The notes beneath the pieces are model-generated. The model was not told the origin of the DNA. It saw only the letters and a program-made list of their open reading frames with translations, and searched no databases. Shown here piece by piece: positions 1-36,383 of a stretch of 36,383 nucleotides of DNA; position 1 is the first letter of the stretch; each line of letters begins with the position of its first letter. A program made the translations under genes and the position numbers. This stretch comes from Candidatus Poribacteria bacterium (lineage in GTDB: Bacteria; Poribacteria; WGA-4E; WGA-3G), in assembly GCA_022827885.1 (NCBI GenBank), contig JAJEIP010000121.1, forward strand, positions 1 through 36,383, in the 5' to 3' direction.

Positions 1-312
1 GTTGGGATGCCGAAACTTTCGTGCCACCCTCTTGGATATATTTCAGGACGCGTTGGCGTAAATCTATGGAATATCTCATAATACCAGAGGCTAACATAAA
101 TCTCAGAGAATGTCTATATATTTTTAGCATTCACCATAGTAAACAAAGATTAGAAACAACAATTGAGATAACAATGAGAAGTATTTTCTCGCGCATAGTC
201 TTAATTCTCCTTTTGGGTAATAGATATAGGACAATAGGTTTCTCGGTTTGTACGCCAAACACACGTCAAATTCTATATGCCTTCATAATTATCAAACGAT
301 TCGCAGGTAAGT
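1..312. other. Non-coding stretch with degraded repeats
   Basis: I see no convincing gene here. The open frame at 21-347 has no ribosome binding site and a composition unlike its neighbours. Bases 48-126 resemble 3864-3950 (both start with ACGCGTT.GCGTAAATCT and end in an AT-rich ATGTC tract). Bases 286-317 are repeated at 4707-4738. Confidence 0.5.
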
Positions 313-317
313 CTACT
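286..317. repeat. Shared 3'-flank repeat, copy 1
   Basis: This 32-base segment differs from 4707-4738 at only one position (C/T near the middle of ATCAAAYGATTC). It lies immediately after, and slightly overlaps, the orphan sorting-domain tail in the same orientation in both places. Confidence 0.85.
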
Positions 318-500
318 TCCGTATCAGCATTTTGTGTGTTGCTGTAAAATCGTCTGCGGTGAGCGTGTAAAAATACACACCACTCGCAACGGGTTCACCG
401 AGAGCATTTTTCCCATTCCAATACGCCGCACGGCTCCGAGACTCGTAGATACCCATAGGTTGATGTCCTAAGTCCAAAGTCCGAACTAATACCAAATCTA
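313..500 (-). pseudogene. Orphan C-terminal sorting-domain tail (FlgD-Ig-like), copy 1
   Basis: About 60 codons encode the end of a FlgD-Ig/T9SS-type sorting domain. Visible elements are an RTLDLGHQPMGIY strand, a WNGKNALGEPVASGVYFY core and a final ATHKMLIRK, then TAG. In known proteins this module lies at the end of large secreted proteins and directs surface export or attachment. Here nothing in frame lies upstream of about 500: no ribosome binding site, no signal peptide and no body domain. I read it as the remnant of a larger gene cut away by rearrangement, not as a 60-residue protein. The 32 bases after the stop are shared with the second tail at 4707-4738. Confidence 0.7.
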
Positions 501-563
501 ATTGAATATTTTTTATAAAAGTATTATTCTCTGCTGCATCTTTTTCTAAGGAGTGAAACAGCG

Positions 564-746
564 ATAAATAAAAAAGTGCCAGAGATTACTGAAAGTGTAG
601 GGGACCTGAAAAGTCTCTTACGTCAAGCGACAAAGAGGCATGAACTCCAACGCCTCAACGCTCTGTATCTGCTAAAAAGCGGAGAGACAAAAAAACGCCT
701 TCGAGTCGCCAGGTGCCTCGGCGGCGATCAAGGGAGTGTCGGGACC
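564..746 (+). pseudogene. Decayed IS630-type transposase, 5' part
   Basis: Starting from an ATA that probably replaced ATG, with an AAGGAG nine bases upstream, the frame reads KKVPEITESVGDLKSLLRQ and continues LQRLNALYLLKSGETKKRLRVARCLGG. This is the N-terminal helix-turn-helix part of IS630-family transposases. It ends where the 749-1994 element has inserted and resumes at 1997. The lost start codon and the frameshifts in the second half show the gene is dead. Confidence 0.75.
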
Positions 747-748
747 TA

Positions 749-776
749 GTAGTTCATCAAGATTGAGTTTGTAATA
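749..776 (+). repeat. Left terminal inverted repeat of the IS630 element
   Basis: It starts GTAGTTCATCAAGATTGAGT and matches the reversed right end at about 19 of 28 positions. It is preceded by TA. Confidence 0.75.
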
Positions 777-850
777 AAGTTGTTGACTTTTTTGGATGTT
801 CGGTGATATCTTCTTCGTATCCTTTGAATCCTATCTCCAAGAGGTCCACG

Positions 851-1986
851 ATGAGAAAACAAAAACATAAAGTTCGGCTGACGTCTGAAGAGCGTCAGAG
901 GCTCGAAACGTTAGTTCGCAAGGGAGAACACTCTGCGCTGAAACTCATGCGTGCCCACATCTTGCTGAAGGCGGATCGCAACGGTCCCTGCTGGACGGAT
1001 GCGAAAATCTCCGAGGCGTTCGGCTGCCATGAGCAAACCGTCCACAATGTTCGTAAACGTTTTGCGACGGGTGAGAGACTCGCCGCCTTGGAACGCAAAC
1101 CCCAAAGTCGACCGTCTCGATTGCCAAAACTTGACGGTGCCGGCGAAGCGCGGCTGATCGCCTTGGCTTGTAGCGACCCACCGGCAGGTTTTTCGCGTTG
1201 GACGTTACAACTCCTTGCTGATGAACTCGTCGCCCTGGATATCGTCGAAAGTCTGTCTGCTGAAGGCGTCCGGAAGATCCTAAAAAAAACGCCTTACGTC
1301 CACATCGGCAAGCCTACTGGGTGATCCCACCCGATGAAGATGCCGACTTCGTTGCGGCGATGGAGCAGGTCTTAGAGGTGTATCAACGTCCCGAAGATCC
1401 TGCGGGGCCGGTCGTCGCAATGGATGAACGTCCTGTGCAGCTCCACAAAGACCTTCGTCCGCCTCTGCCTGCGAAACCCGGACGCATCGCCCGCAGAGAT
1501 TACGAGTATAAGCGCATTGATGTAGTTTCGGCGTTCTTATTTACCATCCCCCTTCAAGCGTGGCGGCGGGTCTCGATCCGAGAGCGCCGCACGGCTATAG
1601 ATTGGGCAGAGGAAGTCAAATATCTTTTAGACGCAGTTTATCCCGAGGCTCAGCGAGTGACGTTAGTTTGTGATAATCTCAATACGCATAAAATCGCTTC
1701 TCTCTACAAAGCGTTTGCTGCCGAGGAGGCACTTCGATTGTCTTCACGCTTAGAGTTAGTGCATACGCCAAAACACGGAAGTTGGTTGAACATCACTGAG
1801 ATTGAGCTCAGTGTCTTCTCAAGGCAGTGTCTGAACCGACGGATCCCTGACCTACAGACGCTGCGATCCGAAGCAGAAGCTTGGCAGGCACATCGGAATC
1901 AGACGGCGAACCGGGTGGACTGGCAATTTACAGCAGAAGACGCACGCATCAAACTCAAAAGACTATATCCGCAAACTCAAAGTTGA
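851..1986 (+). CDS. IS630-family transposase, two frames joined by predicted -1 frameshift
   Basis: Cuts and joins DNA at TA targets. The first frame (851 to TGA at 1322-1324) carries the N-terminal helix-turn-helix: MRKQKHKVRLTSEER, then an HTH region around FGCHEQTVHNVRKRF. The second frame (open to 1986) carries the catalytic part. The DDE residues are visible as the D of VAMDERPVQ, the D of VCDNLNTHK and the E of GSWLNITEIE. The frames are related by -1, and an A8 run at 1282-1289 gives a canonical A AAA AAA slip. After slipping, the product reads LKKNALRPHRQAYWVIPPDED, matching the family consensus, and is about 378 residues, a normal length. Start ATG 851 has an AGAGG upstream; an in-frame GTG at 803 is less likely. 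Whether the shift is programmed or a simple mutation cannot be decided here. Confidence 0.85.
1282..1289 (+). other. A8 slippery site of the transposase
   Basis: In frame 0 the codons are CTA AAA AAA ACG. Slipping back one base after the second AAA gives AAC GCC TTA CGT and continues into the catalytic frame. IS630 members are known to use such A-runs for -1 frameshifting; its use here is inferred. Confidence 0.65.
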
Positions 1987-1994
1987 ACGACTAC
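1967..1994 (-). repeat. Right terminal inverted repeat of the IS630 element
   Basis: Read on the minus strand from 1994 it starts GTAGTCGTTCAACTTTGAGT and pairs with the left end. It is followed by TA. The transposase stop codon (1984-1986) lies inside this repeat. Confidence 0.75.
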
Positions 1995-1996
1995 TA

Positions 1997-2503
1997 GTTA
2001 GCAGACCCACGAGACCGGGAGACTTGAGAAACTTCTCAAGCGTGGGTATGCTCCCGGATGTCTGCTGATCCTCACTGAGGTACAACAAGAAGTCTTACGT
2101 AAAGAACTTGAGAACCTTGAAGGTTTTCACAATTATGTGCAGATCCAAGCATATATGGTTTCCGAGACCTCTGGTGTCGAAATGAACTACAAGGAACCGT
2201 TTATGCGATGGTTCATGATAAATAGGGCGCGAAACTCAAAGTGCCCCGTCGAAGTCATGAAAAAACGCCGTAGACTCAGAGGCCTTCCGTGCGGAGTTTC
2301 GTGAACGGGTCTGCCAAGTGATTTCTGAGAAACGTTACGATTCTCAAAAAGCGCGTGTTTTGAGTCAAGATGAAACGCGATACGGTCTTTTAGGTTTTAC
2401 GAGTCGATGGATCACCCGACGCGGTATAAAACCTATGGCGAAGATAAATCCGTGTTATGAGTCGGTACTGCTAATGCAGTATAAACTTTTAGAAATGGTA
2501 TAA
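1997..2503 (+). pseudogene. Decayed IS630-type transposase, 3' part
   Basis: Continues the remnant that begins at 564. Pieces in shifting frames are recognisable: ETGRLEKLLKRGYAPG, then LRKELENLEGFHNYVQIQ, then LKVPRRSHEKT, then SEAFRAEFRERVCQVISEKR, ending with the first catalytic motif LSQDETRYGLL. At least three frameshifts and an internal stop separate them, and the last two catalytic residues are absent. The last frame (2318-2503) is open only by chance. The element belongs to a different IS630 subgroup from the intact copy, because the N-terminal and catalytic sequences are clearly unlike it. Confidence 0.75.
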
Positions 2504-2534
2504 CAACACGAGCAATAACACAAATCGCTTTAAT

Positions 2535-3710
2535 TTAAAAAACGATAGTTCCTGTTGCCTCAATAAGCCCTTTCTTGCTTTGACCGACACGTGTACTGTA
2601 ACTCAAATCAATATTGAATAAATATGTTTTCACACCGACTCCAAAAGTAAACCCGCTACTCAGTAAATAATCCGTTGCCTTCGATAGGTTCGTTACCTTC
2701 GATAGGTCCGTTAGATTCGATAGGCTGGTGCCGGGTTCAAATTTATAGCCGCCCCGAAATGCAAACATGTCAGCGATCCAACACTCCAAACCGAGATTCT
2801 TTTGAAGATGGCGCCATTCAAATGCCCGGATACCGACCCCACGGTCGGAAAGCAGTTGCTCTCGGGTCAGTTTTTCCTTCCTTTTGGCGTTAAGTCGATC
2901 CAAATCAACGGTTAATTCGTGTTCATCCTCCGCCAATGTATCGACATAGGCTGTGACACCACTCACAAGATGAATGTGAAGCAACTTTGCCTGGTAAAGA
3001 TTTATGGAGGCACCCATTCGCAAAAGTCGAGGCAAGGGATCTGCTTGATTTTCATCAATGAAAGAGATACCGGGTCCAACGTTTTGTATAGCAACACCGA
3101 GCGTCGTGGGAATAGGATCAAACGGAAGGAGATATTGCATGCCGAGATCAACCGCAGAAGAACTTCCACTTTCGCTTCCGAGGACCATCCGAATCACCTT
3201 ACCGTTGATACCCGCCGATACAGACTCTGTAATGCGGTTGGCATAGGAGAATGTCAACGCGAAGTTGGTGCCGAGACTTACTTCACGGTAAATATCCCAA
3301 GAATCCGTTGGCACGGTGATTGTGCCTTGTTCCTGCATCTGGAGCGTCGCTCCGATAGTTCCAACATCCCCGAGAGGTATCGCGCCAGAGACGATGGCAT
3401 AGTATAAGGCCCCTATGGGTTCTCCGAAAGGCGTAGCGTAATCTGTATAAGACAGTGAACCTTGTGCTGCTTTTCTGCCAGCACGGATTTTACTATCGGA
3501 CATATCTGCAAGTCCACTTGGGTTCCAGAGGACTGCGGTGACATCCCCTGACATCGCAGACAACGCGTCGCCGAGAGCTCTTGCCCGCGCACCACCCCCG
3601 AGATTCAAGATTTGCGCGCCTGTCCGACCGGGGCCCGCAAGAACCACCGCTGGAAAAAAGATAGCAAGACATAAAAGCAAGCTGAAGATTTTACCCCTAA
3701 AAAAGTACAC
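2535..3710 (-). CDS. PorV/PorQ-family outer-membrane beta-barrel protein
   Basis: 391 residues. A signal peptide covers residues 1-25 (hydrophobic LLLCLAIFFPAVVLA, cleavage before GPG). Next comes the family signature GGGARARALGDALSAMSGDV with VLWNPSGLA, typical of the PorV/PorQ/UPF0164 group, followed by alternating strands to the C-terminal phenylalanine (TGTIVF), as in outer-membrane barrels. Known PorV shuttles type IX secretion cargo and PorQ helps attach it. That fits the sorting-type tails nearby, but no other type IX gene is in the window. The start is GTG at 3710 with GGAGGGG just upstream. Residues near 330-350 contain a three-copy six-residue repeat (SNLTDL-SKVTNL-SKATDY), probably an exposed loop. 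It is preceded by transposon debris and stands alone. Confidence 0.8.
   Translation of the reverse strand: MYFFRGKIFSLLLCLAIFFPAVVLAGPGRTGAQILNLGGGARARALGDALSAMSGDVTAVLWNPSGLADMSDSKIRAGRKAAQGSLSYTDYATPFGEPIGALYYAIVSGAIPLGDVGTIGATLQMQEQGTITVPTDSWDIYREVSLGTNFALTFSYANRITESVSAGINGKVIRMVLGSESGSSSAVDLGMQYLLPFDPIPTTLGVAIQNVGPGISFIDENQADPLPRLLRMGASINLYQAKLLHIHLVSGVTAYVDTLAEDEHELTVDLDRLNAKRKEKLTREQLLSDRGVGIRAFEWRHLQKNLGLECWIADMFAFRGGYKFEPGTSLSNLTDLSKVTNLSKATDYLLSSGFTFGVGVKTYLFNIDLSYSTRVGQSKKGLIEATGTIVF
2675..2728. repeat. 18-bp tandem repeat, three copies, inside the PorV-like gene
   Basis: Units at 2675-2692, 2693-2710 and 2711-2728 share the core TTCGATAGG. The unit length is a multiple of three, so copy number can vary without breaking the frame. 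Confidence 0.8.
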
Positions 3711-4096
3711 GAAGCCCCTCCATTTTTTGATTCAAAAGCAATGCTACTAAAACGTGAGTTTGATAAATAATCAAAGATTTTTTGTATAAAGAGAACCCTT
3801 TTGGTATGTTGAGACAAGAGGTGTTGACACTTTTTTACTCCCACCGTTGTTAACGAAATCAAGCACGCGTTTGCGTAAATCTGATGAATAGTTCATAAGA
3901 TTTAGAGTCTCAGATAAATTAAAAAATATGTCAATTTATTTTTTGACTTTACTATATCAGTAGCAACGGCGAGGTTTTAGAGGTCGCTTTGACGCACCGG
4001 AATATAGATGACCGAAGCCTCCTATGACAGTTCACTAAGAGGCTTCATGGACTCTCTACGGAGATAGAGGGTATAGTCCTTGGCGATATAGCGTTC
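3711..4096. other. Intergenic region with degraded repeat and hairpin
   Basis: No gene is visible. Bases 3864-3950 resemble 48-126. At 4014-4046 there is a hairpin with a perfect eight-base stem (GAAGCCTC/GAGGCTTC) around a 17-base loop. It lies downstream of the minus-strand gene that ends at 4097 and could mark its transcript end, but no T-run follows. Confidence 0.5.
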
Positions 4097-4495
4097 TCAA
4101 TTTGCTCCTACGGTTGCTATCCAGAAACCTAACAAACATCCCTGTATGGCTACCCCTGTAACACAACCAGTTAAGGCATACTGGAATTGAAGTTTTTCCA
4201 TTTCCGATTTATAAGCATCAGAATAGAAAGCAACATATTCTGCGGGTTTCCCAATGGTCCTCCCAGTTGGTACAGCTGGTCTATACATATAAGGACCAAG
4301 GAGCCCAAACACGGGAATCAGACAACCAATAGCGAACCACATAGGTTTATTGATATGTGCCTCTACATCTCGTTTGGCATCTTCTATCGCCCATTTCTCG
4401 ATTGATGTCTGTTGTGACAGGGCGATAAAAGGCGTACTAAAAATCAAGAACACCATACAAAAAACTAAAAGATAAAAAGGTGAGTTTCGTTTCAT
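4097..4495 (-). CDS. Small membrane protein of unknown function
   Basis: 132 residues; I do not recognise a named family. An N-terminal hydrophobic signal or anchor (YLLVFCMVFLIFSTPFIALS) is followed by a charged linker (EKWAIEDAKRDVEAHINK), a first hydrophobic span (MWFAIGCLIPVFGLLGPYMY), a polar loop with EYVAFYSDAYKSEMEKLQF, and a second span (LTGCVTGVAIQGCLLGFWIA). The layout is a two-helix inner-membrane protein with both ends probably outside the cytoplasm. Start ATG 4495 is chosen over the longer frame because AAGGAGG lies six bases upstream. The small frame at 4516-4674 ends 20 bases before it, so the two are probably co-transcribed. Both spans carry paired cysteine and glycine residues. 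Confidence 0.6.
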   Translation of the reverse strand: MKRNSPFYLLVFCMVFLIFSTPFIALSQQTSIEKWAIEDAKRDVEAHINKPMWFAIGCLIPVFGLLGPYMYRPAVPTGRTIGKPAEYVAFYSDAYKSEMEKLQFQYALTGCVTGVAIQGCLLGFWIATVGAN

Positions 4496-4515
4496 TGGAT
4501 TCCTCCTTATTTTTT

Positions 4516-4674
4516 TTACTGAAGATGGGTTACACACTTATAGTAACGTAAATTTGGCGAGGACCATCTCTTGCGTGTACCCCCAACGTGCTCTAAGAAA
4601 GTGGCAAGACCCACTTGCTGAGAGTGTTTCCACACAATATTTTTCAGCATTCTTAAACCGTTGTATGCTTTCAT
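4516..4674 (-). CDS. Possible 52-residue small protein upstream of the membrane protein
   Basis: The frame starts MKAYNGLRMLKNIVWKHSQQ and ends RYYKCVTHLQ. It has a strong AAAGGAG six bases before the ATG, the only solid sign that it is translated. The N-terminal half looks like a real amphipathic helix; the C-terminal half is arginine- and tyrosine-rich and could be read-through of a frameshifted end. It is directly followed by the two-helix membrane protein. It may be a true small protein or a truncated gene. Confidence 0.4.
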   Translation of the reverse strand: MKAYNGLRMLKNIVWKHSQQVGLATFLEHVGGTRKRWSSPNLRYYKCVTHLQ

Positions 4675-4706
4675 TGTAATCTCCTTTAAATTTAGGTTAA
4701 TGGACT

Positions 4707-4738
4707 TAATTATCAAATGATTCGCAGGTAAGTCTACT
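4707..4738. repeat. Shared 3'-flank repeat, copy 2
   Basis: It differs from 286-317 by one base and, as there, follows the orphan sorting-domain tail on the minus strand. Confidence 0.85.
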
Positions 4739-4744
4739 TATAGC

Positions 4745-4868
4745 TTATATCAACATTTTGTGTGTCGCAGTGAAATCGCCTACAGTCAGTGAATAAAAAT
4801 AAACGCCACTTGTCACAGGTTCGCCGAGTGCGTTTTTGCCACCCCAATGTGCTGCACGACTCCAAGAT
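4745..4868 (-). pseudogene. Orphan C-terminal sorting-domain tail, copy 2
   Basis: The frame reads SRAAHWGGKNALGEPV, then TSGVYFYSLT and ATHKMLI, then TAA. It is nearly identical in plan to the tail at 313-500 but shorter and missing the final RK. Similarity between the two copies starts within about five bases of the sigma-factor stop codon (4869-4871), and the tail is in another frame from the sigma gene. It therefore looks like the stub of a lost secreted-protein gene joined behind the sigma gene, not part of that protein. Confidence 0.65.
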
Positions 4869-6272
4869 TTATTTGGGAATAATGAATGCAAAACGGGCTT
4901 CGTGCTCAAACCCCTCAGGATCGGACGCATTAAACAGTATGGCAGGATGTTCTGCATCTCCTGCCTCAACGGTCCCATTTGAAACCAGCCATAGACCGAT
5001 ACCGGTGTCACGGTGTGGGTATCTATCATCCCGCGCGACACTGAAAATTTTCGGAAAGCCATCAGGTGTCAGAGCAAACGGTTCACTCGCGACGAAAAAA
5101 TCCCCCAGCAACTTTCCCGTTCTCCAGTCCGGCTGGTCGACAAATTGCAGACGCAGCTGCGCCGCTGTCTCAACCGGACACGTTTCAAGTCCCATCTGTC
5201 TGGCGCGATCATAAATGGTATCAAGGGGGGCAAACGCATCCTCAGCAAACCCCATCTCCTGCATAGAGACAACAACAATATCAACTGTTATTTCCTCTGC
5301 CACTACTGGAAAATCCGGATTTTCAAGGGCTTGCGCCGACCATAGGCTGAGCCTGCATTTTTCTTCAAGCAGTGTCTCTAAAAGAGCAACACCGCTCCTA
5401 TGGGTCCCGAGTATTATGGTAAAATCAGCAACGAAACCCTTTTCATCTTTAGCGAAACCTTTTTCGTCTTTTGGGTCTTCATCACTGCGCGCAACGTAAA
5501 GAGTGTAAAGTTTCTGAAAACGTTCAAGATATTGGGTACCGACACTGAAAATCAATAGCGTTACTACAACCAAAGCAGTGCCAATAGCCACCCACGGCAA
5601 GAACGGTTTCATTTTCGGCGGAGGGATCGGGTTCATGTCAACAACTTTTCGCATGATGTTCTGCTTTATACGCGATGATATCTGCACGCCACCGAGAACT
5701 TCTCGGACCAAGAGTTCTTCCTCTTCTCGTAACCGTTTTCTGGCACGATACAGCCGAACCTTTACTGTCTCCACTGACACTCCCAGGAATCTACTAATCT
5801 CCTTTATCGTCATCTCGCCGAGATAATGGAGCGTCACCACTGTCCGTTCACCGTCCGGTAGTTTTGCCAAAAGTTTTCTGGCGATTTCAAAACGATGTTG
5901 GGTTGCTTCTGTCTCGCGCTGTTCCGATATGTAATGGGCGTAAGCAGCTTCTTCGACCTCTTCCATAGGTGTGTCCTCCAAGGATTGTAAGTGTTTCTCA
6001 AGTTTCTGTTTGCGCAGCCACTTCAGACACAGCCGATCCGCAATGACGCAAAGCCATCTAAGAAACCGGCTCGGATTCCTCAGCGTTGAAAGTTTTTGGT
6101 AGGCGAGGAGGAAGGTATCTTGCGTAATTTCTTCGGCATAGTGAAAATCATCAATTTTCTGCCACGCGAGAGCGTGAACGCTTTTTTGGTATTTTTCAAC
6201 TAAAATGCTGAATGCTGTGTCATCACCTGACAAAACGGCATGAATCAACTGGACATCGTCTTCTCTTTCCAC
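4869..6272 (-). CDS. ECF-type RNA polymerase sigma factor with membrane-anchored C-terminal domain
   Basis: 467 residues. Residues about 21-90 form sigma region 2 (AFSILVEKYQK, YAEEITQDTFLLAYQKL, RFLRWLCVIADR). Residues about 130-182 form region 4 (LPDGERTVVTLHYLGEMTIKEIS, then the helix-turn-helix VSVETVKVRLYRARKRL). A single membrane span follows at about 224-246 (FLPWVAIGTALVVVTLLIFS), then about 220 residues predicted outside the cytoplasm. Ordinary ECF factors end after region 4, so this is a fusion. The tail contains a duplicated KDEKGF motif and a part near LETCPVETAAQLRLQF that resembles a domain of uncharacterised bacterial proteins (from memory, uncertain). Start GTG 6272 is preferred because AGGAGGG lies just upstream; the open frame continues to 6374. 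Inference: a sigma factor held at the membrane, released or controlled by an external signal, with no separate anti-sigma gene nearby. Confidence 0.85.
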   Translation of the reverse strand: MEREDDVQLIHAVLSGDDTAFSILVEKYQKSVHALAWQKIDDFHYAEEITQDTFLLAYQKLSTLRNPSRFLRWLCVIADRLCLKWLRKQKLEKHLQSLEDTPMEEVEEAAYAHYISEQRETEATQHRFEIARKLLAKLPDGERTVVTLHYLGEMTIKEISRFLGVSVETVKVRLYRARKRLREEEELLVREVLGGVQISSRIKQNIMRKVVDMNPIPPPKMKPFLPWVAIGTALVVVTLLIFSVGTQYLERFQKLYTLYVARSDEDPKDEKGFAKDEKGFVADFTIILGTHRSGVALLETLLEEKCRLSLWSAQALENPDFPVVAEEITVDIVVVSMQEMGFAEDAFAPLDTIYDRARQMGLETCPVETAAQLRLQFVDQPDWRTGKLLGDFFVASEPFALTPDGFPKIFSVARDDRYPHRDTGIGLWLVSNGTVEAGDAEHPAILFNASDPEGFEHEARFAFIIPK

Positions 6273-6747
6273 GGATCCCTCCTCATGAATAGATGGAGCG
6301 GTGCTGAAATCCACTAAAACGTCCAAGTCGACACTGAGGTTCGGACGTTGTGCAATGCAATACGGTTCACACAAGCATATTATGACAATATATTAGGACT
6401 TACGCATTTCCTCTTGATAAGGGCGGGGAAGTCCATGCGGACTTCATACCCGGGGAAGCCCATACGGGCTTCATACCGTTGATTCTGATTCTTTAGGGGG
6501 TTAAATAAGACGAAGTAACGAGTTTTGAGCGAAACAAATTCTTTTTTTTGTTCAATTTGCGCAAGTCCTCTATATATAAGGATACAATTTTTAGGCAAAA
6601 GGTTACATAATGTGAAAAAATTATGGATGGGCAATTTTAGGAAACCGATGTTGGGTTTCAAGGAAGCGTGGAAACGGTGGAAGGGAGGAAAAACAGTTTA
6701 TGCTACAAAAAATTTGGATGTAATAGAGATGTCCGATTTTCCGGTCT
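6273..6747. other. Intergenic region with tandem hairpins
   Basis: No gene is visible. The main content is the tandem hairpin repeat at 6424-6477, preceded by TAGGACTTACGCATTTCC. The open frames in this region are short and lack ribosome binding sites. Confidence 0.5.
6424..6477. repeat. Two tandem 27-bp hairpin units
   Basis: Units 6424-6450 and 6451-6477 are adjacent direct repeats. Each folds on a seven-base stem: GAAGTCC/GGACTTC in the first and GAAGCCC/GGGCTTC in the second. The stem difference is compensated on both sides, so pairing is kept. Confidence 0.8.
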
Positions 6748-7404
6748 TTATGTTTGTTGGCTTGGGGCAGATAAGACGCCTCGGGACGCGCCCATTTCTT
6801 GTTCTCGTAGGACAACTCTAACGTTCGGGGCACGGACCAGCAAAAGTCCGACAAGCGCGTCATGGGATTGTCCACAGGCAAAACGGACGGTATCGTTGTT
6901 ATCGGTTGCGCCGCTTTCCATTTCCCCTAATTTCATCAAGCCACCTGCAATCGCTGATATCCGGCGTGTCGCACCTCTGCCTTCGCCGTTTGCGCGCACC
7001 TGATACGTGCCGTTTCCAGTTGCATCGACGGTGATGGTAAGACGGGATTTCCTATCCAGTATGTTCAAAGGACGGGGTTCGGCAGGAGTGTTTGATGCGA
7101 GTTTGCATGCCTCCAAAAAGACGCGACGGCATGCGGCTTCGTGGGGGTGTTTACAAGGGAAATAGAGCAACCCATCGTCGGTTTTTTGCATACCACCGAG
7201 GATTTGCATGGCTTGCACAACTTCCTGAATTCTCCCAGTCGCACCCTTCATTTGGCTATAGGTATGAACAAGAAAGGCGGGGAAACCCGTTCCCGCAGTT
7301 GTATCCGCAACTTGCTGGCAATAGAGTCCAATGGTAATATCGTGAAAGTGTGGATCGATGGGTATGAGTTCAATGCGTCTGCCGATGTCGACAATACGTC
7401 TCAT
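6748..7404 (-). CDS. Conserved unknown protein with two copies of a ~90-residue domain
   Basis: 218 residues, soluble, no signal peptide. I know of no assigned function. The protein is an internal duplication: residues about 23-103 and 121-196 align, with KGATGRI (53-59) matching RGATRRI (143-149) and FPCKHPHEA (82-90) matching FACGQSHDA (175-183). The pattern F-x-C-x-x-x-H-[ED]-A is kept in both halves (C84/H88 and C177/H181), so a metal or thiol role is possible. The C-terminal part VLREQEMGASRGVLSAP looks highly conserved. Start ATG 7404 is chosen (GAGGG eight bases upstream) over GTG 7419. It follows the serine hydrolase gene after 20 bases and is probably in its operon. Confidence 0.7.
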   Translation of the reverse strand: MRRIVDIGRRIELIPIDPHFHDITIGLYCQQVADTTAGTGFPAFLVHTYSQMKGATGRIQEVVQAMQILGGMQKTDDGLLYFPCKHPHEAACRRVFLEACKLASNTPAEPRPLNILDRKSRLTITVDATGNGTYQVRANGEGRGATRRISAIAGGLMKLGEMESGATDNNDTVRFACGQSHDALVGLLLVRAPNVRVVLREQEMGASRGVLSAPSQQT

Positions 7405-7424
7405 TAGGGATGCCCTCACAGCGA

Positions 7425-8360
7425 TTAGCGACGGACGAGTCTACCGCCGTAGTGATTTTCATAGATGTACTTATAGGCACGTTCTGAGAGCCGTCGCAAA
7501 ATAAAGGTGCGCTGATTTCTCCAATTCGCGAAGGACTGCCAGCGGTTTTTGTAGCTTGTTTTGGTTCTGTCCTCCATGAGTCCAACAAAAACATAAGGTC
7601 TCGATTTACCTTGCGGGTCCCGGAGCACTAATATGCCGCCGTCTCCTACCAATCCGTAGACAGTGCCGGTTTTGTTATAAACCGCCACCCATGAGGGGAT
7701 GTAGGTTTGTTTGAAGATATAATCTCCGTTTTTGAGTTTGAAGTACCACTTCATTTTCTCGGAATACGGGAGGCGTCCGTGCCATAACCGCACAAAGAAC
7801 GTGCTGATATCACGAGCGGAGGTCATATTCCTGTAAGTCCGTCCACCGGCGGGTATGTATTCGACAATCCGGGTCTGTTTAAAATACGGATAATTGGTGC
7901 GTAGTATCCGGTCCACGCGTGCGGGTCCGCCAAGCAACCGAATAAAGTAGTTGGTGGATAGGTTTGAGCTCACCTGGATCATTGCTCTCAGGTGTCCCCT
8001 ATTTGTATTCGTGTGTGCTTGGCGTCCGTGTTTTACTTCATGAAAGTAGGCAAGCATGACGAAATTCTTAATCAGGGAGGCTGCCATCATCTGCCGGTCT
8101 TCGTTGATGGACACCAATTTTTTATTTTTTGAGATATCGTAGACGACGAAACTCGTCCGATCGGTTGTTGAAAGGACGCGGCGATTCCGCTTGTTTTTGA
8201 TATAAAGCTCAAAAGTTACCTCCAAAGGCGAATCGATCGTCCCTCGGATTTTACTCGGGACATTCCAATATTTTCCTGCTACCGCGCTCCCTATCGGAAA
8301 GAAGAGCGCAATACTACAACAGATGAGAAGAGGGTATAATGTTCGTATGTATCTCAACAT
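7425..8360 (-). CDS. Secreted serine hydrolase of the class A beta-lactamase / penicillin-binding fold
   Basis: 311 residues from ATG 8360, giving a clean signal peptide (LLICCSIALFFPIGSAVAG, residues 11-29). The three motifs of the serine penicillin-recognising fold are present in order: S95-L-I-K98, S131-S-N133 and K230-T-G232. Family members are beta-lactamases, D,D-peptidases or other periplasmic acyl-serine hydrolases. No omega-loop glutamate motif of true class A enzymes is obvious, so a peptidoglycan-related or unknown substrate is as likely as antibiotic hydrolysis. The C-terminal quarter (KNRWQSFANWRNQRTFILRR) is strongly basic. Upstream ATG 8426 is possible but would bury the signal peptide. 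The duplicated-domain gene follows after 20 bases. Confidence 0.75.
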   Translation of the reverse strand: MLRYIRTLYPLLICCSIALFFPIGSAVAGKYWNVPSKIRGTIDSPLEVTFELYIKNKRNRRVLSTTDRTSFVVYDISKNKKLVSINEDRQMMAASLIKNFVMLAYFHEVKHGRQAHTNTNRGHLRAMIQVSSNLSTNYFIRLLGGPARVDRILRTNYPYFKQTRIVEYIPAGGRTYRNMTSARDISTFFVRLWHGRLPYSEKMKWYFKLKNGDYIFKQTYIPSWVAVYNKTGTVYGLVGDGGILVLRDPQGKSRPYVFVGLMEDRTKTSYKNRWQSFANWRNQRTFILRRLSERAYKYIYENHYGGRLVRR

Positions 8361-8438
8361 TCTATCGCCTATTTCCTTTTTTCCCAACAGGTGGAAGGTA
8401 TTATATCTATGCGTGCAAGAGGACATCTGAGTTGTGAA

Positions 8439-9980
8439 TTACTCAGTGCTGGAATTAATATCCGTCTTAAGAGTCGGTAGCTGATAGCACGCCGCCTCAC
8501 GATCGTTTCGGACGAGGAGGTAATCCCCCGCGAGGGCGGGTGTGTTCCAAGTTCTACCCTTGAGGGGCGCGAAACGTGCGTATTCTATATGTTCGTTGGG
8601 ATTTGTGTCTACCAGTACAACTTCGCCAGATTCGGTCAAAACGAGAAGGACGTCGGAGATCAAAAGCGTCTGTCCGTGTCCATACCGACCTCGTTTCCAT
8701 TGACGTGTGCCATCGGCTGGGTTTATACAGGCAAAAATCCCATCGTCTAATCCATACAGGTAGCCTTCGTGATAAACTATGTTGGTGAATTTGGCTTTTA
8801 AATATATGGTTTCCCATATAGTAGAGACGTTGAATTCGCGGGTTGGGTTACGAGAAATTTGGAATAGTTTTGCACCGACCCCGTAACCGCTTGAGACGAG
8901 GAGTTTATCGTCAGGGAGCGGAACTGGCTGCGAGACACATTCGACAGCGGTCGGCCACGGTTGCTGCCATAAGAGTTCGCCGCTCAACGGTTCATGCGCC
9001 GTGACGAGTCCTTGATTAAAAAGCACGATCTGCTCGACCCCGGCTAACGTGGTAAGGAAGGGGGAGCTGTACCCGCTCTGGGTTCTGTAGCCTATCCAAA
9101 CGACTTCGCCAGTCTCTCTGTGATAGGCAACCGCACCGCCAGCACTGACGACAACGAGTTCTCCGAAAACGAGCGGCGAAATACTTACACCCCAAGGGGG
9201 CGCCTCTGTATCGTGTTCTTCAAAGATGTTCGTTGTCCAGAGTTGCTCTCCCGTCTCAAGGTCGAGGCAGTTGAGGATCCCTGTTGAACCGACGGTGTAA
9301 ACCCTGTTCCCTGAAATCGTGGGGGTTGCTCGCGGTCCGAGTCCAGCCGGGGGTGTATCGTATCTGGCGTAATCTTGATGACTCCACTTTACGTCGCCCG
9401 TGTATAGTTCATAGGAGACCACTTTTTCCCTGTCGTCTTCCTGTTCTTGCGTGATGGCGGAATTACCGACGATTGCGAAACCTGACCAACCCGCGCCGAC
9501 AGGTCGCCGCCATACCAGCTGCGGTGGAGAGTTTTCCCAATCAAGGTTTAACTGCGTCGTAGATATGACACCGTTTCGGTTCTGTCCGAGGAATTGTGGA
9601 TAGTCGGTTGCGGATATTTGCGGATTCGACGCGATGTCAGAACGCGATAGGAAAGTCGTTCGCTGCTCTTGCCAACGCCATTCAAATATCGGGACAAGAT
9701 CGCCGCTGAATCCTTTGAACTCCAATAGATTCGTTCCGAGGAAACCAACCAAAACGAGTACCGCAAGCACAACGGATTTCAGACGCCATCTCATTTCAGA
9801 GAGAAATAACAACCATAATATGACCAAGATGACTGTGCAGATGACAATCGCGGTGGTTAAGAGAATCCTATCTTGGCGATGGCCCGCGTCAAAAATCCAT
9901 GTCGCCAGCGTGCCTAAAATGGCTAAACCAAGGACAACCCAGAGAGGCCACCAGCGGATCGATTTTGGAGTATTTTCCAC
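8439..9980 (-). CDS. Membrane-anchored PQQ-like beta-propeller protein (BamB-type repeats)
   Basis: 513 residues. Residues about 1-100 hold three hydrophobic spans (WWPLWVVLGLAILGTLATWI, LLTTAIVICTVILVILWLLF, VVLAVLVLVGFLGTNLLEF). From about residue 130 the protein is a propeller with PQQ-type blades, seen as YPQFLGQNRNG, YELYTGDVKWSHQ, CLDLETGEQLWTT, YHRETGEVVWIG, HEPLSGELLWQQ and INPADGTRQWKRG. No quinone-dehydrogenase active-site set is evident, so a structural or scaffold role facing the periplasm is more likely than dehydrogenase activity. Start GTG 9980 has AAAGGA nine bases upstream; the open frame reaches back to a TTG at 10031 that lacks a binding site. Its 3' end is 78 bases from the serine hydrolase start, and it may head that operon. 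Confidence 0.75.
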   Translation of the reverse strand: MENTPKSIRWWPLWVVLGLAILGTLATWIFDAGHRQDRILLTTAIVICTVILVILWLLFLSEMRWRLKSVVLAVLVLVGFLGTNLLEFKGFSGDLVPIFEWRWQEQRTTFLSRSDIASNPQISATDYPQFLGQNRNGVISTTQLNLDWENSPPQLVWRRPVGAGWSGFAIVGNSAITQEQEDDREKVVSYELYTGDVKWSHQDYARYDTPPAGLGPRATPTISGNRVYTVGSTGILNCLDLETGEQLWTTNIFEEHDTEAPPWGVSISPLVFGELVVVSAGGAVAYHRETGEVVWIGYRTQSGYSSPFLTTLAGVEQIVLFNQGLVTAHEPLSGELLWQQPWPTAVECVSQPVPLPDDKLLVSSGYGVGAKLFQISRNPTREFNVSTIWETIYLKAKFTNIVYHEGYLYGLDDGIFACINPADGTRQWKRGRYGHGQTLLISDVLLVLTESGEVVLVDTNPNEHIEYARFAPLKGRTWNTPALAGDYLLVRNDREAACYQLPTLKTDINSSTE

Positions 9981-10225
9981 TGTGAGAGTTCCTTTTCCTT
10001 CATGAAACGTGAGATTACGCCTAAATTTCAAGGTTTTACACGACGCTGCTAACTATAATAGTGTCTTTCATTAAGGTTTGTCAAGAAAATTCGTAGCGGA
10101 CTGGGATGCGAGCGTTTTTCGCGCTGTAAATCGCGTGAAACTTTGCATAAGGAAAGGACGTTATGATAGAATATTAAAGGGTGTGTTTTAGGATGACTTA
10201 TACACGCTGCATCGGCGCGGTTGAG

Positions 10226-10253
10226 GGATTTAGTCTGGGAATAGACTAAATCC
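10226..10253. other. Perfect 11-bp inverted repeat
   Basis: GGATTTAGTCT and AGACTAAATCC pair perfectly around the loop GGGAAT. The last three bases are also the first bases of the 47-base tandem repeat. Confidence 0.8.
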
Positions 10254-10344
10254 GTAGCGCAAGTCGCGTGTGGACTTACGGGACAATGTATTACATTTCC
10301 GTAGCACAAGTCGCGTGTGGACTTGCGGGACAATGTATTACATT
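10251..10344. repeat. 47-bp tandem duplication
   Basis: Units 10251-10297 and 10298-10344 match at 45 of 47 positions. Each contains an AAGTC...GACTT stem with a seven-base loop; in the second unit the pairing extends to CAAGTC/GACTTG. The second unit ends 29 bases before the SDR start. Confidence 0.9.
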
Positions 10345-10372
10345 CCTCGCCGAGTGTGGAAGGGAGAACAGG

Positions 10373-11146
10373 ATGCGTTTTGAGAACAAAGTTGCATTCG
10401 TAACAGGGGGCGGTGGACCGTTAGGTATTGGGAGAGCGGCGTGTTTGGCGTTCGCCCGTGAAGGGGCATCTGTCGTTGTCGCCGGGGGTAGAAGCGCAGC
10501 GGCTGTAGCCGCCGAGGTCCGCGCCGAGGGTGGAAAGGCTATTGCCGTTCCGTTAGATGTCACCGTACCGGAGGAGGTTCAGGAAGCCGTAGAGAGCACC
10601 GTGAGGACATTTAAACGGATTGATATTCTCTTCAATAACGCCGGGATTCTCGGTAGGCAGCCGTTGTTTGAAGTGACACCAGAGCAGTTTGACAGGGTAA
10701 TGGCGGTCAACGTGAAGGGGTGCCTTCTCTGTGCACAGGCGGTCGCTGAGGTAATGATTGCGCAAGGTATCCAAGGGCGCATTATTAACAACTCCTCTAT
10801 TTTTGCCGAGGAATCTCACGTGGGGGTTTTGAGTTATTGTGTGAGTAAAGCGGCACTGAATCGGCTCACACGGAGCCTCGCGCTCGAACTCCGTCCACAC
10901 GGGATCACCGTAAATGCTGTCGCACCGGGAGGCGGCGCACCCACCGGTATGAACGCTTCACGGAATCTTCCTGAAGATGACACGCTCCCGGATTTACCAC
11001 CTGCTTCACCGGACGTGCCGCCGCTTGAACGCGGGGCAACCGTCTGGGACTATATCGGGGCAGTGTTGTTTCTTGCCTCTGATGAAGCCGCCTATATCAG
11101 TGGCGATATTATGACCGTTGACGGGGGCGCTGTTTCGCGTCGATGA
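10373..11146 (+). CDS. Short-chain dehydrogenase/reductase (SDR)
   Basis: 257 residues, a normal classical SDR. It shows a nucleotide-binding TGGGGPLGIG (11-20, with extra residues in the glycine loop), LDVT at 61-64, NNAG at 88-91, the catalytic serine in NNSSIF (141-142), Y155-C-V-S-K159, and a C-terminal YISGDIMTVDGG. It oxidises or reduces an alcohol or carbonyl with NAD(P); the substrate cannot be read from sequence. Start ATG 10373 has GGAAGGGAG upstream. The frame is open back to 10268, but that part is made only of the 47-base repeat. The PGPGW gene follows after 22 bases. Confidence 0.9.
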   Translation: MRFENKVAFVTGGGGPLGIGRAACLAFAREGASVVVAGGRSAAAVAAEVRAEGGKAIAVPLDVTVPEEVQEAVESTVRTFKRIDILFNNAGILGRQPLFEVTPEQFDRVMAVNVKGCLLCAQAVAEVMIAQGIQGRIINNSSIFAEESHVGVLSYCVSKAALNRLTRSLALELRPHGITVNAVAPGGGAPTGMNASRNLPEDDTLPDLPPASPDVPPLERGATVWDYIGAVLFLASDEAAYISGDIMTVDGGAVSRR

Positions 11147-11168
11147 ATTGTAAGGAGGAGAAGACTTT

Positions 11169-11645
11169 TTGGGGTTTATTGAACCGTTAAAAACTTTCGG
11201 TGCCGTTCTCTTTGAATGGCTAAAAGGGCATGGAGTGATGTTAATCTCCGTCTCTGTTATGAGTTTTGTCGTGAGCATCCTCTTTTGCACGTTGGTGATT
11301 GCTTACTTACCGTCTGACTATTTCTTGCCTACTGGCGGGGCCAGCCGCATCAAACACCCCGTTTTGCGGATAGGTCTCAAGTTTTTAAAAAATCTATTCG
11401 CAATAGTCCTTGTTGTGGTGGGGATTATTCAGTTACTCTTACCCGGACAAGGTGTTTTGACGATGCTGATCGGGATTATCATCAGCGATCTGCCCGGAAA
11501 GCGGCGGGTGGAACGGCGGATTATACAGTTGCCAGCCATCTTAGCGACCGCAAACGGCATCCGTTCACGCTTTAAGCGTCCGTTGTTTGTATTGGATGAA
11601 TCGATGGAAGTCTCTGGTTCAGAGTCCTCCTCACGGCGTAGATGA
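11169..11645 (+). CDS. PGPGW-family small membrane protein
   Basis: 158 residues with two hydrophobic segments (about 23-46 and 78-105). The second contains LLLPGQGVLTMLIGI, the conserved core of the PGPGW family of putative transmembrane proteins. The C-terminus is basic and probably cytoplasmic (GKRRVERRI, SSSRRR). Function is unknown. The start is TTG 11169 with AAGGAGG ten bases upstream. It follows the SDR gene closely and is probably co-transcribed. It converges with the DUF1028 gene, leaving only 11 bases between stops. Confidence 0.75.
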   Translation: MGFIEPLKTFGAVLFEWLKGHGVMLISVSVMSFVVSILFCTLVIAYLPSDYFLPTGGASRIKHPVLRIGLKFLKNLFAIVLVVVGIIQLLLPGQGVLTMLIGIIISDLPGKRRVERRIIQLPAILATANGIRSRFKRPLFVLDESMEVSGSESSSRRR

Positions 11646-11656
11646 AGACGCTCGGA

Positions 11657-12367
11657 CTACCGGGGGACCAATTGCTTGTGAATCTCCAATAACCGTTGGA
11701 GTTCTTCGATCGGCTTCTCGGCATCGTCCACCCGCAAATCGATGTATCGGTCGTTGAATCCGCCGTAACCGCTGCCCTCCTGAACGACGAGCAGGGCGGC
11801 GGATTGTTGTCCGCGCGTGTCCCCACCTGCCTCTTGCCCCGCGAAAAGTGCCGCCATTAATCTGTCCGCCAGTTCACCCTCTGTTTCCTCGAACGCTGTG
11901 CCCATCGCTTTGACGACTTCTTCACCCGCGAGGATGTTGCCTTGTGCTGTGTAATGTTTCCCTGAGACGGCACCTGCCCACGCGTTGCATTCGCCGCCTG
12001 TATAGTTAGCCACGTTGCCTTTCGCATTCACGATGCCTACCTGCCGGGTTGCACGTCCCGGATCCGCTGCGATGAGACGTTCCAACGTCTGTTCAGCGGA
12101 GAGCCCGCTTTTGAGAAGTTTTAAACCGTTCGGACCGAAGGTCGTGTTTGCCCAGGATTGGGTTGCAATCGCGCCAACCCCTGCCGCTGCCCACGGGACA
12201 ACCGAGCCAACGGCGAAAAATTTGGATTGCACAGCGATCCCCAGGGCACCGGTTTCTGCGTCATATCCGACAATTGAGAACGTCGCGACAGGCGGTAGAA
12301 CAGATTTTTCATGGGATATGTCGGGTTCGGAAAGGTGGAAGAGTAGACTCAGCGGAATGAGCAGCAT
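11657..12367 (-). CDS. DUF1028 family protein (Ntn-hydrolase-like fold)
   Basis: 236 residues. After a short hydrophobic N-terminus (MLLIPLSLLFHL, perhaps an export signal) comes the typical DUF1028 opening ATFSIVGYDAETGALGIAVQ, then SVVPWAAAGVGAIATQ, TFGPNGLKLLKSGLSAEQ and GNILAGEEVVKAM. The family adopts an Ntn-hydrolase-like fold, but its activity is not established. Start ATG 12367 has AGGAG upstream. It lies 31 bases after the hisD stop and is probably the last gene of a murA-hisD-DUF1028 unit. Confidence 0.85.
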   Translation of the reverse strand: MLLIPLSLLFHLSEPDISHEKSVLPPVATFSIVGYDAETGALGIAVQSKFFAVGSVVPWAAAGVGAIATQSWANTTFGPNGLKLLKSGLSAEQTLERLIAADPGRATRQVGIVNAKGNVANYTGGECNAWAGAVSGKHYTAQGNILAGEEVVKAMGTAFEETEGELADRLMAALFAGQEAGGDTRGQQSAALLVVQEGSGYGGFNDRYIDLRVDDAEKPIEELQRLLEIHKQLVPR

Positions 12368-12398
12368 TTGATGGATCTCCTATTGGAACAGAGCGGGC

Positions 12399-13697
12399 TT
12401 AGTCGTCTTCAAATCGGATCTTCATAGCCGCGGCGTGACCTTCGAGGCCTTCAACCTCAGCCAGTCTAACGACTGCGGGTGTGACTTCCGCTAAAGCCGC
12501 TTTGGTGTATGAGATGAGACTTGACTTCTTGAGGAAATCGTCAACGCTGAGGGGCGAGGCGTAACGGGCGGCTGTGCCTGTGGGCAAGACATGGTTCGGT
12601 CCTGCGATGTAATCCCCAACGGCTTCTGGTGAATACGGACCGATGAGGATGGCACCAGCGTTATGCACGTCCCCGAGCCGATCCAATGGGTTTTCAATGT
12701 GAAGTTCAAGGTGTTCGGGGGCGATTTCGTTGGCGAGGCTGAACGCCTCGGATAGATTGGCGGTGATAAGGGCGGCACCGAAGTTCGCAAACGCCGCTGT
12801 AAGTTCGTCGCGGCGCGGTAAAGACTCCCCCTGAACCTCTATAGCGGATTTGACCTGTTCTGCGAACCCGAGTGAAGGGGTGATGAGGATTGCAGCGGAA
12901 TCAGCCTTGTGCTCCGCTTGTGAGATGAGATCCGCAGCGACGTAATCCGGGTCAGCCGTGCTGTCGGCGATCACAAGGATTTCGCTGGGACCCGCTAATT
13001 TGTCTATATCGACATGCCCGTAAACCTCTTTCTTGGCAAATTGGACATAGAGGTTCCCGGGTCCGACAATTTTATCGACGGGTGGGATGGTCTTGGTGCC
13101 ATACGCCATCGCGGCAACGGCTTGCGCACCGCCGCATTTGTAGATTTCTTGGATACCGCATTCTGCGGCGGCAACCAGCATATACGGGTTTATCTCCCGA
13201 TTTCGCATTGGCGGGATACAGACGGCGATCTCTTCAACACCCGCAACGGTGGCGGGGATGACGCTCATCAGCAGTGAAGAGACGAGGAGTTGACTGACGG
13301 CTGGAATGTGAACACCGACGCGCCTTAACGGACGGATCAGATGACCGAGCAGGACACCGTTGGGTTCTGTTGACAGCCATGAAGTCCGCAACTGTTTCTC
13401 GTGGAATTTTTCGATGTTTGTTCTGGCGTGTGTGATTGCGTCTATAAATTCAGAGGGGACCTCTAAATAGGCTTCTCCAAATTCTTCGCGGGTTACTTTC
13501 AGCTCCTTTGCTGAGATACGGGGTGCGTCGAGTTTGCGTGTATATCGGATAACTGCTTTATCGCCTTCCGCTTGCACATCACTCAAAGTCCGCCGGACTG
13601 TCTTTAAGATGCTTTCATCCGTGAGTTTACCGCGCCCTTTCAACTTTGAGAGAAAATCTTCGGCTTCTTGGGTCCCTGTCTCGACGATTTGTAACAT
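12399..13697 (-). CDS. hisD: Histidinol dehydrogenase family protein
   Basis: 432 residues, full length for HisD, which oxidises histidinol to histidine in two NAD steps. Zinc-ligand and catalytic positions are all present at the expected spacing: Q260 and H263 (ISQAEHKAD), E328-H329 (APEHLELH), D362 (GDYIAGPNHVLPT) and H421 near the end. One feature is odd. The usual YVPGG...YPSSVLM segment reads HIPAVSQLLVSSLLM (130-144), so the PGG is lost and the neighbouring prolines differ. No other his gene is near. It could be a divergent HisD or a HisD-like dehydrogenase acting on another amino alcohol. Start ATG 13697 has AGGAAGG upstream. It follows murA after 54 bases. Confidence 0.85.
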   Translation of the reverse strand: MLQIVETGTQEAEDFLSKLKGRGKLTDESILKTVRRTLSDVQAEGDKAVIRYTRKLDAPRISAKELKVTREEFGEAYLEVPSEFIDAITHARTNIEKFHEKQLRTSWLSTEPNGVLLGHLIRPLRRVGVHIPAVSQLLVSSLLMSVIPATVAGVEEIAVCIPPMRNREINPYMLVAAAECGIQEIYKCGGAQAVAAMAYGTKTIPPVDKIVGPGNLYVQFAKKEVYGHVDIDKLAGPSEILVIADSTADPDYVAADLISQAEHKADSAAILITPSLGFAEQVKSAIEVQGESLPRRDELTAAFANFGAALITANLSEAFSLANEIAPEHLELHIENPLDRLGDVHNAGAILIGPYSPEAVGDYIAGPNHVLPTGTAARYASPLSVDDFLKKSSLISYTKAALAEVTPAVVRLAEVEGLEGHAAAMKIRFEDD

Positions 13698-13751
13698 TCT
13701 ACGATAATCCTTCCTCTGCTTTTGGAAACCCGCGAGCGGTACCCAAAAGGG

Positions 13752-15032
13752 TTAAACTTCTTCGGTGTTGTCGTTGACTCTTCTAATGTTTGCCCCGATG
13801 TTGTTGAGTTTTTCTTCGATGGATTCGTACCCACGATCAATGTGATAGACCCGTGAGACGATGGTTTCTCCGATTGCTGCCATTCCAACTGCTACAAGCA
13901 CGGCACCCGCGCGCAGATCAGACGCCATCACCGGGGCACCGCTGAGTCTCTTGACCCCGTTAATCACTGCCTTGCCACCATCGAGCATGATGTCGGCTCC
14001 CATCCGATTGAGTTCCGCAGCATGAATGTAGCGGTCTGTATGGACGTTTTCCGTGATAATGCTGGTCCCGGATGCGAGGCAGAGCAGCCCCATAATTTGT
14101 GCTTGCATGTCTGTCGGGAAACCGGGGAAGGGTTCTGTTGTGACATCAATGCCTCTAATTTCACGGGGTGTTGTAACGCGGACCCCGGTGTCATCCCAAT
14201 CCAATTCGACCCCTGCTTCAGTGAGTTTTTCTGAGATGGCGGGAATTTGTTGAGGGGTGATGCCTTCGACGTAAACATCGCCTCTGGTGATAGCGCCTGC
14301 GACCATGAAGGTGCCAGCCTCAATATCGTCGGAGATGACGGTGTGTTCAGTGCCACGCAGCTGTTTGACACCGTGAATCGTCAGCACAGAGGTTCCAATG
14401 CCTTCTATAGTTGCGCCCATTGCCTTGAGAAAATGGGCGAGATCAGAGATGTGGGGCTCACACGCTGCGCCTCGGATCACCGTGGTGCCTTCAGCCAAGG
14501 TGGCAGCCATCATAATATTCGCAGTTGCCCCAACGCTGGGACCGTGCTGTCCCATGAGATACATCTCTGTACCAACGAGCCGTTCCGCTTGTGCATAGAT
14601 GTAGCCGCGTTCCACTGTGACGTCTGCACCCAGATGCTCCAAACCTCGGATATGCAAGTCGATCGGGCGCGGTCCAATGGCGCATCCGCCGGGGAATGAG
14701 ACTTTTGCCTTCCCTAATTTCGCCACGAGCGGGCCGAGGACATAGATAGAGGCTCGCATTTTTCGCACGAGTTCGTAAGGGGCTTCGTATTCTAAGTGGT
14801 TTATTGGCTCAATATAGAGGGAGTCGTTTTTTATTTTTGTTGTTGCACCGAGTCCTTCCAACACGGCACTCAGGGTCTTTACGTCTGTTAGATTTGGTAC
14901 GTTGTGAAGGACGCTGGCACCATCGCCGAGGATCGCAGCGGCAACAGCGATCGGCAGAACTGCATTTTTGCTGCCGCTAACGGGGATCCTTCCTTGAAGT
15001 CGGGTACCACCTTTAATGATTAATTTTTCCAT
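13752..15032 (-). CDS. murA: UDP-N-acetylglucosamine 1-carboxyvinyltransferase
   Basis: 426 residues, normal length. It transfers enolpyruvate from PEP to UDP-GlcNAc, the first committed step of peptidoglycan synthesis, in the cytoplasm. Seen directly: SGSKNA at 20-24 (substrate lysine K22), the catalytic loop PGGCAIGPRPIDLHI with C117 in place (the fosfomycin-sensitive form), and FPTDMQAQIMG and DLRAGAVLV near the C-terminus. Start ATG 15032 has AAGGAG six bases upstream; the open frame reaches 15059. It is the first gene of the unit with hisD and DUF1028, and is divergent from the Gfo/Idh/MocA gene across a 300-base region with a TGTGTC palindrome. Confidence 0.95.
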   Translation of the reverse strand: MEKLIIKGGTRLQGRIPVSGSKNAVLPIAVAAAILGDGASVLHNVPNLTDVKTLSAVLEGLGATTKIKNDSLYIEPINHLEYEAPYELVRKMRASIYVLGPLVAKLGKAKVSFPGGCAIGPRPIDLHIRGLEHLGADVTVERGYIYAQAERLVGTEMYLMGQHGPSVGATANIMMAATLAEGTTVIRGAACEPHISDLAHFLKAMGATIEGIGTSVLTIHGVKQLRGTEHTVISDDIEAGTFMVAGAITRGDVYVEGITPQQIPAISEKLTEAGVELDWDDTGVRVTTPREIRGIDVTTEPFPGFPTDMQAQIMGLLCLASGTSIITENVHTDRYIHAAELNRMGADIMLDGGKAVINGVKRLSGAPVMASDLRAGAVLVAVGMAAIGETIVSRVYHIDRGYESIEEKLNNIGANIRRVNDNTEEV

Positions 15033-15157
15033 TTCCGTCTCCTTACAAATTTTCGTCACCGAGTATAGTGGGTTGTGCTACCCTACCCTGCATAAACGAT
15101 GCCAATCGGTTACTTGTTACAAACTCTGATAATATAAGACTTTTTGGTTTTAAGGAT

Positions 15158-15175
15158 TGTGTCAAAAAAGACACA
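15158..15175. promoter_or_regulatory. Inverted repeat between divergent genes (operator candidate)
   Basis: TGTGTC and GACACA pair perfectly around six adenines. It lies between murA and the oxidoreductase gene, 27 bases upstream of the predicted plus-strand promoter. It may be an operator or a hairpin; the role is inferred. Confidence 0.4.
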
Positions 15176-15201
15176 TGTTAGTCAGTTATGACGAAATTCA
15201 C

Positions 15202-15230
15202 TTGCCTTGATGGTGAACTTTTGCTAAAAT
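15202..15230 (+). promoter_or_regulatory. Promoter of the Gfo/Idh/MocA gene
   Basis: TTGCCT, 17 bases, TAAAAT. This sigma70-like layout lies about 110 bases upstream of the start codon. Confidence 0.5.
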
Positions 15231-15341
15231 GTGTTTCTACACCGATCGCCTTTGCTGGGTGGGTTTCTAATCCTGCCTATTGCTGGCGGGGAAGTCATTT
15301 AAATTTTTTTACTGTTAAACACTAAGGACAAGGTGAGACAG

Positions 15342-16394
15342 ATGGCAGACAAAACATATCGTATTGGAATTATAGGATGTGGTGGCATGGGACGTTCCCA
15401 TGTGAATAATTGGGCAAGCACTGGTCGTGCCGAAGTTGTCACGGCTTCGGACATTAGCGCAGAATCCGCGGCGAAATTCGCAGACGAGTTCGACCTCCCA
15501 ACCCACTATACCGATTTCGGTGAAATGTGTGAGAAAGAGGATTTGGACATCGTCAGTATTACAACGTGGCAGAGCGTCCGCGCCGAACCGACGATCGCTG
15601 CTGCGGAGAACGGTGTACTCGGCGTTATTACCGAAAAACCGATGTCGGCTTCCGTTGGTGATGCTCAGGACATGATGGAGGCCTGTGACAAGCACAATGT
15701 CAAGTTGGTCGTTGGACACCAGCGGCGTTTCAGCCCTCAGAATTGCGAGGCACGCCGCCTCATCCAAGAAGGGGCAATCGGGCAGCCGCAGGCGATGCTC
15801 CGCCGTGATGGACACGGACTTTTGAACCGTGGCACCCATGAAATCGACGAAATGCGCTACATCCTCGGCGATCCCGATCCCTTATGGCTCATCGGTCAGG
15901 TCGCACGCAAAACCGATCGCTGGGAGCGACGTGTCAGAACGGAGGACTTGTGTATGGCGGAAATCTGCTTTGAGAACGGGATCCGCGGTATCTACGAAAG
16001 CGATTTACCGGAACCTGTCCTCCGCGGCGATGTCGTCTACGGGGACGATGGGCAGCTTCGTCGGGGTGAAAATGGAACGATTGAATTGCTCAACAGCAAA
16101 GCCGCAGGCTGGCAGGTGATCGAACCTCGCCAAGGGGAACCGAACCAATTTGATGAGATGTTAGCTTGGATTGAAGGTGATGTCGATGAACACCGTAACG
16201 CTGGCAGACATGGACTCTGCACGATAGAAATCTTGATGGCGATTTATGAATCGTTGCGCCTCCAAGACGTTGTTACGTTCCCACTAAAAACGCGCCCCAA
16301 CCCGCTTGACCTTTTGGTTGAAGGTGGAAAGTTACCCGTATTTGTTGAAGGACGCTACGATATCCGCGCCCCGTTCCCCGAAGAGAACAAATAG
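15342..16394 (+). CDS. Gfo/Idh/MocA family oxidoreductase
   Basis: 350 residues. The N-terminal Rossmann domain opens IGIIGCGGMGRSHVNNW (GxGxxG), and the family EKP motif is seen as VITEKPMS near residue 98. The C-terminal sheet domain has GHQRRFSP and RGTHEIDEMRYILGD, the latter carrying the histidine usually used for catalysis (G-T-H-x-x-D). The family oxidises or reduces sugars, inositols or related polyols with NAD(P). The substrate is not readable, but nearby dioxygenases and dehydratases suggest catabolism. ATG 15342 has AAGGTGA upstream; GTG 15333 is an alternative. It ends at a long hairpin facing the convergent phytanoyl dioxygenase. Confidence 0.9.
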   Translation: MADKTYRIGIIGCGGMGRSHVNNWASTGRAEVVTASDISAESAAKFADEFDLPTHYTDFGEMCEKEDLDIVSITTWQSVRAEPTIAAAENGVLGVITEKPMSASVGDAQDMMEACDKHNVKLVVGHQRRFSPQNCEARRLIQEGAIGQPQAMLRRDGHGLLNRGTHEIDEMRYILGDPDPLWLIGQVARKTDRWERRVRTEDLCMAEICFENGIRGIYESDLPEPVLRGDVVYGDDGQLRRGENGTIELLNSKAAGWQVIEPRQGEPNQFDEMLAWIEGDVDEHRNAGRHGLCTIEILMAIYESLRLQDVVTFPLKTRPNPLDLLVEGGKLPVFVEGRYDIRAPFPEENK

Positions 16395-16402
16395 TATAGT
16401 GG

Positions 16403-16458
16403 CAGTCAGTAAAAGGTTGTGGGAGGGGTTTGTAACCCCGATCCCCTCTTACTGACTG
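16403..16458. terminator. Large hairpin between convergent genes
   Basis: CAGTCAGTAA (16403-16412) pairs perfectly with TTACTGACTG (16449-16458), and inside GGGGTT pairs with AACCCC around TGT. No T-run follows, so it is not a classic intrinsic terminator. It may protect both transcript ends. The trailing ACTGACTGCTGATAGCCA is a dispersed repeat. Confidence 0.55.
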
Positions 16459-16469
16459 CTGATAGCCAA

Positions 16470-17333
16470 TCAACAATCTACCTCTTTCCCTTCGCTACCG
16501 TAAACATCCATCCGTTCCTGGGTTGTAATCTCTCCGACACTCGCGGGTTTGTAATGGAGTTGTAGGGCTCGCCGTCGCTGGTCCGATTGGTTGGCAGGGC
16601 TGCCGTGATGGGTCAAACCGTGCCAGAAAAGGCACCCGCCCGGCTTCAGCGGAACCATCGTATCCCGCCCTATGGGAACATCCGTATCACATATCTGCCA
16701 ATCCCGCCGTTTGAAATGGATCATGGGTCCCTCGTTGTTTGAACCCGGTATGACGTGCAAGCATCCGTTTTCAGCCGTGGCTTCGTCTAAGGCGATCCAT
16801 ACACCGACAACCGTTGTACCCTCCGGCAGGTTAAAATAGGCACAATCCTGATGCCACGGTTTTTCCGATCCGTAACGCGGCGGTTTAACGAGTGCCATGT
16901 CTTGGAACAGCTCAGGTGTATCCCCCATCATTTGTTCGAGAACACCGAGAAGTCCTGAATGGGCTGCCATGGCGTTTAGACGCGATTCATAGTCTACGAA
17001 ATTGAAGATTTTCCTGATGGCATCGCGGCGGTCTTGTCCTTCCAATTCGTCTTTCTGTTTGACGAGTTTCGGTTCAAATTGGATCGCTCGGAAATCAGGG
17101 CACTTCCCGTCCATGAGATGGATCATGCCTGCCAAGGCGTCCTCGACTTCAACAGCACTGAAGGCATCGTTGATGACGAGATAGCCGTTTCGATGAAAGT
17201 ATTCGATGTCTGCATCGGTTACGGCTGAAAACCCACCGGCAATTCCTTCGGCAGCTGTGTCAAACCGATACAAGTCGGGTGGGTATGGAATTGGGGCAAT
17301 GTTTGCCTGTTCGCTTGTTGTTGCGGTACTCAT
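16470..17333 (-). CDS. Phytanoyl-CoA dioxygenase (PhyH) family protein
   Basis: 287 residues. A non-haem iron, 2-oxoglutarate-dependent oxygenase. The iron-binding H161-x-D163 lies in KPWHQDCAYF and the distal histidine in THHGSPANQS (H243). Arginines of DQRRRALQLHY (253-255) are placed to bind 2-oxoglutarate. WIALDEATAENGCLHVIPGS is the strongly conserved family strand. Members hydroxylate lipids, natural products and small acids; the substrate here is unknown. Start ATG 17333 has AAGGAG six bases upstream; the frame is open to 17354. It follows the HD-domain gene after 10 bases, so both are probably one transcript. Confidence 0.9.
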   Translation of the reverse strand: MSTATTSEQANIAPIPYPPDLYRFDTAAEGIAGGFSAVTDADIEYFHRNGYLVINDAFSAVEVEDALAGMIHLMDGKCPDFRAIQFEPKLVKQKDELEGQDRRDAIRKIFNFVDYESRLNAMAAHSGLLGVLEQMMGDTPELFQDMALVKPPRYGSEKPWHQDCAYFNLPEGTTVVGVWIALDEATAENGCLHVIPGSNNEGPMIHFKRRDWQICDTDVPIGRDTMVPLKPGGCLFWHGLTHHGSPANQSDQRRRALQLHYKPASVGEITTQERMDVYGSEGKEVDC

Positions 17334-17343
17334 ATAAAACTCC

Positions 17344-18357
17344 TTAAATTTCACCGTTACTTTCGCGGGTCATGAGGGTCAGGAAGTCGTCAACCCGATC
17401 AATCGCGGCTTGGGCACGGTCGCGTGCCGATGCGTCCTGCGTGTCTTCAGCGAGCCATTGTCGTCGTTGTGGGAGCCACTCGTTTGTCAGGTAGTCGAGT
17501 TGGTTCAGGAAGTGAGGATCTTCAGTCTCGCTGACGAAGTACTCAATCACACCCAGCAATCCGTATTTACGGTTTGTTTCCATATCGTCTAATTCATCTA
17601 CCATTTCCAAGAAAAGATGTTGATTCCTATCCTGTCGGGCTTGGGCAACTTCGCGAGAGGACTCTGTCAGGAGTTTATCGACGAATTCTTGCTTGGAATT
17701 GATCCAGCGTGGTAGGTTCCGGACGTAGTCTTCGAGGTCAAAGTTGCCACGTTGCAGCGCGAAATGTGAGTGGATGTGAATGTTTCGGAAGAACGCGGTA
17801 TAGCCGACGTTCGGGTCCATTGTATCCGCATCGTAGAGGATTTGGTTTTCGATCCTGTTATAGAGCAGTTTAAAGTTCTCAGCGGTGAGGTTCATCGGTT
17901 TTAGGTGTGCGAGGACAACCGCTGTCGCGGCTTGGACGAAATCTGGATCGAAATCATACATCGCCAAGATGTTCTCGGTAATGACGGCTCCGGATTCGTG
18001 ATGGACCTTGCCCTGGAGGTCGTGCTTGTCGTAAAGTTCCGTAATGATATTCTGACCTGCGGGAGTAAGGGTCTCATTTAGCCAGAATCCGTTATGGTCG
18101 AGAATCCGCTGTCCGTTGTCGTCCGTCAAGATAACACCGTCGTAGCGTTTGGTGATGTCGTGCAAGGTGCCGGCAACTTCCAACAACTTCACATCCCCGC
18201 CTTCCCGCTTACCGAGTTCCATGCTCATCGCGCGCACACGCATGGTATGGTTCCATGTATAGTGTCGCCACTGGAAACCGACGCGGTTGTGTTCCCAGAG
18301 TGCGAAGGTGTCGTTAACTAAGGTTTCCAATTCATTCAAGACTTGGCTATAGTTCAT
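17344..18357 (-). CDS. HD-domain hydrolase
   Basis: 337 residues, cytoplasmic. The HD-superfamily metal-binding set is visible: H37 in TWNHTMRV, H66-D67 in LHDITKRYDG, further histidines at HH119-120 and H151 (VLAHLKP), and an aspartate in YDADTMDP (176-181). This resembles HD phosphohydrolases acting on nucleotides or phosphate esters; the substrate is unknown. The C-terminal third is helical and charged with no known domain. It sits immediately upstream of a phytanoyl dioxygenase. A weak AAGGAAAAA lies before ATG 18357. Confidence 0.8.
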   Translation of the reverse strand: MNYSQVLNELETLVNDTFALWEHNRVGFQWRHYTWNHTMRVRAMSMELGKREGGDVKLLEVAGTLHDITKRYDGVILTDDNGQRILDHNGFWLNETLTPAGQNIITELYDKHDLQGKVHHESGAVITENILAMYDFDPDFVQAATAVVLAHLKPMNLTAENFKLLYNRIENQILYDADTMDPNVGYTAFFRNIHIHSHFALQRGNFDLEDYVRNLPRWINSKQEFVDKLLTESSREVAQARQDRNQHLFLEMVDELDDMETNRKYGLLGVIEYFVSETEDPHFLNQLDYLTNEWLPQRRQWLAEDTQDASARDRAQAAIDRVDDFLTLMTRESNGEI

Positions 18358-18415
18358 TTTTTAATTTTTCCTTCTACTGATTGCTGACTGCTAATTGCCA
18401 TCTGCCAAATCCGCG

Positions 18416-19156
18416 TCAGGCGTTATATTTAACTTCAATGAGGGATAATCCGTGTGCCGGCGCCGACATTCCTGCTGCGGCTCGGTCTTTGGCATCTAAA
18501 ATACGACGAAGTTGTGTCTCAGCCTCTTGATGCTTTATGTATTTCAAAACGGTACCGGTGATGGCGCGCACCATACCTCGCAGGAACGCATCCGCTTCAA
18601 TCTCGAAATAGACGTAGGTGTCTTTTTGCCACCAGTGTGCCTCGTAAATCTCACAAACAGGGTTTATCCGATCGCTCCCTACCTTTTGGAAGGAGGTGAA
18701 ATCGTGTGTGCCGATCAGCATTTGGCAAAGGTCATTTGCTCGCGAGATGTCAATTTCTTTTGAGAAGCAGTAACTTGTCTGTCGCAACAGCGCACTCGGG
18801 TATTCCCGATTCAGAATCGTGTACCGGTACCGCCGACGTGTCGCGCTGAAACGGGCGTGAAACTCAGGGGGTACCTCTGTTGCCGAACAAACAACGATAT
18901 CCCGGGGGAGCATCGCGTTGAGTCCTTTCTGAAATGCGACGACGGGTATCTCTGATTCCGTATGGAAATTGGCGACCTGTCCCTCTGCGTGGACACCGGT
19001 ATCCGTCCTCCCTGCCCCGATGATCCGTATCGGGGTTTTGGTAAGCTTTGCCAAACTTTCCTCGAGGGTGTCTTGGAGTGTCGGCAAATTCGGTTGTGTC
19101 TGCCAGCCGTGGTAGTTCGTGCCATCGTATTCAAGCACAAGTTTGATATTTCGCAT
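18416..19156 (-). CDS. truA: tRNA pseudouridine synthase A
   Basis: 246 residues, typical length. It makes pseudouridine at positions 38-40 of the tRNA anticodon arm. It opens LVLEYDGTNYHGWQTQPN, the catalytic aspartate is D52 in GRTDTGVHAEGQV, and later motifs are FSATRRRYRY, GTHDFTSF and EADAFLRGMVRAITGT. ATG 19156 has AGGGCGA upstream, and a promoter of the sigma70 type lies at 19187-19216. Its 58-base gap to the HD gene contains a copy of the CTGACTGCT repeat. Confidence 0.95.
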   Translation of the reverse strand: MRNIKLVLEYDGTNYHGWQTQPNLPTLQDTLEESLAKLTKTPIRIIGAGRTDTGVHAEGQVANFHTESEIPVVAFQKGLNAMLPRDIVVCSATEVPPEFHARFSATRRRYRYTILNREYPSALLRQTSYCFSKEIDISRANDLCQMLIGTHDFTSFQKVGSDRINPVCEIYEAHWWQKDTYVYFEIEADAFLRGMVRAITGTVLKYIKHQEAETQLRRILDAKDRAAAGMSAPAHGLSLIEVKYNA

Positions 19157-19186
19157 TGTATCGCCCTGTTATAGGGTATTAAGTAA

Positions 19187-19216
19187 AGGGTATCACATTC
19201 CTGTATTAAGTGTCAA
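19187..19216 (-). promoter_or_regulatory. Promoter of truA
   Basis: Read on the minus strand it is TTGACA, 18 bases, TACCCT, ending 31 bases before the truA start. Confidence 0.5.
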
Positions 19217-19266
19217 ATCAATTGTGAAGTGCGGTTTGGCAAGTTAAATCCTGCCTGGTTAAAAAC

Positions 19267-19295
19267 TTGCCTTTTGAGTGCCTATGTGGTATCCT
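19267..19295 (+). promoter_or_regulatory. Promoter of the RluA-family gene
   Basis: TTGCCT, 17 bases, TATCCT, about 83 bases upstream of the start codon. It has the same -35 hexamer and spacing as the promoter at 15202. Confidence 0.45.
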
Positions 19296-19377
19296 ATACA
19301 AAACATGAGTTATCTTGCTTTCAATATGATCACCGCTGGCGAGGTTTGAGGCAGTTTCAACAAATAAATATTATCAG

Positions 19378-20343
19378 ATGAAAGACGAAACGCAGGTCTA
19401 TCACATCCAAAAAGATCAACGCGGGACACGTCTCGATCGTTTTCTGATCGACGCAACGGAAGGCGTATCTCGGACCTATCTCCAACGGTTGATTCGCGAT
19501 GGGGATGTCACCGTCAATGGTGAGATCGGTAAGCAACCGAGTTATGTGTTGCGGGATGGCGATCGGGTCTGCTTGACGCTTCCACCCCCGCGCCCACTGG
19601 ATACTGCCCAACCTGAGCGAATTCCACTCGACATCCTTCACGAGGATCGCCACTTAATCGTCCTGAATAAACCCGCAGGTATGCTCGTTCATCCTGCGAA
19701 TGGGGTGAATGTTGGCACGCTTGTGAATGCCTTGCTATCGCACTGCACAGACCTTTCCGGTATCGGAGGCGTGGAGCGACCGGGGATCGTTCACAGATTG
19801 GATAAAGGGACATCAGGGGTGCTCGTTGTTGCGAAAACGGATGCGGTGCATCGCGGACTCTCCGCCCAATTTGAACGGCATAGCATCGCGCGCCAATACG
19901 TCGCTGTGGTGTGCGGCGCGCCTACGGAAACCACGGGGACGATCGATGCACGAATTGCACGGAGCCGACGGGATCGACGGCGGATGACGACGATTAAAAC
20001 AGGCGGGCGGCACGCTGTCACGCACTATGCAGTTTTAGAGCGGTATCCGCAATTCGCGTTCGTTCAACTGACATTGGAAACCGGACGCCTCCATCAGATT
20101 CGTGTGCATCTGCAAGGTATTGGACACCCGGTCGTTGGGGACGCGGTTTATGGGGGAGAGCAACGCGCTTTGAATGATGCCGACACACCGGAACTGAAAC
20201 AGGCGATCTCGCAGTTAAAACGGCAGGCATTACACGCACGCCTGCTCGGCTTTGAGCATCCAGCAACGGGGGAACACTTGGCATTTTCAGCGGAGATACC
20301 GGAAGATATGCAACGAGTCGTAGACGCATTACGATTTTTTTAA
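19378..20343 (+). CDS. rluD: RluA/RluD-family ribosomal RNA pseudouridine synthase
   Basis: 321 residues. An N-terminal S4 RNA-binding domain (RLDRFLIDATEGVSRTYLQRLI, about 18-65) is followed by the catalytic domain with VLNKPAGMLVHP and H139-R-L-D142-K-G-T-S-G, whose aspartate is catalytic. Late motifs are LETGRLHQIRVHL and GHPVVGDAVYGG. The length and S4 domain fit RluD (23S rRNA 1911/1915/1917), but RluC-like targets cannot be excluded. ATG 19378 lacks a clear Shine-Dalgarno. Confidence 0.9.
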   Translation: MKDETQVYHIQKDQRGTRLDRFLIDATEGVSRTYLQRLIRDGDVTVNGEIGKQPSYVLRDGDRVCLTLPPPRPLDTAQPERIPLDILHEDRHLIVLNKPAGMLVHPANGVNVGTLVNALLSHCTDLSGIGGVERPGIVHRLDKGTSGVLVVAKTDAVHRGLSAQFERHSIARQYVAVVCGAPTETTGTIDARIARSRRDRRRMTTIKTGGRHAVTHYAVLERYPQFAFVQLTLETGRLHQIRVHLQGIGHPVVGDAVYGGEQRALNDADTPELKQAISQLKRQALHARLLGFEHPATGEHLAFSAEIPEDMQRVVDALRFF

Positions 20344-20434
20344 ATTCGGAACTTAGATTTCAAAAACCTCGTTAGATTAATCAAAAATCTGCAAGGACGA
20401 AGGACGCAGCAGTCCAGGAGTAATCGTTAAAAAA

Positions 20435-21421
20435 ATGGAATATGTCAATTTTGGAAAAGCAGGGGTTAAAGTGAGTCCACTCGCCTTGGGCTTAGGGCTC
20501 AGGGGACAAGGCGACGCGCAGGATGCCCAAAGACTCATTGAACACGCCATCAATTCGGGTATCAACTTCATTGATTGTGCCAACATCTATGGACTCATGG
20601 ACGATCGCGCCAACATCGGACGTTCTGAGGAGATTCTCGGTAAAGCGATGCAGGGCAAACGCGATGACGTCGTAATTACATCGAAGGTTTTCAGCCAGAT
20701 CGGTCCGGGTCCGAACGATCAGGGGTTGTCAAGATACCATATCATGCGAGAGGTGGAACGTTCCTTGAAACGGCTCAACACGGACCATATTGATATCTAC
20801 CTCATCCACGCACCCGATGAAACCACGCCGCAGGAGGAGACGGTCCGCGCAATGGATGATCTCGTCCGTTCAGGGAAGGTCCGCTATATCGGCTGCTGTA
20901 ATCATCAAGCCTGGCAGGCGTGTAAGGCACTCTGGATCGCCGACCGGATTAACGCAACACCCTATATGTGTCTTCAGAACATGTATAACCTGCTGAATCG
21001 GGATATGGAGACCGAGCTGTTCGGTTTGGTCCGTGAGGAAGGCTTAGGCGTTATGTGTTATAGTCCGTTAGCCGTGGGTTTGTTGAGTGGGGTCTACTCA
21101 CCGGATGAACCGCCGCCGGCAGACACGTTGTGGGGCACCCGCTTACGTGAGGAATTCGCGCAGCGGATGCGTGGTGAAACCGGACAGGTGATCCGAACCC
21201 TTAAGCGACTCGCAGCGGAGTTGGATAAAACGCCGGCGCAGCTCGCTGTCGCATGGGTGTTATCACATCCAGAGGTCACCGTCGCGATTAGTGGTAGCGA
21301 CACGATCGCGCAACTCGACGATACGCTCGGCGGTGTCGGTTGGGAGTTGGATCCAGCGGTTCGGGACGAGTTGGACGAGGTGTCGAGTTCATTTGTGCGA
21401 CTCATCGCACCCCCAGCATAG
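20435..21421 (+). CDS. Aldo/keto reductase
   Basis: 328 residues. An NAD(P)H-dependent reductase with a TIM-barrel fold. The catalytic tetrad is visible as D47 (NFIDCANIYG), Y52, K84 (ITSKV) and H125 (YLIHAPD). QNMYNLLNRDMETEL and GVMCYSPLAVGLLSG match the family's C-terminal half, and AISGSDTIAQLDD is the cofactor-phosphate region. The bacterial group of this type acts on sugar-like or small carbonyl compounds. It stands alone, followed by a repeat-rich gap. Confidence 0.9.
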   Translation: MEYVNFGKAGVKVSPLALGLGLRGQGDAQDAQRLIEHAINSGINFIDCANIYGLMDDRANIGRSEEILGKAMQGKRDDVVITSKVFSQIGPGPNDQGLSRYHIMREVERSLKRLNTDHIDIYLIHAPDETTPQEETVRAMDDLVRSGKVRYIGCCNHQAWQACKALWIADRINATPYMCLQNMYNLLNRDMETELFGLVREEGLGVMCYSPLAVGLLSGVYSPDEPPPADTLWGTRLREEFAQRMRGETGQVIRTLKRLAAELDKTPAQLAVAWVLSHPEVTVAISGSDTIAQLDDTLGGVGWELDPAVRDELDEVSSSFVRLIAPPA

Positions 21422-21437
21422 TCTCCAACCCAGGTAG

Positions 21438-21456
21438 GTGCGGTTTCTAACCGCAC
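21438..21456. repeat. GTGCGGTT-AACCGCAC hairpin, copy 1
   Basis: An eight-base perfect stem around TCT. Related hairpins are at 34260-34280 and 34329-34349. Confidence 0.75.
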
Positions 21457-21491
21457 TGGGTATCATTGGAAAATTACGGCGGTCGCACTTT

Positions 21492-21719
21492 GTAGGTTGG
21501 GTTGAACGGAATTTTGCTATGCCCGCTTATAGAAGAAAGTTTCTAAGTTTCATTTGAAATCAGAAATCTCCAAAATACGAGTGAAACCCAACATTTCTTG
21601 CTCCAGAAGGGGTTGGATTGTTGGGTTTCGCTATGTTCTATCTATACATAGGGTGTATTGAGCAGAATTCTCCACGTAAACCGAATGAACTTGGTTCATT
21701 GCCGCTCAACCCAACCTAC
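21492..21719. repeat. Nested inverted-repeat element, about 228 bp
   Basis: The ends 21492-21509 (GTAGGTTGGGTTGAACGG) and 21702-21719 are inverted copies with one mismatch. Inside, GAAACCCAACA (21583-21593) and TGTTGGGTTTC (21619-21629) pair perfectly. No open frame lies within. It is MITE-like or a composite of REP-like units; a further partial end lies at 34911-34924. Confidence 0.65.
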
Positions 21720-21732
21720 GTCCACACTCTTA

Positions 21733-21766
21733 AAAAAAAGGGCGGATGTGAAGGTCCGCCTCTTTT
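21733..21766 (-). terminator. Intrinsic terminator of the second phytanoyl dioxygenase gene
   Basis: On the minus strand, GGCGGA and TCCGCC pair around eight bases and run into eight Ts. An AAAAAAG run on the other side makes it work in both directions in principle. Confidence 0.8.
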
Positions 21767-21774
21767 TTGTGTCG

Positions 21775-22947
21775 TTAGGATACGGTTTGGTATTGTTCCC
21801 ACGCTTCGCCTGCCGCAGCGGCTTGACGTTCCAGTTCAGTTCGCCATCCGACGACTTCACCCGCTTTGATGCGTTGGATGTCAAAGCCTGCGTAGCGGTC
21901 TTCGAGCCTATCGCCGAGTTTGTGATTTGCCGCCCAGCGATCCCATGCCGTTTTCATCCATTCGTGCGGGAGTGCCTCGCGAACAGCGGGGTCGAGTTGC
22001 CATGCGAATCGCGCATCGATAACCTTTGGTGCCTCCTCGGAGGGACCGCTCCATTTCGACCAACCGATCGACAGGGTGTTGCGCTCGCGTTCAGGCACGG
22101 TGTGTCCTGTATGGATCGTCACGCCGTTACGGATGAGTGCCTCCCCCGGCTTGAGCCGAATCGCGATCTGTCCGGGAAGTGGGTCCGTGCCGTTCCAACT
22201 CGGTGTATAAGGTACCCCTTGGTCCTTCATGGATTGTGGGAGTAGCACGTCGTGTTCAAGTGGGGTGCGCCATCGGCTATGGCTACCTTGGACGAGTTCG
22301 TGGCATTCGTCGTCTGCGAGTGCCAAGAACATGCCGACACTGTTCCGTTCGGTAATTCGCTTCTCATTTTCTTCCTGAATCTCTTTCCAACGGATCCGTT
22401 CCACCGCCTCGGAATAGGCTTCGGGACCTTCTTGGCGACTTTCCTGTGAGAAGTAACTCTCTCCAGTGCCCCACCATGTGGTATCTCTGTGCCATCCGAG
22501 TCTGTTCTCCTTTTTGCGGGGATTACACCACAGGAGAATGTTTGTCATGACGAGGTCTTCAGGTTCCACGTCACACCATGCCTTGACAAAACCCGTGAAA
22601 TCTGGGGAGCCGTAAAATTCAGTGAAAGCGGGTTCTTTAAATGCGGGATGGATGATGCCTCGGATTGCCCACGGTTCGTTCTCACCCGCCCGGTGAACGT
22701 ATCCCTTTGAGCAGTCGATAACATCGTAGCCGTTCTCTGGCGCGCACGCTTGTGTAACCCGTCTGCCTGCCTCTCGAAGGATCGGAATCCACGGGTTGTC
22801 GACAAAGTCGTTGATGATGACGAAACCGTGTTCCCTTAAATGCGCCAATCTTTCCGGCGTGGCACCCGGTGCCGAGAGTTCCGGTTTGAAATCAGCAAAA
22901 GTTTGGGAACGGTAGACCTCTTTCTTCGGGGATTGATCGTTGCTCAT
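21775..22947 (-). CDS. Phytanoyl-CoA dioxygenase (PhyH) family protein, second and larger copy
   Basis: 390 residues. The iron site is H153-x-D155 in LGWHRDTTWWG, with the distal histidine in VTIHTGHTVPE (279 or 282) and an arginine in PERERNTLSIGW (287 or 289) for 2-oxoglutarate. A 45-residue insert rich in charged residues (about 165-200, SQESRQEGPEAYSEA onward) and a helical C-terminal extension (about 320-390) set it apart from the 287-residue copy at 16470. Substrate unknown. Start ATG 22947 is chosen because GGAGG lies seven bases upstream; ATG 22953 is too close to it. It has its own promoter (22998-23026) and terminator (21733-21766), so it is a single-gene unit. Confidence 0.9.
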   Translation of the reverse strand: MSNDQSPKKEVYRSQTFADFKPELSAPGATPERLAHLREHGFVIINDFVDNPWIPILREAGRRVTQACAPENGYDVIDCSKGYVHRAGENEPWAIRGIIHPAFKEPAFTEFYGSPDFTGFVKAWCDVEPEDLVMTNILLWCNPRKKENRLGWHRDTTWWGTGESYFSQESRQEGPEAYSEAVERIRWKEIQEENEKRITERNSVGMFLALADDECHELVQGSHSRWRTPLEHDVLLPQSMKDQGVPYTPSWNGTDPLPGQIAIRLKPGEALIRNGVTIHTGHTVPERERNTLSIGWSKWSGPSEEAPKVIDARFAWQLDPAVREALPHEWMKTAWDRWAANHKLGDRLEDRYAGFDIQRIKAGEVVGWRTELERQAAAAGEAWEQYQTVS

Positions 22948-22997
22948 AATCATGCCTCCATTTGAACTTTATGGAAAGTGATCGAAACTTGGCGTTG

Positions 22998-23026
22998 ATT
23001 GTGACACGCTTTCGCGAATTTGTCAA
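22998..23026 (-). promoter_or_regulatory. Promoter of the second phytanoyl dioxygenase gene
   Basis: On the minus strand: TTGACA, 17 bases, CACAAT. The spacer contains a perfect palindrome TTCGCGAA (23011-23018), a possible repressor site. Confidence 0.5.
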
Positions 23027-23038
23027 GGATTACAACTA

Positions 23039-24079
23039 TTAATGCATCTTAATCGAAAGGACATAACTCAGGATTGTCACCAGGAGCCATGTCGCGACCA
23101 GCACGACACCAAATGGACGTTTCAACTGATCGCCTGATACGAAGATCCCGCACCGGAAGACGATGAGGATAAACAGCATCGCCGGGAACAGGAACTGGAA
23201 GAATTGACCGTCTGCCTGCAGACCTCCTTGCGTTGCAGAAGCGGAGACACCCGCAACGAAGAGGACATTGAGAATATCCGCACCGATGATGTTACCGACC
23301 GCCAACTCCCCGTGTCCGCGTCTGACTGCCGTTATTGCCGTTACCAGTTCCGGGAGCGACGTCCCGAACGCAACGAGGGTCGCCGAGATGATGTGTTTCG
23401 GGACGCCTATCCGTTCCGCCATGATGCTCACCGTCGGAATCAGGATCTGTGCCGAGACGACAATGATGGCAATCGACCCGATGAGTTTAAGGAGCGTTCC
23501 GACCCCACTTGCTGCTTCTACTTCTACTGCTTCTTCGCCATTCTCAGGATTCGCGCCTGTGGCACTTGCCCATCGGATGGACTGATAGATGTATAACGCC
23601 AGGAGGACAACGAAGACGACACCTACAAGCTGCGGTAAAGTCCCGCCTTGCGTGAAGACTTTCGCTGGGGAGGTCCATGGGAAACACCCGAGCACGAGCA
23701 GGATACCCGCACCTACCTGAACGTTTGACAGCCGTGAAGCCAATTGACGGTTGAGGGGAAGGGGCGCGATGAGTGATGCCAAGCCGAGAATGAGGCCCGT
23801 GTCGCATATAATTGAACCGACCGCGTTGCCGAGGGCAAGCCCGGGTTTTCCTTGTAGTGCCGATAGAACAGAGACTGCCGCCTCTGGGGTTGTAGTGCCG
23901 ATGCTCACGATCGTCGCACCGATGACCGCTTTCCCCAGACCCCATCGGGTTGAAAGGATGACGGCTTCGTCGACGAGCCAATCCGCACCTTTGCCGAGTG
24001 TGTAAAGGGTTACCGCAATTATCGCAAAGAGCGCGAGGCTCGGTAACCCGTTAGCAAGTTCTGTGATCCATTGTTCCAT
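23039..24079 (-). CDS. Calcium/cation antiporter (CaCA family)
   Basis: 346 residues with about ten membrane spans. Both alpha repeats of the sodium/calcium exchanger superfamily are present: IGATIVSIGTTTPEAAVSVL with GNAVGSIICDTGLILGL in the first half, and SATLVAFGTSLPELVTAI with GNIIGADILNVLFVAG in the second. The acidic ion-binding residues (E of TTPEA, E of LPEL, D of ICD and GAD) are in place. A short acidic loop (GANPENGEEAVEVEAAS) separates the halves. Start ATG 24079 has AAGG upstream. The frame is open to 24154 but overlaps the predicted promoter. Confidence 0.9.
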   Translation of the reverse strand: MEQWITELANGLPSLALFAIIAVTLYTLGKGADWLVDEAVILSTRWGLGKAVIGATIVSIGTTTPEAAVSVLSALQGKPGLALGNAVGSIICDTGLILGLASLIAPLPLNRQLASRLSNVQVGAGILLVLGCFPWTSPAKVFTQGGTLPQLVGVVFVVLLALYIYQSIRWASATGANPENGEEAVEVEAASGVGTLLKLIGSIAIIVVSAQILIPTVSIMAERIGVPKHIISATLVAFGTSLPELVTAITAVRRGHGELAVGNIIGADILNVLFVAGVSASATQGGLQADGQFFQFLFPAMLFILIVFRCGIFVSGDQLKRPFGVVLVATWLLVTILSYVLSIKMH

Positions 24080-24125
24080 TAACTGTACCTTCCAGGGAGA
24101 TATAGGATGTTGATTTCTAAAGAAT

Positions 24126-24154
24126 AGATTAGCATATCCGTTTTGTGAAGTCAA
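24126..24154 (-). promoter_or_regulatory. Promoter of the cation antiporter gene
   Basis: On the minus strand: TTGACT, 17 bases, TAATCT, 47 bases before the start codon. Confidence 0.55.
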
Positions 24155-24280
24155 TTAAGTTTTCAGTTGGGGCTGTTTATGGTAAACGAGAAAAATAAAC
24201 AGACATTTACCCCGGCCCGGTAGGGTCTTTCACCTAACCACACCGGATTGAGAAAAAAGGCGTGAAATCCAAAATAACGT

Positions 24281-24309
24281 TTGACTTTGGTCGGAGATTC
24301 TGGTATATT
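24281..24309 (+). promoter_or_regulatory. Promoter of the secreted lectin-fold gene
   Basis: TTGACT, 17 bases, TATATT, 62 bases upstream of the start. It is divergent from the antiporter promoter. Confidence 0.6.
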
Positions 24310-24370
24310 AGGCGTATCTGTAATTGAGGGCATGATACGATGGAATAACAAAACTTTCAGGGGGCTTATT

Positions 24371-25102
24371 ATGAGGGTGTTAAAGCGAATTTTGGCATTC
24401 AGTTTCGGACTCCTCTTTTTCGGGGTCAATGCGTTCGGCAACGTGTGGTACAGTGAGAATTTTGACAACTTCAAAGAGGGTGACATCGCCGGGCAAGATG
24501 ACTGGAAAACGGCCATGAACCAAAAAACTTGCCAAATTGGGAGCGAAGTGAAGCGTGGTGACGCCGGTAAAAGCATTCTAATCACAGAAAACACAATGGT
24601 CCTCAGAAGTTTCGATGGGACGCATGATGGAATTCAGTATGTTTCATTGTTCACGCAACGGGATAAGGGCGCGGGCATAATGCTATTTTATATCGGTGGA
24701 GATGCCATCAAGTGGGGCGGGGCTGCCGTGTTTAATACCCGCGGGGATACCTCTATCCATGCACTCGACGGTAATGTAGGACAACAGGTCGGGGAGCTGA
24801 AACTCGGTGAATGGCATCATTTCCGCATCGTGCTTGACTTTAAGAAGAAAACGTATGACTTTTACGTTGATGACGAACAGATCGTCGATGATTTCGGTTT
24901 TAGAGGCGAAGGGGGCAAAGGCGGCGTGAATCCGAGTCTCGGCTGGATCTTCTTCGGTTGGGACCATCCCGATGCCCTGACGGCTTATATTGATGATATT
25001 GAAATGGGAGACGGTGAGGGCGAAACGGCTGGCAAACCGCAAGCGGTTTCCGCTGCAGACAAACTCGCGACCACTTGGGGGAAAATCAAGCAGCGATTGT
25101 AA
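24371..25102 (+). CDS. Secreted concanavalin-like (LamG-type) domain protein
   Basis: 243 residues. A signal peptide (RILAFSFGLLFFGVNAFG, cut near residue 22-23) is followed by one beta-sandwich domain: ENFDNFKEGDIAGQDDWKTA near the front, LGEWHHFRIVLDFKKKTYDF in the middle and YIDDIEMGDGEG at the end. This layout is typical of lectin/glucanase-fold domains that bind glycans. No catalytic pair of a known glycosidase family is evident. The C-terminal AADKLATTWGKIKQRL is a helical tail. Start ATG 24371 has GGGGG upstream; the frame is open back to 24281 but overlaps the promoter. It converges with the DUF6785 gene. Confidence 0.7.
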   Translation: MRVLKRILAFSFGLLFFGVNAFGNVWYSENFDNFKEGDIAGQDDWKTAMNQKTCQIGSEVKRGDAGKSILITENTMVLRSFDGTHDGIQYVSLFTQRDKGAGIMLFYIGGDAIKWGGAAVFNTRGDTSIHALDGNVGQQVGELKLGEWHHFRIVLDFKKKTYDFYVDDEQIVDDFGFRGEGGKGGVNPSLGWIFFGWDHPDALTAYIDDIEMGDGEGETAGKPQAVSAADKLATTWGKIKQRL

Positions 25103-25141
25103 CATTTGTTCAGGCGATGGTCAACGTCTGTCGGTTCCCGT

Positions 25142-27085
25142 TTAATAATAAAATGTGTACGTCGGTCTGTCAAGGAGAATGCTTAAGATATTCCAGAAAC
25201 TCCCGATGACAAAATCTCCGAGTGCCAACCCGAGGAAGAGCGGCACTGCTTTCCGATAGAGACCGAGTCCGCCATATTTTAAGACACTCCATTTGGCGAG
25301 CGCACTGATGGCAAATGCCGCCCAGAAAAGATGTAGGTGGAAGGAGACGCCGTAACCGAGCGGATGAATGGGCCACCAGAACAGTCGACTCCGCACCGCT
25401 GAAAGCAAGGTTGTGAGAGAGAAACCGAATATTATCGCAGCGATATGACCACTGTTTGGGTCTTGTGGCGACGTGAGCCAGCCTTCAAGGAATCGATATG
25501 CGCGTCCACCGAAACTGTTAATCTGGCCCCCCACTTTGCCGGTATTAACCCCAAGTTCAAAGAATGTATCTACGAGCATGAAGATGCACAGTGGCATCGC
25601 GATGACTGTCAAGAGAATCATCAGACGGGACAGACCTTTTACATCGAGGTTGCCGCGTTCGGCGAGTTTAAACGCTTCGAGTTGATGCGGCATTGGGTGG
25701 CTCCGATTGTCTCGATTGAACCAGAAAAAGAGGGCAAACCAGGTCAAGTTCCGGGCGCCGATGCGTCGCGTGCCGAGTATACTCACAAGGCTATGATGCG
25801 GACCGATAAAGGTCGTTGAATGAATCGGGAACCCTATTTGTGCTCGAATCCGCGTCAGTGGGATCGCAATTGTCGCAAAATGTGCGACAAAAAACAGCAC
25901 TGCGATCCACATCGCCATTCCGCCACGCATCGCGAATCCAATGATGAATATTCCACCGGAAATAATCCCCAAAACTGCGGTTCGATAACGCATCGGTTCC
26001 GCTGCGTCCGTTGCGTGGCTGCGTCCAAATGCTGTGCGCAGTACCCGCCAAATCTGCCGTCGTGTACTCCAAAGCGCGACTGTGCAAATACCGATGTATG
26101 CCCCGGTATTCTGTTCGTACGGATACGGAAAGCCAGGGACGTTTTCCAATCCGGTGAGGATAGCGATAAAATATTGCATTTTGTAAAGAAAGAAAAAGAG
26201 TAGGCACGATATAAGCAAGTCAAGCGGCATTAGGAAACCGAGTCCAACGGCGAACGGATAGACAATAATCGCATTCCCACCGCGAAGAAAGGCCGTCCAC
26301 GGCTTTTCAGTGAATAATGCGTTGAGAGGTATGTGCTTGTTTGGGAAAGCAGGAATCGAAGGAAAAAAGATGTTAAGCCCGTTGGCAAGACTGATGATTG
26401 ACGCGATACCGAACCCCCACCACATCGCCCGACTCCGAAGGAATTGGTTTGTATTGTAAGCGAGTTGATACGGAAGTTCAACAATCGGATACACGAGACG
26501 TTCCTGCTCCGTCCACTGTTTTCGGATGATGACATTGATACACTGCATCACGAAGATCAGCATAAAAGTGAATACGCACCACCAGAATGTCGGTGTCACC
26601 CATTGCTTCACAGCGTGGGCATCAAAAAATTGGGCATCGCCGAGATAGAAGGCACGGAGCACACGCGGGTCATTGATTGTTAACCATTCCGGCAGATAAC
26701 GCCAAAACAACTCGCGCCATTCGTTTTCGGGGGTCCCGAAATAGAAGGCGTGAACGATAATCGAGACGAGCGGCAGGAACATGTCATAAGACATGAACAG
26801 CAGTGTTATGGACATCAGAACATAGAGGCTGATGAGTTCGCCGCCTGTTAGGGCATGCTTTGCGGCGTATTTCTTTACAAAGATGTTGAGCACAGCAATG
26901 ACCAAGAGTGTGAACACGACGCTATAGAACGGTGCCATCAATGTTGGAAAGGTGTATCGGAGGGCTTCACACGCAATATGCCATTTGTAGATGAACGGCA
27001 GGAGTAGCAGGGATATGAGGATGGTGCGGAGCGTGATTTTTTCATGATTTGGTGTATCTATAGGTGAATGGGGTGAAGGCATCAT
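25142..27085 (-). CDS. Multi-pass membrane protein of the DUF6785/DUF6784 type
   Basis: 647 residues with about 12-14 predicted spans, beginning LRTILISLLLLPFIYKWHI. I match it to the DUF6785 group from memory of its characteristic regions (VNVIIRKQW-like and QERLVYPIVELPYQ after span 5, PFAVGLGFLMPLDLLISC, FWWPIHPLGYGVS near the end). The arrangement recalls oligopeptide-transporter-like proteins; transport is an inference. A large cytoplasmic-looking loop contains TRRIGARNLTWFALFFWFNRDNRSHPMPHQLEAFKLAER. It sits next to the enolase-type dehydratase, divergently, and may supply its substrate. ATG 27085 has no strong Shine-Dalgarno. Confidence 0.65.
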   Translation of the reverse strand: MMPSPHSPIDTPNHEKITLRTILISLLLLPFIYKWHIACEALRYTFPTLMAPFYSVVFTLLVIAVLNIFVKKYAAKHALTGGELISLYVLMSITLLFMSYDMFLPLVSIIVHAFYFGTPENEWRELFWRYLPEWLTINDPRVLRAFYLGDAQFFDAHAVKQWVTPTFWWCVFTFMLIFVMQCINVIIRKQWTEQERLVYPIVELPYQLAYNTNQFLRSRAMWWGFGIASIISLANGLNIFFPSIPAFPNKHIPLNALFTEKPWTAFLRGGNAIIVYPFAVGLGFLMPLDLLISCLLFFFLYKMQYFIAILTGLENVPGFPYPYEQNTGAYIGICTVALWSTRRQIWRVLRTAFGRSHATDAAEPMRYRTAVLGIISGGIFIIGFAMRGGMAMWIAVLFFVAHFATIAIPLTRIRAQIGFPIHSTTFIGPHHSLVSILGTRRIGARNLTWFALFFWFNRDNRSHPMPHQLEAFKLAERGNLDVKGLSRLMILLTVIAMPLCIFMLVDTFFELGVNTGKVGGQINSFGGRAYRFLEGWLTSPQDPNSGHIAAIIFGFSLTTLLSAVRSRLFWWPIHPLGYGVSFHLHLFWAAFAISALAKWSVLKYGGLGLYRKAVPLFLGLALGDFVIGSFWNILSILLDRPTYTFYY

Positions 27086-27158
27086 GAGGGTTTGAATAGC
27101 TGGGCGATCGGTGAAAAATCGTGGTGTGTCGTCATAGAAAAGTGAACCGTCTCCCCAT

Positions 27159-27187
27159 ATTTTACGTTTATTCGGTTAAAAGTTCAA
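27159..27187 (-). promoter_or_regulatory. Promoter of the DUF6785 gene
   Basis: On the minus strand: TTGAAC, 17 bases, TAAAAT, 74 bases before the start codon. Confidence 0.45.
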
Positions 27188-27231
27188 GAAAATCTGTCGC
27201 GAGGTATTGATGTCAAAGAGGGTATTTAACC

Positions 27232-28374
27232 ATGAAAATTGCACGGGTTGAAGCGTTCGCGCTCCGATACCAAACGGGAAAATCAGCAGAAGAACACACG
27301 GACAGTTATTACTTGCCGCCTGAAGGATGGCGTTCCATCTATTCGCGCCACCATGAAACGATGGTCGTGCGGATTACAACATCAGACGGTATCGTCGGGT
27401 ATGGCGAAGGCCAAAGCCCCGTTTCGCCGCGTACATCGAAGACAATCGTTGAGGATCTCTGTCGTCCGATACTGATGGACAAAGACCCGTTTGATGTGGA
27501 ATTTCTTTGGCAACGGATGTTTACAGCGATGCGGGAGCGGGGACACTATACCGGCTTTTTTATCGATGCACTCGCTGGATGCGACATTGCCCTCTGGGAC
27601 ATCATCGGGAAAGCGACGGGGAAACCCGTTCACAAGGTGCTGGGGGGACGCTATCGCGATCGGATCCCTTTATACGCCGGTGTAGGCGGCAGCACCGCGG
27701 AAGCGGCGGCGACACAAGCGGCGAAGCATGTCTCGCAGGGGTATGGTGGGTTAAAAATTCACACAACGCATGGGCGTGCCGAGATTTTGGAGATCGTCGC
27801 AGCGGTGCGTGAACAGGTCGGTCCGAAGATTAAGTTGATGGTGGACCTGCATACCCAATACAGTGTCCCTGAGGCGACATTGCTCGGTCGCGGGCTTGAG
27901 GAATTGGATGTGATGTGGTTGGAATCGCCGACGGCACCGGAGGACATCCCCGGACAAGCAGCATTGGCACAAGCACTGGATATGTCGGTCGCTATTGGCG
28001 AATGGACACGCACCCGTTATGAGTTACGGGAGGTGTTTGAACGGCGTGCCTGTGACATCACCATGCCCGATATTGCCCGAACAGGGCTCACGGAAGGAAA
28101 ACGGATCGCAAGCCTCGCCGATACCTATAACATTCCGGTAACACCGCACATCGGTGGTGGGGGCATCCTCTCGATTGCCGCGACGGTGCAATTCTCAGCG
28201 ACGATTCCCAACTTCCTGATTATGGAGCATTCCCCGGAGGCATACGAATCGAAAGGGCAAATCACCACGCGAAAACCGATGATCGAGGATGGTGCTTTCG
28301 TCATTGATGATATGCCCGGACTCGGTATTGTGATAGATACAGAGGCGTTGGAAGCCTTTGCAATAGGCGATTAA
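27232..28374 (+). CDS. Enolase-superfamily protein, mandelate racemase/dehydratase type
   Basis: 380 residues. The N-terminal capping domain (1-125) is followed by the barrel. Metal ligands are D205 (MVDLHTQY), E231 (WLESPTAPED) and E257 (AIGEWTRTR). The acid/base set is D280 (MPDIARTG) with H306 (TPHIGGGG), the mandelate-racemase His-Asp pair. The second catalytic group is K175-I-H177: the usual K-x-K has a histidine at the second position. Such enzymes dehydrate sugar acids (galactonate, rhamnonate and similar) or racemise. The substrate cannot be fixed, but the neighbouring D-2-hydroxyacid dehydrogenase fits acid metabolism. It overlaps that gene by four bases at the convergent stops. Confidence 0.85.
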   Translation: MKIARVEAFALRYQTGKSAEEHTDSYYLPPEGWRSIYSRHHETMVVRITTSDGIVGYGEGQSPVSPRTSKTIVEDLCRPILMDKDPFDVEFLWQRMFTAMRERGHYTGFFIDALAGCDIALWDIIGKATGKPVHKVLGGRYRDRIPLYAGVGGSTAEAAATQAAKHVSQGYGGLKIHTTHGRAEILEIVAAVREQVGPKIKLMVDLHTQYSVPEATLLGRGLEELDVMWLESPTAPEDIPGQAALAQALDMSVAIGEWTRTRYELREVFERRACDITMPDIARTGLTEGKRIASLADTYNIPVTPHIGGGGILSIAATVQFSATIPNFLIMEHSPEAYESKGQITTRKPMIEDGAFVIDDMPGLGIVIDTEALEAFAIGD

Positions 28375-29318
28375 TATCCTTTTTCCTTATCTACAACGTT
28401 AGTGAGCGGTTCACCGTTCACGTATTTGTGCATATTGTCGATGAAGAGTTCCATTGCGCGTTTCGCTATGTTTTGCGACGCGCCAGCAGTGTGAGACGTT
28501 AGGATCACGTTCGGAAGCGTCCATAATGGGTTGTCTTGGGGACACGGTTCTGTGTAGGTCACATCCAATCCTGCGCCTGCCAATTTTCCGCTTTTCAACG
28601 CCGCGATTAGCGCGTCTTCGTCTACCACTTTACCGCGGCTGACGTTGATGAAGAAGCATCCTTCTGGTAATGCATCGAATTCCGCATGCGATAACAACTT
28701 GTGCGTCTGTGGCGTGATTGGGCAGCAGACCGTCAAAACGTCGCACCGGGACAGGAACTCCGGAAGCCAGTCGAGTTGTCCTAATTCGTCAACGGTGTCT
28801 GGCTTTTCCATCGGTTCGGGATCGACAGCAATCACGTGGAAGTCGAAGGCTTTGGCGCGTTGCGCGACGGCTCTGCCGATACCTCCAAGTCCGAGAACAC
28901 CCATCGTCATTCCCGATACCTCGACGCACTGTGTCCACTTCCATTCCTTATCACGCATCAAATCGAGTTGTGTGTTGATCCCTCGTGTCAGGGACAGCAG
29001 CAACGCGAAGGCGTGTTCGGCGAGTTGGGGTCCATACAAACGCTTACTGTTTATCAGTGTGATGGGGCTCTCTTTGAAGGCGGGGTACATGGACCGTTCC
29101 ACGCCTACGAAGGGCTGCATCACCCACTGTAGCGAGGTCGCATGCGGGAGGGCATCTTCTGATACGACGCCGTATAGGATTTCAGCGTCTGAGATGTGGT
29201 CTTTGAGTTGCTCACCCTCCGGTAGGAAACTGATGTCCATTTCCGGGGGGGCATTCTTCAGCATATCCGCAACCTCTTGGCTAATTCCACTGGCAATCAA
29301 AACTTTGGTGTTCGCCAT
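28371..29318 (-). CDS. D-isomer-specific 2-hydroxyacid dehydrogenase
   Basis: 315 residues, full length. It reduces a 2-keto acid, or oxidises a D-2-hydroxy acid, with NAD. The cofactor fold shows GLGGIGRA (143-150) and an acidic D166 after it, favouring NAD. The catalytic set is R228 (NVSRGKVVDE), E257 (VTYTEP) and H276 (TSHTAG). Which acid is used cannot be told. ATG 29318 has AAGGAG seven bases upstream. The stop codon overlaps the convergent dehydratase stop. Confidence 0.9.
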   Translation of the reverse strand: MANTKVLIASGISQEVADMLKNAPPEMDISFLPEGEQLKDHISDAEILYGVVSEDALPHATSLQWVMQPFVGVERSMYPAFKESPITLINSKRLYGPQLAEHAFALLLSLTRGINTQLDLMRDKEWKWTQCVEVSGMTMGVLGLGGIGRAVAQRAKAFDFHVIAVDPEPMEKPDTVDELGQLDWLPEFLSRCDVLTVCCPITPQTHKLLSHAEFDALPEGCFFINVSRGKVVDEDALIAALKSGKLAGAGLDVTYTEPCPQDNPLWTLPNVILTSHTAGASQNIAKRAMELFIDNMHKYVNGEPLTNVVDKEKGY

Positions 29319-29376
29319 TGAGCTTCTCCTTGGTTATAGAATTTTCTGTGAGCATTCGGTAGATAAAATGAATTTG

Positions 29377-29799
29377 TCAATATGGGCGCGCTTGGCGGTC
29401 AGGTTTGTTCCACGGTGGATTGACAATGAAGGGCAGCTCCACTGGAATAGGTTTAGCGTCTGGGAATAGGGACCCCACTCGCGGATTCAATACTTTACCG
29501 AGATAAGCCTCTACGCCGTCGAGAAGGTATGATGGTATGGCTGTCCACGTGACGAGTAAATCCAGATGGGCATACCCTTGAATTTGGGGATCGCTGCGAT
29601 GTGCTGTAAGTCTATTTCTAATGTTGCCTTGCCCGACTTTGACCGTTACAGGGTTCCCAAAATTATCCCAATACCAGATAATGTAGATCCCTTCAAAGTT
29701 ATCATAGTAGTTGTGACTTAAATCCACGTGGTGTAATGAACACCAAGCGTTGTTTTTGCATTTTATCCAAAATATGGACAGTGTTGCTTCCTTCATCAT
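29377..29799 (-). CDS. GIY-YIG-like domain protein
   Basis: 140 residues. The GIY-YIG nuclease outline is visible: GIYIIWYW (37-44), then VTVKVGQGNIRNRLTAHR (51-68), where VGQG stands for YIG and R61/R63/H67 for the catalytic arginine region, then a glutamate in DGVEAYLGKVLNPRVG (E97). A missing second tyrosine makes nuclease activity uncertain. Single-domain proteins of this sort often occur in phage, defence or toxin islands. ATG 29799 has GGAGG eight bases upstream; the longer frame from 29868 is not supported. The neighbouring upstream sequence is an FRG-TPR pseudogene. Confidence 0.65.
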   Translation of the reverse strand: MMKEATLSIFWIKCKNNAWCSLHHVDLSHNYYDNFEGIYIIWYWDNFGNPVTVKVGQGNIRNRLTAHRSDPQIQGYAHLDLLVTWTAIPSYLLDGVEAYLGKVLNPRVGSLFPDAKPIPVELPFIVNPPWNKPDRQARPY

Positions 29800-29906
29800 T
29801 TTTATCGCCTCCGGTTTGTTATAGTTAGATGGTTGCAAGTATCTGTGCTGTTTTTTACGAAACACCAAGTGTTATGCCGTCGTTTCTCTCAAAGGGCATT
29901 GTAGTC

Positions 29907-30625
29907 CTAACTGTCCAATTCTTCTGACTTTTGGCGGTCTTCCTCTGCCTCTTCATATCGTTCCAGTTGTTCTTTCGCTAGCCCCCGGGCGTTGTAGATC
30001 AAAGCATCATTAGGATTTAGTTCGATCGCTTTGTCATAGTCAGCGATAGCGTTTTCATATTGCCCAATTGCGCTTTCGCAAGTCCGCGCTGATGGTAAGC
30101 GGATGTATAAGTGGGGTTTAATTGGATTGCTTCGTCGTAATCCTGAATAGCGGCATCATATCGTTCCGCCCGTCTCTTTGCAAGTCCACGCGAGTAGTAG
30201 AGGAAGGCATCGCCAGGTTTTCGGTAGATTGCTTTGTTATAGTTGCTAATAGCCTCCTCAAATTCCTCTTTTCGTATCGCTCTGTCAGCACGCTTTGTAT
30301 GTTCCTCAACAGTGAGTGGCGTATACGGAGTGTGGTCATCGCGTAGACTAGCGAAACCTTCAAAGTCAGGAAATAGCCTAATTTCGGTGATACCTGATAT
30401 TCGTTCCAGCGCCTCTCGGATGTCTTCCTTTTTACATGTTTGGATGACACACGCTGCATCTTCATCAAATTCGTAATGTCCAAAGAAGAAGATAGACTGC
30501 TGTGCAAGAATGCGACTATTCTGCTGCCGCGGTTGCCAATGGTATAGTTGAGGTTCCGCATCGTTTAAAAAGTTTCGGATTCTGTACTCGCCATTTACTA
30601 CTATATTCCTCTCAATTGGGCTTAT
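29907..30625 (-). pseudogene. FRG-domain plus TPR protein, frameshifted and truncated
   Basis: A long minus-strand frame without a start codon reads GEYRIRNFLNDAEPQLYHWQ, then RILAQQSIFFFGHYEFDEDA, then ITEIRLFPDFEGFASL. This resembles the C-terminal half of FRG domains, which occur with defence and toxin-type proteins. It then continues into TPR units (FEEAISNYNKAIYRKPGDAF, YDAAIQDYDEAIQLNPTYTS). One base is missing near 30061-30068: the frame shifts, and the third TPR (AIADYDKAIELNPNDAL) is completed in another frame, ending EELDS then TAG. The 5' end has an in-frame TAG at about 30626, so the FRG N-terminus is lost too. The 147-codon open frame at 30118-30561 in this place is an out-of-frame shadow. 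Confidence 0.7.
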
Positions 30626-30808
30626 CTAATTCTATTTTTTTCATCTTTGTTTACCTATAGAGGTGGATGGAACAGAACGGAACCTGCGGAAAAAATCCAC
30701 TTTGCAATACTAACCGAAGTTTGAGATTATATAATCTATCACAGAAAGGAGAAAAGTGCAACTCAAATCAATTTTTATTTCGATTTGCTCTTGGTTTACG
30801 GATTTTGC

Positions 30809-30837
30809 TTGACAGATTTCCCCAAAACGGGTATTCT
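30809..30837 (+). promoter_or_regulatory. Promoter of the DUF5695 gene
   Basis: TTGACA, 17 bases, TATTCT, 44 bases upstream of the start codon. This is a full-consensus -35 hexamer. Confidence 0.6.
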
Positions 30838-30880
30838 CAACAAAAACCTCTCCGTTACCCCGTGAAAGCGAGCAACGATT

Positions 30881-33565
30881 ATGCTACAGGTTCGATACGC
30901 ACGCTATACCCCGCACGATGCATACCTTCGTTTGACGAATGAACAGTATATCCTCGATGTGGATAGACGCAGCGGTGTTATCAAAGGTTTATACCTGACC
31001 GAGGACGCACAAGGCACGAACTTCTTTGGGAATGAGCAGAACATGCGCCTCAACATCTGGTGGAAGCAACGGCACGTCCCCGAAAAGTCGCAACGCATTC
31101 CAATGCACTGCTGGACTGGTGATGTTGTCCTGAAAGCGCGTCTCGCAGGTGAAACGGCGTGGTGCGCGATGCACACCTTCCTCAGTGACGATGTCCGCAC
31201 AGTGACCCACGACGACGATTCCATAACGACCCGTTATGCGGGCAGTTCCGTCAACCGCGGCGGACTCCAGCACTTCAATATTGAGCAACGTTATGCGTTT
31301 CGGGGAAACCCGCAAAGCGGGGATGCGATTCTATGGACGATCACGCTACATAACACTTCGGCGGAAGCGGTCGAAATCGGGGAACTCGGACTCCCGATCA
31401 CACTGAATACGAACTACAACATCGGTGACGAGAAACAGGGGTTCAACCATCGGTCGGTTGAGTCTACGAAATACGTCTTTGAGCAACGCGTGATTGAGAG
31501 TTCGTTTGTCTCTGGACACTCGTCCTATATCCTTGCGACCCGCGCGAGTGGGAAAGGCGACCATTTGCTGATTGTTCCACAAGACGACACGGCGCTGGAG
31601 GCGATTTCTGGGTATGGTCTTTTTCCCAATACCGAGATGATGACAGGGGCTGGCTCTCTGTTTTATCTGTTTTCTGAAGCCACTGCGGAGGCACCTTGGT
31701 ATAACGGACACCGTTCATTCACTTTGGCACCCGATGAAAGACGGACTTTCAGTTTCACACTCTGTCGAGCCACGGACTACGCCGATGTCAGCGAGAAGTT
31801 GTATCAGAATGGGAACGTCGCCGTGAAGATCGTGCCGGGGATGGTACTACCTGTCGGGACGACGGCGCATCTGCTGCTCCGATCCAAAAAGCCGATTACA
31901 GCGATTGAGACTGCCAATGGCATTGATGTCGAACCTGTAGCGGTAATGGGGGACCGACACACTTATACCGTTTGTCTCACTGCGATGGGTGAACAGAAGG
32001 TGACAATCCGCTACGGCGATGGCGAGTGGACACATCTATTGTTTAAGGGCATCGCGGAGATCGAGACGTTGATGAAGGCGCGCGCCAAATTCATCGTGGA
32101 GAATCAGCGCGTCGAAGACCCTGACGACCTCTGTCACTACAGTTTTCGTATCTGGAATAACGAGGATGAACGGCTCATCGTGGAGGAGGAGGCACCTTGC
32201 GGCTCGATTGATATGGGGGGTAGCGATGACAGATGCTTCGCACCACCGGTATTCCTCGCTGGGAAAAACGCTTATTACCCCGACGAGAAGGAGATCCGCG
32301 CACTCGACGAATTCATTGAGAAATTTCTCTACGGGAAGTTACAGAACACAGACAACTATCAAGTGCTGAACTCGCTCATCGGGCTACGACCCGGATCATG
32401 GCGGCGATGGGATTACGTCTGGCGTATCTATAACTATCCACACGTCTACAACATCTACTATCAGATGTATCGGATTACCACGTTGCACGGGATAAAAACG
32501 AGTCGTGAACCGTTATGGTATCTCAACCTCGCCTATAACACCGCCCTCGCTTCTTATCTCGATGCCACCTACGAGAGCGTCTATGAGACGAAAAATTACA
32601 TCGACTACCACCGCGGCAACATGTCTAAGACGCATGCACCGATGGGGTCACCGATTTTGGCGCGTCTCCTGGAATCGCTGAAGGCGGAAGGCATGACGAC
32701 TGAATACCGGACGCTTCGGGCGGCGATTGAAGGGTGTCTCCCGTTTTTCCTTGAGGAGGAATACCCGTTCGCATCGGAGTATTGTTTCGATCACGCCTCG
32801 AAGGCAGCGTTGTATTATTTAGCGCAGGTCGCGGACGATGAATCCTTAAAAAAGCGTGTCGTGGCGACAATTCTCGCGAGCCGAGATGCCACGCCGATGT
32901 GGTTCTCCTACTGCACGAATATGCGATACATCGGATGCTACCCAACGCCGTTGATGGCACGTCCACTTTTCGACAGATATGAACAGACCGGGGATCTACA
33001 TTTCCTGCAGAAGGCTTACGGGGCGACCTTGGCGGTCTGGAGTTGTGTCGATCCGTCTGGGAAGGGCTACAACGGTAGGGAGTGGCGATTCAACCCGCCG
33101 GAGAAAGGGTCGCCGGAATATAACTACTATCGCAACGGCTGTTTCTCTGGTGAAGTCGGAATGGGGCTTTACGGCAACTTGAGCATGCTGAAATCTTACC
33201 TCGTCCAAGATCCGGATTTCGGGCTTGTCGGCTATGGCTGCGCTGTTTCTGAAACGGCGGACGCTTATACCCTCGTCCCGCAGGATGGATTGGGGGTCAG
33301 GGTTGGCTTTGTGCCGCTCGGTGTGACGGTAAAGACGGTGAAAGCTCGCATTCAGAAGGCGACGCTCACCAAAGATTTACGGCAGTTAGAGCTCGTTTTG
33401 TCGAAGCCTTCCAAGCATGCGGAATGTGCACAGGTCTCGGTGCGTGGGATACCGTCGGGTTCCTACCAGTGTAGTATGGGGCATGTCACGTGTGGTGAGC
33501 AGCTTGAGTGGGTCGTGCCTTATACGGAGGGTCAGGAATCTGTTGTCGTGACGTTGGTTTGCTAA
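30881..33565 (+). CDS. DUF5695-type large protein, probable carbohydrate-active enzyme
   Basis: 894 residues with no signal peptide, so likely cytoplasmic. The layout is a beta-rich N-terminal half (1-400; YILDVDRRSGVIKGLYLTED, WTITLHNTSAEAVEIGELGLPI, SFTLAPDERRTFSFTLC), then an alpha-helical part (about 490-790) rich in WRRWDYVWRIYNYPHVYNIY, YNTALASYLD, HASKAALYYLAQVADDES, and a beta C-terminus. This is the order of a super-sandwich plus alpha/alpha-barrel glycoside hydrolase or lyase. I assign DUF5695 from memory of the overall pattern. No catalytic residue is assigned. It stands alone with a good promoter and ends facing the STAS genes. Confidence 0.6.
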   Translation: MLQVRYARYTPHDAYLRLTNEQYILDVDRRSGVIKGLYLTEDAQGTNFFGNEQNMRLNIWWKQRHVPEKSQRIPMHCWTGDVVLKARLAGETAWCAMHTFLSDDVRTVTHDDDSITTRYAGSSVNRGGLQHFNIEQRYAFRGNPQSGDAILWTITLHNTSAEAVEIGELGLPITLNTNYNIGDEKQGFNHRSVESTKYVFEQRVIESSFVSGHSSYILATRASGKGDHLLIVPQDDTALEAISGYGLFPNTEMMTGAGSLFYLFSEATAEAPWYNGHRSFTLAPDERRTFSFTLCRATDYADVSEKLYQNGNVAVKIVPGMVLPVGTTAHLLLRSKKPITAIETANGIDVEPVAVMGDRHTYTVCLTAMGEQKVTIRYGDGEWTHLLFKGIAEIETLMKARAKFIVENQRVEDPDDLCHYSFRIWNNEDERLIVEEEAPCGSIDMGGSDDRCFAPPVFLAGKNAYYPDEKEIRALDEFIEKFLYGKLQNTDNYQVLNSLIGLRPGSWRRWDYVWRIYNYPHVYNIYYQMYRITTLHGIKTSREPLWYLNLAYNTALASYLDATYESVYETKNYIDYHRGNMSKTHAPMGSPILARLLESLKAEGMTTEYRTLRAAIEGCLPFFLEEEYPFASEYCFDHASKAALYYLAQVADDESLKKRVVATILASRDATPMWFSYCTNMRYIGCYPTPLMARPLFDRYEQTGDLHFLQKAYGATLAVWSCVDPSGKGYNGREWRFNPPEKGSPEYNYYRNGCFSGEVGMGLYGNLSMLKSYLVQDPDFGLVGYGCAVSETADAYTLVPQDGLGVRVGFVPLGVTVKTVKARIQKATLTKDLRQLELVLSKPSKHAECAQVSVRGIPSGSYQCSMGHVTCGEQLEWVVPYTEGQESVVVTLVC

Positions 33566-33590
33566 ATTAAAAATCCTCCCACGGGTCGCG

Positions 33591-33631
33591 ATCGGAAGCT
33601 CGCTCCTACAGAAAGAGGGAGATATCGCAGG
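33591..33631. repeat. GCTCGCTCCTAC dispersed repeat, copy 1
   Basis: Shares AGCTCGCTCCTAYAG and ATRTCGCAGG with 34191-34227. A weaker third copy is at 34994-35020. Confidence 0.6.
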
Positions 33632-33633
33632 AT

Positions 33634-33661
33634 AAAAAAAGGGACTGGTTGGACCAGCCCC
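33634..33661 (-). terminator. Intrinsic terminator of the first STAS gene
   Basis: On the minus strand, GGGGCTGGT pairs with ACCAGTCCC around three bases and is followed by seven Ts. Confidence 0.85.
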
Positions 33662-33693
33662 TATTGTTTGATATGACTATTGGATTTTGGATT

Positions 33694-34035
33694 CTAAGCG
33701 GATAGTTCCGAAATTGCGGCATCCTCGTTCTCAAAATGTTCAAACTGATTCACGATTCGGCTCATAACAAGTAGATTTCTGATGTTTTCCCCGACATGGA
33801 TGACACCGATGCGTCCTTGCTTTTGGTTTGTCATGGCGCGCGCTTCCATAAGGGTACCGAGTCCTCCGCTGTCAACCTGGGTGACATCCGCAAAATTAAT
33901 GAGGATGCGCGGTGTATCGGCAGCCTCTATCTGTTGCGAGATTGTTTTCCGGAGTTCTGATATCGCTAATCCGACTATCCTGCCGCTGGGTTCTATAACC
34001 GTAACACCGTCTTGCTGGCGAACCTGTGTTGCCAT
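33694..34035 (-). CDS. STAS-domain protein, anti-sigma-factor antagonist type
   Basis: 113 residues: a single STAS domain, whole length. It opens TVIEPSGRIVG and has ILINFADVTQVDSGGLGTLM, where S56 corresponds to the serine phosphorylated by anti-sigma kinases in SpoIIAA-like proteins. Known members switch anti-sigma factors by binding when unphosphorylated. No kinase or phosphatase is in the window, so the partner is elsewhere. Start ATG 34035 has AAGGAG seven bases upstream; the frame opens to 34065. It has its own terminator and shares about 54 percent identity, by hand count without gaps, with the second STAS protein. Confidence 0.9.
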   Translation of the reverse strand: MATQVRQQDGVTVIEPSGRIVGLAISELRKTISQQIEAADTPRILINFADVTQVDSGGLGTLMEARAMTNQKQGRIGVIHVGENIRNLLVMSRIVNQFEHFENEDAAISELSA

Positions 34036-34190
34036 TATTTTTCTCCTTTTGTTTTTACCCTGCACAAAAATATAGATTCAATCATAGAAACTGGAGTTAG
34101 GACATATTATTCATAATTTGTTTTTATCATAAACTTACCCTACTATAGATGATTGTACTCGAATTCGGCTTTTCAGTCAAATTAAATTCC

Positions 34191-34227
34191 GTCGAGAGCT
34201 CGCTCCTATAGTGAGAGATGTCGCAGG
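34191..34227. repeat. GCTCGCTCCTAT dispersed repeat, copy 2
   Basis: A second copy of the repeat at 33591-33631. Confidence 0.6.
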
Positions 34228-34259
34228 CGGACTGTGGTGGCAAGGTTGACAGCAAATTC

Positions 34260-34280
34260 GGTGTGGTTAGAAACCGCACC
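34260..34280. repeat. GTGYGGTT-AACCGCAC hairpin, copy 2
   Basis: GGTGTGGTT pairs with AACCGCACC around AGA; one G-T pair. Confidence 0.7.
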
Positions 34281-34328
34281 ATAAGTGTCAATTTTAGAAG
34301 GAACAACCATCGCAGTCCCAGGCCGGTA

Positions 34329-34349
34329 GGTGCGGTTTGCAACCGCACC
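34329..34349. repeat. GTGCGGTT-AACCGCAC hairpin, copy 3
   Basis: A perfect nine-base stem GGTGCGGTT/AACCGCACC around TGC. It ends about 85 bases downstream of the second STAS stop codon. Confidence 0.75.
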
Positions 34350-34377
34350 GGTGTCCCACTAAATCTCGTGCGTTGAA

Positions 34378-34412
34378 CAAAAAAGGGGACCGGTAAAACC
34401 GATCCCTTTTTT
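34378..34412 (-). terminator. Intrinsic terminator of the second STAS gene
   Basis: On the minus strand, GGGATCGGT pairs with ACCGGTCCC (one G-T pair) around TTT and is followed by a C and six Ts. Confidence 0.8.
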
Positions 34413-34434
34413 ATATTTCACTGAATTTAAGATG

Positions 34435-34776
34435 CTATGTGGATAGTGCTAAAACTGCGTCATCCTCGTTGTCGAAGCACTCAAAGAGACTCACTAACCG
34501 ATTCAGAGCGACGATGTTTTTGGTGTGTTTACCGACGTTAACAATCCCGATACGCCCTTTCTTGCGGGTTGCGGCGACACGCGCCTCTATGAGGGCACTC
34601 AACCCTGAGCTATCAATCCGATTGACGTGCTCGAAATTGATGAGAACACGTGGTTCATCGGAAGTCTCGATTTGTGGTGAAATTGTTTTCCGTAATTCTG
34701 ATGCTGCGGATCCTACTATCTTTCCGCTCGGTTCCAAAATTGTGATGCCATTTTGTCTGCGAATTTGCGTTGTCAT
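34435..34776 (-). CDS. STAS-domain protein, second paralogue
   Basis: 113 residues, the same length as the first. The core is VLINFEHVNRIDSSGLSALI with S56-S57. SSGL is the standard phosphoacceptor motif, whereas the first copy has SGGL. Other conserved parts are ILEPSGKIVG and GRIGIVNVGKH. Start ATG 34776 has AAAAGGAG upstream. Each copy has its own binding site and terminator, so each is a one-gene unit. The two look like a recent duplication, or two switches for different partners. Confidence 0.9.
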   Translation of the reverse strand: MTTQIRRQNGITILEPSGKIVGSAASELRKTISPQIETSDEPRVLINFEHVNRIDSSGLSALIEARVAATRKKGRIGIVNVGKHTKNIVALNRLVSLFECFDNEDDAVLALST

Positions 34777-35149
34777 GATTTGCTCCTTTTTCATTTTTTG
34801 AACACTGTAAATGTTGATTCACTTTTCTACCTTTTACGTTATTCCAACGTTCAATTGCTCTCTTTGTTTACATTAGTCAAATTTTGTAGAAAAAAGTTCG
34901 TTTTTTTATACGTAGGTTGGGTAGATAACGCATTACCAGTAGCCATCGGTGGTCAGTCCCCCTGACCTTCTTATCAGGGAATATAAAAAAGTTGGGAATC
35001 GGAGTTCCCTCCTACAGAGGAATAGTAATCGGTGCTTGGGGAGAATATCGAGGAAGTTAGGAAATCGCATCTACCACGTGTGAAAGTTAGCGATCAGCAG
35101 TCAGCCTATCGGGATGGCATGTTTACAGAATCTTTTCTGTAAGTTTGAC

Positions 35150-35178
35150 TTGACTCATAAGTCAAAACATTGTATAAT
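35150..35178 (+). promoter_or_regulatory. Strong promoter with -35 in an inverted repeat
   Basis: TTGACT (35150-35155), 17 bases, TATAAT (35173-35178), an almost perfect sigma70 site. TTGACT-CATA-AGTCAA (35150-35165) is a perfect inverted repeat covering the -35 box, and GTTTGACTT (35143-35151) is partly repeated around it. This is a plausible repressor site. The transcript would have a leader of about 300 bases before the ATPase. Confidence 0.6.
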
Positions 35179-35420
35179 TATCATATTGAGATATATTAAT
35201 TTTGTGATATGATATAAATTATCTTTATACGGTTTTTTGTGATTTAATCATTACTTTTGCTTAGGTGTAAACTTAGGATGTTATGGTAAGTTATTGAGAT
35301 ATGTGAACATTTTAATGAACTATAGAGGTGCTCTCACGATCATATGCCTTCCTTCGTCCTGTGGACAAATCTATTATATTTTGATGATATGCTTTGCCCT
35401 TTAGAACCAATTTTGAGGGA

Positions 35421-35480
35421 ATGAATGACACGGAGAACGTTTCGGTGGATACCGATCCACTAATTCGAAAGGTTTTGTAA
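35421..35480 (+). CDS. Possible 19-residue leader peptide
   Basis: GAGGGA precedes ATG; the frame reads MNDTENVSVDTDPLIRKVL then TAA. It ends six bases before the ATPase start, in the same frame, so coupled translation is possible. It may equally be chance. Confidence 0.3.
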   Translation: MNDTENVSVDTDPLIRKVL

Positions 35481-35486
35481 GTTAAT

Positions 35487-36383
35487 ATGGAATTAATTGC
35501 TTTTCGCGTGCGTATGTACAAGGGAATTATTGATTCTGGATGGGTTGATGTAAATAATTTGACAGTGCTTGTTGGTAAGAATGAGTCTGGGAAGACGTCC
35601 CTTCTAAAGGCACTCCATAAGTTTAATCCTGATTTCTCAGAGCCGTATGATATACAAAAGGAATGGCCTCGGGGCCATCCGAGCGAGCCCAATGAGGAAC
35701 AGGTAGTCTGTCAGGCGAGATTTCGGTTATCAGATCGAGAGCAGTCTTATCTCTCAAGAACCACAGCTATACGAGATTTTCCGGATACTGTGGAGGTGTC
35801 GCGAAATTATGCCAGAAAATTGGAGGTGGAATTTGAAGGAAAAATCTTCTCAGATAGGTTCCATACTGTTGGAATTAATAAGTCTCTTGATTCCTTACCA
35901 AGGATTCCAAATGGGGTCGGGGCCCTATTCAGGCGAAGGGCCAACAGGAGTCTTGAAGCCGCAATAAATTCTGCACATACGGAAGATCCCGATAGATTGA
36001 AGGGAATAGTCGACGAGCGAGAAGAATATTTGAGACAGGCCCTGTCATCACCCGAACCGATACAGGAAATTGAAATTGGCTTTATAAATCAGTATCGCTT
36101 GAATCTCCAGAATCTCATTCGGGAATTAGAACGGCTATCTGCTGTCCAAATCAAGGCATCTAAGTATATTATTAAGCGTTTGCCCACATTTATCTATATG
36201 GACGACTATAGGATATTCAACGGGACAGTACGACTCAATGAAATTCAAAACCGTCAAGATGAGAATAGTTTAACGGAAGTGGATAAGACATTTCTCACAA
36301 TCCTTGAGTTGTCTGAACTTGACTTAGATGAGTTGGTTCAGCTTGGAGAGGGAGATGGAGAAAAAGTAACCCAACGTTACTAT
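35487..36383 (+). CDS. AAA/OLD-like ATPase, N-terminal part (runs off window end)
   Basis: At least 299 residues; no stop before 36383. It opens MELIAFRVRMYKGI and has a P-loop VLVGKNESGKTSLLKALHKF (about 28-47), of the ABC/SMC type found in OLD-family nucleases and related AAA-15/AAA-21 proteins. The continuing helices (for example IGFINQYRLNLQNLIRELER) form the insert between the Walker motifs. Walker B, the signature motif and any TOPRIM or nuclease domain would lie beyond the window. OLD-type proteins include phage-defence nucleases; the partner gene, if any, is off the window. Codon use is more AT-rich than its neighbours. ATG 35487 has only a weak, distant AAAGG. Confidence 0.75.
   Translation, partial: MELIAFRVRMYKGIIDSGWVDVNNLTVLVGKNESGKTSLLKALHKFNPDFSEPYDIQKEWPRGHPSEPNEEQVVCQARFRLSDREQSYLSRTTAIRDFPDTVEVSRNYARKLEVEFEGKIFSDRFHTVGINKSLDSLPRIPNGVGALFRRRANRSLEAAINSAHTEDPDRLKGIVDEREEYLRQALSSPEPIQEIEIGFINQYRLNLQNLIRELERLSAVQIKASKYIIKRLPTFIYMDDYRIFNGTVRLNEIQNRQDENSLTEVDKTFLTILELSELDLDELVQLGEGDGEKVTQRYY

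Follow-up and report, generated by a model that had tools for sequence, protein, structure and literature searches.

In known corrinoid methyl-transfer systems, the donor enzyme is the substrate-specific part (PMC12478193, PMC13222342). The MtgBCD and split methionine synthase systems of Ruegeria and Phaeobacter consist of a separate corrinoid protein, pterin and homocysteine methyltransferases, a RamA-type activator and DUF1638, an accessory protein without an assigned role (PMC12478193, PMC5764234). In Phaeobacter, whose methionine synthase is split, DUF1638 is an accessory associated with RamA; its mechanism is unexplained (PMC5764234). The type 1 mlp clusters of obligate anaerobes encode two or three Mlp paralogues, which are MtaA-like enzymes with a His-Cys-Cys site, together with a corrinoid protein and Ram/RACE but no folate methylase, and demethylation of sulfur or selenium compounds has been proposed for them; the His-Cys-Cys site is the mark of sulfur or selenium methyltransferases (PMC10418091). 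In the chloromethane systems Cmu and Cdm, a donor enzyme of the URO-D superfamily, a corrinoid carrier and a tetrahydrofolate acceptor are used (PMC3621897, PMC13222342).

Here we describe a small protein with an internal duplication that accompanies a methyltransferase of this kind. Its gene lies in a 36,383-nucleotide stretch of a Candidatus Poribacteria genome (contig JAJEIP010000121.1; the window herein). Like MtgBCD and the split methionine synthase, the system has a separate corrinoid protein, a RamA-type activator, an accessory protein without an assigned role and, depending on the lineage, pterin and homocysteine methyltransferases; it differs in that the donor is of the MtaA/CmuA type (URO-D fold) rather than MtgB (PF06253), and the accessory is the duplicated protein, which is unrelated to DUF1638. 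With the type 1 mlp clusters it shares MtaA-like His-Cys-Cys enzymes, a corrinoid protein and a Ram-type activator. A type 1 cluster calls for two or more MtaA-like genes, belonging to the Mlp2 and Mlp3 types, whereas each locus here has one MtaA-like gene plus the duplicated protein, often with folate or homocysteine acceptors; the one exception, the Chloroflexota locus L081, has two MtaA-like genes of the same subfamily. As in Cmu and Cdm, a URO-D superfamily donor, a corrinoid carrier and a tetrahydrofolate acceptor occur. CmuA, however, unites the donor enzyme with the corrinoid protein in a single chain, CdmB is without zinc whereas the MtaA-like enzyme here has a predicted zinc site, and these papers describe no counterpart of the duplicated protein for either system (PMC3621897, PMC13222342).

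The protein consists of two homologous halves

The 218-residue protein (Table 1) starts at the ATG at position 7404, and the same methionine begins its homologues. A preliminary description, made from the sequence alone, had pointed out paired F-x-C-x3-H-[DE]-A motifs in two copies of about 90 residues. The motif pair was borne out: across all six reading frames of the whole window the pattern is found in just two places, both within this protein, one per half and 93 residues apart. To compare the halves, the family alignment was split at residue 106/107 and the two parts were aligned profile against profile with hhalign, which gave a probability of 96.7 and an E-value of 4.4e-10 (61 columns, 28% identity, score 56.6). 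The scores of 60 column-shuffled controls were at most 21.0, and that of a reversed half was 14.9. Judged by these profiles, the internal duplication is real and the protein is a pseudo-dimer in sequence, as had been proposed; the copies are shorter than described, the homologous core spanning about 60 residues in each half instead of 90. An AF2 model built from 33 sequences (pLDDT 83, pTM 0.79) likewise predicts strands followed by helices in a similar order in both halves. The C-terminal half modelled alone had a poor pLDDT of 58, too low for a fold search.

Table 1. Features at and next to the gene for the duplicated protein in the window.
Feature	Positions	Strand	Basis or remark
Gene for the 218-residue duplicated protein	6748..7404	-	Stop codon included, coding part 6751-7404; open reading frame and homologues with the same start
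N-terminal half, residues 1-106	7087..7404	-	hhalign to C-terminal half, E 4.4e-10
C-terminal half, residues 107-218	6751..7086	-	hhalign to N-terminal half
Best-conserved stretch, residues 11-28 (IELIPIDPHFHDITIGLY)	7321..7374	-	Family alignments
Cys/His motif 1, residues 82-90, FPCKHPHEA (C84, H88)	7135..7161	-	Sequence and conservation
Cys/His motif 2, residues 175-183, FACGQSHDA (C177, H181, D182)	6856..6882	-	Sequence and conservation
Serine hydrolase of the Beta-lactamase2 family, upstream neighbour	7425..8426	-	Pfam PF13354, E 1.4e-20

The protein matched nothing in Pfam, NCBIfam or PHROGs above curated cut-offs, its distant relatives had no Pfam match, and a sequence search of the PDB with the family found no matching solved structure. 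The PF07796 (DUF1638) profile did not match the protein at E-values up to 10. When the model was compared with the PDB and with viral models using Foldseek, nothing fell below E 0.001 (best E 0.11), and the weak matches were RPB11/Rpo-L-like. Candidate identities were set aside: sequence and profile searches for a known family returned chance-level matches only, and the VIA fold matches, of which the best (Z 6.4) paired the N-terminal half alone with a urea amidolyase domain and the next were to microcompartment shell proteins and kinases, were within background. The fold pointed to no convincing relative that could suggest a role. We found no paper describing the family. By these searches the family is undescribed in the libraries examined, in keeping with the earlier suggestion that the protein might be new.

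The Cys/His quartet is shared by most members

In all 47 distinct sequences from Poribacteria and all 8 from Alphaproteobacteria, residues C84, H88, C177 and H181 are unchanged. Among eight Chloroflexota sequences the quartet is whole in two and broken in six, which read SYHL (three), DYHR, KIDH and TLDY at these positions; five lose all four residues and one keeps H181. Keepers and losers interleave on the tree, which corresponds to at least two losses. Since the four residues are present together and nearly always lost together, their pattern suggests a single site to which both halves contribute; the simplest candidate is a Cys2His2 metal site, structural rather than catalytic, in most members. 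As the quartet is lost in some Chloroflexota, it cannot be essential chemistry. The Cys-His pairs, which had been read as marking a metal or redox protein, thus behave like one shared metal site that is constant in Poribacteria and Alphaproteobacteria but not universal. For that reading a lack of Cys/His conservation in homologues had been named as refuting, and in part this is what was observed. Conservation in nearly all members is instead found at G8, E12, L13, D17, R58, D117, Y134, R148, F175, D182, A192, N194 and G209, and in the near-universal stretch IELxxxDPHFHDI[ST]x[GA]LY.

The constant neighbour is an MtaA/CmuA-type methyltransferase

The preliminary description had viewed the protein as a metal or redox protein in its own right, with a link to the secreted serine hydrolase encoded next to it. 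The hydrolase gene does adjoin the family in 23 poribacterial loci, and the Cys/His motif is indeed duplicated. The gene is missing, however, near the family in other poribacterial families and in Alphaproteobacteria and Chloroflexota, with no case outside the phylum, and the duplicated protein has no signal-peptide-like start visible in its sequence. When open reading frames were clustered in the 47 loci with flanks, one other family was present in 47 of 47, with a protein of about 350 residues encoded just downstream. The proposed link to the hydrolase did not survive this comparison, and the constant methyltransferase neighbour largely refutes a stand-alone role, which we now regard as highly improbable. 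The hydrolase is a lineage-specific neighbour and is not thought to be part of the system.

By profile and alignment, the constant partner is a URO-D-fold corrinoid methyltransferase of the MtaA/CmuA type. Three partner proteins tested against TIGR01463 (MtaA/CmuA) scored 244.7, 239.2 and 228.7 bits, two of them above the cut-off of 235.4 and the third just below. The closest match in the PDB, and so the closest solved relative, is MtaA (methylcobamide:CoM methyltransferase, 4ay7), with which the zinc-type residues, H-x-C and a distant C, align; in the partner these residues, H244, C246 and C322, are invariant and are predicted zinc ligands. MtaA of methanogens methylates coenzyme M, unlike the system here, and to our knowledge needs no such partner protein.

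The gene for the duplicated protein was found in 69 of 85 Poribacteria genomes, normally as a single copy and 60-89% identical to that of the window, and the carriers make up one order. Relatives occur in 5 of 400 sampled Chloroflexota and, within the alphaproteobacterial class, in 8 of 289 genomes, as well as in named assemblies of Dehalococcoidia, SAR202 and Alphaproteobacteria; plasmid and phage collections held no relatives. In 67 of the 69 poribacterial carriers the MtaA-like gene follows directly on the same strand, after a gap of 13-977 bases, and in all the Chloroflexota and alphaproteobacterial loci examined it is likewise the next gene downstream. The two non-adjacent cases are the window's own genome, where the partner is on another contig (C37), and genome G053, where it is likewise elsewhere. 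These two genomes have common sequence on both sides of the duplicated-protein gene, and it was because of this rearrangement in the window's lineage that the partner had been hidden from the preliminary description.

Several other features of these surroundings were observed. An ECF sigma factor gene (4869-6374, minus strand), whose product continues after the sigma factor part into a hydrophobic segment and then a C-terminal extension of no assigned kind, is located at the rearrangement beside the duplicated-protein gene. A repeat of about 160 bases, 77% identical, is present at 286-441 and 4707-4867, and overlapping reading frames at 803-1324 and 1321-1986 (plus strand, together 803-1986) resemble an IS630-type transposase in two frames. 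Elsewhere in the window's genome, proteins with dockerin-like repeats (ASDVNADGVINIL) are encoded beside the MtaA-like gene (L121:1400-3618).

The two genes also co-occur closely. Among Poribacteria with the MtaA-like gene, 69 of 71 have the duplicated-protein gene as well; of the exceptions, G077 has an MtaA gene truncated by the contig end, and the MtaA of G012, 48% identical, belongs to another subfamily. In Chloroflexota co-occurrence was 5 of 6, the sixth genome (G218) having a mere 161 bases of contig left before the end upstream of its MtaA gene, and in Alphaproteobacteria it was 8 of 8, the two sets of 8 genomes being identical. Near the genes of other MtaA-like subfamilies, at 44-50% identity, no relative of the duplicated protein is encoded, an observation that weighs against the partnership proposed below. 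A mirror-tree comparison of the two proteins gave r = 0.96 overall and 0.76-0.89 within groups, values that are inflated by shared ancestry. At L081 (5184-7286, minus strand), a tandem pair of MtaA-like genes stands behind a single duplicated-protein gene.

Adjacency and co-occurrence would also fit a helper in corrinoid loading or reactivation, or an MtaA-specific chaperone. The strictness of the pairing, together with the Cys2His2-like quartet of most members, might be explained if the duplicated protein were a chaperone of the MtaA-like enzyme or served its maturation, for instance by inserting zinc through the quartet. The Chloroflexota members without the quartet are nevertheless still paired with an MtaA-like gene, so metal delivery by the quartet cannot be general, and we consider a maturation factor improbable.

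Methyl acceptors differ between lineages

The poribacterial locus L092 (family f4) has the order duplicated-protein gene, MtaA-like gene, corrinoid protein, RamA/RACo, MTHFR with its C-terminal domain, pterin methyltransferase and homocysteine S-methyltransferase. Alphaproteobacterial loci consist of the duplicated-protein gene, MtaA-like gene, corrinoid protein, RamA and pterin methyltransferase, and Chloroflexota loci have an additional homocysteine S-methyltransferase and an upstream PF13769 protein. In poribacterial family f1, to which the window belongs, the genes for the corrinoid protein, RamA and homocysteine S-methyltransferase are found apart from the duplicated-protein gene, which stays with the MtaA-like gene. 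The window's own genome, tested for a three-part corrinoid system, was found to encode both the cognate corrinoid protein and a RamA-type activator, together with the homocysteine S-methyltransferase on contig C44. Separate corrinoid, pterin and homocysteine methyltransferase genes are thus all present in f4 (L092), while no pterin methyltransferase of related type was found in the f1 genomes, including that of the window. Nearly all poribacterial carriers encode the cognate corrinoid protein, at identities of about 80% or more. In most Poribacteria its gene and that of RamA are located away from the duplicated-protein gene.

As the locus contents differ by lineage, the core comprises the duplicated protein, the MtaA-like enzyme, the corrinoid protein and RamA, and the acceptors are variable: a pterin methyltransferase with or without MTHFR, a homocysteine S-methyltransferase, or both. 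A second, MetH-sized match to the corrinoid protein was observed in most f1 genomes and in few genomes of families f2-f4. Poribacteria of the latter families may therefore depend on the split system to make methionine.

DUF1638 and the duplicated protein have complementary distributions in Poribacteria

The main rival explanation is that the duplicated protein is an accessory for corrinoid reactivation or handling that takes the place of DUF1638. DUF1638 was detected in 11 of 85 Poribacteria genomes, all of them non-carriers of the duplicated protein (11 of 16 non-carriers against 0 of 69 carriers; Fisher p 2e-10), and a PF07796 profile search of the window's genome gave no match. It was also found in none of the 9 checked Chloroflexota genomes with the duplicated-protein gene or its MtaA partner, and in Chloroflexota genome G381 about 930 bases separate a DUF1638 gene from an MtaA-like gene that belongs to another subfamily. 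At that locus (L130, contig C83), genes for RamA, MTHFR and pterin methyltransferase are also nearby.

This exclusion may be a matter of phylogeny, however, as the poribacterial carriers are one order, and DUF1638 is present elsewhere in the genome of 4 of the 8 alphaproteobacterial carriers. Where the operon is split, moreover, the duplicated-protein gene remains with MtaA and not with the corrinoid protein and RamA. Because the gene keeps to MtaA in this way, we favour a partner of the donor enzyme and hold a stand-in for DUF1638 to be unlikely.

Discussion

Our data point, with a probability that we put at roughly 0.55, to the duplicated protein being an obligate partner, either a subunit or a dedicated helper, of one subfamily of MtaA/CmuA-type corrinoid methyltransferases, the pair serving as the donor-side module in a modular system for vitamin-B12 methyl transfer. 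We read them as the donor side because it is the donor enzyme that carries substrate specificity in known systems. The MtaA-like enzyme, its His-Cys-Cys zinc site intact, would take the methyl group off a soft substrate, methylated on sulfur or selenium, and move it onto a Co(I) corrinoid protein, RamA would re-reduce the corrinoid when oxidised, and either tetrahydrofolate or homocysteine would accept the methyl group. In f1, the family of the window, in which no such pterin methyltransferase was found, homocysteine is the probable acceptor. The duplicated protein is envisaged to bind the MtaA-like enzyme, where it could present the substrate or dock the corrinoid protein, and a structural Cys2His2 metal site may join its halves in most members.

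A more specific proposal, which we offer tentatively, is that the protein is a corrinoid methyl-transfer component of a new class: a pseudo-dimer that, in sponge symbionts, enables an MtaA-type donor methyltransferase to act on a compound methylated perhaps on sulfur or selenium and, in the main poribacterial family, to supply methionine directly via homocysteine without folate. The partner enzyme is of a known kind; the system is a corrinoid methyltransferase variant that has not been described before.

Within the main Poribacteria order almost every genome has the gene and its MtaA-like partner, as do some Chloroflexota and Alphaproteobacteria, and the protein has a name in no library searched. 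Its complementary distribution with DUF1638 may help to explain the role of DUF1638. If the duplicated protein proves to be a functional component of a B12 methyltransferase, two genes, one corrinoid protein and one activator would provide a handle for finding the substrate, and the protein would point to a methylated nutrient of sponges that has gone unrecognised and to a route to methionine that bypasses folate.
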